Shown: positions 1 to 64,000 of the stretch, in pieces
How positions within the stretch are numbered: the first letter of the stretch is position 1
How the letters are laid out: the number at the start of each line of letters is the position of its first letter
Assembly: GCF_913773995.1 (NCBI RefSeq)
Contig: NZ_CAJYES010000226.1
Span: forward strand, 62,001-126,000
Origin: an uncultured Pseudacidovorax sp.
Lineage (GTDB): Bacteria > Pseudomonadota > Gammaproteobacteria > Burkholderiales > Burkholderiaceae_C
Direction: 5' to 3'
Length of the DNA: 64,000 nucleotides
Notes under the pieces: generated by a model
Databases searched by the model: none
What the model was told of the DNA's origin: nothing
Seen by the model: the letters and a program-made list of their open reading frames with translations, nothing else
Position numbers and translations under genes: made by a program

Positions 1-1
1 G

Positions 2-64
2 GCCTTCATCGATGCGCTGCGGCGGCGCATGCACCGCCTGCCCGGATTCCGGCCCGCGGCCTGA
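2..64 (+). CDS. 3' end of a CDS truncated by window start (…AFIDALRRRMHRLPGFRPAA*)
   Basis: Open frame to TGA at 62-64; resembles the C-terminus of a LysR-type regulator but too short to assign. Confidence 0.35.
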   Translation, partial: AFIDALRRRMHRLPGFRPAA

Positions 65-182
65 GCGCCTGCAGCGCGGGCCGGGCAGGAGGTCGCCGCG
101 TGGGCGCTTTGGCAGCCATGCCGGCACCGCAACCGGCCTTCTGGCATGCTGGCGCGCTCGCTCCCCAAGACTTCGACTCCCC

Positions 183-896
183 ATGTCCAACGACCTTTCC
201 GCCTTCCCCATCACCCGCAAGTGGCCGGCCACCCATCCGGACCGGCTGCAGCTCTATTCGCTGCCCACGCCCAACGGCGTGAAGGCATCGATCATGCTGG
301 AGGAATGCGGCCTGCCCTACGAGGTGCACCGCGTGGACTTCGGGGCCAACGATCAGACCTCGCCGGAGTTCCTCTCGCTCAACCCGAACAACAAGATCCC
401 GGCCATCCTCGACCCCAACGGGCCGGACGGCCAGCCGCTGGCGCTGTTCGAGTCGGGCGCGATCCTGGTCTACCTGGCCGACAAGACCGGCCAGTTCATC
501 CCCAAGGACGCCGCCGGCCGCTATCACGCGCTGCAGTGGCTGATGTTCCAGATGGGCGGCATCGGGCCCATGTTTGGCCAGCTCGGCTTCTTCCACAAGT
601 TCGCCGGCAAGGACTACGAGGACAAGCGGCCGCGCGACCGCTACGTGGCCGAGTCCAGGCGTCTGCTGGGCGTGCTGGACAGGCACCTGACGGGCAAGGA
701 CTGGGTGCTCGGCAACGACTATTCCATCGCCGACGTCGCCATCTTTCCGTGGGTGCGCAACCTCGTGGGCTTCTACGAGGCGCGCGAGCTGGTCGGCTTC
801 GGCGAATTCACGCACGTGCAGCGGGTGCTGGATGCCTTCGTGGCACGGCCTGCGGTCGTGCGCGGCCTGGGCATTCCGGGCGCGCCCGCCAAGTAG
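183..896 (+). CDS. Glutathione S-transferase family protein
   Basis: MSNDLSAFPITRKWPATHPDRLQLYSLPTPNGVKASIMLEECGLPYEVHRVDF…; GST N-terminal thioredoxin-like fold and 'NPNNKIPAI', 'ESGAILVYLADK' motifs. Confidence 0.9.
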   Translation: MSNDLSAFPITRKWPATHPDRLQLYSLPTPNGVKASIMLEECGLPYEVHRVDFGANDQTSPEFLSLNPNNKIPAILDPNGPDGQPLALFESGAILVYLADKTGQFIPKDAAGRYHALQWLMFQMGGIGPMFGQLGFFHKFAGKDYEDKRPRDRYVAESRRLLGVLDRHLTGKDWVLGNDYSIADVAIFPWVRNLVGFYEARELVGFGEFTHVQRVLDAFVARPAVVRGLGIPGAPAK

Positions 897-900
897 ACGA

Positions 901-1233
901 TCAGCGCAGATGCAGCCGGCGCCGCACCACGGGCCGGCTGATGGCGGCAATGGCCAGGCCCGCGATGGCGGCCGAGGCGATCAGTGCGAAGGACTTGGAC
1001 ACGACCAGCCCCTTGACGGGCCGACGAATGCCTTGCTCCCGCTTGCGTGGCGGTGGGCTGACAGTCACCGACACCGGGTCGCTGGCCGGGAAGGACTCGG
1101 CAATGCCCTGGTCCAGGGCGTCCTCGTCAGGTTCGCGCTTCTCGGGCGGCGCCACCTTCTCCGCCGCCTGCGGGTCGGCGGCCGTGGGAAAGCGAAAGGC
1201 GTCGGGCTGGGTGTTCTTGTCGTCCTGGCTCAT
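901..1233 (-). CDS. Hypothetical protein with DQGIAESFPASDPVS motif and one C-terminal TM segment
   Basis: ORF MSQDDKNTQPDAFRF…; start at 1233. Confidence 0.6.
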   Translation of the reverse strand: MSQDDKNTQPDAFRFPTAADPQAAEKVAPPEKREPDEDALDQGIAESFPASDPVSVTVSPPPRKREQGIRRPVKGLVVSKSFALIASAAIAGLAIAAISRPVVRRRLHLR

Positions 1234-1415
1234 GGGGGCTCCTCGTTCCATGGGGTGTCGGTTCGTCCGCAGTGCGTGCGCGTTGCGGGCGGCTCGACCA
1301 GCGTAGCGCGCCTGCGTGCGCAGACTGTGGGACCACGCCGCGAATCGGGTAGGAACAGCGGCGCGTCCGCAACCTGCGGACACATGCGCGGCTTCCCGCC
1401 GCCGGCCGCCGGCCG

Positions 1416-1457
1416 CCCGCAGCCCGCAGCCCGCAGCCCGCAGCCCGCAGCCCGCAG
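1416..1457. repeat. Tandem heptamer repeat (CCCGCAG)x6
   Basis: Six exact consecutive CCCGCAG units read directly. Confidence 0.95.
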
Positions 1458-1540
1458 GCGACTGCACCGTCCGGGTGCGCTGGCTATAGTTCCGCGGCTC
1501 TTTCATCCCCATCCCCATCCCCAACGCCGACGGAGACACC

Positions 1541-1963
1541 ATGCGCATCTGGCAGAAGCCCATCTCGATCGAGGAACTCACCCGCAGCCACGTGGGCACC
1601 GTCGGCGGCCACATCGGCCTGGAGTTCGTGGAGATCGGCGACGACTACATCGTCGGCCGCGTGCCGGTGGACGCCCGCACCATCCAGCCCTACGGCATCC
1701 TGCACGGCGGCGTGTCGGTGGTGCTGGCCGAGACGCTGGGCTCCTGCGGCGCCCACTACTCGGTGCCCGAGAACGAGCGCACCGTGGGTCTGGACATCAA
1801 CGCCAACCACCTGCGCGCCGCTTCCAGGGGCTGGGTCACCGGCACCGCACGGCCGGTGCACCGCGGCCGCAGCACACAGGTCTGGCAGATCGAGCTGCGC
1901 AACGACGATGGCGAGCTGACCTGCGTCTCGCGGCTGACCATGGCCGTGCTGCAGCCGCGCTGA
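1541..1963 (+). CDS. Hotdog-fold thioesterase (PaaI/YdiI-like)
   Basis: …YGILHGGVSVVLAETLGSCGA…VGLDINANHL…; hotdog active-site region. Confidence 0.88.
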   Translation: MRIWQKPISIEELTRSHVGTVGGHIGLEFVEIGDDYIVGRVPVDARTIQPYGILHGGVSVVLAETLGSCGAHYSVPENERTVGLDINANHLRAASRGWVTGTARPVHRGRSTQVWQIELRNDDGELTCVSRLTMAVLQPR

Positions 1964-2058
1964 ATCGCCCCACGCCGGACCCCGCCTTTGCCCTGCCGCG
2001 GCCCAGCGAGGCCCGGCCGCGCCTTCGTCATCGACAACACACCTCCGAGGAGACACCC

Positions 2059-3351
2059 ATGAGCCTTTTCCAATGGCGCGAAGTCGCCATGACGGGCAAC
2101 ACCGTCGTCGCGCCCGATGAGCGCCTGTCCTGGCCGCAGACCGGCGCCATGGGCGTGCAGCACGTCATCGCCATGTTCGGCGCCACGGTGCTGGCGCCCA
2201 TCCTGATGGGCTTCAACCCCAACGTGGCCATCCTGATGAGCGGGCTGGGCACGCTGATGTTCTACCTACTCACCGGCGGGCGCGTGCCGAGCTATCTGGG
2301 CTCGAGCTTCGCCTTCATCGGCGTGGTGATCGCCGCCACCGGCTATGGCGGCCAGGGGCCCAATGCCAATCTGCCGGTGGCGCTGGGCGGCATCATCGTC
2401 TGCGGACTGGTGTACTTCGGCATCGGCCTGCTGGTGCAGGCCATCGGCACCGGCTGGATCGAGCGCTTCATGCCGCCGGTGGTCACCGGCGCGGTGGTGG
2501 CGGTGATCGGCCTCAACCTCGCGAGCGTGCCGATCAAGAACATGGCGGCCGGCAACTTCGACAGCTGGATGCAGGCCATGACCTTCCTGTGCGTGGGCCT
2601 GGTGGCGGTGTTCGCGCGCGGCATGCTGCAGCGCCTGCTGATCCTGGCCGGTCTGCTGCTGGCCAGCGTGGTCTATGCCGTATTGGCGAATGGCCTGGGC
2701 CTGGGCAAGCCGCTGGATCTGTCGGGCGTGGCGGCCGCGGCCTGGCTGGGCATGCCGGCCTTCACCGGCCCGCGCTTCGACACCGGCGCCATGCTGCTGA
2801 TCGCGCCGGTGGCCATCATCCTGGTGGCCGAGAACCTCGGCCACCTCAAGGCTGTCACGGCCATGACCGGCCGCAACCTCGACCCGCTGATCGGCCGTGC
2901 CTTCATGGGCGACGGCCTGGCCACCATGGTGAGCGGCGCGGCCGGCGGCACGGGTGTCACCACCTATGCCGAGAACATCGGCGTGATGGCGGCCACGCGC
3001 ATCTACTCGACCGCCGTGTTCGTGGTGGCGGCCGTCATCGCGCTGGTGCTCGGCTTCAGTCCCAAGTTCGGCGCGCTGATCCAGGCCATTCCGCTGCCGG
3101 TGATGGGCGGCGTGTCGATCGTGGTGTTCGGCCTGATCGCCGTGGCCGGCGCCAAGATCTGGGTCGACAACCGGGTGGACTTCTCGGACAACCGCAACCT
3201 GATCGTCGCCGCCATCACGCTGATCCTGGGCACGGGCGACTTCACGCTGCGCTTCGGCCAGTTCGCGCTGGGCGGCATCGGCACCGCCACTTTCGGGGCC
3301 CTGCTGCTGTGGGCCATGTTGGGCCGCAACGCAAACGCCCGGTCACATTGA
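2059..3351 (+). CDS. uraA: Uracil/xanthine permease family (UraA-like NCS2 transporter)
   Basis: [55 protein letters not shown]…; NCS2 motif regions [10 protein letters not shown] and [13 protein letters not shown]. Confidence 0.9.
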
Positions 3352-3400
3352 AGGCCCGTGCGCAGCGCCGCCGGACGGTGCCGCGCCGTTAGACTTCGAA

Positions 3401-3430
3401 GGTTTCGCCGTTCTGGCGAAGCCTTTTTTT
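3401..3430 (+). terminator. Rho-independent terminator downstream of uraA
   Basis: GGTTTCGCC-GTTCT-GGCGAAGCC followed by TTTTTTT. Confidence 0.8.
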
Positions 3431-3463
3431 CATTCACCGTCTTTTTCTCTCCACCGTCCCTCG

Positions 3464-4210
3464 ATGGCCGATGCTTCCGCCGCACGCGCACGCGCGGTTT
3501 TCGAATTCAAGAGCGCCACGCTGCCCCTGGTGGCGGTGATCCTCAAGACCGCCGACCTGTCCGTGCTGACGACTGCGCTCGACGCGCAGCTGGCCGACTC
3601 GCCCGATTTCTTCGAGCAGGAGCCGGTGGTGATCGACCTCTCCCAGCTGCCCGAGGACGAGGCCGCCCGCAGCATCGACTTCAAGAAGCTGCGCACCATC
3701 CTCGCACGGCACCAGACCCAGCCTGTGGCCGTGCGCGGCGCGGATGCGCGCCACGCGCAGGCCGCGCGCGCCGCGGGCCTGGCCATCGCCGCCCTGCCCG
3801 GCCCGGCCCCCGCCCGGCCGCCCGAGCCGCCCAGCCCCGCGCCGCAGATCGTGCGCGAGGTGCCGGTGCCGCAGGGCGGCACGCTGCTGATCGACCGGCC
3901 GCTGCGCTCGGGCCAGCAGGTGTATGCCCGCGGCGGCGACGTGATCGTCACCGGCCTGGTGAGCTTCGGCGCCGAGGTCATCGCCGACGGCAACGTGCAT
4001 GTGTACGCGCCGCTGCGCGGCAAGGCCATCGCCGGGGCGCGCGGCGACACCGGCGCGCGCATCTTCACCACCTGCCTCGAAGCGCAGCTGGTGGCCGTGG
4101 CCGGCGTGTATCGCACCTCCGAAGTTGCACTGCCCGCGGACGTGGCCGGCAAGCCGGCGCAGATCCGCCTGCAGGACGACAAGCTTCTGCTGGAAGCCAT
4201 CACCGGCTGA
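3464..4210 (+). CDS. minC: Septum site-determining protein MinC
   Basis: C-terminal beta-helix …QQVYARGGDVIVTGLVSFGAEVIADGNVHVYAPLRGKAIAGA…; upstream of minD and minE. Confidence 0.95.
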   Translation: MADASAARARAVFEFKSATLPLVAVILKTADLSVLTTALDAQLADSPDFFEQEPVVIDLSQLPEDEAARSIDFKKLRTILARHQTQPVAVRGADARHAQAARAAGLAIAALPGPAPARPPEPPSPAPQIVREVPVPQGGTLLIDRPLRSGQQVYARGGDVIVTGLVSFGAEVIADGNVHVYAPLRGKAIAGARGDTGARIFTTCLEAQLVAVAGVYRTSEVALPADVAGKPAQIRLQDDKLLLEAITG

Positions 4211-4284
4211 TGGCTCCCCGCAAAAAACCCCCCATTCCCAAGCGCAACAAGCGGCGCGAAACAGTCAAAAAAGGATTCAGGCAA

Positions 4285-5097
4285 ATGACCAAGATCGTGG
4301 TGGTGACCTCGGGCAAGGGCGGCGTCGGCAAGACGACCTCCAGCGCGAGCTTCTCGTCGGGCCTGGCCCTCGCGGGCAAGAAGACGGCCGTGATCGATTT
4401 CGACGTGGGCCTGCGCAACCTGGACCTGATCATGGGTTGCGAGCGCCGCGTGGTGTACGACTTCGTCAACGTGATCCAGGGCGAGGCCAACCTGACGCAG
4501 GCCCTGATCAAGGACAAGCTGTGCGACAACCTGTTCGTGCTGGCCGCTTCGCAGACCCGCGACAAGGAGGCGCTGACGCAGGAAGGCGTGGGCCGCGTGC
4601 TGGAAGAGCTCAAGACGATGGACTTCGACTACATCGTCTGCGACTCGCCCGCCGGCATCGAGACCGGTGCGCTGATGGCCATGCACTTCGCCGACGAAGC
4701 TCTGGTGGTGACCAACCCCGAGGTGTCCTCGGTGCGCGACTCGGACCGCATCCTGGGCATGCTCAGCTCCAAGACCAAGCGGGCCAAGGACGGCGCCGAG
4801 CCGATCAAGGAGCATCTGCTCATCACGCGCTACAACCCCAGCCGCGTGGCCGACGGTCAGATGCTGTCGCTGGAGGACATCCAGGACATCCTGCGCATTC
4901 CGCTGATCGGCGTGATCCCCGAATCGGAGTCGGTGCTGCAGGCCTCGAACCAGGGCATCCCGGCGGTGCACGAGAAGGACACTGACGTGGCCCAGGCCTA
5001 CCTGGACGTGGTGGCGCGCTTCCTCGGCGAAGAGCGGCCCATGCGTTTCACCGAAGCGGCCAAGCCCGGCTTCTTCAAGCGAATCTTCGGGAGGTAA
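4285..5097 (+). CDS. minD: Septum site-determining protein MinD
   Basis: [29 protein letters not shown]…, deviant Walker A; C-terminal amphipathic [11 protein letters not shown]. Confidence 0.97.
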
Positions 5098-5102
5098 GGG
5101 GC

Positions 5103-5387
5103 ATGTCCTTCCTCTCCTTCCTGCTGGGCGAGAAGAAGAAGTCCGCGGCCGTCGCCAAGGAACGGCTGCAGATCATCCTGGCCCACGAGCGTGGCCTGAA
5201 CGCGCGCCGGCCCGACTACCTGCCGCAGCTGCAGCGCGAACTGCTGGAGGTGATCTCCAAGTACGTGTCGATCAAGGCCGAGGACATCAAGGTGCACCTG
5301 GAGAAGCAGGACGCGCTGGAAGTGCTCGAGGTCAAGATCGAGCTGCCGGACCTGCCCACCACCGCCTCCACGCCCGCGGCCCGCTGA
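5103..5387 (+). CDS. minE: Cell division topological specificity factor MinE
   Basis: [30 protein letters not shown]…. Confidence 0.96.
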
Positions 5388-5461
5388 GGCCCAGGCTTTG
5401 CGCCCGGGGCGGCTGCGGTTATCGTGGCCGCTCCCCGCAACACTCCATGGAGAGACGCCCG

Positions 5462-5980
5462 ATGGCCACCCGCAAGACCTCCTCGTCCACGTCCGCCGGC
5501 AGTGCCGGCTCGCTGCCCGATCCCATGGCCGCATTGGCGGGCATGCAGGAAGCCGCGTCCAAGTCGCTGCAGGAAATGGCACAGCGCATGCAGGGCATGG
5601 ATGTGACGGGCACCGCGGCCCTGCTGCTGGAGAACAGCCGCAAGGACATGGAGGCGATGGTCAAGGCCAGTTCGATGGCGCGCGAGGGCCTGCAGAGCGT
5701 CGTGCAGCGCCAGACCGAGATGCTCAAGCAGTCCATCGAGCAGTGGCGCGACACGCTACAGTCCATGCCCGGCCAGGACATGAAGGCCCAGCTCGGCAAG
5801 ATCGACAGCATGGGCCGCGCCAGCTTCCAGCAGGCGCTGGAGGACATCCGCGAACTGGCCGACCTCACCGCCAAGTCCCAGACCGAAGCCTTCGAGATCG
5901 TGCGCCAGCGCGTCAACGAGAACGTGGAACAGGCCCGCCAGCTGCTGGCCCAGGGCATGGACGCGCACAAGAAGCGCTGA
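5462..5980 (+). CDS. Phasin-family protein
   Basis: Helical protein: …LLLENSRKDMEAMVKASSMAREGLQSVVQRQTEMLKQSIEQW…. Confidence 0.7.
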   Translation: MATRKTSSSTSAGSAGSLPDPMAALAGMQEAASKSLQEMAQRMQGMDVTGTAALLLENSRKDMEAMVKASSMAREGLQSVVQRQTEMLKQSIEQWRDTLQSMPGQDMKAQLGKIDSMGRASFQQALEDIRELADLTAKSQTEAFEIVRQRVNENVEQARQLLAQGMDAHKKR

Positions 5981-6006
5981 GCCCGGTCAGCCGCCGAACC
6001 CATGCA

Positions 6007-6032
6007 AAAGAGCCTCCCGCGGGAGGCTCTTT
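6007..6032 (+). terminator. Intrinsic-terminator-like hairpin after the phasin-like gene
   Basis: AAAGAGCCTCCCG/CGGGAGGCTCTTT perfect 13-bp arms. Confidence 0.75.
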
Positions 6033-6195
6033 CAATTGGCAGGTAGCGAACGCAGGATCGCCGTTCGCGGCAACGTCAGCCCACAGCTGCACAGGAGGCC
6101 GCGGAGCAGGCCATACCAGCGGCTCCAGCAGAACCGGATTTGCCAGGCCGTTGGAAGCGCACCCGGCCGGGGATGGGCTGCACCAGTCGATCACC

Positions 6196-6256
6196 CGTTC
6201 GCCCTGAGCCTGTCGAAGGGCTCGCGCCCAGGCTTCGACAGGCTCAGCCCGAACGG
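6196..6256. repeat. REP-like palindromic intergenic element, copy 1
   Basis: CGTTCGccCTGAGCCTGTCGAAG…CTTCGACAGGCTCAGcccGAACG; long imperfect inverted repeat. Confidence 0.8.
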
Positions 6257-6296
6257 CCTCTGGTTCACTGACTTGCATTGGCCTGGGGGGAGCCTA

Positions 6297-7190
6297 TCAA
6301 GTCGCTGGCTTGTCGCTCAGCGCCTTCAAGTTGTCCCTCAGTTCCTTGCTCATCGGCAACCCGATGGCCTGGTTCTTCGGCGGGATCGGGCCCATGAACC
6401 ACTTGGCGTACATCTTCTCGAACTCGCCCGACTTCATGAGGCCGGTGAAGACGCCATCCACCAGTGCCTTGAACTTGGGATCGTCCTTGCGCAGCATGCA
6501 GGCATAGGGCTCCACCTGCAGGGCCTCGGCCACCACGTCCAGGCTGGCGGGGTCCTTGGCGTTGGCCTTCAGGCCGAAGAGCAGGATGTCGTCCATCGGG
6601 AAGGCCGCGGCGCGGTCGCTCTCGACCAGCAGCAGCGCGTCGGCATGGTCCTTGGCGCCGATGATGTCCATGTCCAGCTTCTTCTCCTCGTTGTACTTGC
6701 GCACGACGAGCATGTTGGTGGTGCCGGTGGTGATGGCCACCTTCTTGCCCTTGAGGTCGGCCCAGTCCTTGATGTTGGCGCTCTTCTTCACCAGCGCGCG
6801 GGTGCCGGTGTAGAAGTGGTTGATGGCGAAGGCCACGTCCTTGCCACGGGCGCTGTTGTTGGTGGTGGAGCCGCACTCCAGATCGATGGTGCCGTTGGTC
6901 AGCAGCGGGATCCGGTTGGCCGAGGTGACGGGCATCAGCGCCACCTCCAGGTTGGGCTTGTTGAGCTGCTTCTTGACCTCGGCGACGACGGCATTGCTCA
7001 GCTCCACCGCGAAGCCGATCGGCTTGCCGGGCGCCTCCAGGTAGCTGAAGGGCACCGAGGACTCACGGTAGGCCAGCGTGATCTTGTTGTCCTTCTCGAT
7101 CTTGGCGAGCGTGTCCTGGCCCTGGGCCTGGGCGGCCTGCAGGCCGGCGATGCCCAGCAGGGCAGCGGTCAGGAGGGGGGAAAGCTTCAT
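6297..7190 (-). CDS. Amino-acid ABC transporter substrate-binding protein (GltI-like)
   Basis: MKLSPLLTAALLGIAGLQAAQAQGQDTLAKIEKDNKITLAYRESSVPFSYLEAPGKPIGF…. Confidence 0.9.
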   Translation of the reverse strand: MKLSPLLTAALLGIAGLQAAQAQGQDTLAKIEKDNKITLAYRESSVPFSYLEAPGKPIGFAVELSNAVVAEVKKQLNKPNLEVALMPVTSANRIPLLTNGTIDLECGSTTNNSARGKDVAFAINHFYTGTRALVKKSANIKDWADLKGKKVAITTGTTNMLVVRKYNEEKKLDMDIIGAKDHADALLLVESDRAAAFPMDDILLFGLKANAKDPASLDVVAEALQVEPYACMLRKDDPKFKALVDGVFTGLMKSGEFEKMYAKWFMGPIPPKNQAIGLPMSKELRDNLKALSDKPAT

Positions 7191-7497
7191 GAAAGAAAAC
7201 CTTTCTGTCGAAGATGCGTGTAGAGGAAGGAAGCGAGCACGGCGGAAGAGGACGGACTCGGCGTGGACCCAAGCAAGGCGCCGGCCAGTGTGGCCGCAGG
7301 CCGGGCCTGCCGCTCATGGTTTTTTCGCGGCCGGCCATGCCCAAAGCTTATGGGGGGCTGACCGGTCCCATGAGCTGGCGGCATGGCCCTTGATGGCTTT
7401 GGCATTGGTGGCGCACGAAGGCGCTCCGTAGAGTGCGGGATAACCCTGGCAGGACTGCCTGCCCCTTCGAGCGCTGCTTCTCATCTGTCCTCACACC

Positions 7498-8736
7498 ATG
7501 CACATCTGCATCCTCGGCGCCGGCATCGTCGGCCTGGCCACCGCGTGGGAACTCCAGGCCCAGGGCCATACCGTGACGGTGGTGGATCGCGCAGCGCCCG
7601 GCAGCGGCACCAGCAGCGGCAACGGCGCGCAGCTGAGCTACTCGTATGTCGCGCCGCTGGCCGATGCCTCCATCTGGGGGCAGCTGCCGCACCTGATGTT
7701 CTCCGCCGATTCGCCATTGAAGCTGCGGCCCCAGCTGGACCCGCAGCAGTGGCGCTGGGGACTGGGCTTCATGGCCGCCTGCAACGACCGCAGCGCGACA
7801 CGCACGACGCAGGCCCTGCTGAAGCTGGCCGCTGCGAGCCGCGAGGGCTTTGAGGCCATGCGCGCGCAGCTTCAACCCGACAGCGACTTTGCCGAGGCCG
7901 GCAAGCTGGTGCTCTACGGCAGTGCCGCGGGCGTGGACGCGGCACGCCGGCAGGTGGCGCTGCAGCAATCGCTGGGCGGCGCAGCGCAGCGCGTGGTGAC
8001 GCCGGACGAAGCGGTCGCGCTGGAGCCGGCGCTGGCGGGCTATCGGAGTCGCTTTGCGGGCGCCGTCTACACCGCGAGCGAATGCGTGGCCGACTGCCTG
8101 AAGGTGTGCCAGGCGCTCGCTGCGGCCCTGCAGGCGCGCGGGGTGCAGTTGGTCACGGCCGAGGTGCAGGGCTTCGAAGCCTCGCGTGGCCGTGCAAGGG
8201 CGGTGCGTACGCGCGAGCGAGGCGCCATCGCCGCCGATGCCTTCGTGGTCGCCGTCGGCGCCGCCGCGGCGCGCTTCGGCCGCATGCTGGGCGCCTACCT
8301 GCCGGTCTATCCGCTCAAGGGCTACAGCATCACGCTGCCGGTACACGATGCGCCCGGCGCCGCGCCGGTGGTGAGCGTGACGGACACGGCGCGCAAGACG
8401 GTGTTCGCGCGCATCGGCCAGCGCCTGCGCGTGGCCGGCATGGCGGAGCTGGTGGGCGAAGACCTGCGCATTCCGCCCGCGCGCATCGCCACGCTGCAGG
8501 CGGCCACGCAGGCCGTGTTTCCGCATGCCGCGGTGGAAGCCGCCGACCCGCAGCCCTGGGCGGGCCTGCGACCGGCCACCCCCAGCGGCCTTCCGCTGGT
8601 GGGCCGTGCCGGAAGAGCGCCGGCCAACGTGCTCTTCAACGTCGGCCATGGCGCGCTGGGCTTCACGCTGGCCTTCGGCACGGCGCGCCAGGTGGCACGC
8701 CTGCTGGCCACCGGCACCGCCCTGGCACCCGCCTGA
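7498..8736 (+). CDS. dadA: D-amino acid dehydrogenase (DadA-like FAD oxidoreductase)
   Basis: MHICILGAGIVGLATAWELQAQGHTVTVVDR (Rossmann) … GAQLSYSYVAPLA … GHGALGFTLAFGTARQVA. Confidence 0.88.
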   Translation: MHICILGAGIVGLATAWELQAQGHTVTVVDRAAPGSGTSSGNGAQLSYSYVAPLADASIWGQLPHLMFSADSPLKLRPQLDPQQWRWGLGFMAACNDRSATRTTQALLKLAAASREGFEAMRAQLQPDSDFAEAGKLVLYGSAAGVDAARRQVALQQSLGGAAQRVVTPDEAVALEPALAGYRSRFAGAVYTASECVADCLKVCQALAAALQARGVQLVTAEVQGFEASRGRARAVRTRERGAIAADAFVVAVGAAAARFGRMLGAYLPVYPLKGYSITLPVHDAPGAAPVVSVTDTARKTVFARIGQRLRVAGMAELVGEDLRIPPARIATLQAATQAVFPHAAVEAADPQPWAGLRPATPSGLPLVGRAGRAPANVLFNVGHGALGFTLAFGTARQVARLLATGTALAPA

Positions 8737-8747
8737 AGCACTGGAAC

Positions 8748-8781
8748 GAACCCGCCGTGTCCGGTCGGACACGCCGGGTTC
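8748..8781. terminator. Hairpin between convergent dadA and ompW-like genes
   Basis: GAACCCGCCGTGTCCG-GT-CGGACACGCCGGGTTC, one mismatch in 16-bp arms. Confidence 0.7.
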
Positions 8782-8804
8782 AATTCACCCTTGCGAGCCT
8801 TTGA

Positions 8805-9545
8805 TCAGAAGCGGTAAGTGGCCGACAGGTAGGTCACCACCGGGTTCAGCTTGAGCCGCGCCTCGCTGGTGAGCAGTGGCAGGCCGGTCGCGGTCGTCGT
8901 GGTCAGCGTGGCCTTGGTCTTCAGCGGGATGTACGACACCGACAGCGAGATGCCCCAGTGGCGATCGAACTGCCAGGCCGCGCCCACGTTGAACACCGGC
9001 GCGAAGGAGCTGTCGAGCTTGGCCGAGGTGGCGGTGCTGAGCGGTGGGCGACCGGCCAGGCCGCCGACGGCGCTCTGCAGTCCTGGCGTCAGGCTGACGT
9101 CGCTGTACCAGACATAGGTGCCGCCCAGGCCGACGTAGGGCCGGAAGGCATCGTTGCCGTTGCCGAAGTAGTACTTGCCGAGGATGGTGGGGCTCCACTG
9201 CCGGGCCTCGCCCAGTTGGCCGACGCGGGCCAGCGTGCCTTCGCCATTAAGCTTGAACTTGGGCGGCACGCCCAGCACGCCTTCCACCGCCCAGTTCGGG
9301 TCGACGAAATAGACAGCGCTCAGGCCCAGGGTGTCGGCACTGCTGACGCCGGCGCCGGAGCCCGGCACCACGCTGGGAATGGGCGCCGTCACCGTCAGCG
9401 GCTTGCTGGAGTCGCGCGGCGAGAAATGGAGCCAGCCGGCGCCCAGTACCCAGTCGCCCGCCTGCTGGGCCAGCGCCGGCGTGGCGGCCAGGCCGCTCAG
9501 GGCGGCCAGGGTCAGAGTCTGGAGGAGTCGTTGTTGTCTCTGCAT
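8805..9545 (-). CDS. OmpW-family outer membrane protein
   Basis: …AGDWVLGAGWLHFSPRDSSKPLTV…VYFVDPNWAVEGVLGVPPKFKLNGEG…YLSATYRF C-terminal Phe. Confidence 0.88.
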   Translation of the reverse strand: MQRQQRLLQTLTLAALSGLAATPALAQQAGDWVLGAGWLHFSPRDSSKPLTVTAPIPSVVPGSGAGVSSADTLGLSAVYFVDPNWAVEGVLGVPPKFKLNGEGTLARVGQLGEARQWSPTILGKYYFGNGNDAFRPYVGLGGTYVWYSDVSLTPGLQSAVGGLAGRPPLSTATSAKLDSSFAPVFNVGAAWQFDRHWGISLSVSYIPLKTKATLTTTTATGLPLLTSEARLKLNPVVTYLSATYRF

Positions 9546-9629
9546 GGAAGAGTCCTTTGGATGAGGGATGCGTGCCGCTCACCCGCTGGACCCAGGCAGA
9601 GTCAAACAATGTGAACGACCGTTCGCTTT

Positions 9630-10544
9630 TTATCCCAAATCGGCGGAGAACGACGTCAGCGTCTGCCTTACACACGCGAGCAGCGTGCGCATGGCGACCG
9701 ACTCTGCACCGTGCTCGGCCCGCAACACGCGCACCGGCACCGGCAAGGCCGGCACCAGCGCCAGGCGGTCGACCTTGGCCGGGTCGGCCGAGAGCGCGGT
9801 GCAGCCGTCCACCAGCGCCGCGCCCAGGCCATGGTGGGCCATGGCCAGCGCCGCGTGGTAGGTCTGCACCGTGACCACCGCCTGCAGGCCCACGCCGGCC
9901 TCGCGGCAGGCCTGGGCCACGCCCAGGCCCAGCGGGTCGCGGCCATCCAGCGCGATCACAGGCACATCGGCCAGGTCGGGCAGCGAGAGCCGGCCCGCTT
10001 TCACCAGCGCGTCGGGCAGCAGGCCGCGCGGCGCCACGCAGACCATGCGGCTGTCCGCGACGGCCTCGTTGACCAGTCCTGCGTGGGGCAAGGCGCTGAA
10101 CGCGAAACCGATGTCCGCCTCGCGCAGCAGCAGGGCCGAAACGATCTGCGGCGTGTGAAGCGCCTCCACGCGGATCGCGACCGCCGGATGCCTGGCGCGG
10201 AAGGCGACCAGCGCCCGCGGCAGCACCTCGTGGGTCAGCGCCATCACCGCCAGGATGCGCAGCTCGCCGGCCACCTCGCCGCCATGGCGCAGCTGGCTGG
10301 CCAGGCGCTGCACCTCGTCGAGCTGCGCGAACAGCCGCTCGATGCGCGGATACAGCGCCTGCGCCTCGGCCGTGGGAATGAGCCGTCCCTTGGCACGCCG
10401 GAACAGCGCGAAGCCCAGCTGCAGCTCGGCATGCTGCAGCGTGCGGCTGACGGCCGGCTGCGTGACGTTGATGAGCCGCGCGGCCGCACTCACGCTGCCG
10501 GTGAGCATGACGGCGTTGAAGACCTCGATGTGGCGCAGGCGCAT
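9630..10544 (-). CDS. LysR-family transcriptional regulator
   Basis: MRLRHIEVFNAVMLTGSVSAAARLINVTQPAVSRTLQHAELQLGFALFRR…. Confidence 0.92.
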   Translation of the reverse strand: MRLRHIEVFNAVMLTGSVSAAARLINVTQPAVSRTLQHAELQLGFALFRRAKGRLIPTAEAQALYPRIERLFAQLDEVQRLASQLRHGGEVAGELRILAVMALTHEVLPRALVAFRARHPAVAIRVEALHTPQIVSALLLREADIGFAFSALPHAGLVNEAVADSRMVCVAPRGLLPDALVKAGRLSLPDLADVPVIALDGRDPLGLGVAQACREAGVGLQAVVTVQTYHAALAMAHHGLGAALVDGCTALSADPAKVDRLALVPALPVPVRVLRAEHGAESVAMRTLLACVRQTLTSFSADLG

Positions 10545-10553
10545 GCGGCGCTG

Positions 10554-11138
10554 TCAGTCGCCTGTGGCCGATGCGTCCTGCGCGGCGCGCGCCATGCGCT
10601 CGCTCTTCCAGTACACGTCGTCGCCGCCATCCATGCGGTTGAGCACGCGGGCCAGCACGAAGAGCAGGTCCGACAGCCGGTTGAGGTAGCACCGCGGCGC
10701 ATCGTTGACCACCTCCACCGCCCCCAGCGCGACGATGGCGCGCTCGGCCCGGCGCGCCACGGTGCGGCACACATGGGCCTGCGAGGCGGCGCGCGTGCCG
10801 GCCGGCAGGATGAATTCGGCCAGTCGCGGCAGGGTGGCGTTGTGCGTCTCCAGCGCCTGGTCCAGCTGCAGCAGCGCCTCGTCCTTGAGCAGCGTGTAGC
10901 CGGGCATGGCCAGCTCGCCGCCCAGGTTGAAGAGCTGGTGCTGCACATCGACCAGCAGCTCGCGCACCTCGGTGGGCAACGGCTCGCACAGCAGCAGGCC
11001 GATGTGGGAATTGAGTTCGTCCACGTCGCCCATGGCATGCACGCGCAGATGGCCCTTGGAGACGCGGGTGTTGTCGCCCAGGCCGGTGCTGCCGTCGTCG
11101 CCGGTGCGCGTCGCGATCTGGGTGAGGCGGTTGCCCAT
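10554..11138 (-). CDS. PduO-type ATP:cob(I)alamin adenosyltransferase
   Basis: MGNRLTQIATRTGDDGSTGLGDNTRVSKGHLRVHAMGDVDELNSHIG…. Confidence 0.92.
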   Translation of the reverse strand: MGNRLTQIATRTGDDGSTGLGDNTRVSKGHLRVHAMGDVDELNSHIGLLLCEPLPTEVRELLVDVQHQLFNLGGELAMPGYTLLKDEALLQLDQALETHNATLPRLAEFILPAGTRAASQAHVCRTVARRAERAIVALGAVEVVNDAPRCYLNRLSDLLFVLARVLNRMDGGDDVYWKSERMARAAQDASATGD

Positions 11139-11218
11139 GCGGAAGTCCTTCTGTGGCTGCGGTTCCTAGAATGGTAGACCGCCCCGCCATGCACCCGGCG
11201 CAACGAAGGAGACCTCCA

Positions 11219-12643
11219 ATGAACGCCCCCGCCGACCTTGCCCGCCTGCATCCCGCCGTGGCGCCGCGCCCCGTGCCCGAGTCGCTGCTGGCGGCGCTGC
11301 GGGAGCGCTTCGGCGCGCAATGTTCCACGGCGCTGGCCGTGCGCGAACAGCATGGCCGCGACGAATCGCCCTTCGACGTGCCGCCGCCCGCGGCCGTGGT
11401 GTTCGCCGAGAGCACGCGCGACGTCGCCGATGCGGTCCGGCTGGCCTCGGACGCCGATGTACCGGTGATCCCCTTCGGTGTGGGCTCCTCGCTGGAAGGC
11501 CACCTGCTGGCCGTGCAGGGCGGCATCAGCATCGACATGTCGCGCATGAACCGGGTGCTGTCGGTGGATGCCGAGGACCTGACGGTGACCGTGCAGCCGG
11601 GCGTGACCCGCCGCCAACTCAATGAGGAGTTGCGTTGCAGCGGCCTCTTCTTTCCCATCGACCCGGGCGCGGATGCCAGCATCGGCGGCATGACGGCGAC
11701 GCGCGCCAGTGGCACGAATGCCGTGCGCTACGGCACCATGCGCGAGAACGTGCTGGCGCTGGAGGTGGTGACAGCCAGCGGCGAGACCATCCGCACCGGC
11801 ACGCGCGCGCGCAAGTCCTCGGCCGGCTACGACCTCACGCGACTGATCGTGGGCAGCGAAGGCACGCTGGGCATCGCCACCGAGATCACCCTGCGCATCT
11901 ATCCGCTGCCCGAGGCGGTCTCGGCCGCCATCTGCTCCTTCCCGAGCATCGAGGCGGCGGTGCGCACCACCATCCAGGTCATCCAGCTGGGCGTGCCGAT
12001 CGCGCGGGTGGAGCTGATCGACGTGAACTCGGTGCGCATGGTCAATGCGCATTCGAAGCTGAGCCTGCGCGAGCAGCCGATGCTGCTGATGGAGTTCCAC
12101 GGCTCGCCCGCCGGCGTGCAGGAGCAGGCCGAGACGGTGCAGGCCATCGCCAGCGAGATGGGCGGCAACGACTTCGAATGGGCCACCACGCCGGAGGAGC
12201 GCACCCGCCTGTGGACGGCGCGGCACAACGCCTACTTCGCGGCCGTGCAGTCACGGCCCGGCTGCCGCGCCGTGACCACCGACACCTGCGTGCCGATCTC
12301 GCGCCTGGCCGACTGCCTGCTGGCCTCGGTGGACGAGGTCGATGCCAGCGGCATCCCCTACTTCCTGGTGGGCCACGTAGGCGACGGCAACTTCCACTTC
12401 GGCTACCTGATCGACCCGCACGACCCCGACGAGCGGCTGCGCGCCGAGCAGCTGAGCCACAACCTGGTGTCGCGTGCCATCGCGATGGGCGGCACCTGCA
12501 CCGGCGAGCATGGCATCGGCCTGCACAAGATGAGCTTCCTCATCGACGAGGCCGGCGAAGGCGCGGTGAGCATGATGCGCACGCTGAAGAAGGCGCTGGA
12601 CCCGAAGAACATCCTCAACCCGGGCAAGATCTTCAGCCTGTAA
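11219..12643 (+). CDS. FAD-binding oxidoreductase (D-lactate dehydrogenase/GlcD-like)
   Basis: …VPVIPFGVGSSLEGHLLAVQGGISIDMSRMNRVLSVD… and …GEHGIGLHKMSFL…LDPKNILNPGKIF. Confidence 0.92.
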   Translation: MNAPADLARLHPAVAPRPVPESLLAALRERFGAQCSTALAVREQHGRDESPFDVPPPAAVVFAESTRDVADAVRLASDADVPVIPFGVGSSLEGHLLAVQGGISIDMSRMNRVLSVDAEDLTVTVQPGVTRRQLNEELRCSGLFFPIDPGADASIGGMTATRASGTNAVRYGTMRENVLALEVVTASGETIRTGTRARKSSAGYDLTRLIVGSEGTLGIATEITLRIYPLPEAVSAAICSFPSIEAAVRTTIQVIQLGVPIARVELIDVNSVRMVNAHSKLSLREQPMLLMEFHGSPAGVQEQAETVQAIASEMGGNDFEWATTPEERTRLWTARHNAYFAAVQSRPGCRAVTTDTCVPISRLADCLLASVDEVDASGIPYFLVGHVGDGNFHFGYLIDPHDPDERLRAEQLSHNLVSRAIAMGGTCTGEHGIGLHKMSFLIDEAGEGAVSMMRTLKKALDPKNILNPGKIFSL

Positions 12644-12664
12644 GCGCATGCCGCGGCGGGCCGC

Positions 12665-12690
12665 GGCTTCGACGAGCTCAGCCCGAACGG
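12665..12690. repeat. REP-like element half copy
   Basis: GCTTCGACGAGCTCAGCCCGAACGG matches the right arm of the 6196-6256 element with small changes. Confidence 0.65.
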
Positions 12691-12725
12691 TCGCGAGAAG
12701 AAGCCGGCGTCCACCGGCCCCGCCC

Positions 12726-13616
12726 TTACTTCTTCTGCCGCGGCGCCGAGGTCTGCGACGGCGCGACGCCACCGTCCACGCCCAACCGGCCGCCACCGCC
12801 CAGACCCTGGCCCCGCACCGTCTGCGCCTGGTAGTTGCGCAGCGACACCACCATCTGGTTGTAGGCATCCATGAAGGCGGCGCTGATCACCTTGCCCTGG
12901 GCCGTGTTCGCATAGCCGCCCACCGAACCGCCTGCGCGACTGCCGAAGAGCGAGCCCATGGCGCCGAAGTCGGTCTTGGAGGCGCTGCCTTCGGCCGCCG
13001 CGATCTGCACGCCCGAGCGGTTGTCGATCAGGGTCAGCATCGTGCTGGCTTCCTTGGTCTGCATGCTGCCGCCGACGGCCGCCAGGGCGCGGCCCCGGTT
13101 GCCGCCGATCAGGCCGCCCAGCGTGCCGCCGATGCCACCCGCGTCGTTGTTGTTGAAGACGATCTCCGGCGACAGGCCGTAGTCCGAGGCCACCATCTGG
13201 CCACGGCCGAAGTTGCTGCCCTGGCGCATCTCGCCCGACTGCATCAGGGCTCGCTCGCGGCTCATGGCATTCATGCCGGCGGCGCCGCGCTCCACCACGA
13301 CGAAGCAGTTGGACTGCTGGATCAACAGGCGCAGGAGGGTGGCCGTGGGCGGCAGCTTGTATTGATTGGTGAGCACCGTGTACCAGCCGGCAGACTGGTT
13401 CTCGATGAGCGAGACGGTGCCCAGTGGCGATTCGCAACGCTCCAGCTGGCCGCTGGCATTGACGCTGGTTCCGCCCGCCGCGCCACCGGTGGCCACGGTC
13501 TTGGCGGACTGGCTGCCCATCTGCATGTCGGTCGTCTGGCAGCCGGCCAGGGCCAGCAGACCGGTCAATGCCATGGCGAGGGCCAGGCGGGGAGGAATGG
13601 GCGTCGTCGGATTCAT
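12726..13616 (-). CDS. Putative lipoprotein, CsgG/HfaB-like
   Basis: Lipobox …LLALAGCQTT; …YKLPPTATLLRLLIQQSNCFVVVERGAAG…. Confidence 0.65.
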   Translation of the reverse strand: MNPTTPIPPRLALAMALTGLLALAGCQTTDMQMGSQSAKTVATGGAAGGTSVNASGQLERCESPLGTVSLIENQSAGWYTVLTNQYKLPPTATLLRLLIQQSNCFVVVERGAAGMNAMSRERALMQSGEMRQGSNFGRGQMVASDYGLSPEIVFNNNDAGGIGGTLGGLIGGNRGRALAAVGGSMQTKEASTMLTLIDNRSGVQIAAAEGSASKTDFGAMGSLFGSRAGGSVGGYANTAQGKVISAAFMDAYNQMVVSLRNYQAQTVRGQGLGGGGRLGVDGGVAPSQTSAPRQKK

Positions 13617-13717
13617 GGTCGGCCTCTCGCGGGTTGCAGACATGCCGTCGTACCGGAGCAGACGGCGCGGCCGCAGCTTATCGGCGCACCCGCGCGCCGC
13701 GCATCCGACGAAAGTCG

Positions 13718-13749
13718 AGGGCGGCGGCATAGAACGGCCGCCGCCCTCT
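13718..13749 (-). terminator. Strong hairpin 3' of parB
   Basis: GAGGGCGGCGGC…GCCGCCGCCCTC perfect 12-bp arms. Confidence 0.65.
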
Positions 13750-13759
13750 TCCGGGTCGC

Positions 13760-14728
13760 CTATCCCGCCGGAGAGGCACGCAGCCGTTCGATCAGGCCGT
13801 TCAGCGCATCCAGCGAGCCGAAATGGATCGCCAGCTCACCGCTCATCTGGGTCTGGCCGCCGCGCTTGCTCTGCTTCTTGATGCGCACCTCGACGGCGGC
13901 GGTCAGCAGGTCGGCCAGCTCCTCCTCGACGCGCTGCAGGTCGCGCGGCTTCTCGGGGGCTGCGCGCTGGGCCTGCGGCTGCAGACTGAATTCGGCGGAC
14001 AGCTTCTTGACCAGCCCCTCCGTCTCGCGCACCGACAGCTTGCGGGCCACGATCTGGTTGGCGGCCGTGATCTGCGCGGCACGGTCCAGGGCGAGCAGCG
14101 CGCGGGCATGGCCCATGTCCAGATCGCCAGCCATCAGCAGGCCCTGCACCGGATCGGCCAGGTTGAGCAGGCGCAGCAGGTTGCTGGCGGCACTGCGCGA
14201 GCGGCCCACAGCCTGCGCCGCCTGCTCATGCGTCAGGCCGAATTCATTGACCAGCCGTTGCAGGCCCTGGGCTTCTTCCAGCGGGTTGAGGTCCTCGCGC
14301 TGGATGTTCTCGATCAGCGACATCGCCGCGGCGGCCTCGTTGGGCACGTCGCGCACCAGCACGGGCACGCTGTCGAGGCCGGCGATCTTGGCCGCGCGGA
14401 AGCGGCGCTCGCCGGCGATGATTTCGTATTCGGCGTTCTTGGCGGCCGCCTGCTCGGCGTCCAGCCGGCGCACAAGGATCGGCTGCATGATGCCCTGCGC
14501 CTTGATGCTCTCGGCCAGCTCGTACAGCGCGCCCTCGTCCATGCGGGTGCGGGGCTGGTAGACGCCCGCCACCATCTGGTTCAGGGCCAAGGTGCTGGGA
14601 TTGCCGTCGCGGCGCGGCGCGGCCGCCTGTGCATCGGCCGAGGCCGCATCGTCGGCGTTGCGGCCAGCCGCGGGGCCCAGCAGGGCTTCGAGGCCGCGTC
14701 CGAGGCCCTTGGGTTTCTTGGTTGCCAT
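13760..14728 (-). CDS. parB: Chromosome partitioning protein ParB
   Basis: MATKKPKGLGRGLEALLG…; …YQPRTRMDEGALYELAESIKAQGIMQPILVRR…GERRFRAAKIAGLDSVPVLVRD. Confidence 0.96.
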   Translation of the reverse strand: MATKKPKGLGRGLEALLGPAAGRNADDAASADAQAAAPRRDGNPSTLALNQMVAGVYQPRTRMDEGALYELAESIKAQGIMQPILVRRLDAEQAAAKNAEYEIIAGERRFRAAKIAGLDSVPVLVRDVPNEAAAAMSLIENIQREDLNPLEEAQGLQRLVNEFGLTHEQAAQAVGRSRSAASNLLRLLNLADPVQGLLMAGDLDMGHARALLALDRAAQITAANQIVARKLSVRETEGLVKKLSAEFSLQPQAQRAAPEKPRDLQRVEEELADLLTAAVEVRIKKQSKRGGQTQMSGELAIHFGSLDALNGLIERLRASPAG

Positions 14729-15306
14729 CAGCAGGAGGAAGAAGTGGGTTGCGGGGGCTGGATGAGCGCATCCAGCAGGGCGCGGCCTTCCGGCCAGTCG
14801 CCCAGGCCCGAGTCGGCGTTGAGGTGGCCACGGGCGCCGGCATCCACGAAGCGGGCGCCCCAGTGGCGGGCCAGGTCGCGGGCCTTGTCGGCGTCGCAGT
14901 AGGGGTCGTCGGTGGAGCCCACAAGCACCGCCGGGAAAGGCAAGGGCTGGCGCACGATGGGCGCCCAGCCGGGGATCTGGTGGCGCAGCGATTCGCGTTC
15001 GACGTCGCCCGGCGCCACCAGCAGCGCGCCCCGCACCCGGACCGTGTGGCGCGAATGGGCGGCCCAGGCGGCGGTCAGGATGCAACCCAGGCTGTGAGCG
15101 GCGAACACCACCGGCCCGGGAGCGGCCAGGATCTCCTCCTCCAGCCGCGCGCACCAGTCACCGCGAAGCGGGCGCATCCAGTCGTGCTGCTCGATGCGGT
15201 GGTCGCCGTACAGTGCCTCCCAGCGCGTCTGCCAGTGGCCGGGGCCGCTGTTCTGCCAACCCGGCAGCAGGAAGACGGAGACCGGCTCAATGGGATCTGG
15301 ATTCAT
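14728..15306 (-). CDS. RBBP9/YdeN-type alpha/beta serine hydrolase
   Basis: …VFLLPGWQNSGPGHWQTRWEALYGDHRIEQHDW…VFAAHSLGC…; stop overlaps parB start (TGATG). Confidence 0.88.
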   Translation of the reverse strand: MNPDPIEPVSVFLLPGWQNSGPGHWQTRWEALYGDHRIEQHDWMRPLRGDWCARLEEEILAAPGPVVFAAHSLGCILTAAWAAHSRHTVRVRGALLVAPGDVERESLRHQIPGWAPIVRQPLPFPAVLVGSTDDPYCDADKARDLARHWGARFVDAGARGHLNADSGLGDWPEGRALLDALIQPPQPTSSSC

Positions 15307-15326
15307 TGCTATAAAAAGCGTAGCGG

Positions 15327-16220
15327 TCAGCCGCGCCGCGATGCACCGTCGCCGGCGTCATCGGAGTCCGCGTCGGCCTGCCCCTCGGCCGCCACTGCAT
15401 GCAATACCGGCACCGTCTGCGGTGCAGGGGGCGTAGCGGCGGCCGCGGCGCTGGCGGGTGGCATCTTGCGCACGAGTTCCTCGGCAAAGGCCACATAGGC
15501 CTGACTGCCCCGTGCGCCAGGGTCGAACACCACGCCCGGCAGGCCGTAGCTCGGCGCTTCAGCCAGACGCACATTGCGGGGAATGACCGTGTCGAACACC
15601 TTGTCGCCAAAGTGCGCCTTGAGCTGGTCGCTCACCTGCTGCTGCAGCGTGATGCGCGGATCGAACATCACCCGCAGCAGGCCGATGATCTGCAGGTTCT
15701 TGTTGAGGTTGGCGTGCACCTGCTTGATGGTGTTGACCAGGTCCGTCAGGCCTTCGAGCGCGAAGTACTCGCACTGCATCGGCACGATCACACCATGGGC
15801 GGCGCACAGGCCGTTGAGCGTCAGCAGGCTGAGCGAGGGCGGGCAGTCGATGAGCACGAAGTCGTATTCGGCGCCCACGGCGGCCAGCGCCGTGCGCAGG
15901 CGCTTTTCGCGGCGGTCGAGGGCAACCATCTCCACCTCGGCCCCCGCCAGCTCACGATTGGCGGGCAGCACGTCGTAGCCACAGGCCTCCACCGAAACCC
16001 GGGCCTCGGCCACGGAGGCGGACTCGAGCAGCACGTCGTAGACGGTGTACTCGGCATTGCGCTTGTCGATGCCCGAGCCCATGGTCGCGTTGCCCTGCGG
16101 ATCCAGATCGATCATCAGCACACGCTGGCCGACCTTCGCCAGGCCGGCGGCGAGGTTGACGGTGGTGGTGGTCTTGCCCACCCCACCCTTTTGGTTGGCG
16201 ATGCAGAAGATGCGGGCCAT
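15327..16220 (-). CDS. parA: Chromosome partitioning ATPase ParA (Soj)
   Basis: [52 protein letters not shown]…. Confidence 0.97.
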   Translation of the reverse strand: MARIFCIANQKGGVGKTTTTVNLAAGLAKVGQRVLMIDLDPQGNATMGSGIDKRNAEYTVYDVLLESASVAEARVSVEACGYDVLPANRELAGAEVEMVALDRREKRLRTALAAVGAEYDFVLIDCPPSLSLLTLNGLCAAHGVIVPMQCEYFALEGLTDLVNTIKQVHANLNKNLQIIGLLRVMFDPRITLQQQVSDQLKAHFGDKVFDTVIPRNVRLAEAPSYGLPGVVFDPGARGSQAYVAFAEELVRKMPPASAAAAATPPAPQTVPVLHAVAAEGQADADSDDAGDGASRRG

Positions 16221-16257
16221 GTCGCGTGGATCCTGATGTCGGCGGGGGTGGGGGCGC

Positions 16258-16872
16258 TTACTGGCTGAGTGCGAGCTTGACGCCGAAAGCCACCAGCACG
16301 CCCCCCGCCGTCTTTTCGAGCAGGCTGGAGAGGCGACGGTTGGCGCGCAGCTTGTCGGCCAGATGGCGGGTGAGCAGCACGGCCACCAAACCGTAGCCGA
16401 AGGTGAGGGCCGCGATGGTCAGCGACATCGCGGCGAAGGTCAGCATGCCCTGATGGTGGGCGGGATCGATGAAGAGGGGAAAGAAGGCCATGTAGAACAC
16501 GATGGCCTTCGGATTCAGCAGGGTGATCGTCAGCGACTGCCGAAGGTAATGTCCCGGACGGATGTCGATCACCGCCTTGTCACCCGGACGCGCCCGCAGC
16601 ATCCGCAGCCCCATCCAGGCAAGGTAACCGGCGCCCAGCCATTGAACCGCGTGGAAGGCCGCCGGATAGGCCGCCAGCAACGCTGCCACGCCTGCCACGG
16701 CGGACCACATCAGCACTTGGTCACCCAGGATCACGCCCAGCGTGGCCGCGATTCCCCCACGCACGCCGCCTTTGGCCGTGGAACTCACCAAGGCCAAATT
16801 GCCTGGGCCGGGGATGGCCAGGAACACGAGGATGGCGGCCACGAAGGCGCCGTAGTCGGAGATGCCGAACAT
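16258..16872 (-). CDS. LysE/RhtB-family translocator
   Basis: MFGISDYGAFVAAILVFLAIPGPGNLALVSSTAKGGVRGGIAATLG…. Confidence 0.92.
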   Translation of the reverse strand: MFGISDYGAFVAAILVFLAIPGPGNLALVSSTAKGGVRGGIAATLGVILGDQVLMWSAVAGVAALLAAYPAAFHAVQWLGAGYLAWMGLRMLRARPGDKAVIDIRPGHYLRQSLTITLLNPKAIVFYMAFFPLFIDPAHHQGMLTFAAMSLTIAALTFGYGLVAVLLTRHLADKLRANRRLSSLLEKTAGGVLVAFGVKLALSQ

Positions 16873-16953
16873 GGGATTGAGCTGCTGGAGGGAGCGGCGA
16901 GTCTACGCGAGCAAGGCGACTGAGCTGCCGTTTGGCAGCCGCTTGCAGGCGAG

Positions 16954-17607
16954 TCAGCTTTGTTTTTTGCGCATCCAGACGATGCAGCGCTCGGCATCCA
17001 GGCCGGGGACGACGAGTTGTTCCACGTGAAACACATCCACGGAGGTCTGAAGCCGCTCGATCTCCTCTTCTGGCCGCTTTCCCTTCATCGCCATCCAGAC
17101 GCCCGCGGGACTCAGAAGCTGGGCTGAGCCATCCACGAAGTCGACCAGCGACGCAAAGGCCCGCGAGGTGATCACCTCGTAGCGACCTTCCAGTGTCTCC
17201 ACGCGCGCGTGGAGGCCTCGAAGTCGAGGCAGTTGAAGAGCGCCCGCCATCTGCTGCACGAAGGCCATCTTCTTGGCGACCGCATCCAGGCAATGCACTT
17301 CCAGGTCGGGCCGGCAGATGGCAATTACGACACCAGGCAGGCCGGCGCCCGAGCCCACGTCCAGCAGGCGCCCTGACTCCGACTGTTGTCGCCCCAGGGC
17401 CGGAACGGCTGCGAGGCTGTCCAGCAGGTGGTGGGTGATGACGAGCGCCGGATCGCGCAGCGCCGTGAGGTTGTAGACCTTGTTCCACTTGAGGATGGCA
17501 CTGCCGTAGTCCAGCAGCTGACGGATCTGCGCATCGGTCAGGTCCAGTCCCAGCGTCAGTGCGCCCTCCTCCAGTTGTTCGCGTTGCGCTTGGCTCACGA
17601 TACTCAT
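16954..17607 (-). CDS. rsmG: 16S rRNA (guanine(527)-N(7))-methyltransferase RsmG (GidB)
   Basis: …[39 protein letters not shown]…; 4-bp overlap with mnmG. Confidence 0.95.
17018..17033. promoter_or_regulatory. parS-like ParB-binding site (15/16)
   Basis: TGTTCCACGTGAAACA, one mismatch to TGTTTCACGTGAAACA, within rsmG. Confidence 0.85.
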
Positions 17608-19550
17608 GCGGGCACCGTCTCCGCGTCCTTCTGCTGGAAGGCCTTGTAGCCACCCTTGCGCAGATGAATCATCAACAAGGAAATCGCCGCAGGCGTGATG
17701 CCGGAGATGCGCGACGCCTGCCCCAGGGTTTCCGGCCGATGCTTGCTGAGCTTCTGCCGCACCTCGATGCTGAGTGCCTGGACCTGCATGTAGTCGAGGT
17801 CGTCCGGCAGGCGCAGGCTCTCGAAGTGCGCCGCCCGCTGCACCTCCTCGTGCTGCTTCTCGATGTAGCCCGCGTACTTGGCCGCTATCTCCACCTGCTC
17901 CACTTCGTCCGGTGCCAACGGCTGCGCGGGCCGGTACTTGCCGCCGTCCAGCGACAAAAGGCTGTCGTAGCTGATGTTCGGCCGGCGCAGCAGATCGCCC
18001 AGGTTGTATTCGTGCTCGATGGCCTTGCCCAGAACCCGTTCGGACTCGCTGGCCGGCAGGTTGCGGGGATTCACCCAGGTCGATTTGAGCCGCTCTGTTT
18101 CACGTGAAACAGCGTCGCGCTTCCGGCAGAAAGCGTCCCATTGCGAATCGCCCACCAGCCCCAGTTGACGGCCCGCTTCGGTCAGGCGCATGTCCGCGTT
18201 GTCCTCGCGCAGCTGGAGTCGGAACTCGGCCCGGCTGGTGAACATGCGGTAGGGCTCGGTCACGCCCTTGGTGATCAGGTCGTCCACCAGCACGCCCAGG
18301 TAGGCTTCGTCTCGCCGGGGCACCCAGGCCTCCCTCTCCTGGCACAGCAGCGCGGCATTCAGACCGGCAAACAGGCCCTGCGCCGCGGCCTCCTCGTAGC
18401 CAGTGGTGCCGTTGATCTGCCCGGCAAAGAACAGGCCCTGGATCGCGCGCGTCTCGAAGCTGCTCTTCAGACCGCGCGGGTCGAAGTAGTCGTACTCGAT
18501 GGCATAGCCCGGCCGCAGGATGTGGGCGTTCTGCAGGCCCGGCATGCTGCGCACCATGGCCAGCTGGATATCGAAGGGCAGGCTGGTGGAGATGCCGTTG
18601 GGGTAGTACTCGTGGGTCGTCAGGCCTTCGGGCTCCAGGAAGATCTGGTGGCTGTCCTTGTCTGCGAAGCGGTTGATCTTGTCTTCCACGCTGGGGCAGT
18701 AGCGCGGGCCCACGCCGTCGATGCGGCCTGTGAACATGGGCGAACGGTCGAAACCCGAGCGGATGATGTCGTGCGTCTGCGCATTGGTGTGCGTGATCCA
18801 GCACGGCATCTGCTGCGGATGCATGTCGGCCCGGCCCATGAAGCTGAACACCGGCATGGCGGGATTGCCGCCGCCGGGCATGCCGTCGCCCGGCTGTTCC
18901 GTGCACTGGGAGAAGTCGATGGTGCGGCCATCGATGCGCGGCGGCGTGCCGGTCTTCAGGCGTCCCTGCGGCAGCTTGAGTTCCTTGAGCCGCGCCGACA
19001 GGCTGACCGCAGGCGGGTCCCCTGCCCGGCCGGCCTGGTAGTTGTCCAGGCCGACGTGGATGCGGCCATCCAGGAAGGTACCGGCCGTCAGCACGACGGT
19101 CCGCGCGCGGAAGGCAATGCCCACCTGCGTAACCGCGCCGACCACGCGGTCACCCTCCAGCAGCAGATCGTCCACGGCCTGCTGGAACAGCGTGAGGTTG
19201 GGCTGGTTCTCCAACCGATGCCGGATCGCGGCCTTGTACAGGATGCGGTCCGCCTGCGCCCGGGTGGCGCGCACGGCCGGTCCCTTGCTGGAATTGAGGA
19301 TGCGGAACTGGATGCCCGCCTCGTCGGTCGCGATGGCCATGGCGCCGCCCAGGGCGTCCACTTCCTTGACCAGATGGCCCTTGCCGATGCCGCCGATGGA
19401 CGGATTGCAGCTCATCTGGCCCAGGGTTTCGATGTTGTGCGTGAGCAGCAGCGTGCGGCAGCCCATGCGGGCCGCGGCCAGCGCCGCCTCGGTGCCGGCA
19501 TGGCCGCCACCGACGACGATCACGTCGAAGGAATCGGGATGGATGTACAT
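17604..19550 (-). CDS. mnmG: tRNA uridine-5-carboxymethylaminomethyl modification enzyme MnmG (GidA)
   Basis: …[56 protein letters not shown]…. Confidence 0.97.
18096..18111. promoter_or_regulatory. Perfect parS site
   Basis: TGTTTCACGTGAAACA exact 16-bp palindrome inside mnmG (encodes VSRET). Confidence 0.95.
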
Positions 19551-19584
19551 GTGGATGTCTCGAAAAGAAGGTGTCGGAGGTGGC

Positions 19585-20004
19585 TCAGGCCTCGATCAGC
19601 TCGGTGCGCAAGCCGACGGCCGCGGCTGCGGCCGCCTGGCGCCGGTCGGCCGTCACGAACAGGTCGACGCCGGCCGCCTGTGCCGTGCCGATCGGCAGTG
19701 CATCGAAGGCGTGGAGCCGGGTCGCTTCCATGGCCGCCATGGCCAGCGCCTCGACGCGCCGGTCCATCGCCATGCACTCCAGCTCGGCAAAGTCTTCGTG
19801 GATGACCGCCATGATGCGGCGGTAGTCCTCATCGGCCAGCACGCCTTCGTGGCGCTGCCGGTTGAGGGCGCTGGCAATCTCGGCCTTGCAATGGGCCGCC
19901 ACCACCACGGCGGAGGCCTGGTCGCTCAGTGCGAGCAGTTGCTCACGGCCGGGTTCGGCGATGTAGCGCTTGGCCAGCGCCGAGGCATCGAACAGAACGC
20001 GCAT
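19585..20004 (-). CDS. PIN-domain ribonuclease toxin (VapC-like)
   Basis: [19 protein letters not shown]…[30 protein letters not shown]…; acidic PIN residues. Confidence 0.85.
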
Positions 20005-20007
20005 GGC

Positions 20008-20259
20008 TCAGGCGCCCCGCTCGCGCTCGTCGATGATGAGCTGGGCGCCCGTGCGGCCATCGGGGCGCACCAGCTGCAGCGGTTCGATGGGCTGCTTCCA
20101 ACGCGGAACGCGGGCCACCGGCTCGGCCGCCTCGCCCACTGGCACCAGGTCGGCTACCGGCCGGCCGTGGCGCAGGATGCGCACGCGCTCGCCACGCTCG
20201 ACGAGATCGAGCATGGCCGACGCATTGGCACGGAACTCACTCAGAGGAAGGGTGTGCAT
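20008..20259 (-). CDS. Phd/YefM-family antitoxin
   Basis: MHTLPLSEFRANASAMLDLVERGERVRILRHGRPVADLVPVGEA…; immediately upstream of the PIN gene. Confidence 0.88.
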   Translation of the reverse strand: MHTLPLSEFRANASAMLDLVERGERVRILRHGRPVADLVPVGEAAEPVARVPRWKQPIEPLQLVRPDGRTGAQLIIDERERGA

Positions 20260-20260
20260 G

Positions 20261-20288
20261 AATGTACAAAATCAGCGTTTTGTACATT
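20261..20288 (-). promoter_or_regulatory. Candidate antitoxin operator palindrome
   Basis: AATGTACAAAA-TCAGCG-TTTTGTACATT perfect 11-bp arms with two TGTACA cores, adjacent to the antitoxin ATG. Confidence 0.8.
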
Positions 20289-20344
20289 CTAGAAAGGACC
20301 GCAATTCCTTCGCCGCCGAAGGGTGTGCGCGCCTGCCCCAAAAG

Positions 20345-20375
20345 CAAAGAGCGCAGGGATCGCCTGCGCTCTTTT
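20345..20375 (-). terminator. Intrinsic terminator at the 3' end of the DUF1328/small-ORF unit
   Basis: AAAGAGCGCAGG-GATC-GCCTGCGCTCTTTT. Confidence 0.75.
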
Positions 20376-20414
20376 GTCGGTAATGGGAACTGCAGTCCCT
20401 TCAAGTCCGGTCAC

Positions 20415-20609
20415 TCAGGCTGCAGCCAGTTCGCGAACGTGTTGGACCGCCTTGATCGCCGCACGCTTGCGCCGGCTCACAGGCAATTGCCAATTGCGCT
20501 GGGTGACGTCGATGACATGACGTACCCGCTCCTTGGGCGACACCAACGCGCCGATCCGGCGCGTCCCTGCAATGGAACGGAGGATGTCCAGCGTGTCCAC
20601 GGTGTTCAA
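20415..20609 (-). CDS. Small basic protein (61-64 aa), unknown function
   Basis: (L/V)…[64 protein letters not shown] overlaps the upstream TGA or GTG start at 20600; terminator follows. Confidence 0.45.
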
Positions 20610-20791
20610 TCCAGCACCTTCTTGGCAGCGCCCACACCCAGGGCGGCCAGCACCACGAAAACCACGGCCATGAGCAGGAACAGGCCGAACAGCAGCTTGG
20701 CGATGCCGGCGGCACCGGCGGCCACGCCGCCAAAACCCAGGGCACCCGCCACCAGGGCGATCAGGGCAAAGATCAGTGCGTACTTGAGCAT
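20606..20791 (-). CDS. DUF1328-type small membrane protein
   Basis: [61 protein letters not shown]. Confidence 0.88.
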
Positions 20792-21020
20792 GGTTGACTC
20801 CTTTGTCGTCTCGTTGTGCGGCGAGCGTTCGACTGAGCCTGCCGCGGTGCCTGAAGCGTAGTGAAGGCCTGTGCACCAACCTGGACAGTGCCCCGCCCAA
20901 GACCCCGTAGGACAAGCTCGCGCGCCGATCCAAGTACATTCGCGCTGCCGTGCAGGCCGCCACCGGACTGCATGCCGCCCTCTCGCTTCCAGACCTTTTC
21001 CAACAGAAGGAGCCCTTTCC

Positions 21021-21629
21021 ATGAAGCTGTACTACTCCCCCGGCGCCTGTTCGCTCTCCCCGCACATCGCCCTGCGCGAGGCCGGCCTGGCCTTCGAACC
21101 GGTGCTGGCCAGCACCAAGTCGCACAAGCTGCAGGACGGCACCGACTACTACGGCATCAACCCGCTGGGCTACGTGCCGATGCTGGAACTGGACGACGGC
21201 ACCCGCCTGCGCGAAGGCCCGGCCATCGTGCAGTACATCGCCGACCAGGTTCCGACCAAGAATCTGGCACCCGCCAATGGCACCCTGCAGCGCTACCGCC
21301 TGCAGGAATGGCTGACCTTCATCGGCACCGAGATCCACAAGGGCTTCAGCCCGCTGTTCAACCCGGCCGTGCCCGAAGACACCAAGAAGGTCTTCGCCGA
21401 CAAGCTGCGCACCCGCTTCCAGTGGCTGGACAGCCAGCTGGAAGGCAAGGAGTACCTGATGGGCGAGCACTTCAGCGTCGCCGACGGCTACCTGTTCACC
21501 ACCGTCAACTGGGCCAAGCCGATGAACATCGACCTCAGCGCCTACAAGCACCTGCTGGCCTGGCATGCGCGCGTGGGTGCGCGCCCTGCCGTACAGGAAG
21601 CGCTCAAGGCAGAAGGCCTGCTGAAGTAA
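21021..21629 (+). CDS. gstA: Glutathione S-transferase (GstA-like)
   Basis: [60 protein letters not shown]…. Confidence 0.93.
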
Positions 21630-21654
21630 GGCGGCGTCCATCAGTCAACAAGGA

Positions 21655-21693
21655 CGGGCGACGTGCCAAGGCGCGACGCCCGCTTTTTTTTTT
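21655..21693 (+). terminator. Intrinsic terminator downstream of gst
   Basis: GGGCG…CGCCCG hairpin followed by T10. Confidence 0.75.
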
Positions 21694-21812
21694 GGGCAGC
21701 GCGGCCGGCACGCCTACACCGAAAACCACAACCCTGCCGTAGCGCCGTCACTGGCCCTGACCTACCCTGCCGCCTTCGTCTTTCTCATCTCCACCTCTAC
21801 ATCGATCGAGCC

Positions 21813-22922
21813 ATGAGTTCTTCCCTCTTCGACCCCGTCCAGGCCGGCGACCTCCAGCTCGCCAATCGCATCGTGATGGCGCCGCTGACGCGCAACCGTT
21901 CGCCCAACGCCATCCCCAAGCCGATCACCGCCACCTATTACGCGCAGCGTGCCACCGCCGGCCTGCTGATCACCGAGGCCACCGCCATCAGCCACCAGGG
22001 CCAGGGCTATGCCGACGTGCCGGGCCTCTATGGCACCGAGCAGCTCGACGGCTGGAAGCGCGTCACCCACGCGGTGCATGAGGCGGGCGGCAAGATCGTC
22101 ACCCAGCTGTGGCATGTGGGCCGCGTCTCGCACGACAGCCTGCAGCCCGACGGCCAGCCGCCGGTCGCACCCTCGGCCATCGCCGCCAAGACCAAGACCT
22201 ACCTGATCGACGCGCAGGGCAATGGCAGCTTCGCGCCCACCTCCACGCCCCGCGCGCTGGACCTGGAAGAGCTGCCCGGCATCGTCCACACCTTCGCGGC
22301 CGCCGCCCGCAATGCGGTGGAAACCTGCGGCTTCGACGGCGTGGAAATCCATGCCGCCAACGGCTACCTGCTGGACCAGTTCCTCAAGGACGGCGCCAAC
22401 CAGCGCACCGACGACTACGGCGGCAGCATCGAGAACCGCGCGCGACTGCTCCTGGAAACCACCCGCGCCGTGGTCGACGCGGTGGGCGGCGGCAAGGTGG
22501 GCATCCGCCTGTCACCGGTCACCCCGGCCAACGATATCGTCGACAGCGATCCGCAGCCGCTGTTCGACCATGTGGTGCGGCAACTGGGCCCGCTGGGCCT
22601 AGCCTATGTGCATGTGATCGAAGGCGCCACCGGCGGCCCGCGCGAGGTGGAAGGCCGTCCCTTCGACTATGACGCGCTCAAGAAGGCCTACCGCGAGGCC
22701 GGTGGCAAGGGCGCCTGGATGGTCAACAACGGCTACACCCGCGAACTGGCCGAAGAAGCGGTGAAGAAGGGCGCCGATCTGGTCGCCTTCGGCCGCCCCT
22801 ACATCGCCAACCCGGACCTGGTGCGCCGCCTGAAGGAGAACGCCCCGCTCAACACGCCGGACACGAAGACCTTCTACGGCGGCGGCGAGAAGGGCTACAC
22901 CGACTATCCGACGCTGAGCTGA
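21813..22922 (+). CDS. nemA: Old yellow enzyme family (N-ethylmaleimide reductase-like)
   Basis: MSSSLFDPVQAGDLQLANRIVMAPLTRNRSPNAIP…FDGVEIHAANGYLLDQFLKDGANQRTDDYGGSIENR. Confidence 0.93.
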   Translation: MSSSLFDPVQAGDLQLANRIVMAPLTRNRSPNAIPKPITATYYAQRATAGLLITEATAISHQGQGYADVPGLYGTEQLDGWKRVTHAVHEAGGKIVTQLWHVGRVSHDSLQPDGQPPVAPSAIAAKTKTYLIDAQGNGSFAPTSTPRALDLEELPGIVHTFAAAARNAVETCGFDGVEIHAANGYLLDQFLKDGANQRTDDYGGSIENRARLLLETTRAVVDAVGGGKVGIRLSPVTPANDIVDSDPQPLFDHVVRQLGPLGLAYVHVIEGATGGPREVEGRPFDYDALKKAYREAGGKGAWMVNNGYTRELAEEAVKKGADLVAFGRPYIANPDLVRRLKENAPLNTPDTKTFYGGGEKGYTDYPTLS

Positions 22923-22964
22923 GCGCTTGCGGGGGCCAAACAGCCGCCGATGCCTCTGCCCAGC

Positions 22965-23015
22965 CGTTCGGGCTGAGCCTGTCGAAGCCTCGCGCGGCGC
23001 TTCGACGCGCTCAGC
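22965..23015. repeat. REP-like palindromic element, copy 2, overlapping the copA stop codon
   Basis: CGTTCGGGCTGAGCCTGTCGAAG…CTTCGACGCGCTCAGC. Confidence 0.75.
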
Positions 23016-25272
23016 GTGGCCGGCTTCTTTTCAGCAGGAGCGCATTGGCCATCACGCTGACGCTCGATGCCGCCATGGCCGCCCCTGCCACCACCGGGCT
23101 GAGCAACCCGAAGGCCGCAAACGGGATGCCGACCACGTTGTAGGCAAAGGCCCAGAACAGGTTCTGCCGGATCTTGGCCCCCGTGCGGGCCGACAGGTCG
23201 AAGGCCTGTGCCACGAGGGCCAGATTGCCGCGCATCAGGGTGATGCCGGCGGCTTCCATGGCCACGTCGGTGCCATTGGCCATGGCCAGGCCCACGTCGG
23301 CTGCGGCCAGCGCAGGCGCGTCGTTGGCGCCGTCGCCCACCATGGCGACCACGCGTGCGCCGCCTTCCTTCAAGGCCGCCACGGCGGCCGCCTTGTCGGC
23401 CGGCAGCACCTCGGCGCGCACATCCTCGGCAGCGATGCCGACGCGCCGGGCCAGCGCCTGTGCGGCACGCACGTTGTCGCCGGAGATCATCACCACCCGC
23501 AACCCGCGCGCACGCAGGGCCGCCACCGCCTCCGCCGCGCCCGGCTTGGGCCCATCGGTGAAGCCGAGCAATGCCTCGACCGCCTTCACCCGCTCACCCT
23601 CCGCATCCAAGCTCAGCAGCGCGGACACCGAGGAACCTGTGGACAACAGTGCCTCGACCTTTTCCGGTGGCAAGGCAGCACCCAATTCCTCGCACCAGCG
23701 CAGGCTGGCGAGCGCCCAGGGCGCGCCGTCGATCACGGCGCGTATCCCGCGACCCGGCACGGCGCAAACATCACGCACCTCATCGGGCGCGAGGCCCCGC
23801 GACTTCGCGGCCTCCATCACCGCCCGGGCGAGCGGATGTTCGCTGCCCTGCTGCAGCGTGGCGGCGATGCGCAGCACCTGCCCTTCGTCCAAGGTCCCCG
23901 TCGCGTCGAGCCGGCTGAGCCGCGGCTGTCCCCGCGTAAGCGTGCCCGTCTTGTCGAAGGCCACCGTGTCCACCCGGTGTGCGCGCTCCAGCGCCGTCGC
24001 GTCCTTGATCAGGATGCCGTGACGCGCGGCCACGCCGGTACCCGCCATCACCGCCACCGGCGTCGCCAGGCCCAGTGCGCAAGGGCAGGCGATCACCAGC
24101 ACGGCCACCGCGTGGATCAGCGCCGTTTCAAGCGGCGCACCGCCCAGGAACAGCCAGCCCAGCAGCGTCAGCAGAGCCAGGCCCAGCACGACCGGCACGA
24201 AGACGGCGGCCACCCGGTCCACCAGCCGCTGGATCGGCGCCTTGGCGGCTTGCGCGTCCTCCACCAGCCGGATGATGCGGGCGAGCACGCTTTCCGTGCC
24301 GACTGCCAGCACTTCCACCACCAGCCGGCCGGCCCCATTGACCGAGCCGCCCGTCAAGCGGGCGCCGGCCGACTTGGCCACGGGCAGCGGTTCGCCGGTG
24401 AGCATGGATTCGTCCACCTCCGACTCGCCTTCCAGCACACGCGAATCGGCCGGGATGCGTTCGCCGGGCCGCACGGCCAGCCGGTCGCCCACCATCACCT
24501 CGGCCAGCGGCACATCGCTTTCCTCGGTGCGGCGACCACGCGACTGAAGCAAGTGCGCCGTCTCGGGCCGCAGTTGCTGCAGCGCGCGGATCGCCGAGGT
24601 GGCCTGCCGCCTGGCCCGCGCCTCCAGCCACTTGCCCAGCAGCACCAGCGCGATCACGACCGACGAGGCTTCGAAATAGAGATGGGGTTCGCCCCCGTGC
24701 GCGCCATGCAGGCGGGCGCGCCACCAGAGCCACAGCGACAGCCCGAAGGCAGCGCTGGTGCCCAGGGCGACCAGCAGGTCCATGTTGCCGGTGCCAGCCC
24801 GCGCCGCATGCCAGCCGGCCCGGTAGAAGCGCGCGCCCAGCACGAACTGCACCGGCGCCGCCAGCAACAGTTGCAGCCAGGCAGGCAGCATCCAGTCCAG
24901 CCCGAAGGGCATCCCCAGCATGGGCAGCACCAGAGGAAAGGACAGCAGCAGCGCCGCGGCCACCGGGCCGAATCCTGCCCATGGCCCCGCCTCCGCTTCT
25001 GCCTGCGTCGCCTCGGCACTGCGCGGTTCGTAGCCGGCCTGCCGGATGGCGCGTCGCAGCCGGAGTGCGGCATCGGCACCGTCGTCACCCGACCAGCGGA
25101 CGCGGGCCGATTCCGTCGCCAGGTTCACGCTGGCCTCCTGCACACCCGGCACTTGGCGCAGGGCCTTTTCCACCCGGGCCACACACGAGGCACAGGTCAT
25201 GCCGCCGATGCCGAGGTCCAGCGTCTGCGCGGTCGTTTCGGCGGTCGCGATGTCGATCGAAGAAGCGTTCAT
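23011..25272 (-). CDS. copA: Cu(+)-exporting P1B-type ATPase
   Basis: HMA domain [19 protein letters not shown] motif [30 protein letters not shown]. Confidence 0.95.
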
Positions 25273-25279
25273 GAGCCCA

Positions 25280-25311
25280 AGGCTACGGCTTGACGCCATG
25301 GCAAGGTCAAG
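25280..25311 (-). promoter_or_regulatory. MerR/CueR-type copA promoter
   Basis: Dyad CTTGAC-N11-GTCAAG (25289-25311); minus strand -35 TTGACC, 19-bp spacer, -10 TAGCCT. Confidence 0.8.
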
Positions 25312-25373
25312 CACGCGTTGTCGCGCTGACGGAAATCGAAGGCCATGGTGCCGCGGCAGCACCGAATTTGTTG

Positions 25374-25406
25374 CCTTGACCTTCACATCGTGTCAAGGTC
25401 CACACT
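25374..25406 (+). promoter_or_regulatory. MerR/CueR-type copZ promoter
   Basis: CCTTGAC-N11-GTCAAGG (25374-25398); -35 TTGACC, 19-bp spacer, weak -10 CACACT. Confidence 0.72.
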
Positions 25407-25450
25407 CCAGGGTGTTCCCTTTTTTTTAGGCCCTCCACCAGGTTTTTTTT

Positions 25451-25657
25451 ATGACTTCTCCTCTTCATGTCTTCCAGGTCAGCGGAATGAGCTGCCAACA
25501 CTGCGTCCGTGCCGTCACCCAGGCGGTCCAGGATGTCGATCCCGATGCCGAGGTGCGCATCGATCTGCCGGCCGGCCGCGTCGAGGTGCAGAGCGCCGAA
25601 GCCCCCGCCGCACTGCAGGACGCGATCCGCGAAGCGGGCTATACCGTCCAAGGCTGA
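25451..25657 (+). CDS. copZ: Heavy-metal-associated domain copper chaperone (CopZ-like)
   Basis: MTSPLHVFQVSGMSCQHCVRAVTQAVQDVDPDAEVRIDLPAGRVEVQS…. Confidence 0.9.
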   Translation: MTSPLHVFQVSGMSCQHCVRAVTQAVQDVDPDAEVRIDLPAGRVEVQSAEAPAALQDAIREAGYTVQG

Positions 25658-25688
25658 CGCCTTTTTCCTCACGGAACCCGGTCCGGCC

Positions 25689-26135
25689 GTGGCCCCCCGT
25701 TCCTCCTCGCCGTCCACAGCGACGGCCCCACCGCTCACCATCGGCCAGGCCGCCGCCCGCTCCGGCGTGTCGGCCCGCATGGTGCGCCACTACGAGACGC
25801 TGGGGCTGCTGCCCGCCGTCTCGCGCACCGACGCCGGTTATCGCCTCTACGGCGATGCCGACGTCCACTCCCTCCGTTTCATCAAGCGGGCCCGCGACCT
25901 GGGCTTCTCCATCGACGAGATCCAGCAGCTCGTCGGCCTCTGGCATGACCGCAGCCGCTCGAGCGCGGATGTGAAGCGCATCGCCCGCACCCACCTCGAC
26001 GACCTGGACCGGCGCATTGCCGAACTCCAGGCCATGCGCGGCACGCTCGCCCACCTGGTCCATGGCTGCCGGGGCGACCATCGGCCCGACTGCCCCATCC
26101 TCGAAGACCTGGCAGGAAGCGGCCAGCCGCGCTGA
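25689..26135 (+). CDS. cueR: MerR-family copper-responsive regulator (CueR-like)
   Basis: GTG start; …LTIGQAAARSGVSARMVRHYETLGLLPAVSRTDAGYRLYGDADVHSLRFIKRARDLGFS…CxGDHRPDCPI. Confidence 0.88.
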   Translation: MAPRSSSPSTATAPPLTIGQAAARSGVSARMVRHYETLGLLPAVSRTDAGYRLYGDADVHSLRFIKRARDLGFSIDEIQQLVGLWHDRSRSSADVKRIARTHLDDLDRRIAELQAMRGTLAHLVHGCRGDHRPDCPILEDLAGSGQPR

Positions 26136-26504
26136 ACACGCGTCGGATCGCCCAGGCCCGGTGATCCGGCCGGGCGAATGTGTGCTTCGCGGCCTTCGAT
26201 CACGCCACACGAACGCTTGCGCGAAGCCGCGGAAAGCCTCCGTTTGTGGAAAAGCGGCCGCTCTACCCCTGAACGGCGCTCAAGAAGCCGTATTGTCCGC
26301 TTCTCCCCAGCTGGACTGGATAACTTTGTGGGCAACTCGCGCGTTGTCTTGTAAAGCCACTGCAAGTCCTTGATATCAATGGACTTTCAACAATCTGCAC
26401 AAATAATCAGCAGTGCATATTCAAGGCGTCCAAAGCCCAATCCCACATTTGCACCCCCCTTGTCAAAGGACAACTGTGGGGATGAATCCGGCACAACTGC
26501 CCGG

Positions 26505-26513
26505 TTATCCACA
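26505..26513 (+). promoter_or_regulatory. DnaA box (TTATCCACA), module A
   Basis: Exact consensus 9-mer. Confidence 0.85.
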
Positions 26514-26624
26514 CGCGAGGGCGGACGGCCGGCATTTGTCCCCATCGGCGCGACATCCACGAAGCAACCCTGCCCACATGGGCCAAGGAAGGCCAAATGC
26601 CTGTCCGGCCGAGGGATTCGTGGG

Positions 26625-26633
26625 TTTTCCACA
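26625..26633 (+). promoter_or_regulatory. DnaA box (TTTTCCACA), module A
   Basis: 9-mer adjoining GGCCG and an AT-rich tract. Confidence 0.75.
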
Positions 26634-27024
26634 GGCCGGTGGCTTCCTTATCTATTACGACTATTCAGATATTGAAGATGAAGGAAGGAAAACCGGGACA
26701 ACGGGCGCCCGCAAAAAAAGTGGGGATGTCGCGGCGCGCCGATCCGATGGCACGCTGCAACCGGTCCGACGGAGAACGACCGATGCGACGCCGGCTTCGG
26801 GACGCCGAAACCGCCGTCTGTCCCCATATTCGTTGGACAACTTTGTGGGCAACTGTCGGACTGCCTTGTAAAGCCATCGCAACTCGTTGATCTACAACAC
26901 ATATCTTTGGTCTGCTCATATTTTTGGCAGTGCATAGTTTGGGCCGGCGTTGGCGCTTGGCAGCCACAAAGCAGACGCCCTGTCAAAGAACAACTCTGGG
27001 GACCACTGTGGAACAAGCGCCGTC

Positions 27025-27033
27025 TTATCCACA
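27025..27033 (+). promoter_or_regulatory. DnaA box (TTATCCACA), module B
   Basis: Exact consensus 9-mer. Confidence 0.85.
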
Positions 27034-27143
27034 GCCAGGGCGCTTCGGCCGAGGTTGTTCGCCCACCCACGACAGCACGGACGCAGGGTTGCCCACATCC
27101 GTCGCTCGACGCCAAATCCTTGGCCGGCCGGAAAAAACCATGG

Positions 27144-27152
27144 TTATCCACA
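27144..27152 (+). promoter_or_regulatory. DnaA box (TTATCCACA), module B, next to AT-rich tract
   Basis: Exact consensus 9-mer. Confidence 0.85.
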
Positions 27153-27303
27153 GGCCGAGAGCATCCTTACCTATGACGACTAATGTTGAAATAAAAGAAA
27201 AGAACAAAGTCAGGACAACTCCTGCGCCGGGCGTCAAAGCGCAATTCACGGTCTTTCCGAAATCGCTGGGTGCCCTGCGTCCGCACCGCTACGATCCGCC
27301 CCC

Positions 27304-28107
27304 ATGCCGAATCCACCCCCTGCCGTCGCCACGGCCCCGACCGCGCCATCGGTCGGGGTTCGGCCGCGCATCCTGGTGGCGGAGGACGAGCCGGGCATCG
27401 CCGACACGGTGCAGTACGTGCTGCGCAGCGACGGTTTTGCGCCGGTGTGGTGTGCCACCGGTGGCGCAGCCCTGGCGGAATTCGCCGCCGAGCCGCCGGC
27501 GCTCGCCATCCTGGACATCGGCCTGCCCGACATGAACGGCTTCGACCTCTTCCGGCGACTGCAGGCCCTGCCGGGCGCGGCGGACGTGCCCATCGTCTTC
27601 CTCACGGCCCGCACCGACGAGATCGACCGCGTGGTGGGGCTGGAGCTGGGGGCCGACGACTACATCGCCAAGCCCTTTTCGCCGCGCGAACTGGTGGCCC
27701 GGGTGCGGGGCATCCTGCGGCGCAGCCAGCGGGCGGGTCCAGGTGCTGCGATGCCGGTGGCGACACCGGCCACGGCGCCGCAGGCACCCGCCCTGCCCTT
27801 CGTGGTCGACGACGAACGCCTGCAGATCCGCTACTACGGCCGCGTGCTCGAGCTGTCGCGCTACGAATTCGGCCTGCTGCGCCTGCTGGTGCAGCGCCCG
27901 GGCCGTGTGTTCAGCCGCGAAGAACTGCTCGACCGCGTCTGGGGCGGCGACAGCGAGAGTCTGGACCGCACTGTCGACGCCCATGTCAAGACCGTGCGCG
28001 CCAAGCTGCGGGCCATGGCGCCCGAGGTCGAGGCCATCCGCACCCACCGCGGCACCGGCTACGCGCTGCACGAAGACCTGCCGCCGTCCACGCCCCTGGT
28101 CCCATGA
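27304..28107 (+). CDS. creB: OmpR/PhoB-type response regulator (CreB-like)
   Basis: RPRILVAEDEPGIADTVQYVLRSDGFAPVW… receiver plus winged helix; overlaps the kinase gene. Confidence 0.82.
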   Translation: MPNPPPAVATAPTAPSVGVRPRILVAEDEPGIADTVQYVLRSDGFAPVWCATGGAALAEFAAEPPALAILDIGLPDMNGFDLFRRLQALPGAADVPIVFLTARTDEIDRVVGLELGADDYIAKPFSPRELVARVRGILRRSQRAGPGAAMPVATPATAPQAPALPFVVDDERLQIRYYGRVLELSRYEFGLLRLLVQRPGRVFSREELLDRVWGGDSESLDRTVDAHVKTVRAKLRAMAPEVEAIRTHRGTGYALHEDLPPSTPLVP

Positions 28108-29573
28108 TGCGTTCGCCGAGCCGGCGCACCCGCATCTTCCTGGCCGTCCTGCTGATCTACGTGGCCGGCATCACCTGGCTGCTGTGGCGGGTGGTGGGCG
28201 ACATCGATCCGCGCTACCGCGAATCGGCCGAGGAGGCGCAGGTGGAGATCGCCCAGCTCATGGCCACGCTGGTCGAGCAGGACGTGATCGCCGGCGCCAT
28301 CGACACCCGGCGGCTGGAGCCGCTGTTCCGCGCCCTCTACGCGCGTGAGTTCTCGGCCCAGATCTACAACCTGCACAAGCAGAAGGTGGAACTGCGCGTC
28401 TACGTCACCGACCGCAGCGGCCGGGTGATCTACGACTCCACCGGCCGGGCCGTCGGTGCCGACTATTCGCGCTGGATCGACGTCAGCCGGACGCTGGCCG
28501 GCAGCTACGGCGCCCGGGCCACGCGCGACGTCGAGGCCGATCCCCTCAGTTCGGTGCTCTACGTGGGCGCACCCATCCGCTGGGCCGGCGAGATCGTCGG
28601 CATGGTGGGCGTGGGCAAGCCGGTGCAGAGCTTCGGCCAGTTCGTGGAAGACGCCCGCCAGCGCGTGGTCTGGGTCGGTGCCGGTTCGGCGGCGGCGCTG
28701 CTGGTGCTGGCGCTGATCGTCTCGGTGTGGCTGGTGCGGCCCTTCGGCCTCACCGCCGACTACATCCGCTGGCTGCGCACCCAGCGGGGCTTCCATCCGC
28801 TGCGCATGCTGCGGCGCGCCGCCGCCATGGCGCGCGGCGCGTTGCAGGAGATGGGCGACGCGTTCACCGGCCGCAACTACGTGGCTGACTATGTCCAGAC
28901 CTTCACCCACGAGATCAAGAGCCCGCTTTCGGCGATCCGCGGCGCTGCCGAGCTGCTGCAGGAGGCCGGCATGCCGCCCGAGGAGCGGGAGCGCTTCCTG
29001 GCCAACATCGGCCGCGAGAGCGAACGCATCCAGCAGCTGGTGGACCGCATGATGGAGCTCACCGCGCTGGAGACGCGCCGCGTGCTCGACCAAGTGCAGC
29101 CCGTGGCTCTGGGCGCCCTACTGCGCGAGGCCGCCCAGGGCGTGGCACCGGCCGCCGCGCGCCGTGGCGTCGTGATCGACGTCCAGGGCCTGCGCGAGGA
29201 CCTGGGCGAGGTGCATGCCGAAGGCGATCCGCTGCTGCTGCGCCAGGCCGTGGGCAACCTGCTGGACAACGCCATCGATTTCTCGCCCGAGGGCGGCACC
29301 GTGCGCCTCAGCCTGCGGCTGCAGGGCCGGCGCGGCGTGGTCTCGGTGCGCGATCAGGGGCCGGGCATCCCGGCCTATGCGCAGGCACAGGTCTTCCAGA
29401 AGTTCTATTCGCTGGCGCGGCCGCACAGCCAGAAGAAGAGCACCGGCCTGGGGCTGGCCTTCGTGCGCGAGATCGCGGCGCTGCACGGCGGCAGCATCGC
29501 GCTCGGCAATGCCGAAGGCGGCGGGGCGCTGGCCACGCTCACCCTGCCGCTGATCAGCGGGCCGGTGCGCTGA
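28104..29573 (+). CDS. creC: Sensor histidine kinase (CreC-like)
   Basis: MRSPSRRTRIFLAVLLIYVAGITWLLWRVVGDIDPRYRESAEEAQVEIAQLMA… ; H-box FTHEIKSPLSAIRGAAELL. Confidence 0.85.
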   Translation: MMRSPSRRTRIFLAVLLIYVAGITWLLWRVVGDIDPRYRESAEEAQVEIAQLMATLVEQDVIAGAIDTRRLEPLFRALYAREFSAQIYNLHKQKVELRVYVTDRSGRVIYDSTGRAVGADYSRWIDVSRTLAGSYGARATRDVEADPLSSVLYVGAPIRWAGEIVGMVGVGKPVQSFGQFVEDARQRVVWVGAGSAAALLVLALIVSVWLVRPFGLTADYIRWLRTQRGFHPLRMLRRAAAMARGALQEMGDAFTGRNYVADYVQTFTHEIKSPLSAIRGAAELLQEAGMPPEERERFLANIGRESERIQQLVDRMMELTALETRRVLDQVQPVALGALLREAAQGVAPAAARRGVVIDVQGLREDLGEVHAEGDPLLLRQAVGNLLDNAIDFSPEGGTVRLSLRLQGRRGVVSVRDQGPGIPAYAQAQVFQKFYSLARPHSQKKSTGLGLAFVREIAALHGGSIALGNAEGGGALATLTLPLISGPVR

Positions 29574-29640
29574 TGCGGCCCGGTGGTCACGCGCGGACCC
29601 GCGGTGCGTCCCTTTCCGTTCCACGACGAGCCCTGCTGCC

Positions 29641-30030
29641 ATGACCCCGCATGACCACCACGACCTGTGCGCCCACTTGCAGAAGCTGGAGGTGGAACTG
29701 CACCATCCTGGCCTGCCCTGCGACGCCGGCCGGCTTCAGGCCTTGCTCCACGCGGATTTCCATGAAGTGGGCCGTTCGGGCCGGCCCTATGACCGCACCA
29801 CCGTCCTGGGCTACCTGTCGCAGGTGGTGGCTCCGCCGACGGTCGTGTCTTCCGACTTCCGCGTGGAACGCCTCGCCCCCGATGTCGCCCTGCTGCACTA
29901 TCGCTCGGTGCAGCGACCGGCCGATGGCGGGGCCGACCTGCGTACGCTGCGGTCTTCGCTGTGGCTGCGAGGCGCCGGCGGCTGGCAGCTTCGCTATCAC
30001 CAGGGCACGCCCGAGGCCGCGCAGGATTGA
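29641..30030 (+). CDS. DUF4440-like (NTF2-fold) protein
   Basis: …LQALLHADFHEVGRSGRPYDRTTVLGYLSQ…LRSSLWLRGAGGWQLRYHQGTPE. Confidence 0.75.
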   Translation: MTPHDHHDLCAHLQKLEVELHHPGLPCDAGRLQALLHADFHEVGRSGRPYDRTTVLGYLSQVVAPPTVVSSDFRVERLAPDVALLHYRSVQRPADGGADLRTLRSSLWLRGAGGWQLRYHQGTPEAAQD

Positions 30031-30065
30031 ACCGCGCAGGCCGCCATGCCGGTTCGGACAGTGGC

Positions 30066-30092
30066 CATGAAAAAACCCGGCCTCGGCCGGGT
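30066..30092 (-). terminator. Intrinsic terminator of mrcA
   Basis: Minus strand ACCCGGCC-GA-GGCCGGGT followed by TTTTT. Confidence 0.85.
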
Positions 30093-30118
30093 CGTCGCGA
30101 AACGCAGCGCGGTGCGTC

Positions 30119-32563
30119 TCAGCGGAACATGTTCAGGATCCGGTTGCGCTCGTCCTGTTGTGCAGGTGCGGCAGGCTGCCCGGGCTGGGCAGGCAGGACC
30201 GGAATCACCGGCTGGTTGCCCCAGGACGGCGCAGGGCCGGTCGTCGGGGCGCTGCTGTTGACCTCCACCGGCGTGATCGGCGTGAGGGCGGCTTCCACCC
30301 CGAGCGATTGCACGCCCTGGCCGTTGGCGTATTCGTCATACATCCATTCGCCGCTGGCGTTGGTGACGCCGGGCGGCACGTCCAGCTTGGCCACCGGCAC
30401 GCCCTTGAGCGCACCCTGCATGTAGCGTGTCCAGGCCGGCAGCGCCAGACTGCCGCCGGTCTCGCCGCGCACGCCGAGCTGGCGCGGCGTGTCGTAGCCG
30501 ATCCAGGCCACGCCCACGCGGGTCGGCTGGAAGCCGGCGAACCAGGCGTCGTGCGAGTCGTTGGTGGTCCCGGTCTTGCCGTACAGGTCGTCGCGCCGCA
30601 GCGTGGTGTAGGCGCGGCGGCCAGTGCCGTTCTTCACCACGCTGTTCAGCAGCGTGTCAATGACGAAGGCATTGCGCGCGGGGATCACACGCCCCGCTTC
30701 GTCGGCGGGCTTGGGCGGCGTGTCCTCCAAAACCTGATCGCGGGCATCGGTGATGCGGGCGATCAGGCGCGGTTCCACCTTCAGCCCGCCGTTGGCGAAG
30801 ACCGAGTAGGCCGTCGCCATCTGCAGCGGTGTCACCGAGCCGGCGCCCAGGCCCATGGTGAGGTAGGCCGGGTGCTTGTCGGCCGCGAAGCCGAAATGCG
30901 TGATCCATTCCTGCGCATAAGCCGGCGTGATCGCGTCCAGCACGCGGATGGTCACCACGTTCTTCGACTGCTCCAGCGCCTGCCGCAGTGTGATCGGGCC
31001 GGCGTAGCTGTTGTCGTAGTTCTTGGGCTCCCAGGGCGCGCCTCCGGTGGCCGCGGCATCGAAGGACAGCGGTGCGTCGTTGACGATGGTGGCGGGCGTG
31101 AAGCCCTTCTCCAGCGCGGCCGAGTAGATGAAGGGCTTGAAGCTGGAGCCCGGCTGGCGCCAGGCCTGCGTGGCATGGTTGAACTTGTTCTTGTTGAAGT
31201 CGAAGCCGCCCACCAGCGCCTTGATGGCGCCATCGCGCGGGTCCATGGCCACGAAGGCGCCTTCGACCTCGGGCAGCTGGGTCACTTCCCAGCTGTTCTG
31301 CGGGCCCGAACGTGCGATGCGCACGATGCTGCCGCGGCGGATGCGCAGCGGCTCGGCCGCCTTCTCCACCAGGCCACGCTGCACCGCCTGCAGGCCGCGG
31401 CCGGTGATTTCCACCGAGTCGCCGTTGGCGCGCACGGCCACCAGCTTGCGCGGGCTGGCCTCCAGCACCACCGCGGCCATCATGCCGCCGCTGTCGGGCT
31501 TGTCGGAGAGGGCATCGTCCACGGCCGTGTCCACATCGGTGCCGTCGGCAGGCAGTTCGACGAAGCCCTCGGGGCCGCGGTAGGGCTGCCGCTGCTCGTA
31601 GTCGACGATGGCTTCGTGCAGGCCGTCGTAGGCTGAACTCTGATCATTCCGTGCCACGGTCGTGTAGACCTTGAAGCCCTTGGTGTAGGTGTCGTCGCCG
31701 TACTTGGCCACCATCTGCTGGCGCACCATCTCGGCCACATAGTCGGCATGCAGCTGCGACGGATCGCCGGCATCGCGCAGCTTGAGCGGCTCCTGGCGGG
31801 CCTTGGCGGCGTCGGCCTCGCTCAGGTAGCCGGTCTCCACCATGCGGTTGATCACGTACTGCTGGCGGGCCACCGCGCGGCGCGGGTTGGCGATGGGGTT
31901 GTTGCTGCTGGGCGCCTTGGGCAGGCCGGCCAGCATGGCGGCCTCGGCCACCGTGATGTCCTGCAGCGGCTTGCCGAAGTAGGTCTGGGCGGCGGCCGCA
32001 AAGCCGTAGGCGCGGTTGCCCAGGTAGATCTGGTTCAGGTAGATCTCGAGGATCTGGTCCTTGGTCAGCTCGTCCTCAAGCCGCCAGGCCAGCAGCGCCT
32101 CCTTCAGCTTGCGGGTGAAGGTGCGCTCCGAGCTCAGGAACATGTTGCGCGCCACCTGCTGGGTGATGGTGGAAGCGCCCTGCCGCACGCCCCCATGCAG
32201 TGCGTTGGAGATCACCGCCCGCGTCAGGCCGATGGTGTCGAGTCCGCCATGCTGGTAGAAGCGCGCGTCCTCGGTGGCCAGCACCGCGTCCTTGAGCACC
32301 TTGGGGATCCTGTCGATGGGCACCAGCTGCCGGCGTTCCTCGCCGAACTCGCCGATCAGGTCGCCGTCGGCGGTGAACACGCGCAGCGGTAGCTTGGGCT
32401 GGTAGTTCTGCAGCGTGCTCACGTCGGGAAGCTGGCGCGACATCAGCGCCGCGGCAATGCCGACGATGGCGGCGCCGCAGACCACCGCGGTGGCACTGCC
32501 GATGGCGGTCCACTTGGCGGCTCGGCGCAGGCGGGGATCGGACAGACGGTCTTTGAAGGACAT
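30119..32563 (-). CDS. mrcA: Class A penicillin-binding protein 1A (GT51 + transpeptidase)
   Basis: …AVLATEDARFYQHGGLDTIGLTRAV…QGASTITQQVARNMFLSSERTFTRKLKE…; GSSFKPFIYSAAL; GKTGTTND. Confidence 0.95.
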   Translation of the reverse strand: MSFKDRLSDPRLRRAAKWTAIGSATAVVCGAAIVGIAAALMSRQLPDVSTLQNYQPKLPLRVFTADGDLIGEFGEERRQLVPIDRIPKVLKDAVLATEDARFYQHGGLDTIGLTRAVISNALHGGVRQGASTITQQVARNMFLSSERTFTRKLKEALLAWRLEDELTKDQILEIYLNQIYLGNRAYGFAAAAQTYFGKPLQDITVAEAAMLAGLPKAPSSNNPIANPRRAVARQQYVINRMVETGYLSEADAAKARQEPLKLRDAGDPSQLHADYVAEMVRQQMVAKYGDDTYTKGFKVYTTVARNDQSSAYDGLHEAIVDYEQRQPYRGPEGFVELPADGTDVDTAVDDALSDKPDSGGMMAAVVLEASPRKLVAVRANGDSVEITGRGLQAVQRGLVEKAAEPLRIRRGSIVRIARSGPQNSWEVTQLPEVEGAFVAMDPRDGAIKALVGGFDFNKNKFNHATQAWRQPGSSFKPFIYSAALEKGFTPATIVNDAPLSFDAAATGGAPWEPKNYDNSYAGPITLRQALEQSKNVVTIRVLDAITPAYAQEWITHFGFAADKHPAYLTMGLGAGSVTPLQMATAYSVFANGGLKVEPRLIARITDARDQVLEDTPPKPADEAGRVIPARNAFVIDTLLNSVVKNGTGRRAYTTLRRDDLYGKTGTTNDSHDAWFAGFQPTRVGVAWIGYDTPRQLGVRGETGGSLALPAWTRYMQGALKGVPVAKLDVPPGVTNASGEWMYDEYANGQGVQSLGVEAALTPITPVEVNSSAPTTGPAPSWGNQPVIPVLPAQPGQPAAPAQQDERNRILNMFR

Positions 32564-32799
32564 GGGAAAGAAACAGGAAGAGGTCGGCCGGCGGGAGGGA
32601 AGGCGAGCATGCCCGCCCGCCGGAAGGCCGCCGTAACAAGGCGTTGCCTGCACGCCGGCAGGCGCGCAAGCCTCGCGCTGTCACGGCAGCCACGCTGTCG
32701 GACGGCGGCAGCATTCTCGGTGCGGCGGGTGCCACGCCGTCGGCAGGGCCATCGTCGCCGCGGATCTTGAAAGGAGGCTGAAGGGCGCTGCACACGGAC

Positions 32800-32815
32800 T
32801 TCACACAAGCTTCAC
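32800..32815 (+). promoter_or_regulatory. Candidate CreB-binding cre-tag upstream of the VIT/exosortase cassette
   Basis: TTCAC-ACAAGC-TTCAC, perfect match to TTCACnnnnnnTTCAC. Confidence 0.75.
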
Positions 32816-32907
32816 ATGGCGCGTGGGGCTTCATCGGCCCTTCCTTCTGGCTTCGGATGCCGCGCGGACAGTCCTTCCCATCGCAGACACCGAGGAAGGA
32901 ACCGACC

Positions 32908-34974
32908 ATGAATCCAAACTTGTCCTGGCGCCGCCGGCGCAGTCCCGAAGCCCGCGGCTGCGGCCTGTGGGCGTTCACGGCGCTGATGGCGCTGGCCGCC
33001 TTTGCGTTGCTGGTGTGCCGGCCCGTCCTTGCACAGGAAACTGGCAACGATGCCACCGCGAGCCCCTATCTGGTGGTGCAAAGCGACACCCCCGGCACCG
33101 ACCGCCTGCCCCTCAAGCGAACCGACGTCGACGTGCGCATCGCCGGGGTCATCGCCGACGTGCGGGTGACGCAGACCTACCGCAACGAAGGCGAGCGCAC
33201 GCTGGAGGCGCGCTACGTCTTTCCCGGCTCCACGCGCGCGGCCGTAGGGGGCATGAACGTGCGCATTGCCGACCGGCTGATCACGGCGCAGATCCGCGAG
33301 AAGCAGCAGGCGCGGCTGGAATACCAGGAAGCGAAGCAGGCCGGCCAGACGGCTGCGCTGCTCGAGGCCGAGCGGCCCAACGTCTTCCAGATGAACGTGG
33401 CCAACATCCGGCCGGGCGACGAGGTGCGTGCGGAACTGCGCTACAGCGAGCTGCTTCTGCCGCAGTCGGGTCGCTACCAGTTCGTCTACCCCACCGTGGT
33501 GGGCCCGCGCTACTCGGGCACGGATGGAGGCGGGGGACCTTGGAGCGCCCAGCCCACGCTGCCTGCCGGCACGGCCAGTGCCGCGGCCTTCTCGCTCAAG
33601 CTGAGCCTCGATGCGCCGCTGCCGCTGGCGGACATCCGTTCGTCCAGCCATGCGCTGGCCATCCAACCCGGGCCCGACGACCGGCATGCCACCCTCACCT
33701 TGCGCGAGGATGGCCGGCCGCTGGCCAACCGCGACTTCGTGCTCGACTTCGCGCTCGCCGGTGAGCGCATCCAGTCGGGCCTGATGCTCTATCCGGGCAG
33801 CGGGGCGGATGCGGAGAACTTCTTCCTCGCGATGGTCGAGCCGCCGCGCGCCGTGGCCGCCGAGCGCATCGTGCCGCGCGACTACCTTTTCGTGGTGGAC
33901 ATCTCCGGCTCCATGCACGGCTTTCCGCTGGACACGGCCCGCGCTCTGCTCGAGCGGCTGATCGGCGGCCTGCGGCCCAGCGACACCTTCAACGTGATGC
34001 TGTTCGCTGGCAGCAACCGCATGTTGTCGGCCCGGTCGGTGCCGGCCACGCGGGCCAACATCGAGCGGGCGCTCAGGACGCTCACCGACATCCAGGGCGG
34101 CGGCAGCACCGAGCTGATCCCGGCCTTGCGCCAGGCCTATGCCCAGCCCAAGGCCGAGGGGGTCTCGCGCAGCATCGTGGTGGTGACCGACGGCTACGTC
34201 ACCGTGGAGCGCGAGGCCTTCGCGCTGGTGCGCGAGCATCTGGACCAGGCCAACCTGTTCGCTTTCGGCATCGGCTCCTCGGTCAACCGGCACCTGATCG
34301 AGGGTCTGGCTCGCGCCGGCCGTGGCGAGCCCTTCGTCATCACCGATGAACGGCAGGCACCCGAGCAGGCGGCACGCTTCCGTCGCATGGCGGAGTCGCC
34401 CGTGCTCACCGGCCTGAAGGCGCGCTTCGAGGGCCTGGAGGTGTACGACGTGGAGTCGGCCCATCTGCCCGATGTGCTGGGCGAGCGGCCCGTGGTGCTG
34501 TTCGGCAAGTGGCGCGGTGCGCTGCGCGGCCAGCTGGTGGTGGAAGGCCGCAGCGCCGAAGGCGCGTGGCGCCAGGTGCTGCCGGTGGACGCAGGCAGCC
34601 TGGCCCCGCAGGCCACGGCCCTGCGCGCCCTGTGGGCCCGCGACCGCATCGCGGCACTGGACGACCAGGAGGGCCTGGAAGGCAGCGGCCAGCAGCGCGA
34701 AGCCATCACCGCGCTGGGGCTCAAGTACAGCCTGCTCACGGCCTACACCAGCTTCGTCGCCGTCGACCAGGTGGTGCGCGGTGCGGGCGATGCCGGCACG
34801 ACGGTCGATCAGCCTCAAGCCTTGCCCGAAGGTGTGAGCGAACTCGCGCTGGGCATGCCGGTGCCGGCCACGCCCGAGCCCGAGACGCTGGGCGCCGTGG
34901 CCGTGGCGCTGGGCATGCTCGCCATGCTGCGTCGCCGGTTGTGCCGGCACGATGCGCGGCGGATGACCGCCTGA
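32908..34974 (+). CDS. VIT + vWA domain protein with PEP-CTERM-like C-terminal sorting signal
   Basis: VIT region …DVDVRIAGVIADVRVTQTYRNEGERTLEARYVFPGSTRAAVGGMNVRIADR…; MIDAS DISGSMHGFPL; C-term PATPEPETLGAVAVALGMLAMLRRRLCRHDARRMTA. Confidence 0.88.
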   Translation: MNPNLSWRRRRSPEARGCGLWAFTALMALAAFALLVCRPVLAQETGNDATASPYLVVQSDTPGTDRLPLKRTDVDVRIAGVIADVRVTQTYRNEGERTLEARYVFPGSTRAAVGGMNVRIADRLITAQIREKQQARLEYQEAKQAGQTAALLEAERPNVFQMNVANIRPGDEVRAELRYSELLLPQSGRYQFVYPTVVGPRYSGTDGGGGPWSAQPTLPAGTASAAAFSLKLSLDAPLPLADIRSSSHALAIQPGPDDRHATLTLREDGRPLANRDFVLDFALAGERIQSGLMLYPGSGADAENFFLAMVEPPRAVAAERIVPRDYLFVVDISGSMHGFPLDTARALLERLIGGLRPSDTFNVMLFAGSNRMLSARSVPATRANIERALRTLTDIQGGGSTELIPALRQAYAQPKAEGVSRSIVVVTDGYVTVEREAFALVREHLDQANLFAFGIGSSVNRHLIEGLARAGRGEPFVITDERQAPEQAARFRRMAESPVLTGLKARFEGLEVYDVESAHLPDVLGERPVVLFGKWRGALRGQLVVEGRSAEGAWRQVLPVDAGSLAPQATALRALWARDRIAALDDQEGLEGSGQQREAITALGLKYSLLTAYTSFVAVDQVVRGAGDAGTTVDQPQALPEGVSELALGMPVPATPEPETLGAVAVALGMLAMLRRRLCRHDARRMTA

Positions 34975-34991
34975 TCGAGGGAGCAACGCCA

Positions 34992-35876
34992 ATGAACCTC
35001 GTCGATTGGGCGGGCCGCCATCCCCGCAGCCTGGAGGCGGCGATCCGTCTCGACCGCCTGCCGCCCGTGTTGTGGCTGGTCGCCACCGCCCTGGTGCTCT
35101 GGCCCACCTGGCTCTGGATGGGCGCCCGCATGCTGGACCGTTCGGACGATCCACTGGGCCTGCTGGCGTTGGGTGCGCTGTGCCTGTTCGCGTGGCGGTC
35201 CCGGAGGGCGCTGCGCGCATCGCCGCGGCTGGGCCTCTTGTCGGTGGCTGCGCTGGGTGTGCTGGCGTCTTCACTACTGCGGGCCGGCAGCGTGCTGCCA
35301 CCGCTGGCCACCGGCCTGCTGGCCGTGCTGGCCATGGCCTGCGCGCTGCTCGCCTTCCTGCCGATTGGGCAGCCCGCTTTGCCGGTGCTGGGCCTCGCGG
35401 TGCTGGCGTTGCCGCTGCTGTCCTCGTTGCAGTTCTATGCGGGTTATCCGCTGCGGCTGGTCACGGCCGAGGCGGCGCGTTGGCTGTTGGCACCCTTCTT
35501 CGTGGTCGAGCGCGCTGGCAGCAGCCTGTGGATCGATGGCCGGCTGGTGATCGTGGATGCGCCCTGCTCCGGCGTGCAGATGGTGTGGATGGGGTACTTC
35601 ACCGCCTGCGTGGTGGCGCTGTTCATGACTCGGATGGACGACCGCGCCTTCCTGCGCCGGCTGCCCGTGGTCGGGCTGGTGGTGCTGGGCGGCAATGTGC
35701 TGCGCAATGCCCTGCTGGTGGGCCTGGAGGGCGCCGGCCATGCGCCCGGGCCGCTGCTGCATCAGGTTCTGGGGCTGGCGCTGCTGGCCGTGGTGTGTGG
35801 CGCGATCGGGCGGCGCATGCTGCGCACGGCACCGCAAGACCTGGGCCTCGGAAAGGACCGCCATGCGTTGGCCTGA
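34992..35876 (+). CDS. Exosortase (exosortase/archaeosortase family)
   Basis: Multi-TM protein with conserved …LWIDGRLVIVDAPCSGVQMVWMGYF…GGNVLRNALLVGLEGAGHAPGPLLHQVLG… (Cys/Arg/His catalytic pattern). Confidence 0.88.
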   Translation: MNLVDWAGRHPRSLEAAIRLDRLPPVLWLVATALVLWPTWLWMGARMLDRSDDPLGLLALGALCLFAWRSRRALRASPRLGLLSVAALGVLASSLLRAGSVLPPLATGLLAVLAMACALLAFLPIGQPALPVLGLAVLALPLLSSLQFYAGYPLRLVTAEAARWLLAPFFVVERAGSSLWIDGRLVIVDAPCSGVQMVWMGYFTACVVALFMTRMDDRAFLRRLPVVGLVVLGGNVLRNALLVGLEGAGHAPGPLLHQVLGLALLAVVCGAIGRRMLRTAPQDLGLGKDRHALA

Positions 35877-36441
35877 CGTCTTCGCGCCTTCGCCCTGGCG
35901 CAACCACTTCGCGCACCGTGTGCTGCACAAGCTGGCGTTCGCATTCGCGCTGGCGGCCGGCCTGTTGGCCAGTTTCTGGCCGCTGGGGCAGGACGGCCTT
36001 GCGTCCTCGTCCTCGTACGCAGCCTCGCCCGAGTGGCCCCCCACCTGGGACGGCGCGCCGTTGAGGCCGCAGGCGCTCGGCGAGGTGGAAGCCCGCTTCG
36101 CCCGGCACTTTCCCGGCCACATCGCCCGCTTCACCGATGGCCGGCGGGTGCTGGTGATGCGGCAGGTCGAGCGTGCCACGCGCCTGCTGCATCCGGCCGA
36201 GGACTGCTGGCGCGCGCTGGGCTATCGCGTCGTTCAGGCCCGGCTCGAACACGACGCACGCGGCCGGCTGTGGCGCTGCTTCCACGCCGAGCGCACAGGC
36301 AGCGACACCCAGCGCGTGTGCGAGCGCATCGAGGATGCCGCCGGCCAATCTTTCACCGACACTTCCGCCTGGTACTGGGCCAGCTGGCGCGCGAGCGCCG
36401 CCGGGCCCTGGACGGCGGTGACCGTGGTCTCGCCGCCATGA
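35863..36441 (+). CDS. Exosortase-associated EpsI-like protein (divergent)
   Basis: Single N-terminal TM; …LLHPAEDCWRALGYRV… resembles the EpsI H-x-PE-x-C-x-x-x-x-G motif; overlaps the exosortase 3' end by 14 nt. Confidence 0.6.
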   Translation: MRWPDVFAPSPWRNHFAHRVLHKLAFAFALAAGLLASFWPLGQDGLASSSSYAASPEWPPTWDGAPLRPQALGEVEARFARHFPGHIARFTDGRRVLVMRQVERATRLLHPAEDCWRALGYRVVQARLEHDARGRLWRCFHAERTGSDTQRVCERIEDAAGQSFTDTSAWYWASWRASAAGPWTAVTVVSPP

Positions 36442-36468
36442 ACGACACGACAGACAACGGGACGCGAT

Positions 36469-37749
36469 GTGAACAAGGGGCTGCGTTTGCTGCTGTGGGG
36501 CCTGCTGGCCCTGCTGCTGACGGCAGCGGTGGCGGCCGTGGCGGTGGTGCGCATCGCGCTCGCCCCGGCCAAGGACGAATGGGCGGTGGACTGGCGCGTG
36601 GGTCCGTTCACGGTGCCCGTGGGCGTGCCCACGGTGCTGCGACTGGCCACCTCGCCCTGGATCGCACCGCGGCTGGACGGCCGCCGGCTGCAGACGGCGC
36701 AGGGGCCGATCGACCTGCGCTGGGACGCGCCGCGCGAGCAGCTGGCCCTGCGCTGCGCACCCTGCCGCATCGGCCTGACCGCCATGGGCTCACAGCCTCT
36801 TCAGCTGACCGAACTTCGCTTGACCGCGCGTCGCGAGGTGGACGTGCTGCGCGGCGAGGTCGACGCGGTGCCGACCAGCGCGAGCACCGAAGGCCTGCAC
36901 GGCCGCTGGCAGGGCCGGCTCACGCAGCGTGACCTGCACCTCGACGCCAGCTTCGACGAGGCGCCCATCGCCCGCTGGTACGCCGTGCTGGCGGCCGGCA
37001 TGCCCGAGCTGGAACGCGCCCGCATCGGCGGCACGGCGTCTGGCCGCCTGCAGGTGCAGCTGCCCTCGGGCACGCTGGGGCTGCACCCGCGCATCAGCGG
37101 CTTCAGCGTCGAGGGCCTGGGCACCGAGGCGCTGCTGAACGCGCGCAGCCAGTGCGGCCCGGCCGCCAACCTGAAGGCCGACAGTTGGCTGGCCCGTGCC
37201 GTCGTCGCGGCGGAGGACCAGCGCTTCTTCCAGCATCCGGGCTTCGACCTGATCGAGTTGCAGGCCGCCTTCGACCGCAACCAGAGCAAGGGCGCTGTCG
37301 AGCGCGGCGGCAGCACGCTCACGCAGCAGCTGGCCAAGGTGCTGGTGACCGGCAGCGAGCGTAGTCTGCAGCGCAAGCTGCGCGAGCTGCTCTATGCGGT
37401 GGATATGGAGCAGCAGCTGGGCAAGGCCCGCATCCTGCAGCTGTACCTGGACCATGCGCCCTGGGGCCGCGTCTGCGGCGCCGAGGCAGCGGCGCGTTTC
37501 TACTTCGGTCGTCCGGCGGCGCGGCTGGAGCCGGCCCAGGCGGTATGGCTGGCGGCCATGCTGCATGCACCGAGCGCCGCCGCCGAACGCTGGCAGCGTG
37601 AGGGGGGCCTCGACCCGCAGCGCGTCCAGTGGGTGGCCGAGGGCATCCGCGGCATCAGCCGCGGCCAGCGCGAGGCGCTGTTGCGCAGCGTGGCACAGGC
37701 GCGTTACCCCTGGCCGGGCGCCCCGTTGCCCTCATCGCCCGCTCGCTGA
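36469..37749 (+). CDS. GT51 monofunctional transglycosylase-domain protein with long atypical N-terminal region
   Basis: GTG start; TM; …WLARAVVAAEDQRFFQHPGFDLIELQAAFDRNQSKGAVERGGSTLTQQLAKVLVTGSERSLQRKLRELLYAVDMEQQLGKARILQLYLDHAPWG…. Confidence 0.88.
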   Translation: MNKGLRLLLWGLLALLLTAAVAAVAVVRIALAPAKDEWAVDWRVGPFTVPVGVPTVLRLATSPWIAPRLDGRRLQTAQGPIDLRWDAPREQLALRCAPCRIGLTAMGSQPLQLTELRLTARREVDVLRGEVDAVPTSASTEGLHGRWQGRLTQRDLHLDASFDEAPIARWYAVLAAGMPELERARIGGTASGRLQVQLPSGTLGLHPRISGFSVEGLGTEALLNARSQCGPAANLKADSWLARAVVAAEDQRFFQHPGFDLIELQAAFDRNQSKGAVERGGSTLTQQLAKVLVTGSERSLQRKLRELLYAVDMEQQLGKARILQLYLDHAPWGRVCGAEAAARFYFGRPAARLEPAQAVWLAAMLHAPSAAAERWQREGGLDPQRVQWVAEGIRGISRGQREALLRSVAQARYPWPGAPLPSSPAR

Positions 37750-37988
37750 ACGTCACGTCTTCGTGGCTTCCTGCCACGCGCAGGTCCGGGTAGACGTAGG
37801 AACAATCCCACAGGCGGCCGGCCTAGATTGTTTCCCGATCATGAACAGCACGTTCGGCAACGACCAGGGTTTTCCCTAGATGAGAGGTCCACAATTCATC
37901 TCACGGGCCAGCGATTGAACGCAGACCCGAAGCCGGTGGGGCAGGTGCCCCGCCAGCTCTGTTCAACGCTCTGCTTAGGAGAAAAATC

Positions 37989-38342
37989 ATGACCAAGACC
38001 TCGAAGATCATCGCCCTCGCCGCTCTGTCGTTCGCCGCTGTTGCCGGCGCCAGCGCCGAGGAATACCAGGGCGTCATCGCCCCCGTGTCGGCCTTCAGCC
38101 GCGCCGAAGTGAACGCCCAGGGCGTGCAGGCTGCTCGCGCCGAGCAGAACCTGGAATACGCCGGCCAGCAAGTCGCCGTTGCACCGGCCGCTCCCCGCAG
38201 CCGTGCCGCCGTGCAGGCCGAAGCCGTGGCCGCTGCCCACAACCCGACCTGGAACCTGGATTCCAAGGCCTTCGTGAACAGCAAGATCCCCACGCAGTAC
38301 ACGCAAGGCAGCCTGTCGGTCTATCGCAAGGCCGGCCTGTAA
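37989..38342 (+). CDS. Small secreted/periplasmic Ala-rich protein
   Basis: Signal peptide MTKTSKIIALAALSFAAVAGASA; strong SD (AGGAGAAAAATC-ATG). Confidence 0.75.
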   Translation: MTKTSKIIALAALSFAAVAGASAEEYQGVIAPVSAFSRAEVNAQGVQAARAEQNLEYAGQQVAVAPAAPRSRAAVQAEAVAAAHNPTWNLDSKAFVNSKIPTQYTQGSLSVYRKAGL

Positions 38343-38516
38343 ACAGGCCGCCACGCCACGCCGTGCGATTCCTAAGGGATCGGTAGCGCGTGGCGATCCC
38401 CCGGCAGAACGGGATGGAGGCGGACCGGGCCTGACACCGGGTTCGTTTTCCATCTCCTCAGGCGGGCACCGCCTGTGAAAGAGGTCCGGGATGGGGCCTG
38501 GGAGGCGCCTGACTGC

Positions 38517-38548
38517 AGCCGGCATGCGAAAGCGTGCCGGCTTTTTCG
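38517..38548 (+). terminator. Intrinsic terminator
   Basis: AGCCGGCATGC-GAAA-GCGTGCCGGCT followed by TTTTT. Confidence 0.85.
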
Positions 38549-38663
38549 TTGTGCGCGCGACCGCAGCCGCCCTCGGCACAGCGAGCGGGAGGACGCGGCG
38601 AGGCCGGCGCACGACAATGCCGCCCGACTCGTCTTTCCCACCCTCCTTCTCACCGCATCCCTC

Positions 38664-39482
38664 ATGAAAGTCCTGTTCCTCGGTTACGGCAACATGGGCC
38701 GCGCCCTCGGCGAGGCCTGGCGCGACAGCGGTCGCATCCAGACCCTGCTGGCCATCGATCCCGCGCCCCTGCCTGAAGGCGCTTCGCCGGTGCCCGGCCG
38801 CCATGCCAGTGTGCAGGCGCTGCAGTCCTCCGGCGAAGCCGCAGGCGGCGTGGATCTGGTGGTGGTGGCCGTGAAGCCAGCCATGGCGGCCGGCGCCCTG
38901 CGCGCGCTGCCGGCAGACTGGCTGAGCCAGGCCGTGGTGGTGAGCGTGGCCGCTGGCGTCACCGTCGCCACACTGGAAGCTGCTCTGCCCCTGGGCACGC
39001 CGGTCATTCGCGTCATGCCCAACACACCGGCCATGCTGCGAGCCGGCTGCACCGGGCTCTATGCCGCGCCCGGCGTGGACGAGGCCCGGCGTGAGCAGGT
39101 CGGCGCCCTGTTCGCCACCGTGGGCAGCGCGCATTGGGTGGACCAGGAGTCGCACATCGACTTGGTCACCGCCATCAGCGGCAGCGGCCCCGCCTATTAC
39201 CACCTGTTCAGCGAGGCGCTGGCGCAGGCCGGCGTGGCGCTCGGCCTGTCGCCCGAACTGGCCCGCGCGCTGGCGGCCGACACGGCCTGGGGCGCTGCCG
39301 CGCTGCAGCACCACCAGCCGGATGCCGATTTTGCGGCCCTGCGCCGAGCCGTCACTTCGCCCAACGGCACCACGGCGGCGGCCATCGCGGTGTTCGAAGA
39401 GGGTGAGGCCCTGCGCGCGCTGGTGAAGAAGGCGGCCGAGGCGGCGCACCGGCGCGCCGTCGAACTCTCGGCGGGCGGCTGA
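38664..39482 (+). CDS. proC: Pyrroline-5-carboxylate reductase
   Basis: MKVLFLGYGNMGRALGEAWRD…IRVMPNTPAMLRAGCTGLYA…ISGSGPAYYHLFSEAL. Confidence 0.95.
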   Translation: MKVLFLGYGNMGRALGEAWRDSGRIQTLLAIDPAPLPEGASPVPGRHASVQALQSSGEAAGGVDLVVVAVKPAMAAGALRALPADWLSQAVVVSVAAGVTVATLEAALPLGTPVIRVMPNTPAMLRAGCTGLYAAPGVDEARREQVGALFATVGSAHWVDQESHIDLVTAISGSGPAYYHLFSEALAQAGVALGLSPELARALAADTAWGAAALQHHQPDADFAALRRAVTSPNGTTAAAIAVFEEGEALRALVKKAAEAAHRRAVELSAGG

Positions 39483-39579
39483 CCGCGCGTCTGCGCTGCG
39501 GCTCGCGACTTCGGTTGTTGCTTCGATTGCGGCATGCGGATGGCCCGCAGACCGTAGGGTGAAAGCGGACGCCGGACGT

Positions 39580-40380
39580 TCAGGTGGCGCGCCGCGCCAG
39601 GAAGTCCAGCACCGCCGCGTTGAAGACGCGCGGCTGCTCGAAGTAGGCCGAGTGCCCCGCATCGGCCACCACCACCAGCTCGCTGCTGGCCACCCGTTCG
39701 TGGAACTCGCGGGCCACGGCCACCGGCACGATCGGATCCTGGTCGCCCACCAGGAAGAGCGTGGGGCAGGCCAGTGCGTCCAGTGCAGCCAGCGGAATCA
39801 GCCGGTCGGGCGCCATCAGCCCCTGCAGCGCCGCGCCCCAGTCGGCGGCGGGAATCGAATGGGCGCTGGGGTTGAAGTGGTTGATCTGGGCGTAGAGCGC
39901 GGCCTTTTCCGGCTCATGGTCCAGGAACCAGCGACCGAGCGAACGCTGCTCGATGCTCACCGCCTTCTGCGACAGCTGGCGCGTGGCCAGGATGTCCAGC
40001 AGCACGGGATGGTCCACCGCCAGCGACGTGTCGCAGGCCGCGAAGGCCGCCACCCGCCCCGGATGCGTCAGCGCGAGCTTCAGTCCGATCATGCCGCCGA
40101 GCGACTGGCCCACCACCCGCACGCGCTCGATGCCCTCCTGGTCGAGGATGGCGATCACGTCGTCCACGAACAGTGGCAGGTCGAACTCGGCCAGCGGCGC
40201 GGCCGAGCGCCCGAAGCAACGGATGTCCATCGTCAGGCAGCTGTAGCGGCCAGCGAAGGCCGGCAGTTGCTGCCACCAGGTGGCGGCATTGGAACCGGCT
40301 CCGTGGCAGAACAGCACGGCCGGGCCGTCGCCCTGGCGTTCGTAGTAGATGGCGCGGCCGTGGGAAGTGACGAAGGGCAT
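39580..40380 (-). CDS. Alpha/beta-fold hydrolase
   Basis: MPFVTSHGRAIYYERQGDGPAVLFCHGAGSNAATWW…VVGQSLGGMIGLKLALTHPGRV. Confidence 0.92.
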   Translation of the reverse strand: MPFVTSHGRAIYYERQGDGPAVLFCHGAGSNAATWWQQLPAFAGRYSCLTMDIRCFGRSAAPLAEFDLPLFVDDVIAILDQEGIERVRVVGQSLGGMIGLKLALTHPGRVAAFAACDTSLAVDHPVLLDILATRQLSQKAVSIEQRSLGRWFLDHEPEKAALYAQINHFNPSAHSIPAADWGAALQGLMAPDRLIPLAALDALACPTLFLVGDQDPIVPVAVAREFHERVASSELVVVADAGHSAYFEQPRVFNAAVLDFLARRAT

Positions 40381-40410
40381 GGATGTGCGGGTGGAAAGAA
40401 GAAAAGGACC

Positions 40411-41397
40411 TCAGTTGGCCTTGAGGTTGAGGCTGCGCACCAGCTGGCCCCAGCGCTCGGTGTCGGTGCGCACCAGCTGCATGTATTGCTCGGGCGTGGT
40501 GGACAGCACCGTCATGCCCTCGAACTCGAGCTGCTTGCGCGTGGCCGGATCGGCCTGTGCGGCCGTCAACGCTGCATGCAGCCGCCGCACGATGGGCGCG
40601 GGCGTGCCCTTGGGGGCCGACAGGCCGATCCAGGCGCTGACCGTGAGCTGCGGATAACCCAGCTCCGCGAAAGTGGGGACCTGCGGTACCAGCGGGCTGC
40701 GTTGCGCGCTGGACACGGCGAGCACCTTGAGCTTGCCTGCCTGCACCGGGGCGAGCGCGCTGTTCAGCGGAATCACGATCATCGGCACCACGCCGGCCAG
40801 CACGTCCTGCAGCGCCGGCGCGCCGCCCTTGTAGGGCACATGCGTCAGCTTCACGCCGGTCGCGCGCTGCAGTTGCTCCATCACCAGGTGGCCGGTGCTG
40901 CCGGCGCCCGAGCTGGCGTAATCGAACTTGCCGGGCTCGCGTCGGGCCTGCTGCACGAAGTCGTTGAAGTCCTTGAAGCCGGCATCGGGCCGGGCGACCA
41001 GCCATTGCGCGCCTTCGCCGATGCTGCCGATGTGCTCGAAGTCGCGCACGATGTCGAAGCCGATGCCGTCGTACATGGATTGCGCAATGGCGTTGAGCGA
41101 GCCGGTGGCCACCAGCGTGTAGCCGTCGGGTGGCGCCGAAGCCGCCATCTGCGTGCCCACGATGTTGCCGGCACTGGCCTTGTTGTCGATCACCACCGGC
41201 TGCTTGAGCACCTGGCTCATCTGCTGGGCCAGCGGCCGGATGGTGCGGTCGTAGGGCCCACCGGCCGGGGCCGGCACGATGATGCGGATGGGACGGCTCG
41301 GCCAGTCGGCGCTGCCGCCCTGGGCGTGGGCGGTGGTGGCCGTGGCGAGAAGGGCGCCCAGGGCGGCAAGCGCGCGCCGGCGGTCGGGGGAATGCAT
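40411..41397 (-). CDS. Bug-family tripartite tricarboxylate transporter substrate-binding protein
   Basis: …DWPSRPIRIIVPAPAGGPYDRTIRPLAQQMSQVLKQPVVIDNKASAGNIVGTQ…. Confidence 0.93.
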   Translation of the reverse strand: MHSPDRRRALAALGALLATATTAHAQGGSADWPSRPIRIIVPAPAGGPYDRTIRPLAQQMSQVLKQPVVIDNKASAGNIVGTQMAASAPPDGYTLVATGSLNAIAQSMYDGIGFDIVRDFEHIGSIGEGAQWLVARPDAGFKDFNDFVQQARREPGKFDYASSGAGSTGHLVMEQLQRATGVKLTHVPYKGGAPALQDVLAGVVPMIVIPLNSALAPVQAGKLKVLAVSSAQRSPLVPQVPTFAELGYPQLTVSAWIGLSAPKGTPAPIVRRLHAALTAAQADPATRKQLEFEGMTVLSTTPEQYMQLVRTDTERWGQLVRSLNLKAN

Positions 41398-41532
41398 GGT
41401 CGTGTCTCCGGAATGGGTGGCGCGTGGACGCGCTCGCAGGCCGCGGTGCGGCAGATGGAACCGGCATCTTCATCGCCGCAGCGATCAGCGACCAATTAAA
41501 TCGGGCGGCCAGTCATTAGACTTTGCGATGGC

Positions 41533-42519
41533 ATGACGACCCCGCCCCTGGCCACCACCCTGCTCAATCGCCTGCTCGCCCGCGGCAAGTTCCGCCATGT
41601 GCAGGTGCTGCTGCAGCTGGCCGAGCTGGGCAGCGTGCAGCGCACGGCCGATGCCATCGGCATGACCCAGTCCGCCGTCACCCAGACGCTGGCCTACCTG
41701 GAGCGGCTGCTGGACGTGCGCCTGTTCGAGCGCCACGCCCGCGGTGTGCGGCCCACGCCGGCCTGTACCGACCTGCTGCCGGTGGCCCGCCAGCTGATGC
41801 TGGGCATGGCCGACGTGGCGGGCGCAGTGGATGCGCGGCGGCGCCAGGGGCTGGGCTTCGTTCGGGTGCTCGCGTCGGTCTCCGCCATCCATGGCGTGCT
41901 GGTGGATGCGCTGCCCGCCTTCGCCCAGGTGCAGCCGGCCATCCGGGTACAGCTGGCCGAGGCGGAGGGCGAGGACCAGTTGCTGGCCATCGCCCGCGCC
42001 GAGGTCGACCTGGTGGTCTGCCGCCGGCCGGGGGCCATGCCGCAGGGCTGGGAATTCCATGCGTTGCGCAAGGACCGCTTTGCCGTGGTCTGCCGCGCGG
42101 ACCATCCGCTGTTGGCCGATCCCGCCGTCCTTGGCGGCTCACCCGCGGCCGGTCTGCCGGCCGATCAGGCCTGGGCAGCGCTCGCGGCCCATCCCTGGCT
42201 GCTGCTGCCGGCCGGCGTGGCCGCACGCGGGCATTTCGACGCGCTGTGCGAGCGCTTCGGCCGCACGCCGCCGATCTATCCGGTCAGCACCCGCTCGCTG
42301 CCGCTCATGGGCTGGCTGCTGCGCCACCAGCCGCTGCTGGCACTGCTCCCGCTGAACCTGGCGCGGCCCTGGCTGGCGACCGGCGAGCTGCGCGAGCTGG
42401 CACTGCCCGACATGGCTGCCATCGAGCCCATCGGCCTCCTGCAGCCGCAGTCGGGCATGGGCGAGGCGGCCCTGGCGCTCAGCGAGTTCCTGCGCAGGCG
42501 GATCGGGCCCGGCGACTGA
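41533..42519 (+). CDS. LysR-family transcriptional regulator
   Basis: …GKFRHVQVLLQLAELGSVQRTADAIGMTQSAVTQTLAYLERLLDVRLFERHARGVRPT…; divergent from the Bug gene. Confidence 0.92.
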   Translation: MTTPPLATTLLNRLLARGKFRHVQVLLQLAELGSVQRTADAIGMTQSAVTQTLAYLERLLDVRLFERHARGVRPTPACTDLLPVARQLMLGMADVAGAVDARRRQGLGFVRVLASVSAIHGVLVDALPAFAQVQPAIRVQLAEAEGEDQLLAIARAEVDLVVCRRPGAMPQGWEFHALRKDRFAVVCRADHPLLADPAVLGGSPAAGLPADQAWAALAAHPWLLLPAGVAARGHFDALCERFGRTPPIYPVSTRSLPLMGWLLRHQPLLALLPLNLARPWLATGELRELALPDMAAIEPIGLLQPQSGMGEAALALSEFLRRRIGPGD

Positions 42520-42606
42520 ACGGCCGTCCGGCGTGTGGGGTCGGCGTGGGATCGAAGGGCGCGGGTTGCCCGGCCTCCGGCGGCCGACCGCCGCGGTCCC
42601 GACGGC

Positions 42607-43506
42607 TCAGGTCGCCGCCTGCCCCACCAGCCACTGCCGGAACAGCGCGAGCGCCGGCCGTGCATCGTCCACCGCCGGCTCCACCAGGTAGTGGCTGCGC
42701 TCCCCGCGCAGCGGGCGCGGGCAGGCGATGGCCAGTTCACCGCGGGCCAATTCGGCTTCGATCAGCAGCGGCGGCAGCAGCGCGATGCCCAGCCCATGTG
42801 CCGCCGCCACCGCCAGCATCGAGAAGAGTTCGTAGCGCGGCCCGGCGCCGCCGCGCGGGTTGTCCACACCCTGTGCCTCGAACCACTGCCGCCAGCCGTC
42901 GGGCCGGGTGCTCTGCTGCAGCAGCGGCAGGCGCGCCACCTGCGCCGGCGTGAGGGCGGCGCGGCCGTCCATCAGCGCGGGACAGCACACCGGCACCACC
43001 TCCTCGTGCCGCAGCAGCGTGTGGCGCGTGCCGGCCCAGGTCGCGGCCTGCTGCGGCGTGCCGGTGTAGAGCGCGGCATCGAAGGGCGTGTCGTTGAAGA
43101 GGAAGGGCCGCGTCTGCGTCTCGATGTGGACGGTGATGTCCGGATGCGCCTTCGCCAGCAGCGGCAGCCGCGGGATCAGCCAGCGCGTGGCCAGCGTGGG
43201 AACCGCCGCCAGCTGCAGCGAGCCGCCGGTGCCCTGCCGGGCCATGGCGTCCAGCGTGTCGCGCTCCATGGCGTCGAGCTGGCGGCGGATCTGCCGCGCA
43301 TAGTCGGCGCCCGCCGCCGTGAGCTGCACGCCGTGGCGGGTGCGGCGGAACAGCGCCAGGCCCATGAAGGCCTCCAGCGCGCCGATCTGGCGCGAGACGG
43401 CGCTCTGCGTCAGGGCCAGCTCTTCGGCGGCGCGGGTGTAGCTCTCGTGCCGGGCCGCGGCCTCGAAGCAGGCCAGCGCCTGGGTGGAGGGGATCTTGCG
43501 TCGCAT
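42607..43506 (-). CDS. LysR-family regulator (GcvA-type), candidate glutarate regulator
   Basis: MRRKIPSTQALACFEAAARHESYTRAAEELALTQSAVSRQIGALEAFMGLALFRR…; divergent from gcdH. Confidence 0.9.
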   Translation of the reverse strand: MRRKIPSTQALACFEAAARHESYTRAAEELALTQSAVSRQIGALEAFMGLALFRRTRHGVQLTAAGADYARQIRRQLDAMERDTLDAMARQGTGGSLQLAAVPTLATRWLIPRLPLLAKAHPDITVHIETQTRPFLFNDTPFDAALYTGTPQQAATWAGTRHTLLRHEEVVPVCCPALMDGRAALTPAQVARLPLLQQSTRPDGWRQWFEAQGVDNPRGGAGPRYELFSMLAVAAAHGLGIALLPPLLIEAELARGELAIACPRPLRGERSHYLVEPAVDDARPALALFRQWLVGQAAT

Positions 43507-43713
43507 GGTCCGGTTCAACGGTGAAGGTATGCCGTCGCTACATAGTTGATGACGGCTCTCCGCACAGCTGAGCCGCGGCACATTGTCGCGAGATATGAGA
43601 GACGCGCATGCCTGGGTGCCGATTTCTCGTTTGCGCCGATGTTGGCGCCGGGCGTACGATGCCGCGCATCCCCCGCAACCTGCAGCCGCTCACGCGCACG
43701 GAGACCGCACGCC

Positions 43714-44913
43714 ATGGCCACCAAAGCCGCCTTCCACTGGGACGATCCCTTCCTTCTCGACCAGCAACTGACCGACGACGAACGCGCCGTGCGCGAGGCG
43801 GCCAATGCCTACTGTCAGGACAAGCTGGCGCCGCGCGTTCTCGAGATGTTCCGCGGCGAGAAGACCGACCTGTCGATCTTCCGCGAGATGGGCGAGCTGG
43901 GCCTGCTGGGCCCGACGATCCCCGAGCAGTACGGCGGCCCCGGCCTCAACTACGTCTGCTACGGCCTGATCGCCCGTGAGGTCGAGCGCGTCGATTCCGG
44001 CTACCGCTCCATGGCCAGCGTGCAGTCCTCGCTGGTGATGGTGCCCATCTACGAATTCGGCACCGAGGCGCAGAAGCAGAAGTACCTGCCCAAGCTGGCC
44101 AGCGGCGAATTCATCGGCTGCTTCGGCCTGACCGAGCCCGACCACGGCTCCGACCCCGGCAGCATGGCCACCCGCGCCTACAAGACCGACGGCGGCTACC
44201 GCCTCAAGGGCAACAAGATGTGGATCACCAACTCGCCGGTGGCCGACGTCTTCGTCGTCTGGGCGAAGGAAGTGAGCGAAGGCGGCGCCGTCGGCCCGAT
44301 CCGCGGCTTCGTGCTCGAGAAGGGCATGAAGGGCCTGTCGGCCCCGGCCATCCACGGCAAGGTGGGCCTGCGCGCCTCCATTACGGGCGAGATCGTCATG
44401 GACGATGTCTTCGTGCCCGAAGAGAACGCCTTCCCCGAGGTGCAGGGCCTCAAGGGCCCCTTCACCTGCCTGAACAGCGCCCGCTACGGCATCAGCTGGG
44501 GCGCCATCGGTGCTGCCGAGGACTGCTTCCACCGCGCGCGCCAGTACGTGCTCGACCGCAAGCAATTCGGCCGGCCCTTGGCCGCGAACCAGCTGATCCA
44601 GAAGAAGCTGGCCGACATGCAGACCGAGATCACGCTGGGCCTGCAGGGCAGCCTGCGACTGGGCCGCATGAAGGACGAGGGCGTCGCCGCGGTCGAGATC
44701 ACCTCGATCATGAAGCGCAACAACTGCGGCAAGTCGCTGGACATCGCCCGCCTGGCGCGCGACATGATGGGCGGCAACGGCATCAGCGACGAATTCGGCG
44801 TGGCGCGCCATCTGGTGAACCTGGAGGTGGTCAACACCTACGAGGGCACGCACGACGTGCACGCGCTCATCCTGGGCCGCGCGATCACGGGTATTGCAGC
44901 ATTCAGCAACTGA
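43714..44913 (+). CDS. gcdH: Glutaryl-CoA dehydrogenase
   Basis: [99 protein letters not shown]…. Confidence 0.95.
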
Positions 44914-44915
44914 GC

Positions 44916-46154
44916 ATGAGCAGCAGCCCAGCCGCGCTCGACGGCATCAAGGTCCTCGACCTGTCCCGCGTGCTCGCGGGCCCCTGGTGCACCCAGATCC
45001 TGGCGGACCTGGGGGCGGACGTGGTCAAGATCGAGCGGCCCAGCGTGGGCGACGACACCCGCAGTTGGGGCCCGCCCTTCCTCAAGGACGCCGAGGGCCA
45101 GGACACCACGCAGTCCACCTACTTCACCGCCTGCAACCGCAACAAGCGCAGCATGACGGTGGACATGGCCTCGCCCGAGGGCCAGCAGATCCTGCGCCGC
45201 ATGGCGGCCGAGGCCGATGTGGTGGTCGAGAACTTCAAGACCGGCGGCCTGGCCCAGTACGGGCTGGATTACGCCAGCCTGCGTGCTCTCAACCCGCGGC
45301 TGGTGTACTGCAGCGTGACCGGCTTCGGCCACGACGGTCCTTATGCCGAGCGGGCCGGCTACGACCTGATGATCCAGGCCATGAGCGGCATGATGAGCAT
45401 CACCGGCCGGCCGGATGCGGAGCCCGGCGGCGGTCCGCTGCGGGTGGGCGTGGCGCTGATCGACCTGTTCACCGGCTGCTATGCCTCCACCGCCATCCTG
45501 GCCGCGCTGCGCGCCCGCGAGGCCAGCGGCGAGGGTCAGCACATCGACATGGCGCTGCTGGATGTCTCCATGGCCATCCTGGCCAATCAGGCCACCGCCT
45601 TCCTCAACACCGGCAAGCCGCCGCAACGCCAGGGCAACACGCACCCCAGCCTGGCGCCCTACCAGGACATCGCCACGCAGGACGGGTCCATGCTGCTGGC
45701 CATCGGCAACAACGGCCAGTTCGCCCGCTTCTGCGAGGCGGCGGGCCATGCCGAATGGGCGGCCGACGAGCGCTTTGCCAGCAACACACTGCGCGTGAAG
45801 CACCGGGCCGAGTTGATCGCGCTGATGGAGGCCGTCACCCGCACCCGCACCACGGCCGAGTGGGTAACGCTGCTCGAAGACAAGGCCGTGCCCTGCGGCC
45901 CCATCAACGACATCGGCCAGGCCTTCGGCGATGCACAGGTGCGCGCCCGGGGTCTGGCCGTCACGCTGCCGCGCGATGCGGGCGACGGCATCGAGGCCAT
46001 CACCGGCGTGGCCAGTCCGCTGCGCCTGACCGCCACGCCGCCCGTGCTGCGCCGCGCGCCCCCGGCCTTGGGGCAGCACACGGACGAGGTGTTGGGGGAG
46101 CTGGGTTTTTCGGCTGAGGACATTGCGCGCTTCAGGGCGGAAGCGGTGGTGTAG
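44916..46154 (+). CDS. CaiB/BaiF-family CoA-transferase
   Basis: …LDGIKVLDLSRVLAGPWCTQILADLGADVVKIERPSVGDDTRSWGPPFLKD…. Confidence 0.95.
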   Translation: MSSSPAALDGIKVLDLSRVLAGPWCTQILADLGADVVKIERPSVGDDTRSWGPPFLKDAEGQDTTQSTYFTACNRNKRSMTVDMASPEGQQILRRMAAEADVVVENFKTGGLAQYGLDYASLRALNPRLVYCSVTGFGHDGPYAERAGYDLMIQAMSGMMSITGRPDAEPGGGPLRVGVALIDLFTGCYASTAILAALRAREASGEGQHIDMALLDVSMAILANQATAFLNTGKPPQRQGNTHPSLAPYQDIATQDGSMLLAIGNNGQFARFCEAAGHAEWAADERFASNTLRVKHRAELIALMEAVTRTRTTAEWVTLLEDKAVPCGPINDIGQAFGDAQVRARGLAVTLPRDAGDGIEAITGVASPLRLTATPPVLRRAPPALGQHTDEVLGELGFSAEDIARFRAEAVV

Positions 46155-46212
46155 ACCACAGACAAATCTGTCCTTCAGGGCGCTGTGGCGACGGGTCGCT
46201 ACCTAGAATCGC

Positions 46213-46986
46213 ATGATGGACATGCAACGGGTCAGCCTCAGCTTGCACGATGAGTCGGAGGGCTACGAGATCTCGCCCGAGCGAGTGCCGATGGCCGTCC
46301 TGCGGAACTTCACCAAAGACGTCGATGACTTTCTGAAGGGCGAATCGGGTGAGGTCGACACCTCGGCGCTCGACGTGTCCGTGGTCCATGGTTCGATCGG
46401 CATCCGCACCGAGCCGATTGCGCATACCGGGCTGTTTGCGGATCTGCGGCGGCTGAGTACGTCCTCCCTGCTGGACGGCATCGATCCCCGTCGCCGCAAA
46501 GTGGTCGAGCGATGGCAGAAGATGGCACGTTCCCATCGCAGGTTATGGATCACGATCGCCACACCCGCCCTGGCGCAACCGTTGGTGGTGTCGGCAGCCA
46601 CTGACTTTCGTGCTGATGATGCCGATCAGTGGGTGCGCGTTGAGCGCTATCTGCAAGGCGAGGTCGTGGAGATGGGCGGAACACGAACCGTCAATGCCCA
46701 TATCCGGTTGCCCGATGGCCGCACGCTGATCGCCGAATCGAGTCGCGAAGTGTTTCGCAGCGACAAGGTGAATCGTCTCTACAAGGTGGCCATGGCGCGC
46801 ATCGTCGCGGAATACAACGTGGTCACCCGTGAATACCGCGATGTTCATCTGCTGGCCTTCGAGGAGCACCACAACGTACTCGACGAAGCGTCCCTCGCAC
46901 GTTTGACCGAGCGCGGCGCCAAAGCCTGGAAGGACATCCCCTCGGCATCGAGCTGGGTCGACGGCATGAGGGGGAACAAGGCTTGA
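46213..46986 (+). CDS. Hypothetical protein (257 aa), partner of the downstream PIN gene
   Basis: ORF MMDMQRVSLSLHDESEGYEISPERVPMAVLRNFTKDVDDFLKG…; overlaps PIN CDS start by 4 bp. Confidence 0.75.
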   Translation: MMDMQRVSLSLHDESEGYEISPERVPMAVLRNFTKDVDDFLKGESGEVDTSALDVSVVHGSIGIRTEPIAHTGLFADLRRLSTSSLLDGIDPRRRKVVERWQKMARSHRRLWITIATPALAQPLVVSAATDFRADDADQWVRVERYLQGEVVEMGGTRTVNAHIRLPDGRTLIAESSREVFRSDKVNRLYKVAMARIVAEYNVVTREYRDVHLLAFEEHHNVLDEASLARLTERGAKAWKDIPSASSWVDGMRGNKA

Positions 46987-47462
46987 TTTCCATTCTTCTG
47001 GACACGAGCTTCCTCATCACATTGGCAGATCCTGGGAGGCCGCATCACCAGACCGCCGTGCTTTACTTTCGCGAGGCATTACAGCGGGCATGTCCGCTGT
47101 ACCTCTCGTCGATCGTGGCATCGGAGTTCCAGGTCAAGCAGGCCGTCACGGACCTGCCGCTGCGAAATCTGCAGGTACTGCCGTTCAACATCGACCATGC
47201 GATGACGGCCGGACAGCTCATGCGCTCTTTGCAGCGGGATCGCGAAGACGACCGTGCCGCTGTGAAGGACGACATCAAGCTGATCGGCCAAATGGTGTGC
47301 GAATCGATCACGCATCTGCTGACCGAAGACCGCAACCTTGCCGCCAAGCACTTGGCACGCCTGCATGACCAAGGACTGACGACGGCCAGGGCTGTTCTGT
47401 TGGCAGACGGCTTCGAGACCGATTGGTTCGAAGGCGGGCAGCGTCGGCTGCTCGGGGACTGA
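46983..47462 (+). CDS. PIN-domain protein (VapC-like)
   Basis: MISILLDTSFLITLADPGRPHHQTAVLYFREAL…LLTEDRNLAAKHLARL…. Confidence 0.75.
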   Translation: MISILLDTSFLITLADPGRPHHQTAVLYFREALQRACPLYLSSIVASEFQVKQAVTDLPLRNLQVLPFNIDHAMTAGQLMRSLQRDREDDRAAVKDDIKLIGQMVCESITHLLTEDRNLAAKHLARLHDQGLTTARAVLLADGFETDWFEGGQRRLLGD

Positions 47463-47484
47463 GGCCAAGTAGGCCGAGGCGGCT

Positions 47485-48399
47485 TCAGCCCGCCGCCCGC
47501 GGCGCCTCGCGCCGCACCAGGTACAGCCCGCTGGCGATGATGGTGGCGCTGCCCGCCAGCGTCCACGCGTCGGGCGTGGCGCGCCAGATCAGCCAGTCCA
47601 GCAGCAGACCCCAGGCCAGGGCGCTGTATTCGAAGGGCGCCACGGCGGCGGCCTGGCCGTGGCGGAAGGCCTCCGAAATGGCCAGCTGCGCCAGGAAGCC
47701 CGCGACGGACAGCGTCGCAATGGCCGGCACATGCTGGGCCGACACGGGCGTCCACACGGGCAGGGCCAGCGCGCCGCCGCCCACGGCCAGGCTCACGGTG
47801 GTCCAGAACACCAGCGCGCTGCTCGGCTCGGTGCGGCTGGCCAGCCGACCCAGCACATTGCTCAGCGCATAGCAGACGGCGGCGCCCAGCACCGCCAGGG
47901 CGCCGGTCGTGAGGAAGGCGTCGCCGTCCGGCCGAAGCGCCACCACCACGCCGCCGAAGCCCACCACGATGGCCACCCAGTGCCGCGGCTGGATCCGCTC
48001 GCCCAGCAGCGGCACGGCCAGCAGGCTGATGAGCAGCGGCGCGACGAAGCTCAGCGTGTAGGCCTCGCCCAGCCCCATGGTGCGCAGACCGGCGGTGTAC
48101 AGCACCAGCATCAACACGCTGAGCACACCGCGCATCAGGTGCAGGTGCCAGCGCATGCCGCGGTGGAACACCTGCCCGCCCTCGCGCCGCCACAGGATGT
48201 ATAGCGCGATCATGGGCAGCGAACTCCAGCCCCGCAGCGCCACCACCTGGGCCGGCGCGAAGTGGCCGCCCAGCACCTTGAGCATGGCGTCCACCACGCC
48301 GAAGGCAGCACAGGCGGCCAGCATGGCGACGATGCCGCGCAGCGTGCCCGACAGGCGCGCGCCGGGGACCGCCCCGCTCACCGGCCGGGTCCGCCGCAC
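47485..48399 (-). CDS. EamA/DMT-family transporter
   Basis: …MLAACAAFGVVDAMLKVLGGHFAPAQVVALRGWSSLPMIALYILW… two EamA halves; GTG start proposed at 48399. Confidence 0.85.
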   Translation of the reverse strand: MRRTRPVSGAVPGARLSGTLRGIVAMLAACAAFGVVDAMLKVLGGHFAPAQVVALRGWSSLPMIALYILWRREGGQVFHRGMRWHLHLMRGVLSVLMLVLYTAGLRTMGLGEAYTLSFVAPLLISLLAVPLLGERIQPRHWVAIVVGFGGVVVALRPDGDAFLTTGALAVLGAAVCYALSNVLGRLASRTEPSSALVFWTTVSLAVGGGALALPVWTPVSAQHVPAIATLSVAGFLAQLAISEAFRHGQAAAVAPFEYSALAWGLLLDWLIWRATPDAWTLAGSATIIASGLYLVRREAPRAAG

Positions 48400-48427
48400 T
48401 GGGCGGAGTGCGCGTGCGAATGCGCCC

Positions 48428-48898
48428 TCATCCGGCGCGACCCAGCAGCGCGACCACGAAGACCAGCACGCCCAGCACCAGGTTGAAGGCCACGCGCAAG
48501 CGGATGCGGTTGAGCGCCGCACCGGCCTCGGGCCACTGGTGGGCAGCCACCGCGCGGCGCAGTGCCGGGAAGGCGCTGGCGCGGATGGTGATGTAGATGA
48601 GCGTCATCACCGCCGCCAGCCCGGCCATCGCATGCACCCGCCAGTGGGCGTTCGCGAAGCCGCCCATCTGCCCCAGCATCGCGAAGCCGCTGAGCCACAG
48701 CGTGGCGATGGCGATGTCCACACCGATCAGGAAGCGCCGCAGCACGGCGGCCATCAGCGGCAGTCGCTGCGGCGGGGCCAGCAGCGCGGCCGCAGCGGGC
48801 CGCACGGCAAGGTGCAGCGTGGCCATGCCACCCACCCAGAAGGTGGCGGCCAGCACATGCAGCAGAAGAAGCAGGGCGTAGAGGATGGTGGGGCTCAT
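48428..48898 (-). CDS. CopD-like integral membrane protein
   Basis: MSPTILYALLLLLHVLAATFWVGGMATLHLAVRPAA…. Confidence 0.75.
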   Translation of the reverse strand: MSPTILYALLLLLHVLAATFWVGGMATLHLAVRPAAAALLAPPQRLPLMAAVLRRFLIGVDIAIATLWLSGFAMLGQMGGFANAHWRVHAMAGLAAVMTLIYITIRASAFPALRRAVAAHQWPEAGAALNRIRLRVAFNLVLGVLVFVVALLGRAG

Positions 48899-48955
48899 GG
48901 GGGGTCGGGTTCTGGGGGAAGGTGGGAGATGTCTCGAAGGGCGTGGGCCGGCCGA

Positions 48956-50614
48956 TCATCCCATTGCCGCGCGTCGGACGGCACGCCGTGGTGGCGGCTC
49001 CAGCGCCAGCAGCTCGGCGGGCAGCGCGTCGTTCCATACGTCGCGAAAGTAGGCGCGGTCGCTGGCCACCAGCTGCGGCAGCACGGTGCGCAGCCGGGCC
49101 AGGGCCGTGGCGGCGGTGCGCAGGTCTCGGCCATGGGCGGAGAACCAGGCCTGCTCGAACAGCAGGCCGGCCAGCTGCAGGCCGGGGTAGCGGCGCTGGC
49201 CTGCGTCGTGATCGGCCAGATGCTGCGCGGCCACCCCGGCCCAGCCGCCGCGCGTGGCGGGGCCGTCCAGGCTGGGCGCGAGGCGGTCCCCCGCGCTTTC
49301 CTCGGCCAGGGCGCGGGGCGTGAGCGGTCGCAGGGCGGCGAACTCGGCCAGTGGCAGGCCGGGGCGCGGCTGACAGTCGCCGCGGGCGATGCGCATCAGG
49401 TAGATGGCGTTCCAGGCCGAGCGGCCGTGCCCATCGGCCAGGCCGCACAGCCATTCGCTGAAGGCGATCCACTGCACCGCATGCCGGCGCGCCTGCGCAC
49501 CGCGTGCCTGCGCCGCTGCCTGCACGCCCAGGCCCACGCGGTCGAACAGCCACACGGCCATGCCCATGTTGGCGGCCACGTGCTGGGCGGCATCGAAAGC
49601 ATGCGATTCGAAGGCCGCGGCCAGGGCGCGGCCGAAGTGCTGCATGGCCTCGTCGGCTTGCAGTGTGGCGGCGGCAGCGTCCGTGGTGGCCAGGCCCAGC
49701 GCACGCGAGCGGCAGGCGAGCGCCCATAGGTTGCTCCACTCGAAGCGCACCTGCGGATGGTGGCGCAGCAGTGGTGCCTGCTGCGCATCGCGCGTCATGG
49801 CGGCCAGCTGGGCCTGGGCCTGCGGCAGGTCGCGCGCGGTGTAGCTGCACCACGCACCCACGATGGCCGCCATCGCGCCCAGGTAGTCGTGGCTGGCCAC
49901 CTGCCGGGCCAGGCGCTGGCGTTGCAACGCGGCCAGGCGCTTGCGGGCCTGCGCGTCATCGCCCAGGCGGCGCCAGAGCAGCGCCTCGTTGAGCGTGACC
50001 AGCGCGCGCTGGTAGTCGTCCTGGGCCAGGTCGGCCGCCTGGCGCATGGCGGCCAGCGCGCTGGTGGGCGCCTTGGCATCGCGCTGGCCTTGCACCGGAG
50101 CGGCCCAGCGGCCCTGCCGCATGGCCTGCTGCGCGGCGGCGAGCTGGTGCCAGAAGCGGGCGTCCTGCAGTTGCACCGCGCTGGCCTGTGCTTCTGCGGC
50201 GCTGGTACGCGCGCGCCGCGGCGATGCGGAAAGACCCAGGAACGCCGCCACATCGGCCGGCCGGGCTGCCTGCCCATCGACGCGCAGACGCAGGCGCCGC
50301 GCCTCGGCCGCAGGCAGCCAGAACGGCCCCTGGCTGCGGCCCTCGGCATTGAGGAAGCGCGGGTCGCGCGCCGTGTCCGGGCCCCAGCCGACGCGCAGGC
50401 CCCAGGCCTTGAAGTCGCGGAAGGCGCGACTGACCACCATGCGCAGGGTTCGCGCGGACGACACCTGCCCGCGCAGGGCATCGAGCGCCACCACCTCGCC
50501 AATTCGCTGCGCATGGTGCAGCCGCACCAGCAGCCACAGCGATTGATAGGCCGCCGGCCGTCCGTCCACCGACTGGGGCGAGCTGAGTTCGATGTCGATG
50601 GAGGGCAATGGCAT
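48956..50614 (-). CDS. Large protein with possible N-terminal winged-helix-like segment and helical (TPR-like) C-terminus; putative regulator
   Basis: N-term …VVALDALRGQVSSARTLRMVVSRAFRDFKAWGLRVGWG…; C-terminal Ala/Leu/Gln-rich helices. Confidence 0.6.
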   Translation of the reverse strand: MPLPSIDIELSSPQSVDGRPAAYQSLWLLVRLHHAQRIGEVVALDALRGQVSSARTLRMVVSRAFRDFKAWGLRVGWGPDTARDPRFLNAEGRSQGPFWLPAAEARRLRLRVDGQAARPADVAAFLGLSASPRRARTSAAEAQASAVQLQDARFWHQLAAAQQAMRQGRWAAPVQGQRDAKAPTSALAAMRQAADLAQDDYQRALVTLNEALLWRRLGDDAQARKRLAALQRQRLARQVASHDYLGAMAAIVGAWCSYTARDLPQAQAQLAAMTRDAQQAPLLRHHPQVRFEWSNLWALACRSRALGLATTDAAAATLQADEAMQHFGRALAAAFESHAFDAAQHVAANMGMAVWLFDRVGLGVQAAAQARGAQARRHAVQWIAFSEWLCGLADGHGRSAWNAIYLMRIARGDCQPRPGLPLAEFAALRPLTPRALAEESAGDRLAPSLDGPATRGGWAGVAAQHLADHDAGQRRYPGLQLAGLLFEQAWFSAHGRDLRTAATALARLRTVLPQLVASDRAYFRDVWNDALPAELLALEPPPRRAVRRAAMG

Positions 50615-50791
50615 GCGGGAAGACGGCGATGTGACAGGTGTGACAGCAGTGCGGCGCAGCCGGCCCCGCGGGCTTGGTGGCCGGGGCGGGCCTTCCTACG
50701 ATGCGGGCTCGTCGCGACGCCTTGGCCCGCGACCGCCTGCCCCGCATTGTGGGCGGCCTTCCCGCTCCCATCATCTGTCCACAGGATCCCC

Positions 50792-51721
50792 ATGACCTTC
50801 CGCCACCCGGCTGCATCTCCTGAACTCGCGCAGCGCCGTCGCCTTCTGTCCGCCCTCGCCGCCGCGCCGCTGGTGCTGGCCACGACCGCATGCGCCACCG
50901 CCGCCGCGCCCGCCGACCGCGAGGCGCAGGCCGCGCTTACGGCCCTGGACGAGGGCTTCGATGGCCGGCTTGGCGTGTTCGCGCTCGACACCGGCTCCGG
51001 CGCCACGCTGGGCCAGCGTGCGGGCGAACGCTTTCCCATGTGCAGCAGCTTCAAGGCCGTGCTGGCGGCGTCCATGCTGGACCGCCGCCGGCGGCAGCCG
51101 GACTGGCTGGCCCATCGCGTGCGCTACGCCAAGGCCGACCTGGTCAGCTATTCGCCCGTCACCGAACGCCATGTGGGCGAGGGCATGACCGTGGCCGAAC
51201 TCTGTGCCGCCACGGTGCAGTACAGCGACAACGGCGCCGCCAACCTGCTGATGGCCCAGAGTGGCGGCCCGCAGGCGCTCACCGCCTTCGCGCGCAGCCA
51301 GGGCGACGGCATCTTCCGGCTCGACCGCATCGAGCCCGCACTCAACAGTGCCATTCCGGGCGACGAGCGCGACACCACCACGCCCGACGCCATGGCCCGG
51401 CTGCTGCAGCGGCTGGTGCTCGGCGAGGGCCTGCCACCGCGGGAGCGGCAGCAACTGGGCGACTGGCTGCGCGGCAACACCACGGGCGCACGACGCATCC
51501 GCGCGGGCATGCCCGCGGCCTGGACCGTGGGTGACAAGACGGGCACCGGCGCCCACGGCTCGGCCAGCGACATCGGCGTCGTGTGGCGACCGGGCATGGC
51601 ACCGCTGGCGCTGGCCATCTACACGACGCGGCCGAAGGCGGATGCACCGGCCGACGAGGCCGTGATCGCAGAAGCGGCGCGCATCGTGGCCCGTTGGGCG
51701 GGCGCGGGACGGACGGCCTGA
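50792..51721 (+). CDS. Class A beta-lactamase
   Basis: SSFK (S70-x-x-K73), SDN, EPALN (E166), KTG; N-term QRRRLLSALAAAPLVLATTAC. Confidence 0.93.
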   Translation: MTFRHPAASPELAQRRRLLSALAAAPLVLATTACATAAAPADREAQAALTALDEGFDGRLGVFALDTGSGATLGQRAGERFPMCSSFKAVLAASMLDRRRRQPDWLAHRVRYAKADLVSYSPVTERHVGEGMTVAELCAATVQYSDNGAANLLMAQSGGPQALTAFARSQGDGIFRLDRIEPALNSAIPGDERDTTTPDAMARLLQRLVLGEGLPPRERQQLGDWLRGNTTGARRIRAGMPAAWTVGDKTGTGAHGSASDIGVVWRPGMAPLALAIYTTRPKADAPADEAVIAEAARIVARWAGAGRTA

Positions 51722-51770
51722 GCCCACCTTCGCGCGACCAGGCCATCGGCTTTCGTGTCGATGCCGCGCC

Positions 51771-51804
51771 GCCCGGCGCTGTCACGGGCGCAACAGCGCC
51801 GGGC
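51771..51804 (+). terminator. Strong hairpin 3' of bla (no clear U-tract)
   Basis: GCCCGGCGCTGT-N10-ACAGCGCCGGGC. Confidence 0.5.
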
Positions 51805-51875
51805 GCGCACGCCGGTCACCATGGGCGAGCGTCCATCCACGGTCCCGCGTGGAGGCACCTTGAACGGAGACCCGA

Positions 51876-52301
51876 ATGTCCATGTCGCTGCCTTCAGACC
51901 GCGTCGCCATCGATCCGACGCGCGACAGCTTCAAGCAGTTGTTCGACCAGGTGCCGGCGGACACCCCGGTACTGATGCTCAACCTGCTGGCCTTTCGCGC
52001 GCAGGCCGCCGATGCACCGGGCGCGCCGGTGCGCTCGGGCCGCGCCGCGTACGCCACCTACAGCGAGGCGGTGGTGCCGCTGCTGGCGAAGGTCGGCGGG
52101 CAGGTGCGCTGGGTGGGCGATGCGCGTCATGCGTTGGTGGCGCCGCCCGGCGAGGCCTGGGACGAAGTGCTGCTGGTGGAATACCCCACGCGCGACGCCT
52201 TCGCCGCCATGATCCAGTCGCCCGAGTACCGGGCCATCGTGCATCACCGCACGGCGGCGCTGCGCGACGCGCGGCTGATCGCCACCACGCAGAGGCCTTG
52301 A
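51876..52301 (+). CDS. DUF1330-like protein
   Basis: …PVLMLNLLAFRAQAADA…YATYSEAVVPLLAKVGGQVRWVG…EVLLVEYPTRDAFAAMIQSPEYRAIVHHRTAALRDARLIAT. Confidence 0.8.
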   Translation: MSMSLPSDRVAIDPTRDSFKQLFDQVPADTPVLMLNLLAFRAQAADAPGAPVRSGRAAYATYSEAVVPLLAKVGGQVRWVGDARHALVAPPGEAWDEVLLVEYPTRDAFAAMIQSPEYRAIVHHRTAALRDARLIATTQRP

Positions 52302-52310
52302 GGCTCCGCC

Positions 52311-52601
52311 TCAGCGGCCCAGATGGCCGAGCAGTTCGCAGCGGCCCACGCCCAGGTCGTTGAGCTCGTGCTGGCCCATGGCCATCAGCAGCGCGCCCTC
52401 TTCCCGCAGGCGGCGCGCCTGGATGCGGCGCACGCGCTGCTGCGCTGCTGCATCGCGCAGACGCTGCAGCAGGCCGGCGCGGGCCGGATTCGCAGCGGCC
52501 TCGATCATGGCGTCGCGCGGCACGGCACCGGGCGCGTTGGCGCGTCGGGCCACGGCGGCGCTCGGGCAGGCGGTGGCGGGTTGCAGCACGAGGGTGTTCA
52601 T
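52311..52601 (-). CDS. Small DUF1127-like protein
   Basis: C-term ELNDLGVGRCEL. Confidence 0.6.
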   Translation of the reverse strand: MNTLVLQPATACPSAAVARRANAPGAVPRDAMIEAAANPARAGLLQRLRDAAAQQRVRRIQARRLREEGALLMAMGQHELNDLGVGRCELLGHLGR

Positions 52602-52715
52602 GATCGGCTCCTGGCGTGTGTTTCTGGCACGAGGTGGTGAAAGGAACCGCGATGATGCGCCGCGGCGCAGCATCGGAGAAGTTGAGAGTTCTGAGGGCTG
52701 CGATCAGAATGCCTG

Positions 52716-53618
52716 ATGCGCCAATTGAACCTCGACCAGGTCCGCACCCTGGTCGCCATCGCCGACCTCGGCAGCTTCTCGGCCGCCGCCCAGGCCCTGC
52801 ACCTGGCCCAACCCACCGTGAGCCTGCATGTGAGCGAGCTGGAGTCGCGGCTGGGCGTGCCGCTGCTGCTGCGCTCACCGCGGCTTGTGCAGCCCACGCC
52901 GGCTGGCGCCGAGCTGGTCGAGCGTGGCCGTCGCCTGTTGCGCGATGCCGACGAAGCCATGGATGCGGCCCGCCGGCGGCATGCGGGACTGGAGGGGCGG
53001 GTGCGCATCGGCGTCTCTACCACCAGCGTGGTGGTCGACCTGCTGCCGCCGGTCTTCGAGGCGCTGGCCGCCCGCTATCCGGGCATCGAGCTTTCGCCCG
53101 TGTTCGTGGGCTCGGCCGACTCGGCCACCGGGCTGGTGGGCGGCGCGGTGGACCTGGCGGTGGTCGCCCTGCCCCAGCCGGCGCTGCCCGGCGTGCGCTT
53201 CACGCCCTGGCTGCGCCACGAGATGCGTGCGCTGGTGCCCGCAGCCTGGCCCGGTCTGCCCAAGCGCGCCACACCCGCCTGGCTGGCACAGCGGCCGCTC
53301 ATCATGAACGAGCCGGGCACGCGCATGCAGACGCTCACGCTCGAATGGTTCGGTCGCGCCGGCTTCTCACCGCGGGCGCGCATCGAGCACAACTACGACG
53401 TCGCCATGCGCGGCCTGGTGGAGGCCGGCTACGGCGCAGCGCTGCTGCCGCTGCGGGCCAGCCATGAAGAGCCCGCCGGCTCGCGCGTGCGGGTGCTGCC
53501 GCTCAGCCCCCGGCTGGTGCGTCAGCTGGTGATCGGTCACCGCACGCAGGAGCCTGCCGGTGGCCCGGTGCGGCGGGTGGTGGACATGCTGATGGAGATG
53601 GCGGGCCAGGTGGGCTGA
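52716..53618 (+). CDS. LysR-family transcriptional regulator
   Basis: MRQLNLDQVRTLVAIADLGSFSAAAQALHLAQPTVSLHVSELESRLGVPLLLRSPR…. Confidence 0.94.
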   Translation: MRQLNLDQVRTLVAIADLGSFSAAAQALHLAQPTVSLHVSELESRLGVPLLLRSPRLVQPTPAGAELVERGRRLLRDADEAMDAARRRHAGLEGRVRIGVSTTSVVVDLLPPVFEALAARYPGIELSPVFVGSADSATGLVGGAVDLAVVALPQPALPGVRFTPWLRHEMRALVPAAWPGLPKRATPAWLAQRPLIMNEPGTRMQTLTLEWFGRAGFSPRARIEHNYDVAMRGLVEAGYGAALLPLRASHEEPAGSRVRVLPLSPRLVRQLVIGHRTQEPAGGPVRRVVDMLMEMAGQVG

Positions 53619-53684
53619 AGGGCGCGCCGGATCGCGTCGTCCATTCAGTCGCCGTGCTGGTCCGCGCTGGCTGCGGGGCTTCGT

Positions 53685-54863
53685 TCAATGTGCGGCGGAG
53701 CCGCCCGGCGCCGGGCCGGTGTAGCGCGCACGCGGCCGGATCAGCGTGCCCGTGGCCTGCTGCTCCAGCGCATGGGCGATCCAGCCCACGGCACGCGCCA
53801 GGGCGAACAACACCAGCGGCGCATGCGCTGGCAGCCGGTGGGCGGTGGTGAGCGCTGCGAGTGCGAAGTCCACATTGGCCTTTTCGCCCATCAATCGCTC
53901 GCCGGCCTCGCGCAGGTCAGCATAGGGCGCGGGCAAGTCGATGTGGGCGAGCAGGGCTTCGCATCGCACATCGCCCTGTGGATAGAGCGGATGGCCGAAG
54001 GCGGGCAGCCGCCGGCCGAGCGACAGCCATTCGTGCATCGCGGCGTCCACGCCCTCGCGCTCGGCCGTGCGGACCAGGCCCAGCGTGGCCCGCGCGGCGC
54101 CGCCATGCAGCGGGCCGCTCAATGCAGCGAGTCCGCCCAGCACGCTGGCAGCCAACGAGGCGCCGGTGGACGCGGTGACGCGTGCCGCGAAGGTGGAGGC
54201 GTTGAGTTCGTGGTCGGCCAGCAGCACCAGCGCGCGCCGGATCAGGTCGGCCGCCTTCGGCCGGCGCCAGGCGGCGGCCAGACGTTCATGCAGCAGCGCA
54301 CCGCGGGCCGGCCCGGCCAGGGCATCGGCCATCAGCCCCATCAGTCCCGCGGCCTCCTGCAGCAGCGCGGCGCGGCCCCGACCGCGCGCCGGCGGATCGG
54401 CCGCCGCGCGCAAGGCCAGCGCGGTCATCGCGCCCGCGAGCGGGGCGGTGGACGAAGCCGGTGCGAGCGTTGCCGCCGATGAGGCGAAGGGTGGGGCCGT
54501 CCCGTCCCACAGCAGGGCCGACACCTGTTCCAGCGTGCCTGCATCGGCGAGTGCGCACGCGTCCTGTCCGCGGTAGTAGAGCCGCCCGGCAATGACCGTC
54601 GAGATCGCCGAGGCCATCACCGGCTCGCCCCACTGGATGGCCTCGCCCGCCAGCACCGCATCGCTGCGCCGGCCCTGCCGGCGCGCCGCCAGGCGCTGCA
54701 GGTCGTCGCGGTGGTAGAGGCTGCGCCGCGGGTCGCCTGCATCGGGCCGCGTGCGGATACGCCCGCGGCTCACGTTGGCATAGAGCGTCTGCGGACGTAC
54801 CTTCAAGAGGGCCAGGGCATCGGCAGCGGGCAGCCACAGCGGCAGCTTCTCAGGGGCGGTCAT
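53685..54863 (-). CDS. Citrate synthase-family protein with N-terminal HTH-like DNA-binding region
   Basis: N-term LPAADALALLKVRPQTLYANVSRGRIRTRPDAGDPRRSLYHRDDLQRLAARR; then citrate synthase fold …LNASTFAARVTASTGASLAASVLGGLAALSGPLHGGA…AFGHPLYP. Confidence 0.85.
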   Translation of the reverse strand: MTAPEKLPLWLPAADALALLKVRPQTLYANVSRGRIRTRPDAGDPRRSLYHRDDLQRLAARRQGRRSDAVLAGEAIQWGEPVMASAISTVIAGRLYYRGQDACALADAGTLEQVSALLWDGTAPPFASSAATLAPASSTAPLAGAMTALALRAAADPPARGRGRAALLQEAAGLMGLMADALAGPARGALLHERLAAAWRRPKAADLIRRALVLLADHELNASTFAARVTASTGASLAASVLGGLAALSGPLHGGAARATLGLVRTAEREGVDAAMHEWLSLGRRLPAFGHPLYPQGDVRCEALLAHIDLPAPYADLREAGERLMGEKANVDFALAALTTAHRLPAHAPLVLFALARAVGWIAHALEQQATGTLIRPRARYTGPAPGGSAAH

Positions 54864-54864
54864 G

Positions 54865-54896
54865 TTGATGGAATCAATCAAGATTGACGTCAATAT
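54865..54896. promoter_or_regulatory. Operator-like cluster of TTGA/TCAA half-sites between divergent citrate synthase genes
   Basis: TTGATggaATCAATCAAgATTGACGTCAAT: palindromes TTGAT-N3-ATCAA, TCAATC-AA-GATTGA, ATTGACGTCAAT. Confidence 0.7.
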
Positions 54897-54948
54897 TGTG
54901 CGGTTTCCACAATGCCTTTCATCCCAACGACACACGAAAGGCTGCGAC

Positions 54949-56079
54949 ATGACGGGCGACGACAACAACGGGCTGGAAGGCGTGGTGGCGGCCCACACGG
55001 TGCTGTCCGAGGTGGACGGCGCCGCCGGCCGGCTGGTGCTGCGCGGCCATGCGCTGGATGACATCGCTGGCCGCTGGCGCTACGAAGAGGTGCTGGCGCT
55101 GCTCTGGCAGGGCTTCTTCGCGCAGCTGCCTGCGGCGCCTGAGATGGCCCTTGCGCTGGGCCGTGCGCGTACCGATGTCGCGGCCCTTATGCGTGCAGAC
55201 GATCACACCATGCTGTCGGCGCTGACGCCGCTGGAAGCCATGCGTGCCCTGCTCGCCCGCGTGCCCGACGGCGATGACCTGCCCACCGCCCTGCGCCTGG
55301 TGGCGGCGCCCGTCGTGTTCACGGCCGCGGTCCTGCGCTGGAAGGCGGGCGAGTCGGCCATGGCGCCCGACCCCGACGCGTCCCATGCGGCCGACTTCCT
55401 GCGCATGGTGTCGGGCCGGCCGGCGACATCGGCAGAGGCGGCGGCGCTCGACGCCTACCTGGTCACCGTGGCCGACCACGGCCTCAACGCCTCGACCTTC
55501 GCGGCGCGCGTTGTCGCGTCCACGGGCGCCGGCCTGGCCTCGGCCGTGCTGGCGGGTCTGAGCGCACTCAAGGGTCCGCTGCATGGCGGCGCGCCCGGGC
55601 CGGTGCTGGACATGCTCGATGCCATCGGCAGTGCCGATGCGGCCGCGCGCTGGCTGGAGGCGGCGCTGGACCGCGGCGAGCGGCTGATGGGCTTCGGCCA
55701 TCGCATCTACCGGGTGCGCGATCCGCGCGCCGACGCGCTCAAGAAGGCGCTGCGCCAACTGGCTCAGGCCGGCGGCGTGGAAGCCGGCCGCGTCGCGCTG
55801 GCCGAGGCCGTGGAGCGCGCCGCCCTCGCCTCGCTGCAGGCCCGCAAGCCGGGCCGGGTGCTGGAGACCAATGTCGAGTTCTACACCGCCCTGCTGCTCG
55901 AAGCCGTGGGCCTGCCGCGCGAGGCCTTCACTGCCGTCTTCGCGGCCGGCCGGGTCGGTGGCTGGGTGGCGCATGCGCGCGAGCAGGTGCAGCGCGGGCG
56001 GCTGATCCGGCCGCAGTCGGTGTACGTTGGGCCAGCACCCGCGGCGGCGACTCGGGTGGCCGAGCCGGCCGCGGTCTGA
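54949..56079 (+). CDS. Citrate synthase-family protein (second paralogue)
   Basis: …VVAAHTVLSEVDGAAGRLVLRGHALDDIAGRWRYEEVLALLW…MGFGHRIYRVRDPRADALKKAL. Confidence 0.92.
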   Translation: MTGDDNNGLEGVVAAHTVLSEVDGAAGRLVLRGHALDDIAGRWRYEEVLALLWQGFFAQLPAAPEMALALGRARTDVAALMRADDHTMLSALTPLEAMRALLARVPDGDDLPTALRLVAAPVVFTAAVLRWKAGESAMAPDPDASHAADFLRMVSGRPATSAEAAALDAYLVTVADHGLNASTFAARVVASTGAGLASAVLAGLSALKGPLHGGAPGPVLDMLDAIGSADAAARWLEAALDRGERLMGFGHRIYRVRDPRADALKKALRQLAQAGGVEAGRVALAEAVERAALASLQARKPGRVLETNVEFYTALLLEAVGLPREAFTAVFAAGRVGGWVAHAREQVQRGRLIRPQSVYVGPAPAAATRVAEPAAV

Positions 56080-56223
56080 CGGCGAGACGGCGCGAGGCCG
56101 CGGGACGTGCCATTGGGGGGGTCGGCCTTTGGCATCGCCGAAGCCAACGCCCCTTAGACTCCGCGCCCCGTGCCGACCCCCGCGCATCCGGCGCTCAGTG
56201 GCATGGGCGGCAGAAAGCGAACC

Positions 56224-57282
56224 ATGGCCCCATCCGATCCGTGCGATCCCGCGCTCGTCCCCACCCACACCACCGTCGCCGCGCGTTCCGTGGCGGCCTG
56301 GGTGCAGCGGCACTATGGGTTGGCGGTGGAGCACTGCGCGCTGATCCGCCGCGGGCTCAACGACAACTACGCCCTGCGCGTGGCAGGCGGTGCCCGCCAC
56401 GTGGCGCGGCTCTACACCATCCGCCCGCGCGGCCCTTTCAACGTCGAATTCGAGACCGCGCTGCTGAAGCACCTGCAAGGCCGCGGCGTGGGCGTGGCCG
56501 CCCCCGTCGACACGGCGGCGGGCGGCTCGCATGTACGCCTGCAATGTCCCGAAGGCGAGCGCGCGCTGGCACTCTTCCACCACGTCGATGGCGCCGTGCC
56601 GGACGCCCTGGACGAGTTCGCCGCGACCGGCGAGGCGCTGGCCCGCCTGCATGCCGCGGCGCGGGACTACGAGGGGCCGCCCAGCCTCTACCCACTCGAC
56701 GGCCACGGCATGGCCGGCCGGACGCGGGCCTGGCTGCGGGCCTATCCCGGGCTCGATGCCGGCGTGCTCGCCAGCTACGAATCGCTGATCGGTTCCTTGC
56801 TGAAGGAGCTTGCCGCGGCCGAGCCCGCACTGACCCGCGTGCTGTGCCACGGCGACACCCATGGTTTCAACAACCATGTGGTGACGGACGACGCGGGCGG
56901 CAAGCGCGCGCTCCTCTTCGACTTCGACGATGCCGGCCCGGGCTTCCTGGCCTACGACCTGGGCGTGATGCCCTGGTCCTACCTGCTGCGCAAGGGCCTG
57001 CGCGAAACCGACGACGTGCTGCGCGAGCGCTGGGCGCACTACCTGGCCGGCTACCGCGCTGCCGGGGGCGTGGTCACCGAGGCGGACCTGGCGGCCCTGC
57101 CGCTGTTCATCCAGCTGCGCCATCTCTGGAACCTCGGCGAGGCCGTCGGCCGCCTGCACCATTGGGGAACCAGCGCGGCGCCCGAGGACTGGCTGCGCAA
57201 GCAGATCGAGGTGATGGCGGCGTGGGAGAAGCTGGACCTGCATCCGGCGTCCGCCGACAGCGTGGTGGGGCCGCCCGTGTGA
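56224..57282 (+). CDS. Phosphotransferase enzyme family (APH/homoserine kinase II-like)
   Basis: …RRGLNDNYALRVAGGARHVARLY…RVLCHGDTHGFNNHVV…LLFDFDDAGPGFLAYDLGVMPW. Confidence 0.9.
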   Translation: MAPSDPCDPALVPTHTTVAARSVAAWVQRHYGLAVEHCALIRRGLNDNYALRVAGGARHVARLYTIRPRGPFNVEFETALLKHLQGRGVGVAAPVDTAAGGSHVRLQCPEGERALALFHHVDGAVPDALDEFAATGEALARLHAAARDYEGPPSLYPLDGHGMAGRTRAWLRAYPGLDAGVLASYESLIGSLLKELAAAEPALTRVLCHGDTHGFNNHVVTDDAGGKRALLFDFDDAGPGFLAYDLGVMPWSYLLRKGLRETDDVLRERWAHYLAGYRAAGGVVTEADLAALPLFIQLRHLWNLGEAVGRLHHWGTSAAPEDWLRKQIEVMAAWEKLDLHPASADSVVGPPV

Positions 57283-57292
57283 CGATGCCGTC

Positions 57293-57883
57293 ATGCGCCC
57301 GACCGACGCCACTGTCCGCCTCGCCATCGCCGACCTGCTGTCGCAGCGCGCTGCCGAGGCGACCGTGTGTCCGTCGGAAGTGGCCCGCGCGCTGTCGGCC
57401 GAGAACTGGCGGCCACTGATGCCGCAGGTGCGTGCCGTGGCCATCGACATGGCCCGCCAGGGCCGGCTGGAGATCCGCCAGCGCGGCACGGCCCTCTCGC
57501 CCGATGCCGAACTGCACGGCCCGATCCGACTGAGTCGAAGGGCATCGATGGCCTCCGCCGAAACAGACACGGCTGGACATCCCACGACGCCCGACGGCCG
57601 CTACTTCGTCGTGCGCGGCCGGCTCTGGCGCAAGGCCAACCCGGACCTGCCGCAAGACAAGCGCGATGCCCTCGTGCGGCAGCTGATGGACGCCCGCCGC
57701 GCCCTGCGCGGCCGCCGCTCCGACGCCGAACGCCAAGCCGCGCGCGAACAGGTCGACCAGGCCAAGCGCGCCCTGGGCGAGCGCGGGCCCGTGTGGTGGA
57801 CCGACGGCGCGCCCGACTTCAACCGCCGCATGGCCCGCAACACGCCCTACCGCGACTGGTTCGCCGCCTTGCCGGACGACTGA
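57293..57883 (+). CDS. DUF3253-like N-terminus fused to a second uncharacterised small domain
   Basis: N-term …[41 protein letters not shown]…GPIRLSR then …[38 protein letters not shown]…. Confidence 0.75.
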
Positions 57884-59028
57884 CGCAGCCCCAGCCACAG
57901 CAGCGCCGCGGCGATCAGTGCCAGCGGCAGCAGCGAGCCCAGGTTCAGCAGCGTCCAACCCCGTGTGGTGACCAGCGCGCCCGAGGCGAAGGAGGTGCCC
58001 GCCAGCACGGCGAACTGCAGGAAGTTCATCGCCCCCTGCGCCCGGTTGCGCTCCTGCGGCGTGTGCGACTGCAGCGAGAGCGTGGTGCTGCCGGTGAACA
58101 GGAAGTTCCAGCCCACGCCCAGCAGGAAGAGCGCGATGGTGAAGTGCTGCAGTTCCACGCCCGACAGCGCGATGGCCACGCACAGCATGTTCAGCAGCAC
58201 GCCCGTGCCCATGATCGGCAGCGTGCCGAAGCGCTGGATCAGGTGGCCGGTGAAGAAGCCGGGCGCGAACATGCCGATCACATGCCACTCCAGCACGAAG
58301 GCCGCGTCCGAAAAGGGCAGGCCGCATTGCTGCATGGCCAGCGGCGTGGCCGCCATCAGCAGGTTCATCACGCCATAGGCCAGCGCGCCGCCCATCGCCG
58401 CAACCAGGAAGGTGGGCTGCCGCAGCAGTTGCGCCACGTTGCGGCCGGCCGAGGCCGACGAGGTGGCCAGCGGCAGCGGAAAGCGCATCAGGGCCAGCAG
58501 GCCCATGGCCAGCAGCGCGACCACCGCCAGCGCCAGGTAGGCGCCGACGAAGGGCGCGGCCGTGAGGTCGCGCGTGCGGGCCGCCAGGTTGGGCCCCACG
58601 ATGGCGCCGATCAGCCCACCCGCCATCACGTACGACACCGCCTTGCTGCGCATGGCCGGCGCGCACAGCTCGGCGGAAGTGAAGCGGTAGAGCTGGCCGT
58701 TGGCCGAGTAGTAGCCCGCCAGCAGCGTGGCGACGCACAGCAGCCAGAACTGCCGCGTGAAGGCCGCGAAGGCGCACAGCAGCGCCGAGCTCAGCGCCAC
58801 GAGCAGGCCGAGGAAGAAGCCCGTCTTGCGCCCGAAGCGCCCCTGCACCCAGGCCACCGGCGCGGTGAACAGCGCGCCGCCCACCACATAGCCCATCACC
58901 GGCAGCGTCGCCATCCAGCCATACGGCGCCAGGGCCAGCCCCACCAGGCCGTTGATGGCGATGAAGGTCACGTTGTTGGTGAGGAACAGCCCCTGCAGGG
59001 CCGTCAGCAGCCAGAGGTTGCGGTTCAT
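57847..59028 (-). CDS. MFS transporter
   Basis: [74 protein letters not shown]…. Confidence 0.92.
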
Positions 59029-59927
59029 CGTGCCGCCGGCGGCGCCTCCAGCAGCCGGACCACGCTGTGCAGCAGCCGGTTGAGCGGCACCGGCACGCCC
59101 AGCGCATCGCCACGCCGCACCACATAGCCGTTGATGTGGTCGATCTCGGTGGGCTTGCCGCGCATCAGGTCCTGCGCGGTGGAAGAGAACTGCGCCGGCA
59201 TGGTGGCCGCGATGGCGTCGACCGCGGCATAGGGATCGCCCGGCACCTGCACGCCGTCGGCCTGCGCCACGGCCAGGCATTCGTCGGCGATGGCGCGCAG
59301 CGTCGGCAGCATGCCCGGCGCCGGATGGATCACGCCATAGGGCTGGCGGGTTATGGCCGAGATCGCGTTGTAGGCGGCATTGAGGATCAGCTTGGCCCAC
59401 AGCGCGCCGATGGCCTGCGGCGACACCTCGGTGGGCACGCCGGCGGCCTCCAGCAGGGCCGCGACGTCGGCACTGCGCGCGGACGGGCCGATCACCAGTT
59501 CGCCGCGGCCGTGGTGGCGCAGATGGCCGGGTCCTTCCATCTCGGTGGCGACGTAGACCACGGCCGGCACCACCGTCTGCTGCGGCAGCACCGCCTGCAG
59601 GCGCTCGGCGTTGTCCACGCCGTTCTGCAGGCTCAGCACCAGCGCGCCGGGCGGCAGGTGCGGGCGCATCTGCTCGCCCGCGGCCTCGGTGTCCGGCGAT
59701 TTCACGCAGAACAGCACCAGGTCGGCGCCGGCCACCGCCTCGGGCCCGGTGGCGGCCTGCAGCGGCACCTGCTCGTCGAAGCGCGTGGTCTGCATGCGCA
59801 GGCCCTTGGCGCGCACCGCCTCCACATGGGCTGGCCGGCCGATCAGCACCACCGAATGGCCCGCGCGGGCCAGCATGCCCCCGTAGTAGCAGCCGACCGC
59901 GCCGGCGCCCATCACTGCAACCTTCAT
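59025..59927 (-). CDS. panE: Ketopantoate reductase family (2-dehydropantoate 2-reductase)
   Basis: [32 protein letters not shown]…[23 protein letters not shown]…. Confidence 0.92.
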
Positions 59928-59946
59928 CTTTCGCTCCTTCGCATCC

Positions 59947-60882
59947 TCAGAAAACGGACAGCCCGGTGCGGGCCACGAACAGCTCCAACGCCTTCATGCC
60001 CAGGTGCGAGTTGCCCGTGGCATCGAGCGCGGGTGACCACACGCACAGCGTGAGCCGGTCGGGCACCACCGCGACGATGCCACCGCCCACGCCGCTCTTG
60101 CAGGGCAGGCCGATGCGGAAGGCGAATTCGCCCGCCGCGTCGTAGGTGCCGCAGGTGAGCATCAGCGCATTGATGCGGCGCGCCTGGCGTTCGGTGACGA
60201 CCTGCTCGTCGGCATTGGCAGGATGGGCGCCGTCGCGTGCCAGATAGCCGGCCGCGCGGGCCAGCTGGCGGCAGCTCAGGGCCAGCGCGCACTGGTGGAA
60301 GTACAGGTCCAGCACCTCGGCCACCGGGTGGTCCAGCTTGCCGAAGCTCTTCATGAAATGGGCCAGTGCCAGGTTGCGGTGGCCGGTCGCGGCCTCGGAG
60401 GCGGCGACCTCCTCGTCGAAGCCGACCGGCTCGCCTGCCAGGTGGCTCAGGAAGCCGCGCAGCGTGCCCCGCGCATCGGCGCCGTAGAGGTCGACGATGC
60501 GGTCGGCCACGGCGATGGCGCCGGCATTGATGAAGGGGTTGCGCGGCTTGCCCTGCTCGCTTTCGAGCTGCACCAGCGAGTTGAATGGATTGCCCGAAGG
60601 CTCGCGCCCGATGCGCGCCCACAGCGCGGTCTCGGGCATGTGCCGCATGGCCAGCGTCAGCGAGAAGAGCTTGGAGATGCTCTGGATCGAGAAGGGCACA
60701 TCGCCATCGCCCGCCACGGCCTCGTGGCCGTCGCAGGTGCGCAGCGCGATGCCGAAGCGGTGGGCGTCCACCCGCGCCAGGGCGGGGATGTAGCTGGCGA
60801 CCTTGCCTTCGCGTCCGGCCTCGGGCTGCAGGGTGTGGACGATGTCGTCGAGGACGGCCTGGAAGTCTGGAGAGGTGTTCAT
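59947..60882 (-). CDS. glsA: Glutaminase
   Basis: …VASYIPALARVDAHRFGIALRTCDGHEAVAGDGDVPFSIQSISKLFSLTLA…NPFINAGAIAVAD…. Confidence 0.96.
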   Translation of the reverse strand: MNTSPDFQAVLDDIVHTLQPEAGREGKVASYIPALARVDAHRFGIALRTCDGHEAVAGDGDVPFSIQSISKLFSLTLAMRHMPETALWARIGREPSGNPFNSLVQLESEQGKPRNPFINAGAIAVADRIVDLYGADARGTLRGFLSHLAGEPVGFDEEVAASEAATGHRNLALAHFMKSFGKLDHPVAEVLDLYFHQCALALSCRQLARAAGYLARDGAHPANADEQVVTERQARRINALMLTCGTYDAAGEFAFRIGLPCKSGVGGGIVAVVPDRLTLCVWSPALDATGNSHLGMKALELFVARTGLSVF

Positions 60883-60936
60883 GAAGGCAACGGCAGGGAG
60901 GGAGTTGCGACATGCGACGTCGCGGTTGGCCATCCG

Positions 60937-60967
60937 TGCAAATTGAAGAAATTTTCTTCAATTTGCA
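60937..60967. promoter_or_regulatory. 31-bp near-perfect palindrome upstream of glsA
   Basis: TGCAAATTGAAGAAA-T-TTTCTTCAATTTGCA, 15-bp perfect arms. Confidence 0.75.
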
Positions 60968-60976
60968 GGGCCGGGC

Positions 60977-61867
60977 TCAGCCCCGTCGGTTGAGCAGCAC
61001 CAGCCCCACCGACACGCCCGCCAGCGCAACCACCAGTTGTGCCGTCAGTGGCTCGCGCAGCAGCAGCACGCCGAAGAGCAGCGCGAACAGCGGCGTGAGG
61101 AAGGTGAAGGGCGAGATGCGGGTGGCCGGGTAGTGCCGCAGCAGCCACATCCAGGCCAGGTAGCTGGCGAAGGCGCCGATGAAGGTCTGGGCCGCGATGG
61201 AGGTCCAGGCGTAGGCCGAATAGCCCAGGCCCCAGGTCTCGCCGCGCACCAGCGAGGCCACCGGCACCACCACGGCGGTGACGGCCAGTTGGTAGAACAG
61301 TGTCTTCTCGGCACTGGCGGTGGCCAGCCGGCTGCTGCGGATCACCAGCGTGGTCAGGCCCCAGAGCAGGCCGGCCAGCAGGGCCAGCGCGTCGCCCCGC
61401 AACTGCCCGGGCTGGGCATGGCCCAGGCTCTCGCTGAAGGCCACCACCACGGCCGCGAAGGCCAGGGCCAGGCCGATCCACTGCACGCCCCGCAGCCGTT
61501 CGGCCGGCACCAGCCGCGGCAGCAGCAGGGCCACGAAGAAGGGCGAGGTGTAGAGGAAGACGGTGAGTCGCGAGGCGGTGGTCAGCTGCAGACCCAGGTA
61601 GATGCAGATGAACTCGCCGGAGAAGAGCAGGCCGGCGAGCAGCCCGGCCGCCAGCGTGCCATCGCGGCGGAACAGCGCCACGCCGCGCACCGCGCACCAC
61701 AGCAGCAGCAGCATCGTCGCACCCACCATGCGCAGCGTGGCCTGCCACATGGGCGGAACCTCGACCACGGTGGTCTTGATGAGGATCTGCTGCAGCCCCC
61801 AGAAGGCGCAGCAGACGACGAGGATCAGGAGGGCACGGGTGTCGAGGTGGTCTTTGCGGTCGGTCAT
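60977..61867 (-). CDS. EamA/DMT-family transporter
   Basis: MTDRKDHLDTRALLILVVCCAFWGLQQILIKTTVVEVPPMWQATLRMVGATMLLLLW…. Confidence 0.92.
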   Translation of the reverse strand: MTDRKDHLDTRALLILVVCCAFWGLQQILIKTTVVEVPPMWQATLRMVGATMLLLLWCAVRGVALFRRDGTLAAGLLAGLLFSGEFICIYLGLQLTTASRLTVFLYTSPFFVALLLPRLVPAERLRGVQWIGLALAFAAVVVAFSESLGHAQPGQLRGDALALLAGLLWGLTTLVIRSSRLATASAEKTLFYQLAVTAVVVPVASLVRGETWGLGYSAYAWTSIAAQTFIGAFASYLAWMWLLRHYPATRISPFTFLTPLFALLFGVLLLREPLTAQLVVALAGVSVGLVLLNRRG

Positions 61868-61928
61868 GCAGCGGGCGGCGGTGTCTCGGCGTTGTTCTGG
61901 GAGCAGCCGCCGATCCTAGCCCGCGGGG

Positions 61929-63344
61929 CTAAATGCTGCTGGGCGCGTGCAGTGCCTGCGCGCGGTGCGCATCCGAGGTCGCATGCACACGCTGGATGGG
62001 CGCCCGAGCCACGTCGCGTCGCGCGATGGTGGCCACCTCGCGCATCAGCGCGCGGGCGTCCCAGTCCACCGGCCAGCCCTGCCACAGCCGCAGCGCGCCC
62101 TGCACGAAGACGGCGTCGATCTGGTCGCGGTTGGCGAAGCGCACCAGCTCCCAGCCCAGGTCCCAGCTGGGCACGAACTCGGGCACGTCGACATCCAGCA
62201 GCAGGAAGTCGGCCGCGTGACCGGCCGCGATGCGGCCGGTGATGTGGCCCAGGCCGGCGGCGCGCGCGCCTTCGTGCGCGGCATGGTCCAGCCAGGTCCA
62301 GCCACCGCCGCAGGAGGAGTCGCCCTTGGCGATGCCCTGGGTCAGGCGCTGGGCCATCTCGGCGGCATCCATCAGGCGCAGCGCATCGGCGCGGGTGCCG
62401 TCGGTGCCCAGGCCGAAGGGCACGCCCAGCATCTGCAGCAGGCCGGCGTCGAGCACGGCGTTGCCCTTCCAGGCGCTGGCCAAGGGGTTGTAGGCCACGG
62501 CGGCGCCGCTGTCGCGCAGCAGGCCCAGCTCGCGCGGCGTCAGCAGCGTGGCGTGGGCGAGCAGTGCGCTCTCGTTGAGGGCGCCCACGGCATGCAGCAG
62601 CTCCAGCGGCCGCAGGCCGCGCGCGACCAGCGAGCGTTCGACGGCGGCCAGGTGTTCGTTCACATGGGTCTGGAAGCGCGCGCCGGCCTCGCGCGTGAGC
62701 GCGGCCACGTCGTGCAGCATGCGGTCGGTGGCGGCCTCGGGGATGGAGATGGCCAATGACGGATGCACCAGCGGATCGTGCTCGTGCGCCGCCAGGAAGC
62801 CCGCCGCCCGGTCGAGGATGCGGCGGGCCCCGGCCTCGCCTTCGGTGTTGCCGGCATCGTTGCAGATCAGGCCCAGCACACAGCGGATGCCCACCTCGCG
62901 CGCCGCGCGCGCCACGCCGCCCAGGCCCTCTTCGGAGCGCGTGCCCGCATCGACCACGGTGGTGAAGCCGCCGCGCAGCGACTCCAGCGCGGCCAGCTTG
63001 GCCGACAGGTAGGCGGCATGCTCGTCCAGCACGCCTTCCATCGGCACCCAGATGCGGCGGAAGATCTCCGAGGGCTCGCCAAAGGCCAGCGACTTGCCGA
63101 AGGCCTGCGTGAGGTGGGTGTGGGTGTCGATGAGGCCGGGCATCAGCAGATGGTTCGGCGCCTCGTGCACAGGCAGGCCCGGATGGGCGGCCCGCACCTC
63201 GTCGACCGGGCCGACCTGCGTGAAGCGGCCGTTCTGCACGGCGACGGCCAGGCCCTGCTTCATGCCGTCCGGCTGTAGCAGGTGGCCGGGGGCGATCAGG
63301 AGCGGGGCATCGCCGGCGAGGCGGAGTTGGTCAGCGGACAGCAT
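61929..63344 (-). CDS. Amidohydrolase family protein (cytosine/guanine deaminase-like metal-dependent hydrolase)
   Basis: …LLMPGLIDTHTHLTQAFGKSLAFGEPSEIFRRIWVPMEGVLDEHAAYLSAKLAALESLRGGFTTVVD…; late GTDG motif. Confidence 0.9.
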   Translation of the reverse strand: MLSADQLRLAGDAPLLIAPGHLLQPDGMKQGLAVAVQNGRFTQVGPVDEVRAAHPGLPVHEAPNHLLMPGLIDTHTHLTQAFGKSLAFGEPSEIFRRIWVPMEGVLDEHAAYLSAKLAALESLRGGFTTVVDAGTRSEEGLGGVARAAREVGIRCVLGLICNDAGNTEGEAGARRILDRAAGFLAAHEHDPLVHPSLAISIPEAATDRMLHDVAALTREAGARFQTHVNEHLAAVERSLVARGLRPLELLHAVGALNESALLAHATLLTPRELGLLRDSGAAVAYNPLASAWKGNAVLDAGLLQMLGVPFGLGTDGTRADALRLMDAAEMAQRLTQGIAKGDSSCGGGWTWLDHAAHEGARAAGLGHITGRIAAGHAADFLLLDVDVPEFVPSWDLGWELVRFANRDQIDAVFVQGALRLWQGWPVDWDARALMREVATIARRDVARAPIQRVHATSDAHRAQALHAPSSI

Positions 63345-63395
63345 GGGAGAAGGTGCTCGGAAAGGCGCGCTCACCGCGGAGCGCAGAAGGACGGG

Positions 63396-64000
63396 TCACT
63401 TCAGGATCAGCAGGGCGAACCAGCCACCCGTGGCCAGCAGCAGCACGGCCACGCCGCGTTGCAGTTGGGCGATGGGCAGCCGCCGCGCGGCGCGCTGGCC
63501 CAGCAGGCTGCCGGCCATCAGCAACAGGCCGCACATCAGCGCCAGGCGCCAGTCCAGCCGGCCCGCCAGCGCATGGACGGTGCTGGCCGACACGGCCACC
63601 GGCAGCTGCACGGCCTGCGCCGCGGCGACCGCGAAGACCAGCGGCTGGCGCAGCAGCATCAGCAGCGGCAGCAGCAGCACCGGGCCGCCGGTGCCGGTCA
63701 GCGCCGAGCCGGCACCGACCGCCCCACCCAGCGCCGCGAGCGCCCCGGTGCCCAGCGTCGGCGCGCCTTCGTGGACGGCGGCCAACGCCGGCCGCAGCCC
63801 GCGCCAGCCTGCCAGCAGCACCAGCGCCGTGACGCCCGCCAGCAGCACCTGCACCGGCAGCCAGCGCACCACCAGCGCGCCGAGCACCGCACCCACGAGC
63901 GCACCCGCCAGCAACGGCACGCAGCGGCGCGCCAGTTCGGGCCTGCGCCGCAGCGGGCCCAGTGCCACCAGCGCCGGCAGCAGGAAGGCCAGCGACGAGG
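63396..64000 (-). CDS. TauE/SafE-family sulfite exporter-like permease, truncated by window end
   Basis: …ALGGAVGAGSALTGTGGPVLLLPLLMLLRQPLVFAVAAAQAVQLPVAV…. Confidence 0.82.
   Translation of the reverse strand, partial: SSLAFLLPALVALGPLRRRPELARRCVPLLAGALVGAVLGALVVRWLPVQVLLAGVTALVLLAGWRGLRPALAAVHEGAPTLGTGALAALGGAVGAGSALTGTGGPVLLLPLLMLLRQPLVFAVAAAQAVQLPVAVSASTVHALAGRLDWRLALMCGLLLMAGSLLGQRAARRLPIAQLQRGVAVLLLATGGWFALLILK

Follow-up and report, generated by a model that had tools for sequence, protein, structure and literature searches.

Most exosortase systems process many substrates whose genes are scattered through the genome, and they are set among exopolysaccharide genes. The cassette described here, found in a window of 64,000 nucleotides (the whole stretch analysed) from an uncultured Pseudacidovorax sp. 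and built around exosortase Q (XrtQ), bears on what bacterial exosortases attach proteins to. Its single, adjacent predicted substrate, its conserved partner of the GT51 family, and the promoter box of a known cell-wall-stress regulator make it a compact test case, offering one substrate, one enzyme, one inducer, and one candidate glycan pathway. The regulator, CreBC/BlrAB, responds to metabolic cues or to stress on the peptidoglycan (PMC4689548), and the TTCACN6TTCAC motif has been defined (PMC4689548 and PMC3660660). In a literature search, neither exosortase Q nor XrtQ turned up as the subject of a paper, nothing relevant was returned on an exosortase together with CreBC or with a peptidoglycan glycosyltransferase, and the wiring of a whole cassette to a cell-wall sensor appears to be undescribed so far.

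The four-gene cassette and its distribution

The cassette spans positions 32908-37749 and consists of four genes on the + strand, coding in order for a VIT/vWA protein, an exosortase, an EpsI-like protein, and a GT51 protein. The original prediction, made from the letters of the window alone, had described this arrangement, and it holds in strand, order, and ends; the domain content that it listed is likewise borne out, with the VIT, vWA, transglycosylase, and exosortase domains all scoring above their Pfam cut-offs. The order VIT-XrtQ-EpsI-GT51 is kept across nearly all 72 loci, so the arrangement is not a matter of chance, and the absence of linkage in relatives, named beforehand as evidence against a dedicated system, is not what was found. 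Exosortase Q occurs in 64 of 401 genomes of the family, spread over 27 genera. The check on co-occurrence that had been proposed gave, in related and thus not independent genomes, 61 cases of XrtQ together with a close VIT relative and one VIT alone, 39 together with the EpsI-like protein and no EpsI-like protein alone, and 38 together with the GT51 N-terminal domain and one alone.

Several loci depart from this pattern. Genome G036 retains VIT-XrtQ-EpsI and is missing the GT51 gene, the GT51 matches at its locus (L057) having been discarded as out-of-frame translation, while G130 carries GT51 under a CreB box and is missing the other three cassette genes; the GT51 protein and the exosortase are therefore separable. 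Loss of the VIT gene in G018 is only apparent and reflects a run of N. In another family, G558 has a divergent cassette with a VIT/vWA PEP-CTERM protein, an XrtQ-like enzyme, an EpsI-like protein, and a CreB-like pair, and no GT51 gene was seen beside it.

The target protein (32908..34974, + strand) has a signal-peptide-like N-terminus, a VIT domain (about 33112-33444; Pfam VIT, 1.3e-34), a vWA domain (about 33886-34356; Pfam VWA, 1.3e-13), and a C-terminal sorting signal (34870..34938) composed of VPATPEPETLG, a hydrophobic stretch forming a TM segment, and RRR. This tripartite ending had been read as PEP-CTERM-like, and in the whole-genome scan it reaches 21.1 bits against a cut-off of 16, which agrees with that reading; scanned as a single protein it scores 15.0 bits, slightly below the same cut-off. 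The motif P[SGAT][TAS]PE[PA] is present in 64 of 69 relatives, the remaining five being near matches. The genome-wide scan, suggested at the outset as a measure of dedication, leaves the VIT protein as the sole credible PEP-CTERM protein of the genome.

XrtQ itself (34992..35876, + strand, 294 aa) matches Exosortase_EpsH (PF09721) at 1.5e-21 and covers positions 1-255 of the 256 of NF012182, with 363.1 bits against a curated cut-off of 270. The search against exosortase subfamily models thereby settles a question that the original prediction had left aside, as the subfamily is already named: it is NCBIfam exosortase Q. The Cys/Arg/His pattern noted in the enzyme corresponds to C192, R238, and H257, conserved in 71 of 72 relatives. 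XrtQ is the sole exosortase in the genome, which has no canonical XrtA-like exosortase; among the other genomes with XrtQ, about half encode such an enzyme elsewhere, as a separate protein.

The EpsI-like protein (35863..36441, + strand, 192 aa) carries the motif PTRxLHPAxDCxRxLGY and, as first described, a single membrane helix, predicted at its N-terminus (residues 12-45), and an HPAEDC motif, the H-P-A-x-D-C pattern being invariant among its relatives. Each of the 22 relatives examined matches exosortase T (NF033770) in that protein's C-terminal region, the best of them at 1.8e-13. Among the EpsI family models, DUF3485 (PF11984) is matched by one of the 22, at E 0.12, and TIGR02914 by none; judged by these profiles, the protein is related to the XrtT C-terminal region and falls outside PF11984 and TIGR02914. 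Most loci encode it on its own; in nine, ORF length and coordinates show a real fusion to XrtQ, while a count of 70 fused loci was an artefact, fused members having gone into the model used. A fold search of the PDB with the EpsI-like model found no significant match (best E 0.03, TM 0.32), and a sequence search was equally negative.

The last gene codes for a GT51-like protein (36469..37749, + strand, 426 aa) with a membrane helix, a beta-rich N-terminal region containing CxxC (about residues 40-225) that has no Pfam match, and a GT51 domain (about 37183-37587; Transgly, 1.9e-43). Its predicted structure is poor (mean pLDDT 64.7), and only the GT51 domain matched known structures. Motifs I-III are strictly conserved, and the catalytic Glu of motif I is kept in 67 of 67 relatives, whereas that of motif IV is present in only two and replaced in 65, usually by Gln; in the window protein, Q324 aligns with the motif IV Glu of the Aquifex PGT structures 3nb6/2oqo. 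The G130 protein naturally carries Glu there. The GT51 domain named by the original prediction thus stands, with a GT51 assignment that rests on the Transgly domain and the motif I Glu and lacks the motif IV Glu, while the label of peptidoglycan polymerase is made doubtful by replacement of the second glutamate. With its altered motif IV, the protein may be a dead enzyme.

Regulators and promoter box

Upstream of the cassette lie two-component genes and PBP1A, as had been pointed out. The pair is creB, coding for a response regulator (27304..28107; NF008296, 306.7 bits, cut-off 273), and creC, coding for a sensor histidine kinase (28104..29573, start codon inferred; NF008312, 556.2 bits, cut-off 356), both on the + strand. 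Assignment to the two-component pair of the dedicated sortase system was rejected, the scores being 96.6 against a required 612.2 bits for TIGR03785 and 131.9 against 335.7 bits for TIGR03787. PBP1A, which is encoded on the opposite strand, occupies this position in two clades only, the window's and one other; it was rejected as a cassette member.

A perfect TTCACN6TTCAC, the CreB box or cre/blr tag TTCACACAAGCTTCAC, lies upstream of the VIT gene at 32800..32815 on the + strand. Of 66 loci, 58 have the exact tag in the 400 bp preceding VIT, compared with two of 3300 dinucleotide shuffles (0.06%) and none of 226 control regions upstream of four other genes. The box is present even where creBC is outside the fetched locus, for instance in L062, L051, and L054, and CreC is encoded in those genomes. 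Across both strands of the whole 5.37 Mb window genome there are seven exact matches, and the other six show no evident pattern. CreC is found in 40 of 41 XrtQ genomes as against 62 of 210 others, and creD in 16 of 40 XrtQ genomes as against 39 of 40 CreC genomes without XrtQ; the window genome has no creD. On the strength of the box, the cassette operon is a predicted member of the CreBC regulon.

Proposed attachment of the target and its possible acceptors

These observations are best explained by a dedicated exosortase Q cassette of the CreBC regulon whose VIT target would end up in the cell wall or envelope and not in exopolysaccharide, a reading that is probable though well short of certain. 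The one-substrate system proposed by the original prediction draws support from the sole exosortase, the one credible PEP-CTERM protein, and near-perfect co-occurrence and linkage. CreC would sense a metabolic or peptidoglycan-stress cue, upon which phosphorylated CreB would bind TTCACN6TTCAC at 32800-32815 and turn the operon on. The VIT/vWA protein would be exported by Sec, and its C-terminal helix would hold it in the inner membrane until the Cys of XrtQ, with the EpsI-like protein as putative partner subunit, cuts it near VPxTPEP and transfers the C-terminus so created to an acceptor. More speculatively, the role of the GT51-like protein would probably be to bind or handle a lipid-linked glycan of the cell wall, and this glycan could itself be the acceptor or be joined to it, which would account for a target placed in the wall or envelope.

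The cassette could be dedicated and CreBC-controlled and still use a polysaccharide, a lipid, or some other acceptor; the GT51-like protein would then be either a pseudoenzyme or an independent output of CreBC, with nothing in common but the promoter. The loss of the motif IV Glu in 65 of 67 proteins, the variant genomes G036 and G130, and the divergent G558 cassette would all fit, as does the tracking of PEP-CTERM systems elsewhere with exopolysaccharide genes (PMC1569441); however, the GT51 N-terminal domain is nearly confined to XrtQ genomes (38 of 39), and strict conservation of motifs I-III is unusual in a dead gene, leaving another acceptor a real but minority possibility. Likewise a minority possibility, and offered tentatively, is the specific proposal that XrtQ attaches its only substrate to peptidoglycan or to its lipid-linked precursor on CreBC cell-wall signalling, with a retuned GT51 protein presenting the lipid-linked acceptor. 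If true, Gram-negative bacteria would possess a functional counterpart of sortase anchoring, assembled from unrelated parts.

It is very unlikely that XrtQ merely releases its target from the membrane, yielding a soluble periplasmic or secreted VIT/vWA protein under CreBC. Although the exosortase acceptor was called unknown in PMC1569441, the same paper argues that Cys/Arg/His conservation parallels sortase-type transpeptidation, and the conservation of an EpsI-like partner and of a GT51 protein points beyond simple hydrolysis. An ordinary exosortase with several substrates is similarly improbable. The PEP-CTERM model spans just 24 residues and easily loses weak matches, and four further weak ones were found in the genome, one above the cut-off and three below it. 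However, the former (window positions 9352-9402) is antisense to an OmpW-like gene (8805-9545), and two of the latter, inside an 827-aa flavoprotein-like ORF and a small multi-TM ORF, are not C-terminal, the third (L006) scoring 12.6 bits; moreover, the VPxTPEP motif and the link to a single VIT gene are maintained in 27 genera.

Comparison with described systems

The original prediction had likened the locus to the proteobacterial dedicated sortase system. The parallel holds for the homologous VIT/vWA target (TIGR03788, 403.2 bits, below the cut-off of 551.65, as for all dedicated-sortase models), for one dedicated enzyme, and for an adjacent two-component pair; here, in contrast, an exosortase replaces the sortase, the signal is PEP-CTERM, and CreBC replaces the TIGR03785/TIGR03787 pair. 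In the XrtN system (TIGR04476), an exosortase also processes a VIT target (TIGR04477), but the window XrtQ scores 39 bits against the XrtN cut-off of 200 and its target has no TIGR04477 match; G558 is intermediate, with an XrtQ-like enzyme and a target at 105 bits to TIGR04477 (cut-off 250). Exosortase T shares the homology of its C-terminal region to the stand-alone EpsI-like protein, which here is mostly a separate gene, and XrtQ scores 32 against the XrtT cut-off of 250. XrtA/EpsH-EpsI systems likewise have a PEP-CTERM substrate and pair an exosortase with an EpsI-type protein, either as the next gene or as a fusion, but they use PrsK/PrsR sigma-54 control (PMC1569441) where a CreB box is found here, and the present cassette has one substrate and no exopolysaccharide genes. 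With the CreBC/BlrAB regulon (creD, beta-lactamases) the cassette shares regulators and promoter box, while adding a new kind of target operon and output in a genome without creD, which may help to explain the absence of creD from many CreBC-bearing relatives. To exosortase Q (NF012182), of which the XrtQ here is a member, these data add a predicted control by CreBC along with an EpsI-like and a GT51 partner.

Exosortase Q and its dedicated gene set

The cassette is a named exosortase within a dedicated set of genes that is predicted to be wired to CreBC. Gene calls and Pfam matches confirmed the four plus-strand genes (32908-37749) of the original prediction: a 688-aa VIT/vWA protein (32908-34974; Pfam VIT and vWA), an exosortase (34992-35876; Exosortase_EpsH), an EpsI-like protein (35863-36441) whose start overlaps the stop codon of the gene before it, and a GT51-family protein (36469-37749; Transglycosylase). 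The exosortase, left without a subfamily name in that prediction, matches the NCBIfam profile of exosortase Q (XrtQ; NF012182) at 363 bits (cut-off 270) and has its Cys, Arg and His kept in 71 of 72 relatives. The genome is of Comamonadaceae type and nearest to Pseudacidovorax, with an exosortase identity of 94%. A literature search yielded no publication on either exosortase Q or XrtQ. The subfamily is already named; what is new is the predicted regulatory tie to CreBC and the changed GT51 protein beside the exosortase.

The gene order is retained almost throughout 72 loci, departures being mostly contig ends, and co-occurrence across genomes likewise bears out the predicted linkage. Strong relatives of the VIT protein (>260 bits to TIGR03788) occur in 61 XrtQ genomes versus one genome without detected XrtQ, the contig of which stops after the VIT gene. 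The EpsI-like family is found in 39 XrtQ genomes and in none of the others among the 251 surveyed. The GT51 N-terminal domain is found in 38 XrtQ genomes and one further genome, G130. Fisher values inflate the significance of these associations because the genomes are related; despite this relatedness, the co-occurrence spans 27 genera. XrtQ is present in 64 of 401 genomes and 27 of 141 genera of the family, while 274 genomes from across the class, a few of them of the same family, gave a single weak relative outside it. One locus (L079, genome G028, 8746-9218) combines creBC and a CreB box with a truncated remnant of exosortase Q, apparently a decaying cassette.

At its C-terminus the VIT protein carries VPATPEPETLG followed by a hydrophobic stretch and then RRR; its PEP-CTERM score was 21.1 bits in the genome scan (cut-off 16) and 15.0, just under, in a single-protein scan. 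The genome (completeness 99.99%) encodes one exosortase, and the scan agrees with the predicted one-substrate dedication: only one other match exceeded the cut-off, and it was rejected as a substrate, lying antisense to an OmpW-like gene. Three weaker matches were also seen, and the two examined both lie inside unrelated ORFs. XrtQ is the sole exosortase match in 27 of 60 other XrtQ genomes, most of the remainder having a second, XrtA-like enzyme elsewhere in the genome.

A predicted CreBC connection

Two-component genes do lie upstream, as originally predicted, but curated cut-offs identify them as CreB/CreC rather than the pair of the dedicated-sortase system. The cre/blr tag, or CreB box, is defined as TTCACN6TTCAC (PMC4689548, PMC3660660), and a perfect copy, TTCACACAAGCTTCAC, occupies 32800-32815, in the intergenic region upstream of the VIT gene. 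In 58 of 66 loci an exact tag falls in the 400 bp upstream of VIT, versus 2 of 3300 shuffles; none of 226 regions upstream of XrtQ, EpsI, GT51 or creB has one, and the whole genome holds seven exact copies. The tag is kept even where the fetched locus lacks creBC (e.g. L062, L051 and L054), CreC being found elsewhere in those genomes, and CreC itself occurs in 40 of 41 XrtQ genomes versus 62 of 210 others. Regulation of the cassette operon by CreB is thus strongly predicted from sequence. A second, degenerate CTTC repeat pair often follows about 30 bp downstream of the box (e.g. L061, L062 and L047). The PBP1A gene (30119-32653, minus strand) diverges from the VIT operon, with the box in the common intergenic region, a layout seen in only two clades, one of them the window's.

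The usual output of CreBC is creD, which the window's genome lacks. Within the family it is present in 16 of 40 XrtQ genomes versus 39 of 40 CreC genomes without XrtQ (missing in 24 and one, respectively). Where creD and XrtQ coexist, creD often diverges from the VIT operon, in several genomes beside it.

The EpsI-like and GT51-like partners

Structure prediction gives the EpsI-like protein a single membrane helix at the N-terminus and a folded domain of periplasmic type (mean pLDDT 80.6), for which structure and sequence searches found no clear solved-structure relative. Of 22 relatives tested, every one matches exosortase T in its C-terminal region (best 1.8e-13), and a single one matches the EpsI/DUF3485 model (E 0.12). 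In nine loci the protein is fused to XrtQ in a single reading frame, mirroring the fusion of EpsI to some EpsH proteins (PMC1569441), and it is naturally read as a partner subunit of the exosortase.

In the GT51-like protein a membrane helix is followed by a beta-rich region of ~185 residues, which carries an invariant CxxC and matches no family, and then by a GT51 domain. Fold comparison puts this domain at 35% identity to the Aquifex peptidoglycan glycosyltransferase. Four near-invariant cysteines (residues 96, 99, 229 and 336; the CxxC reads C-A-P-C) are spread over the beta-rich region and GT51 domain. Across 67 relatives the motif I Glu is invariant, whereas the motif IV Glu, the second catalytic Glu of GT51 enzymes, is substituted in 65 and is Gln in the window protein; the protein may therefore bind lipid-linked glycan yet lack normal polymerase activity, or its activity may have changed. 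Its link to the cassette is strong and not obligatory, since G036 carries the cassette without GT51 and G130 the reverse. At the G130 locus (L117, 7800-11588), creB-creC and a CreB box (9962) precede a lone GT51-like gene with motif IV Glu intact, the VIT, exosortase and EpsI-like genes all going undetected. In G036 (L057, 6540-7985), a convergent reverse-transcriptase-like ORF occupies the expected GT51 position.

A possible mechanism and related systems

Alongside the observed gene content, linkage, conserved catalytic residues and conserved CreB box, a mechanism can be proposed in which CreB would switch on the operon, the Sec pathway would export the VIT protein, and XrtQ with the EpsI-like protein would cleave it at VPxTPEP and then transfer it. 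More speculatively, the acceptor could be a cell-wall precursor handled by the GT51-like protein, an idea prompted by the GT51 partner and by the CreBC systems of Pseudomonas and Aeromonas, which respond to peptidoglycan stress (PMC4689548). E. coli CreBC responds to metabolic cues (PMC4689548), so the signal for the cassette may be either.

A divergent version occurs in another family (G558, L118, 1519-7335). There a CreB-like pair is transcribed away from the genes for a PEP-CTERM protein with VIT/vWA domains, an exosortase resembling XrtQ (139 bits) and an EpsI-like protein, with no GT51 gene seen beside them. Its target scores 105 bits, under the model cut-off, against TIGR04477, the target of the exosortase N (XrtN) system, which suggests that this cassette bridges the XrtQ and XrtN systems; here again a two-component pair accompanies a VIT target and the enzyme dedicated to processing it.
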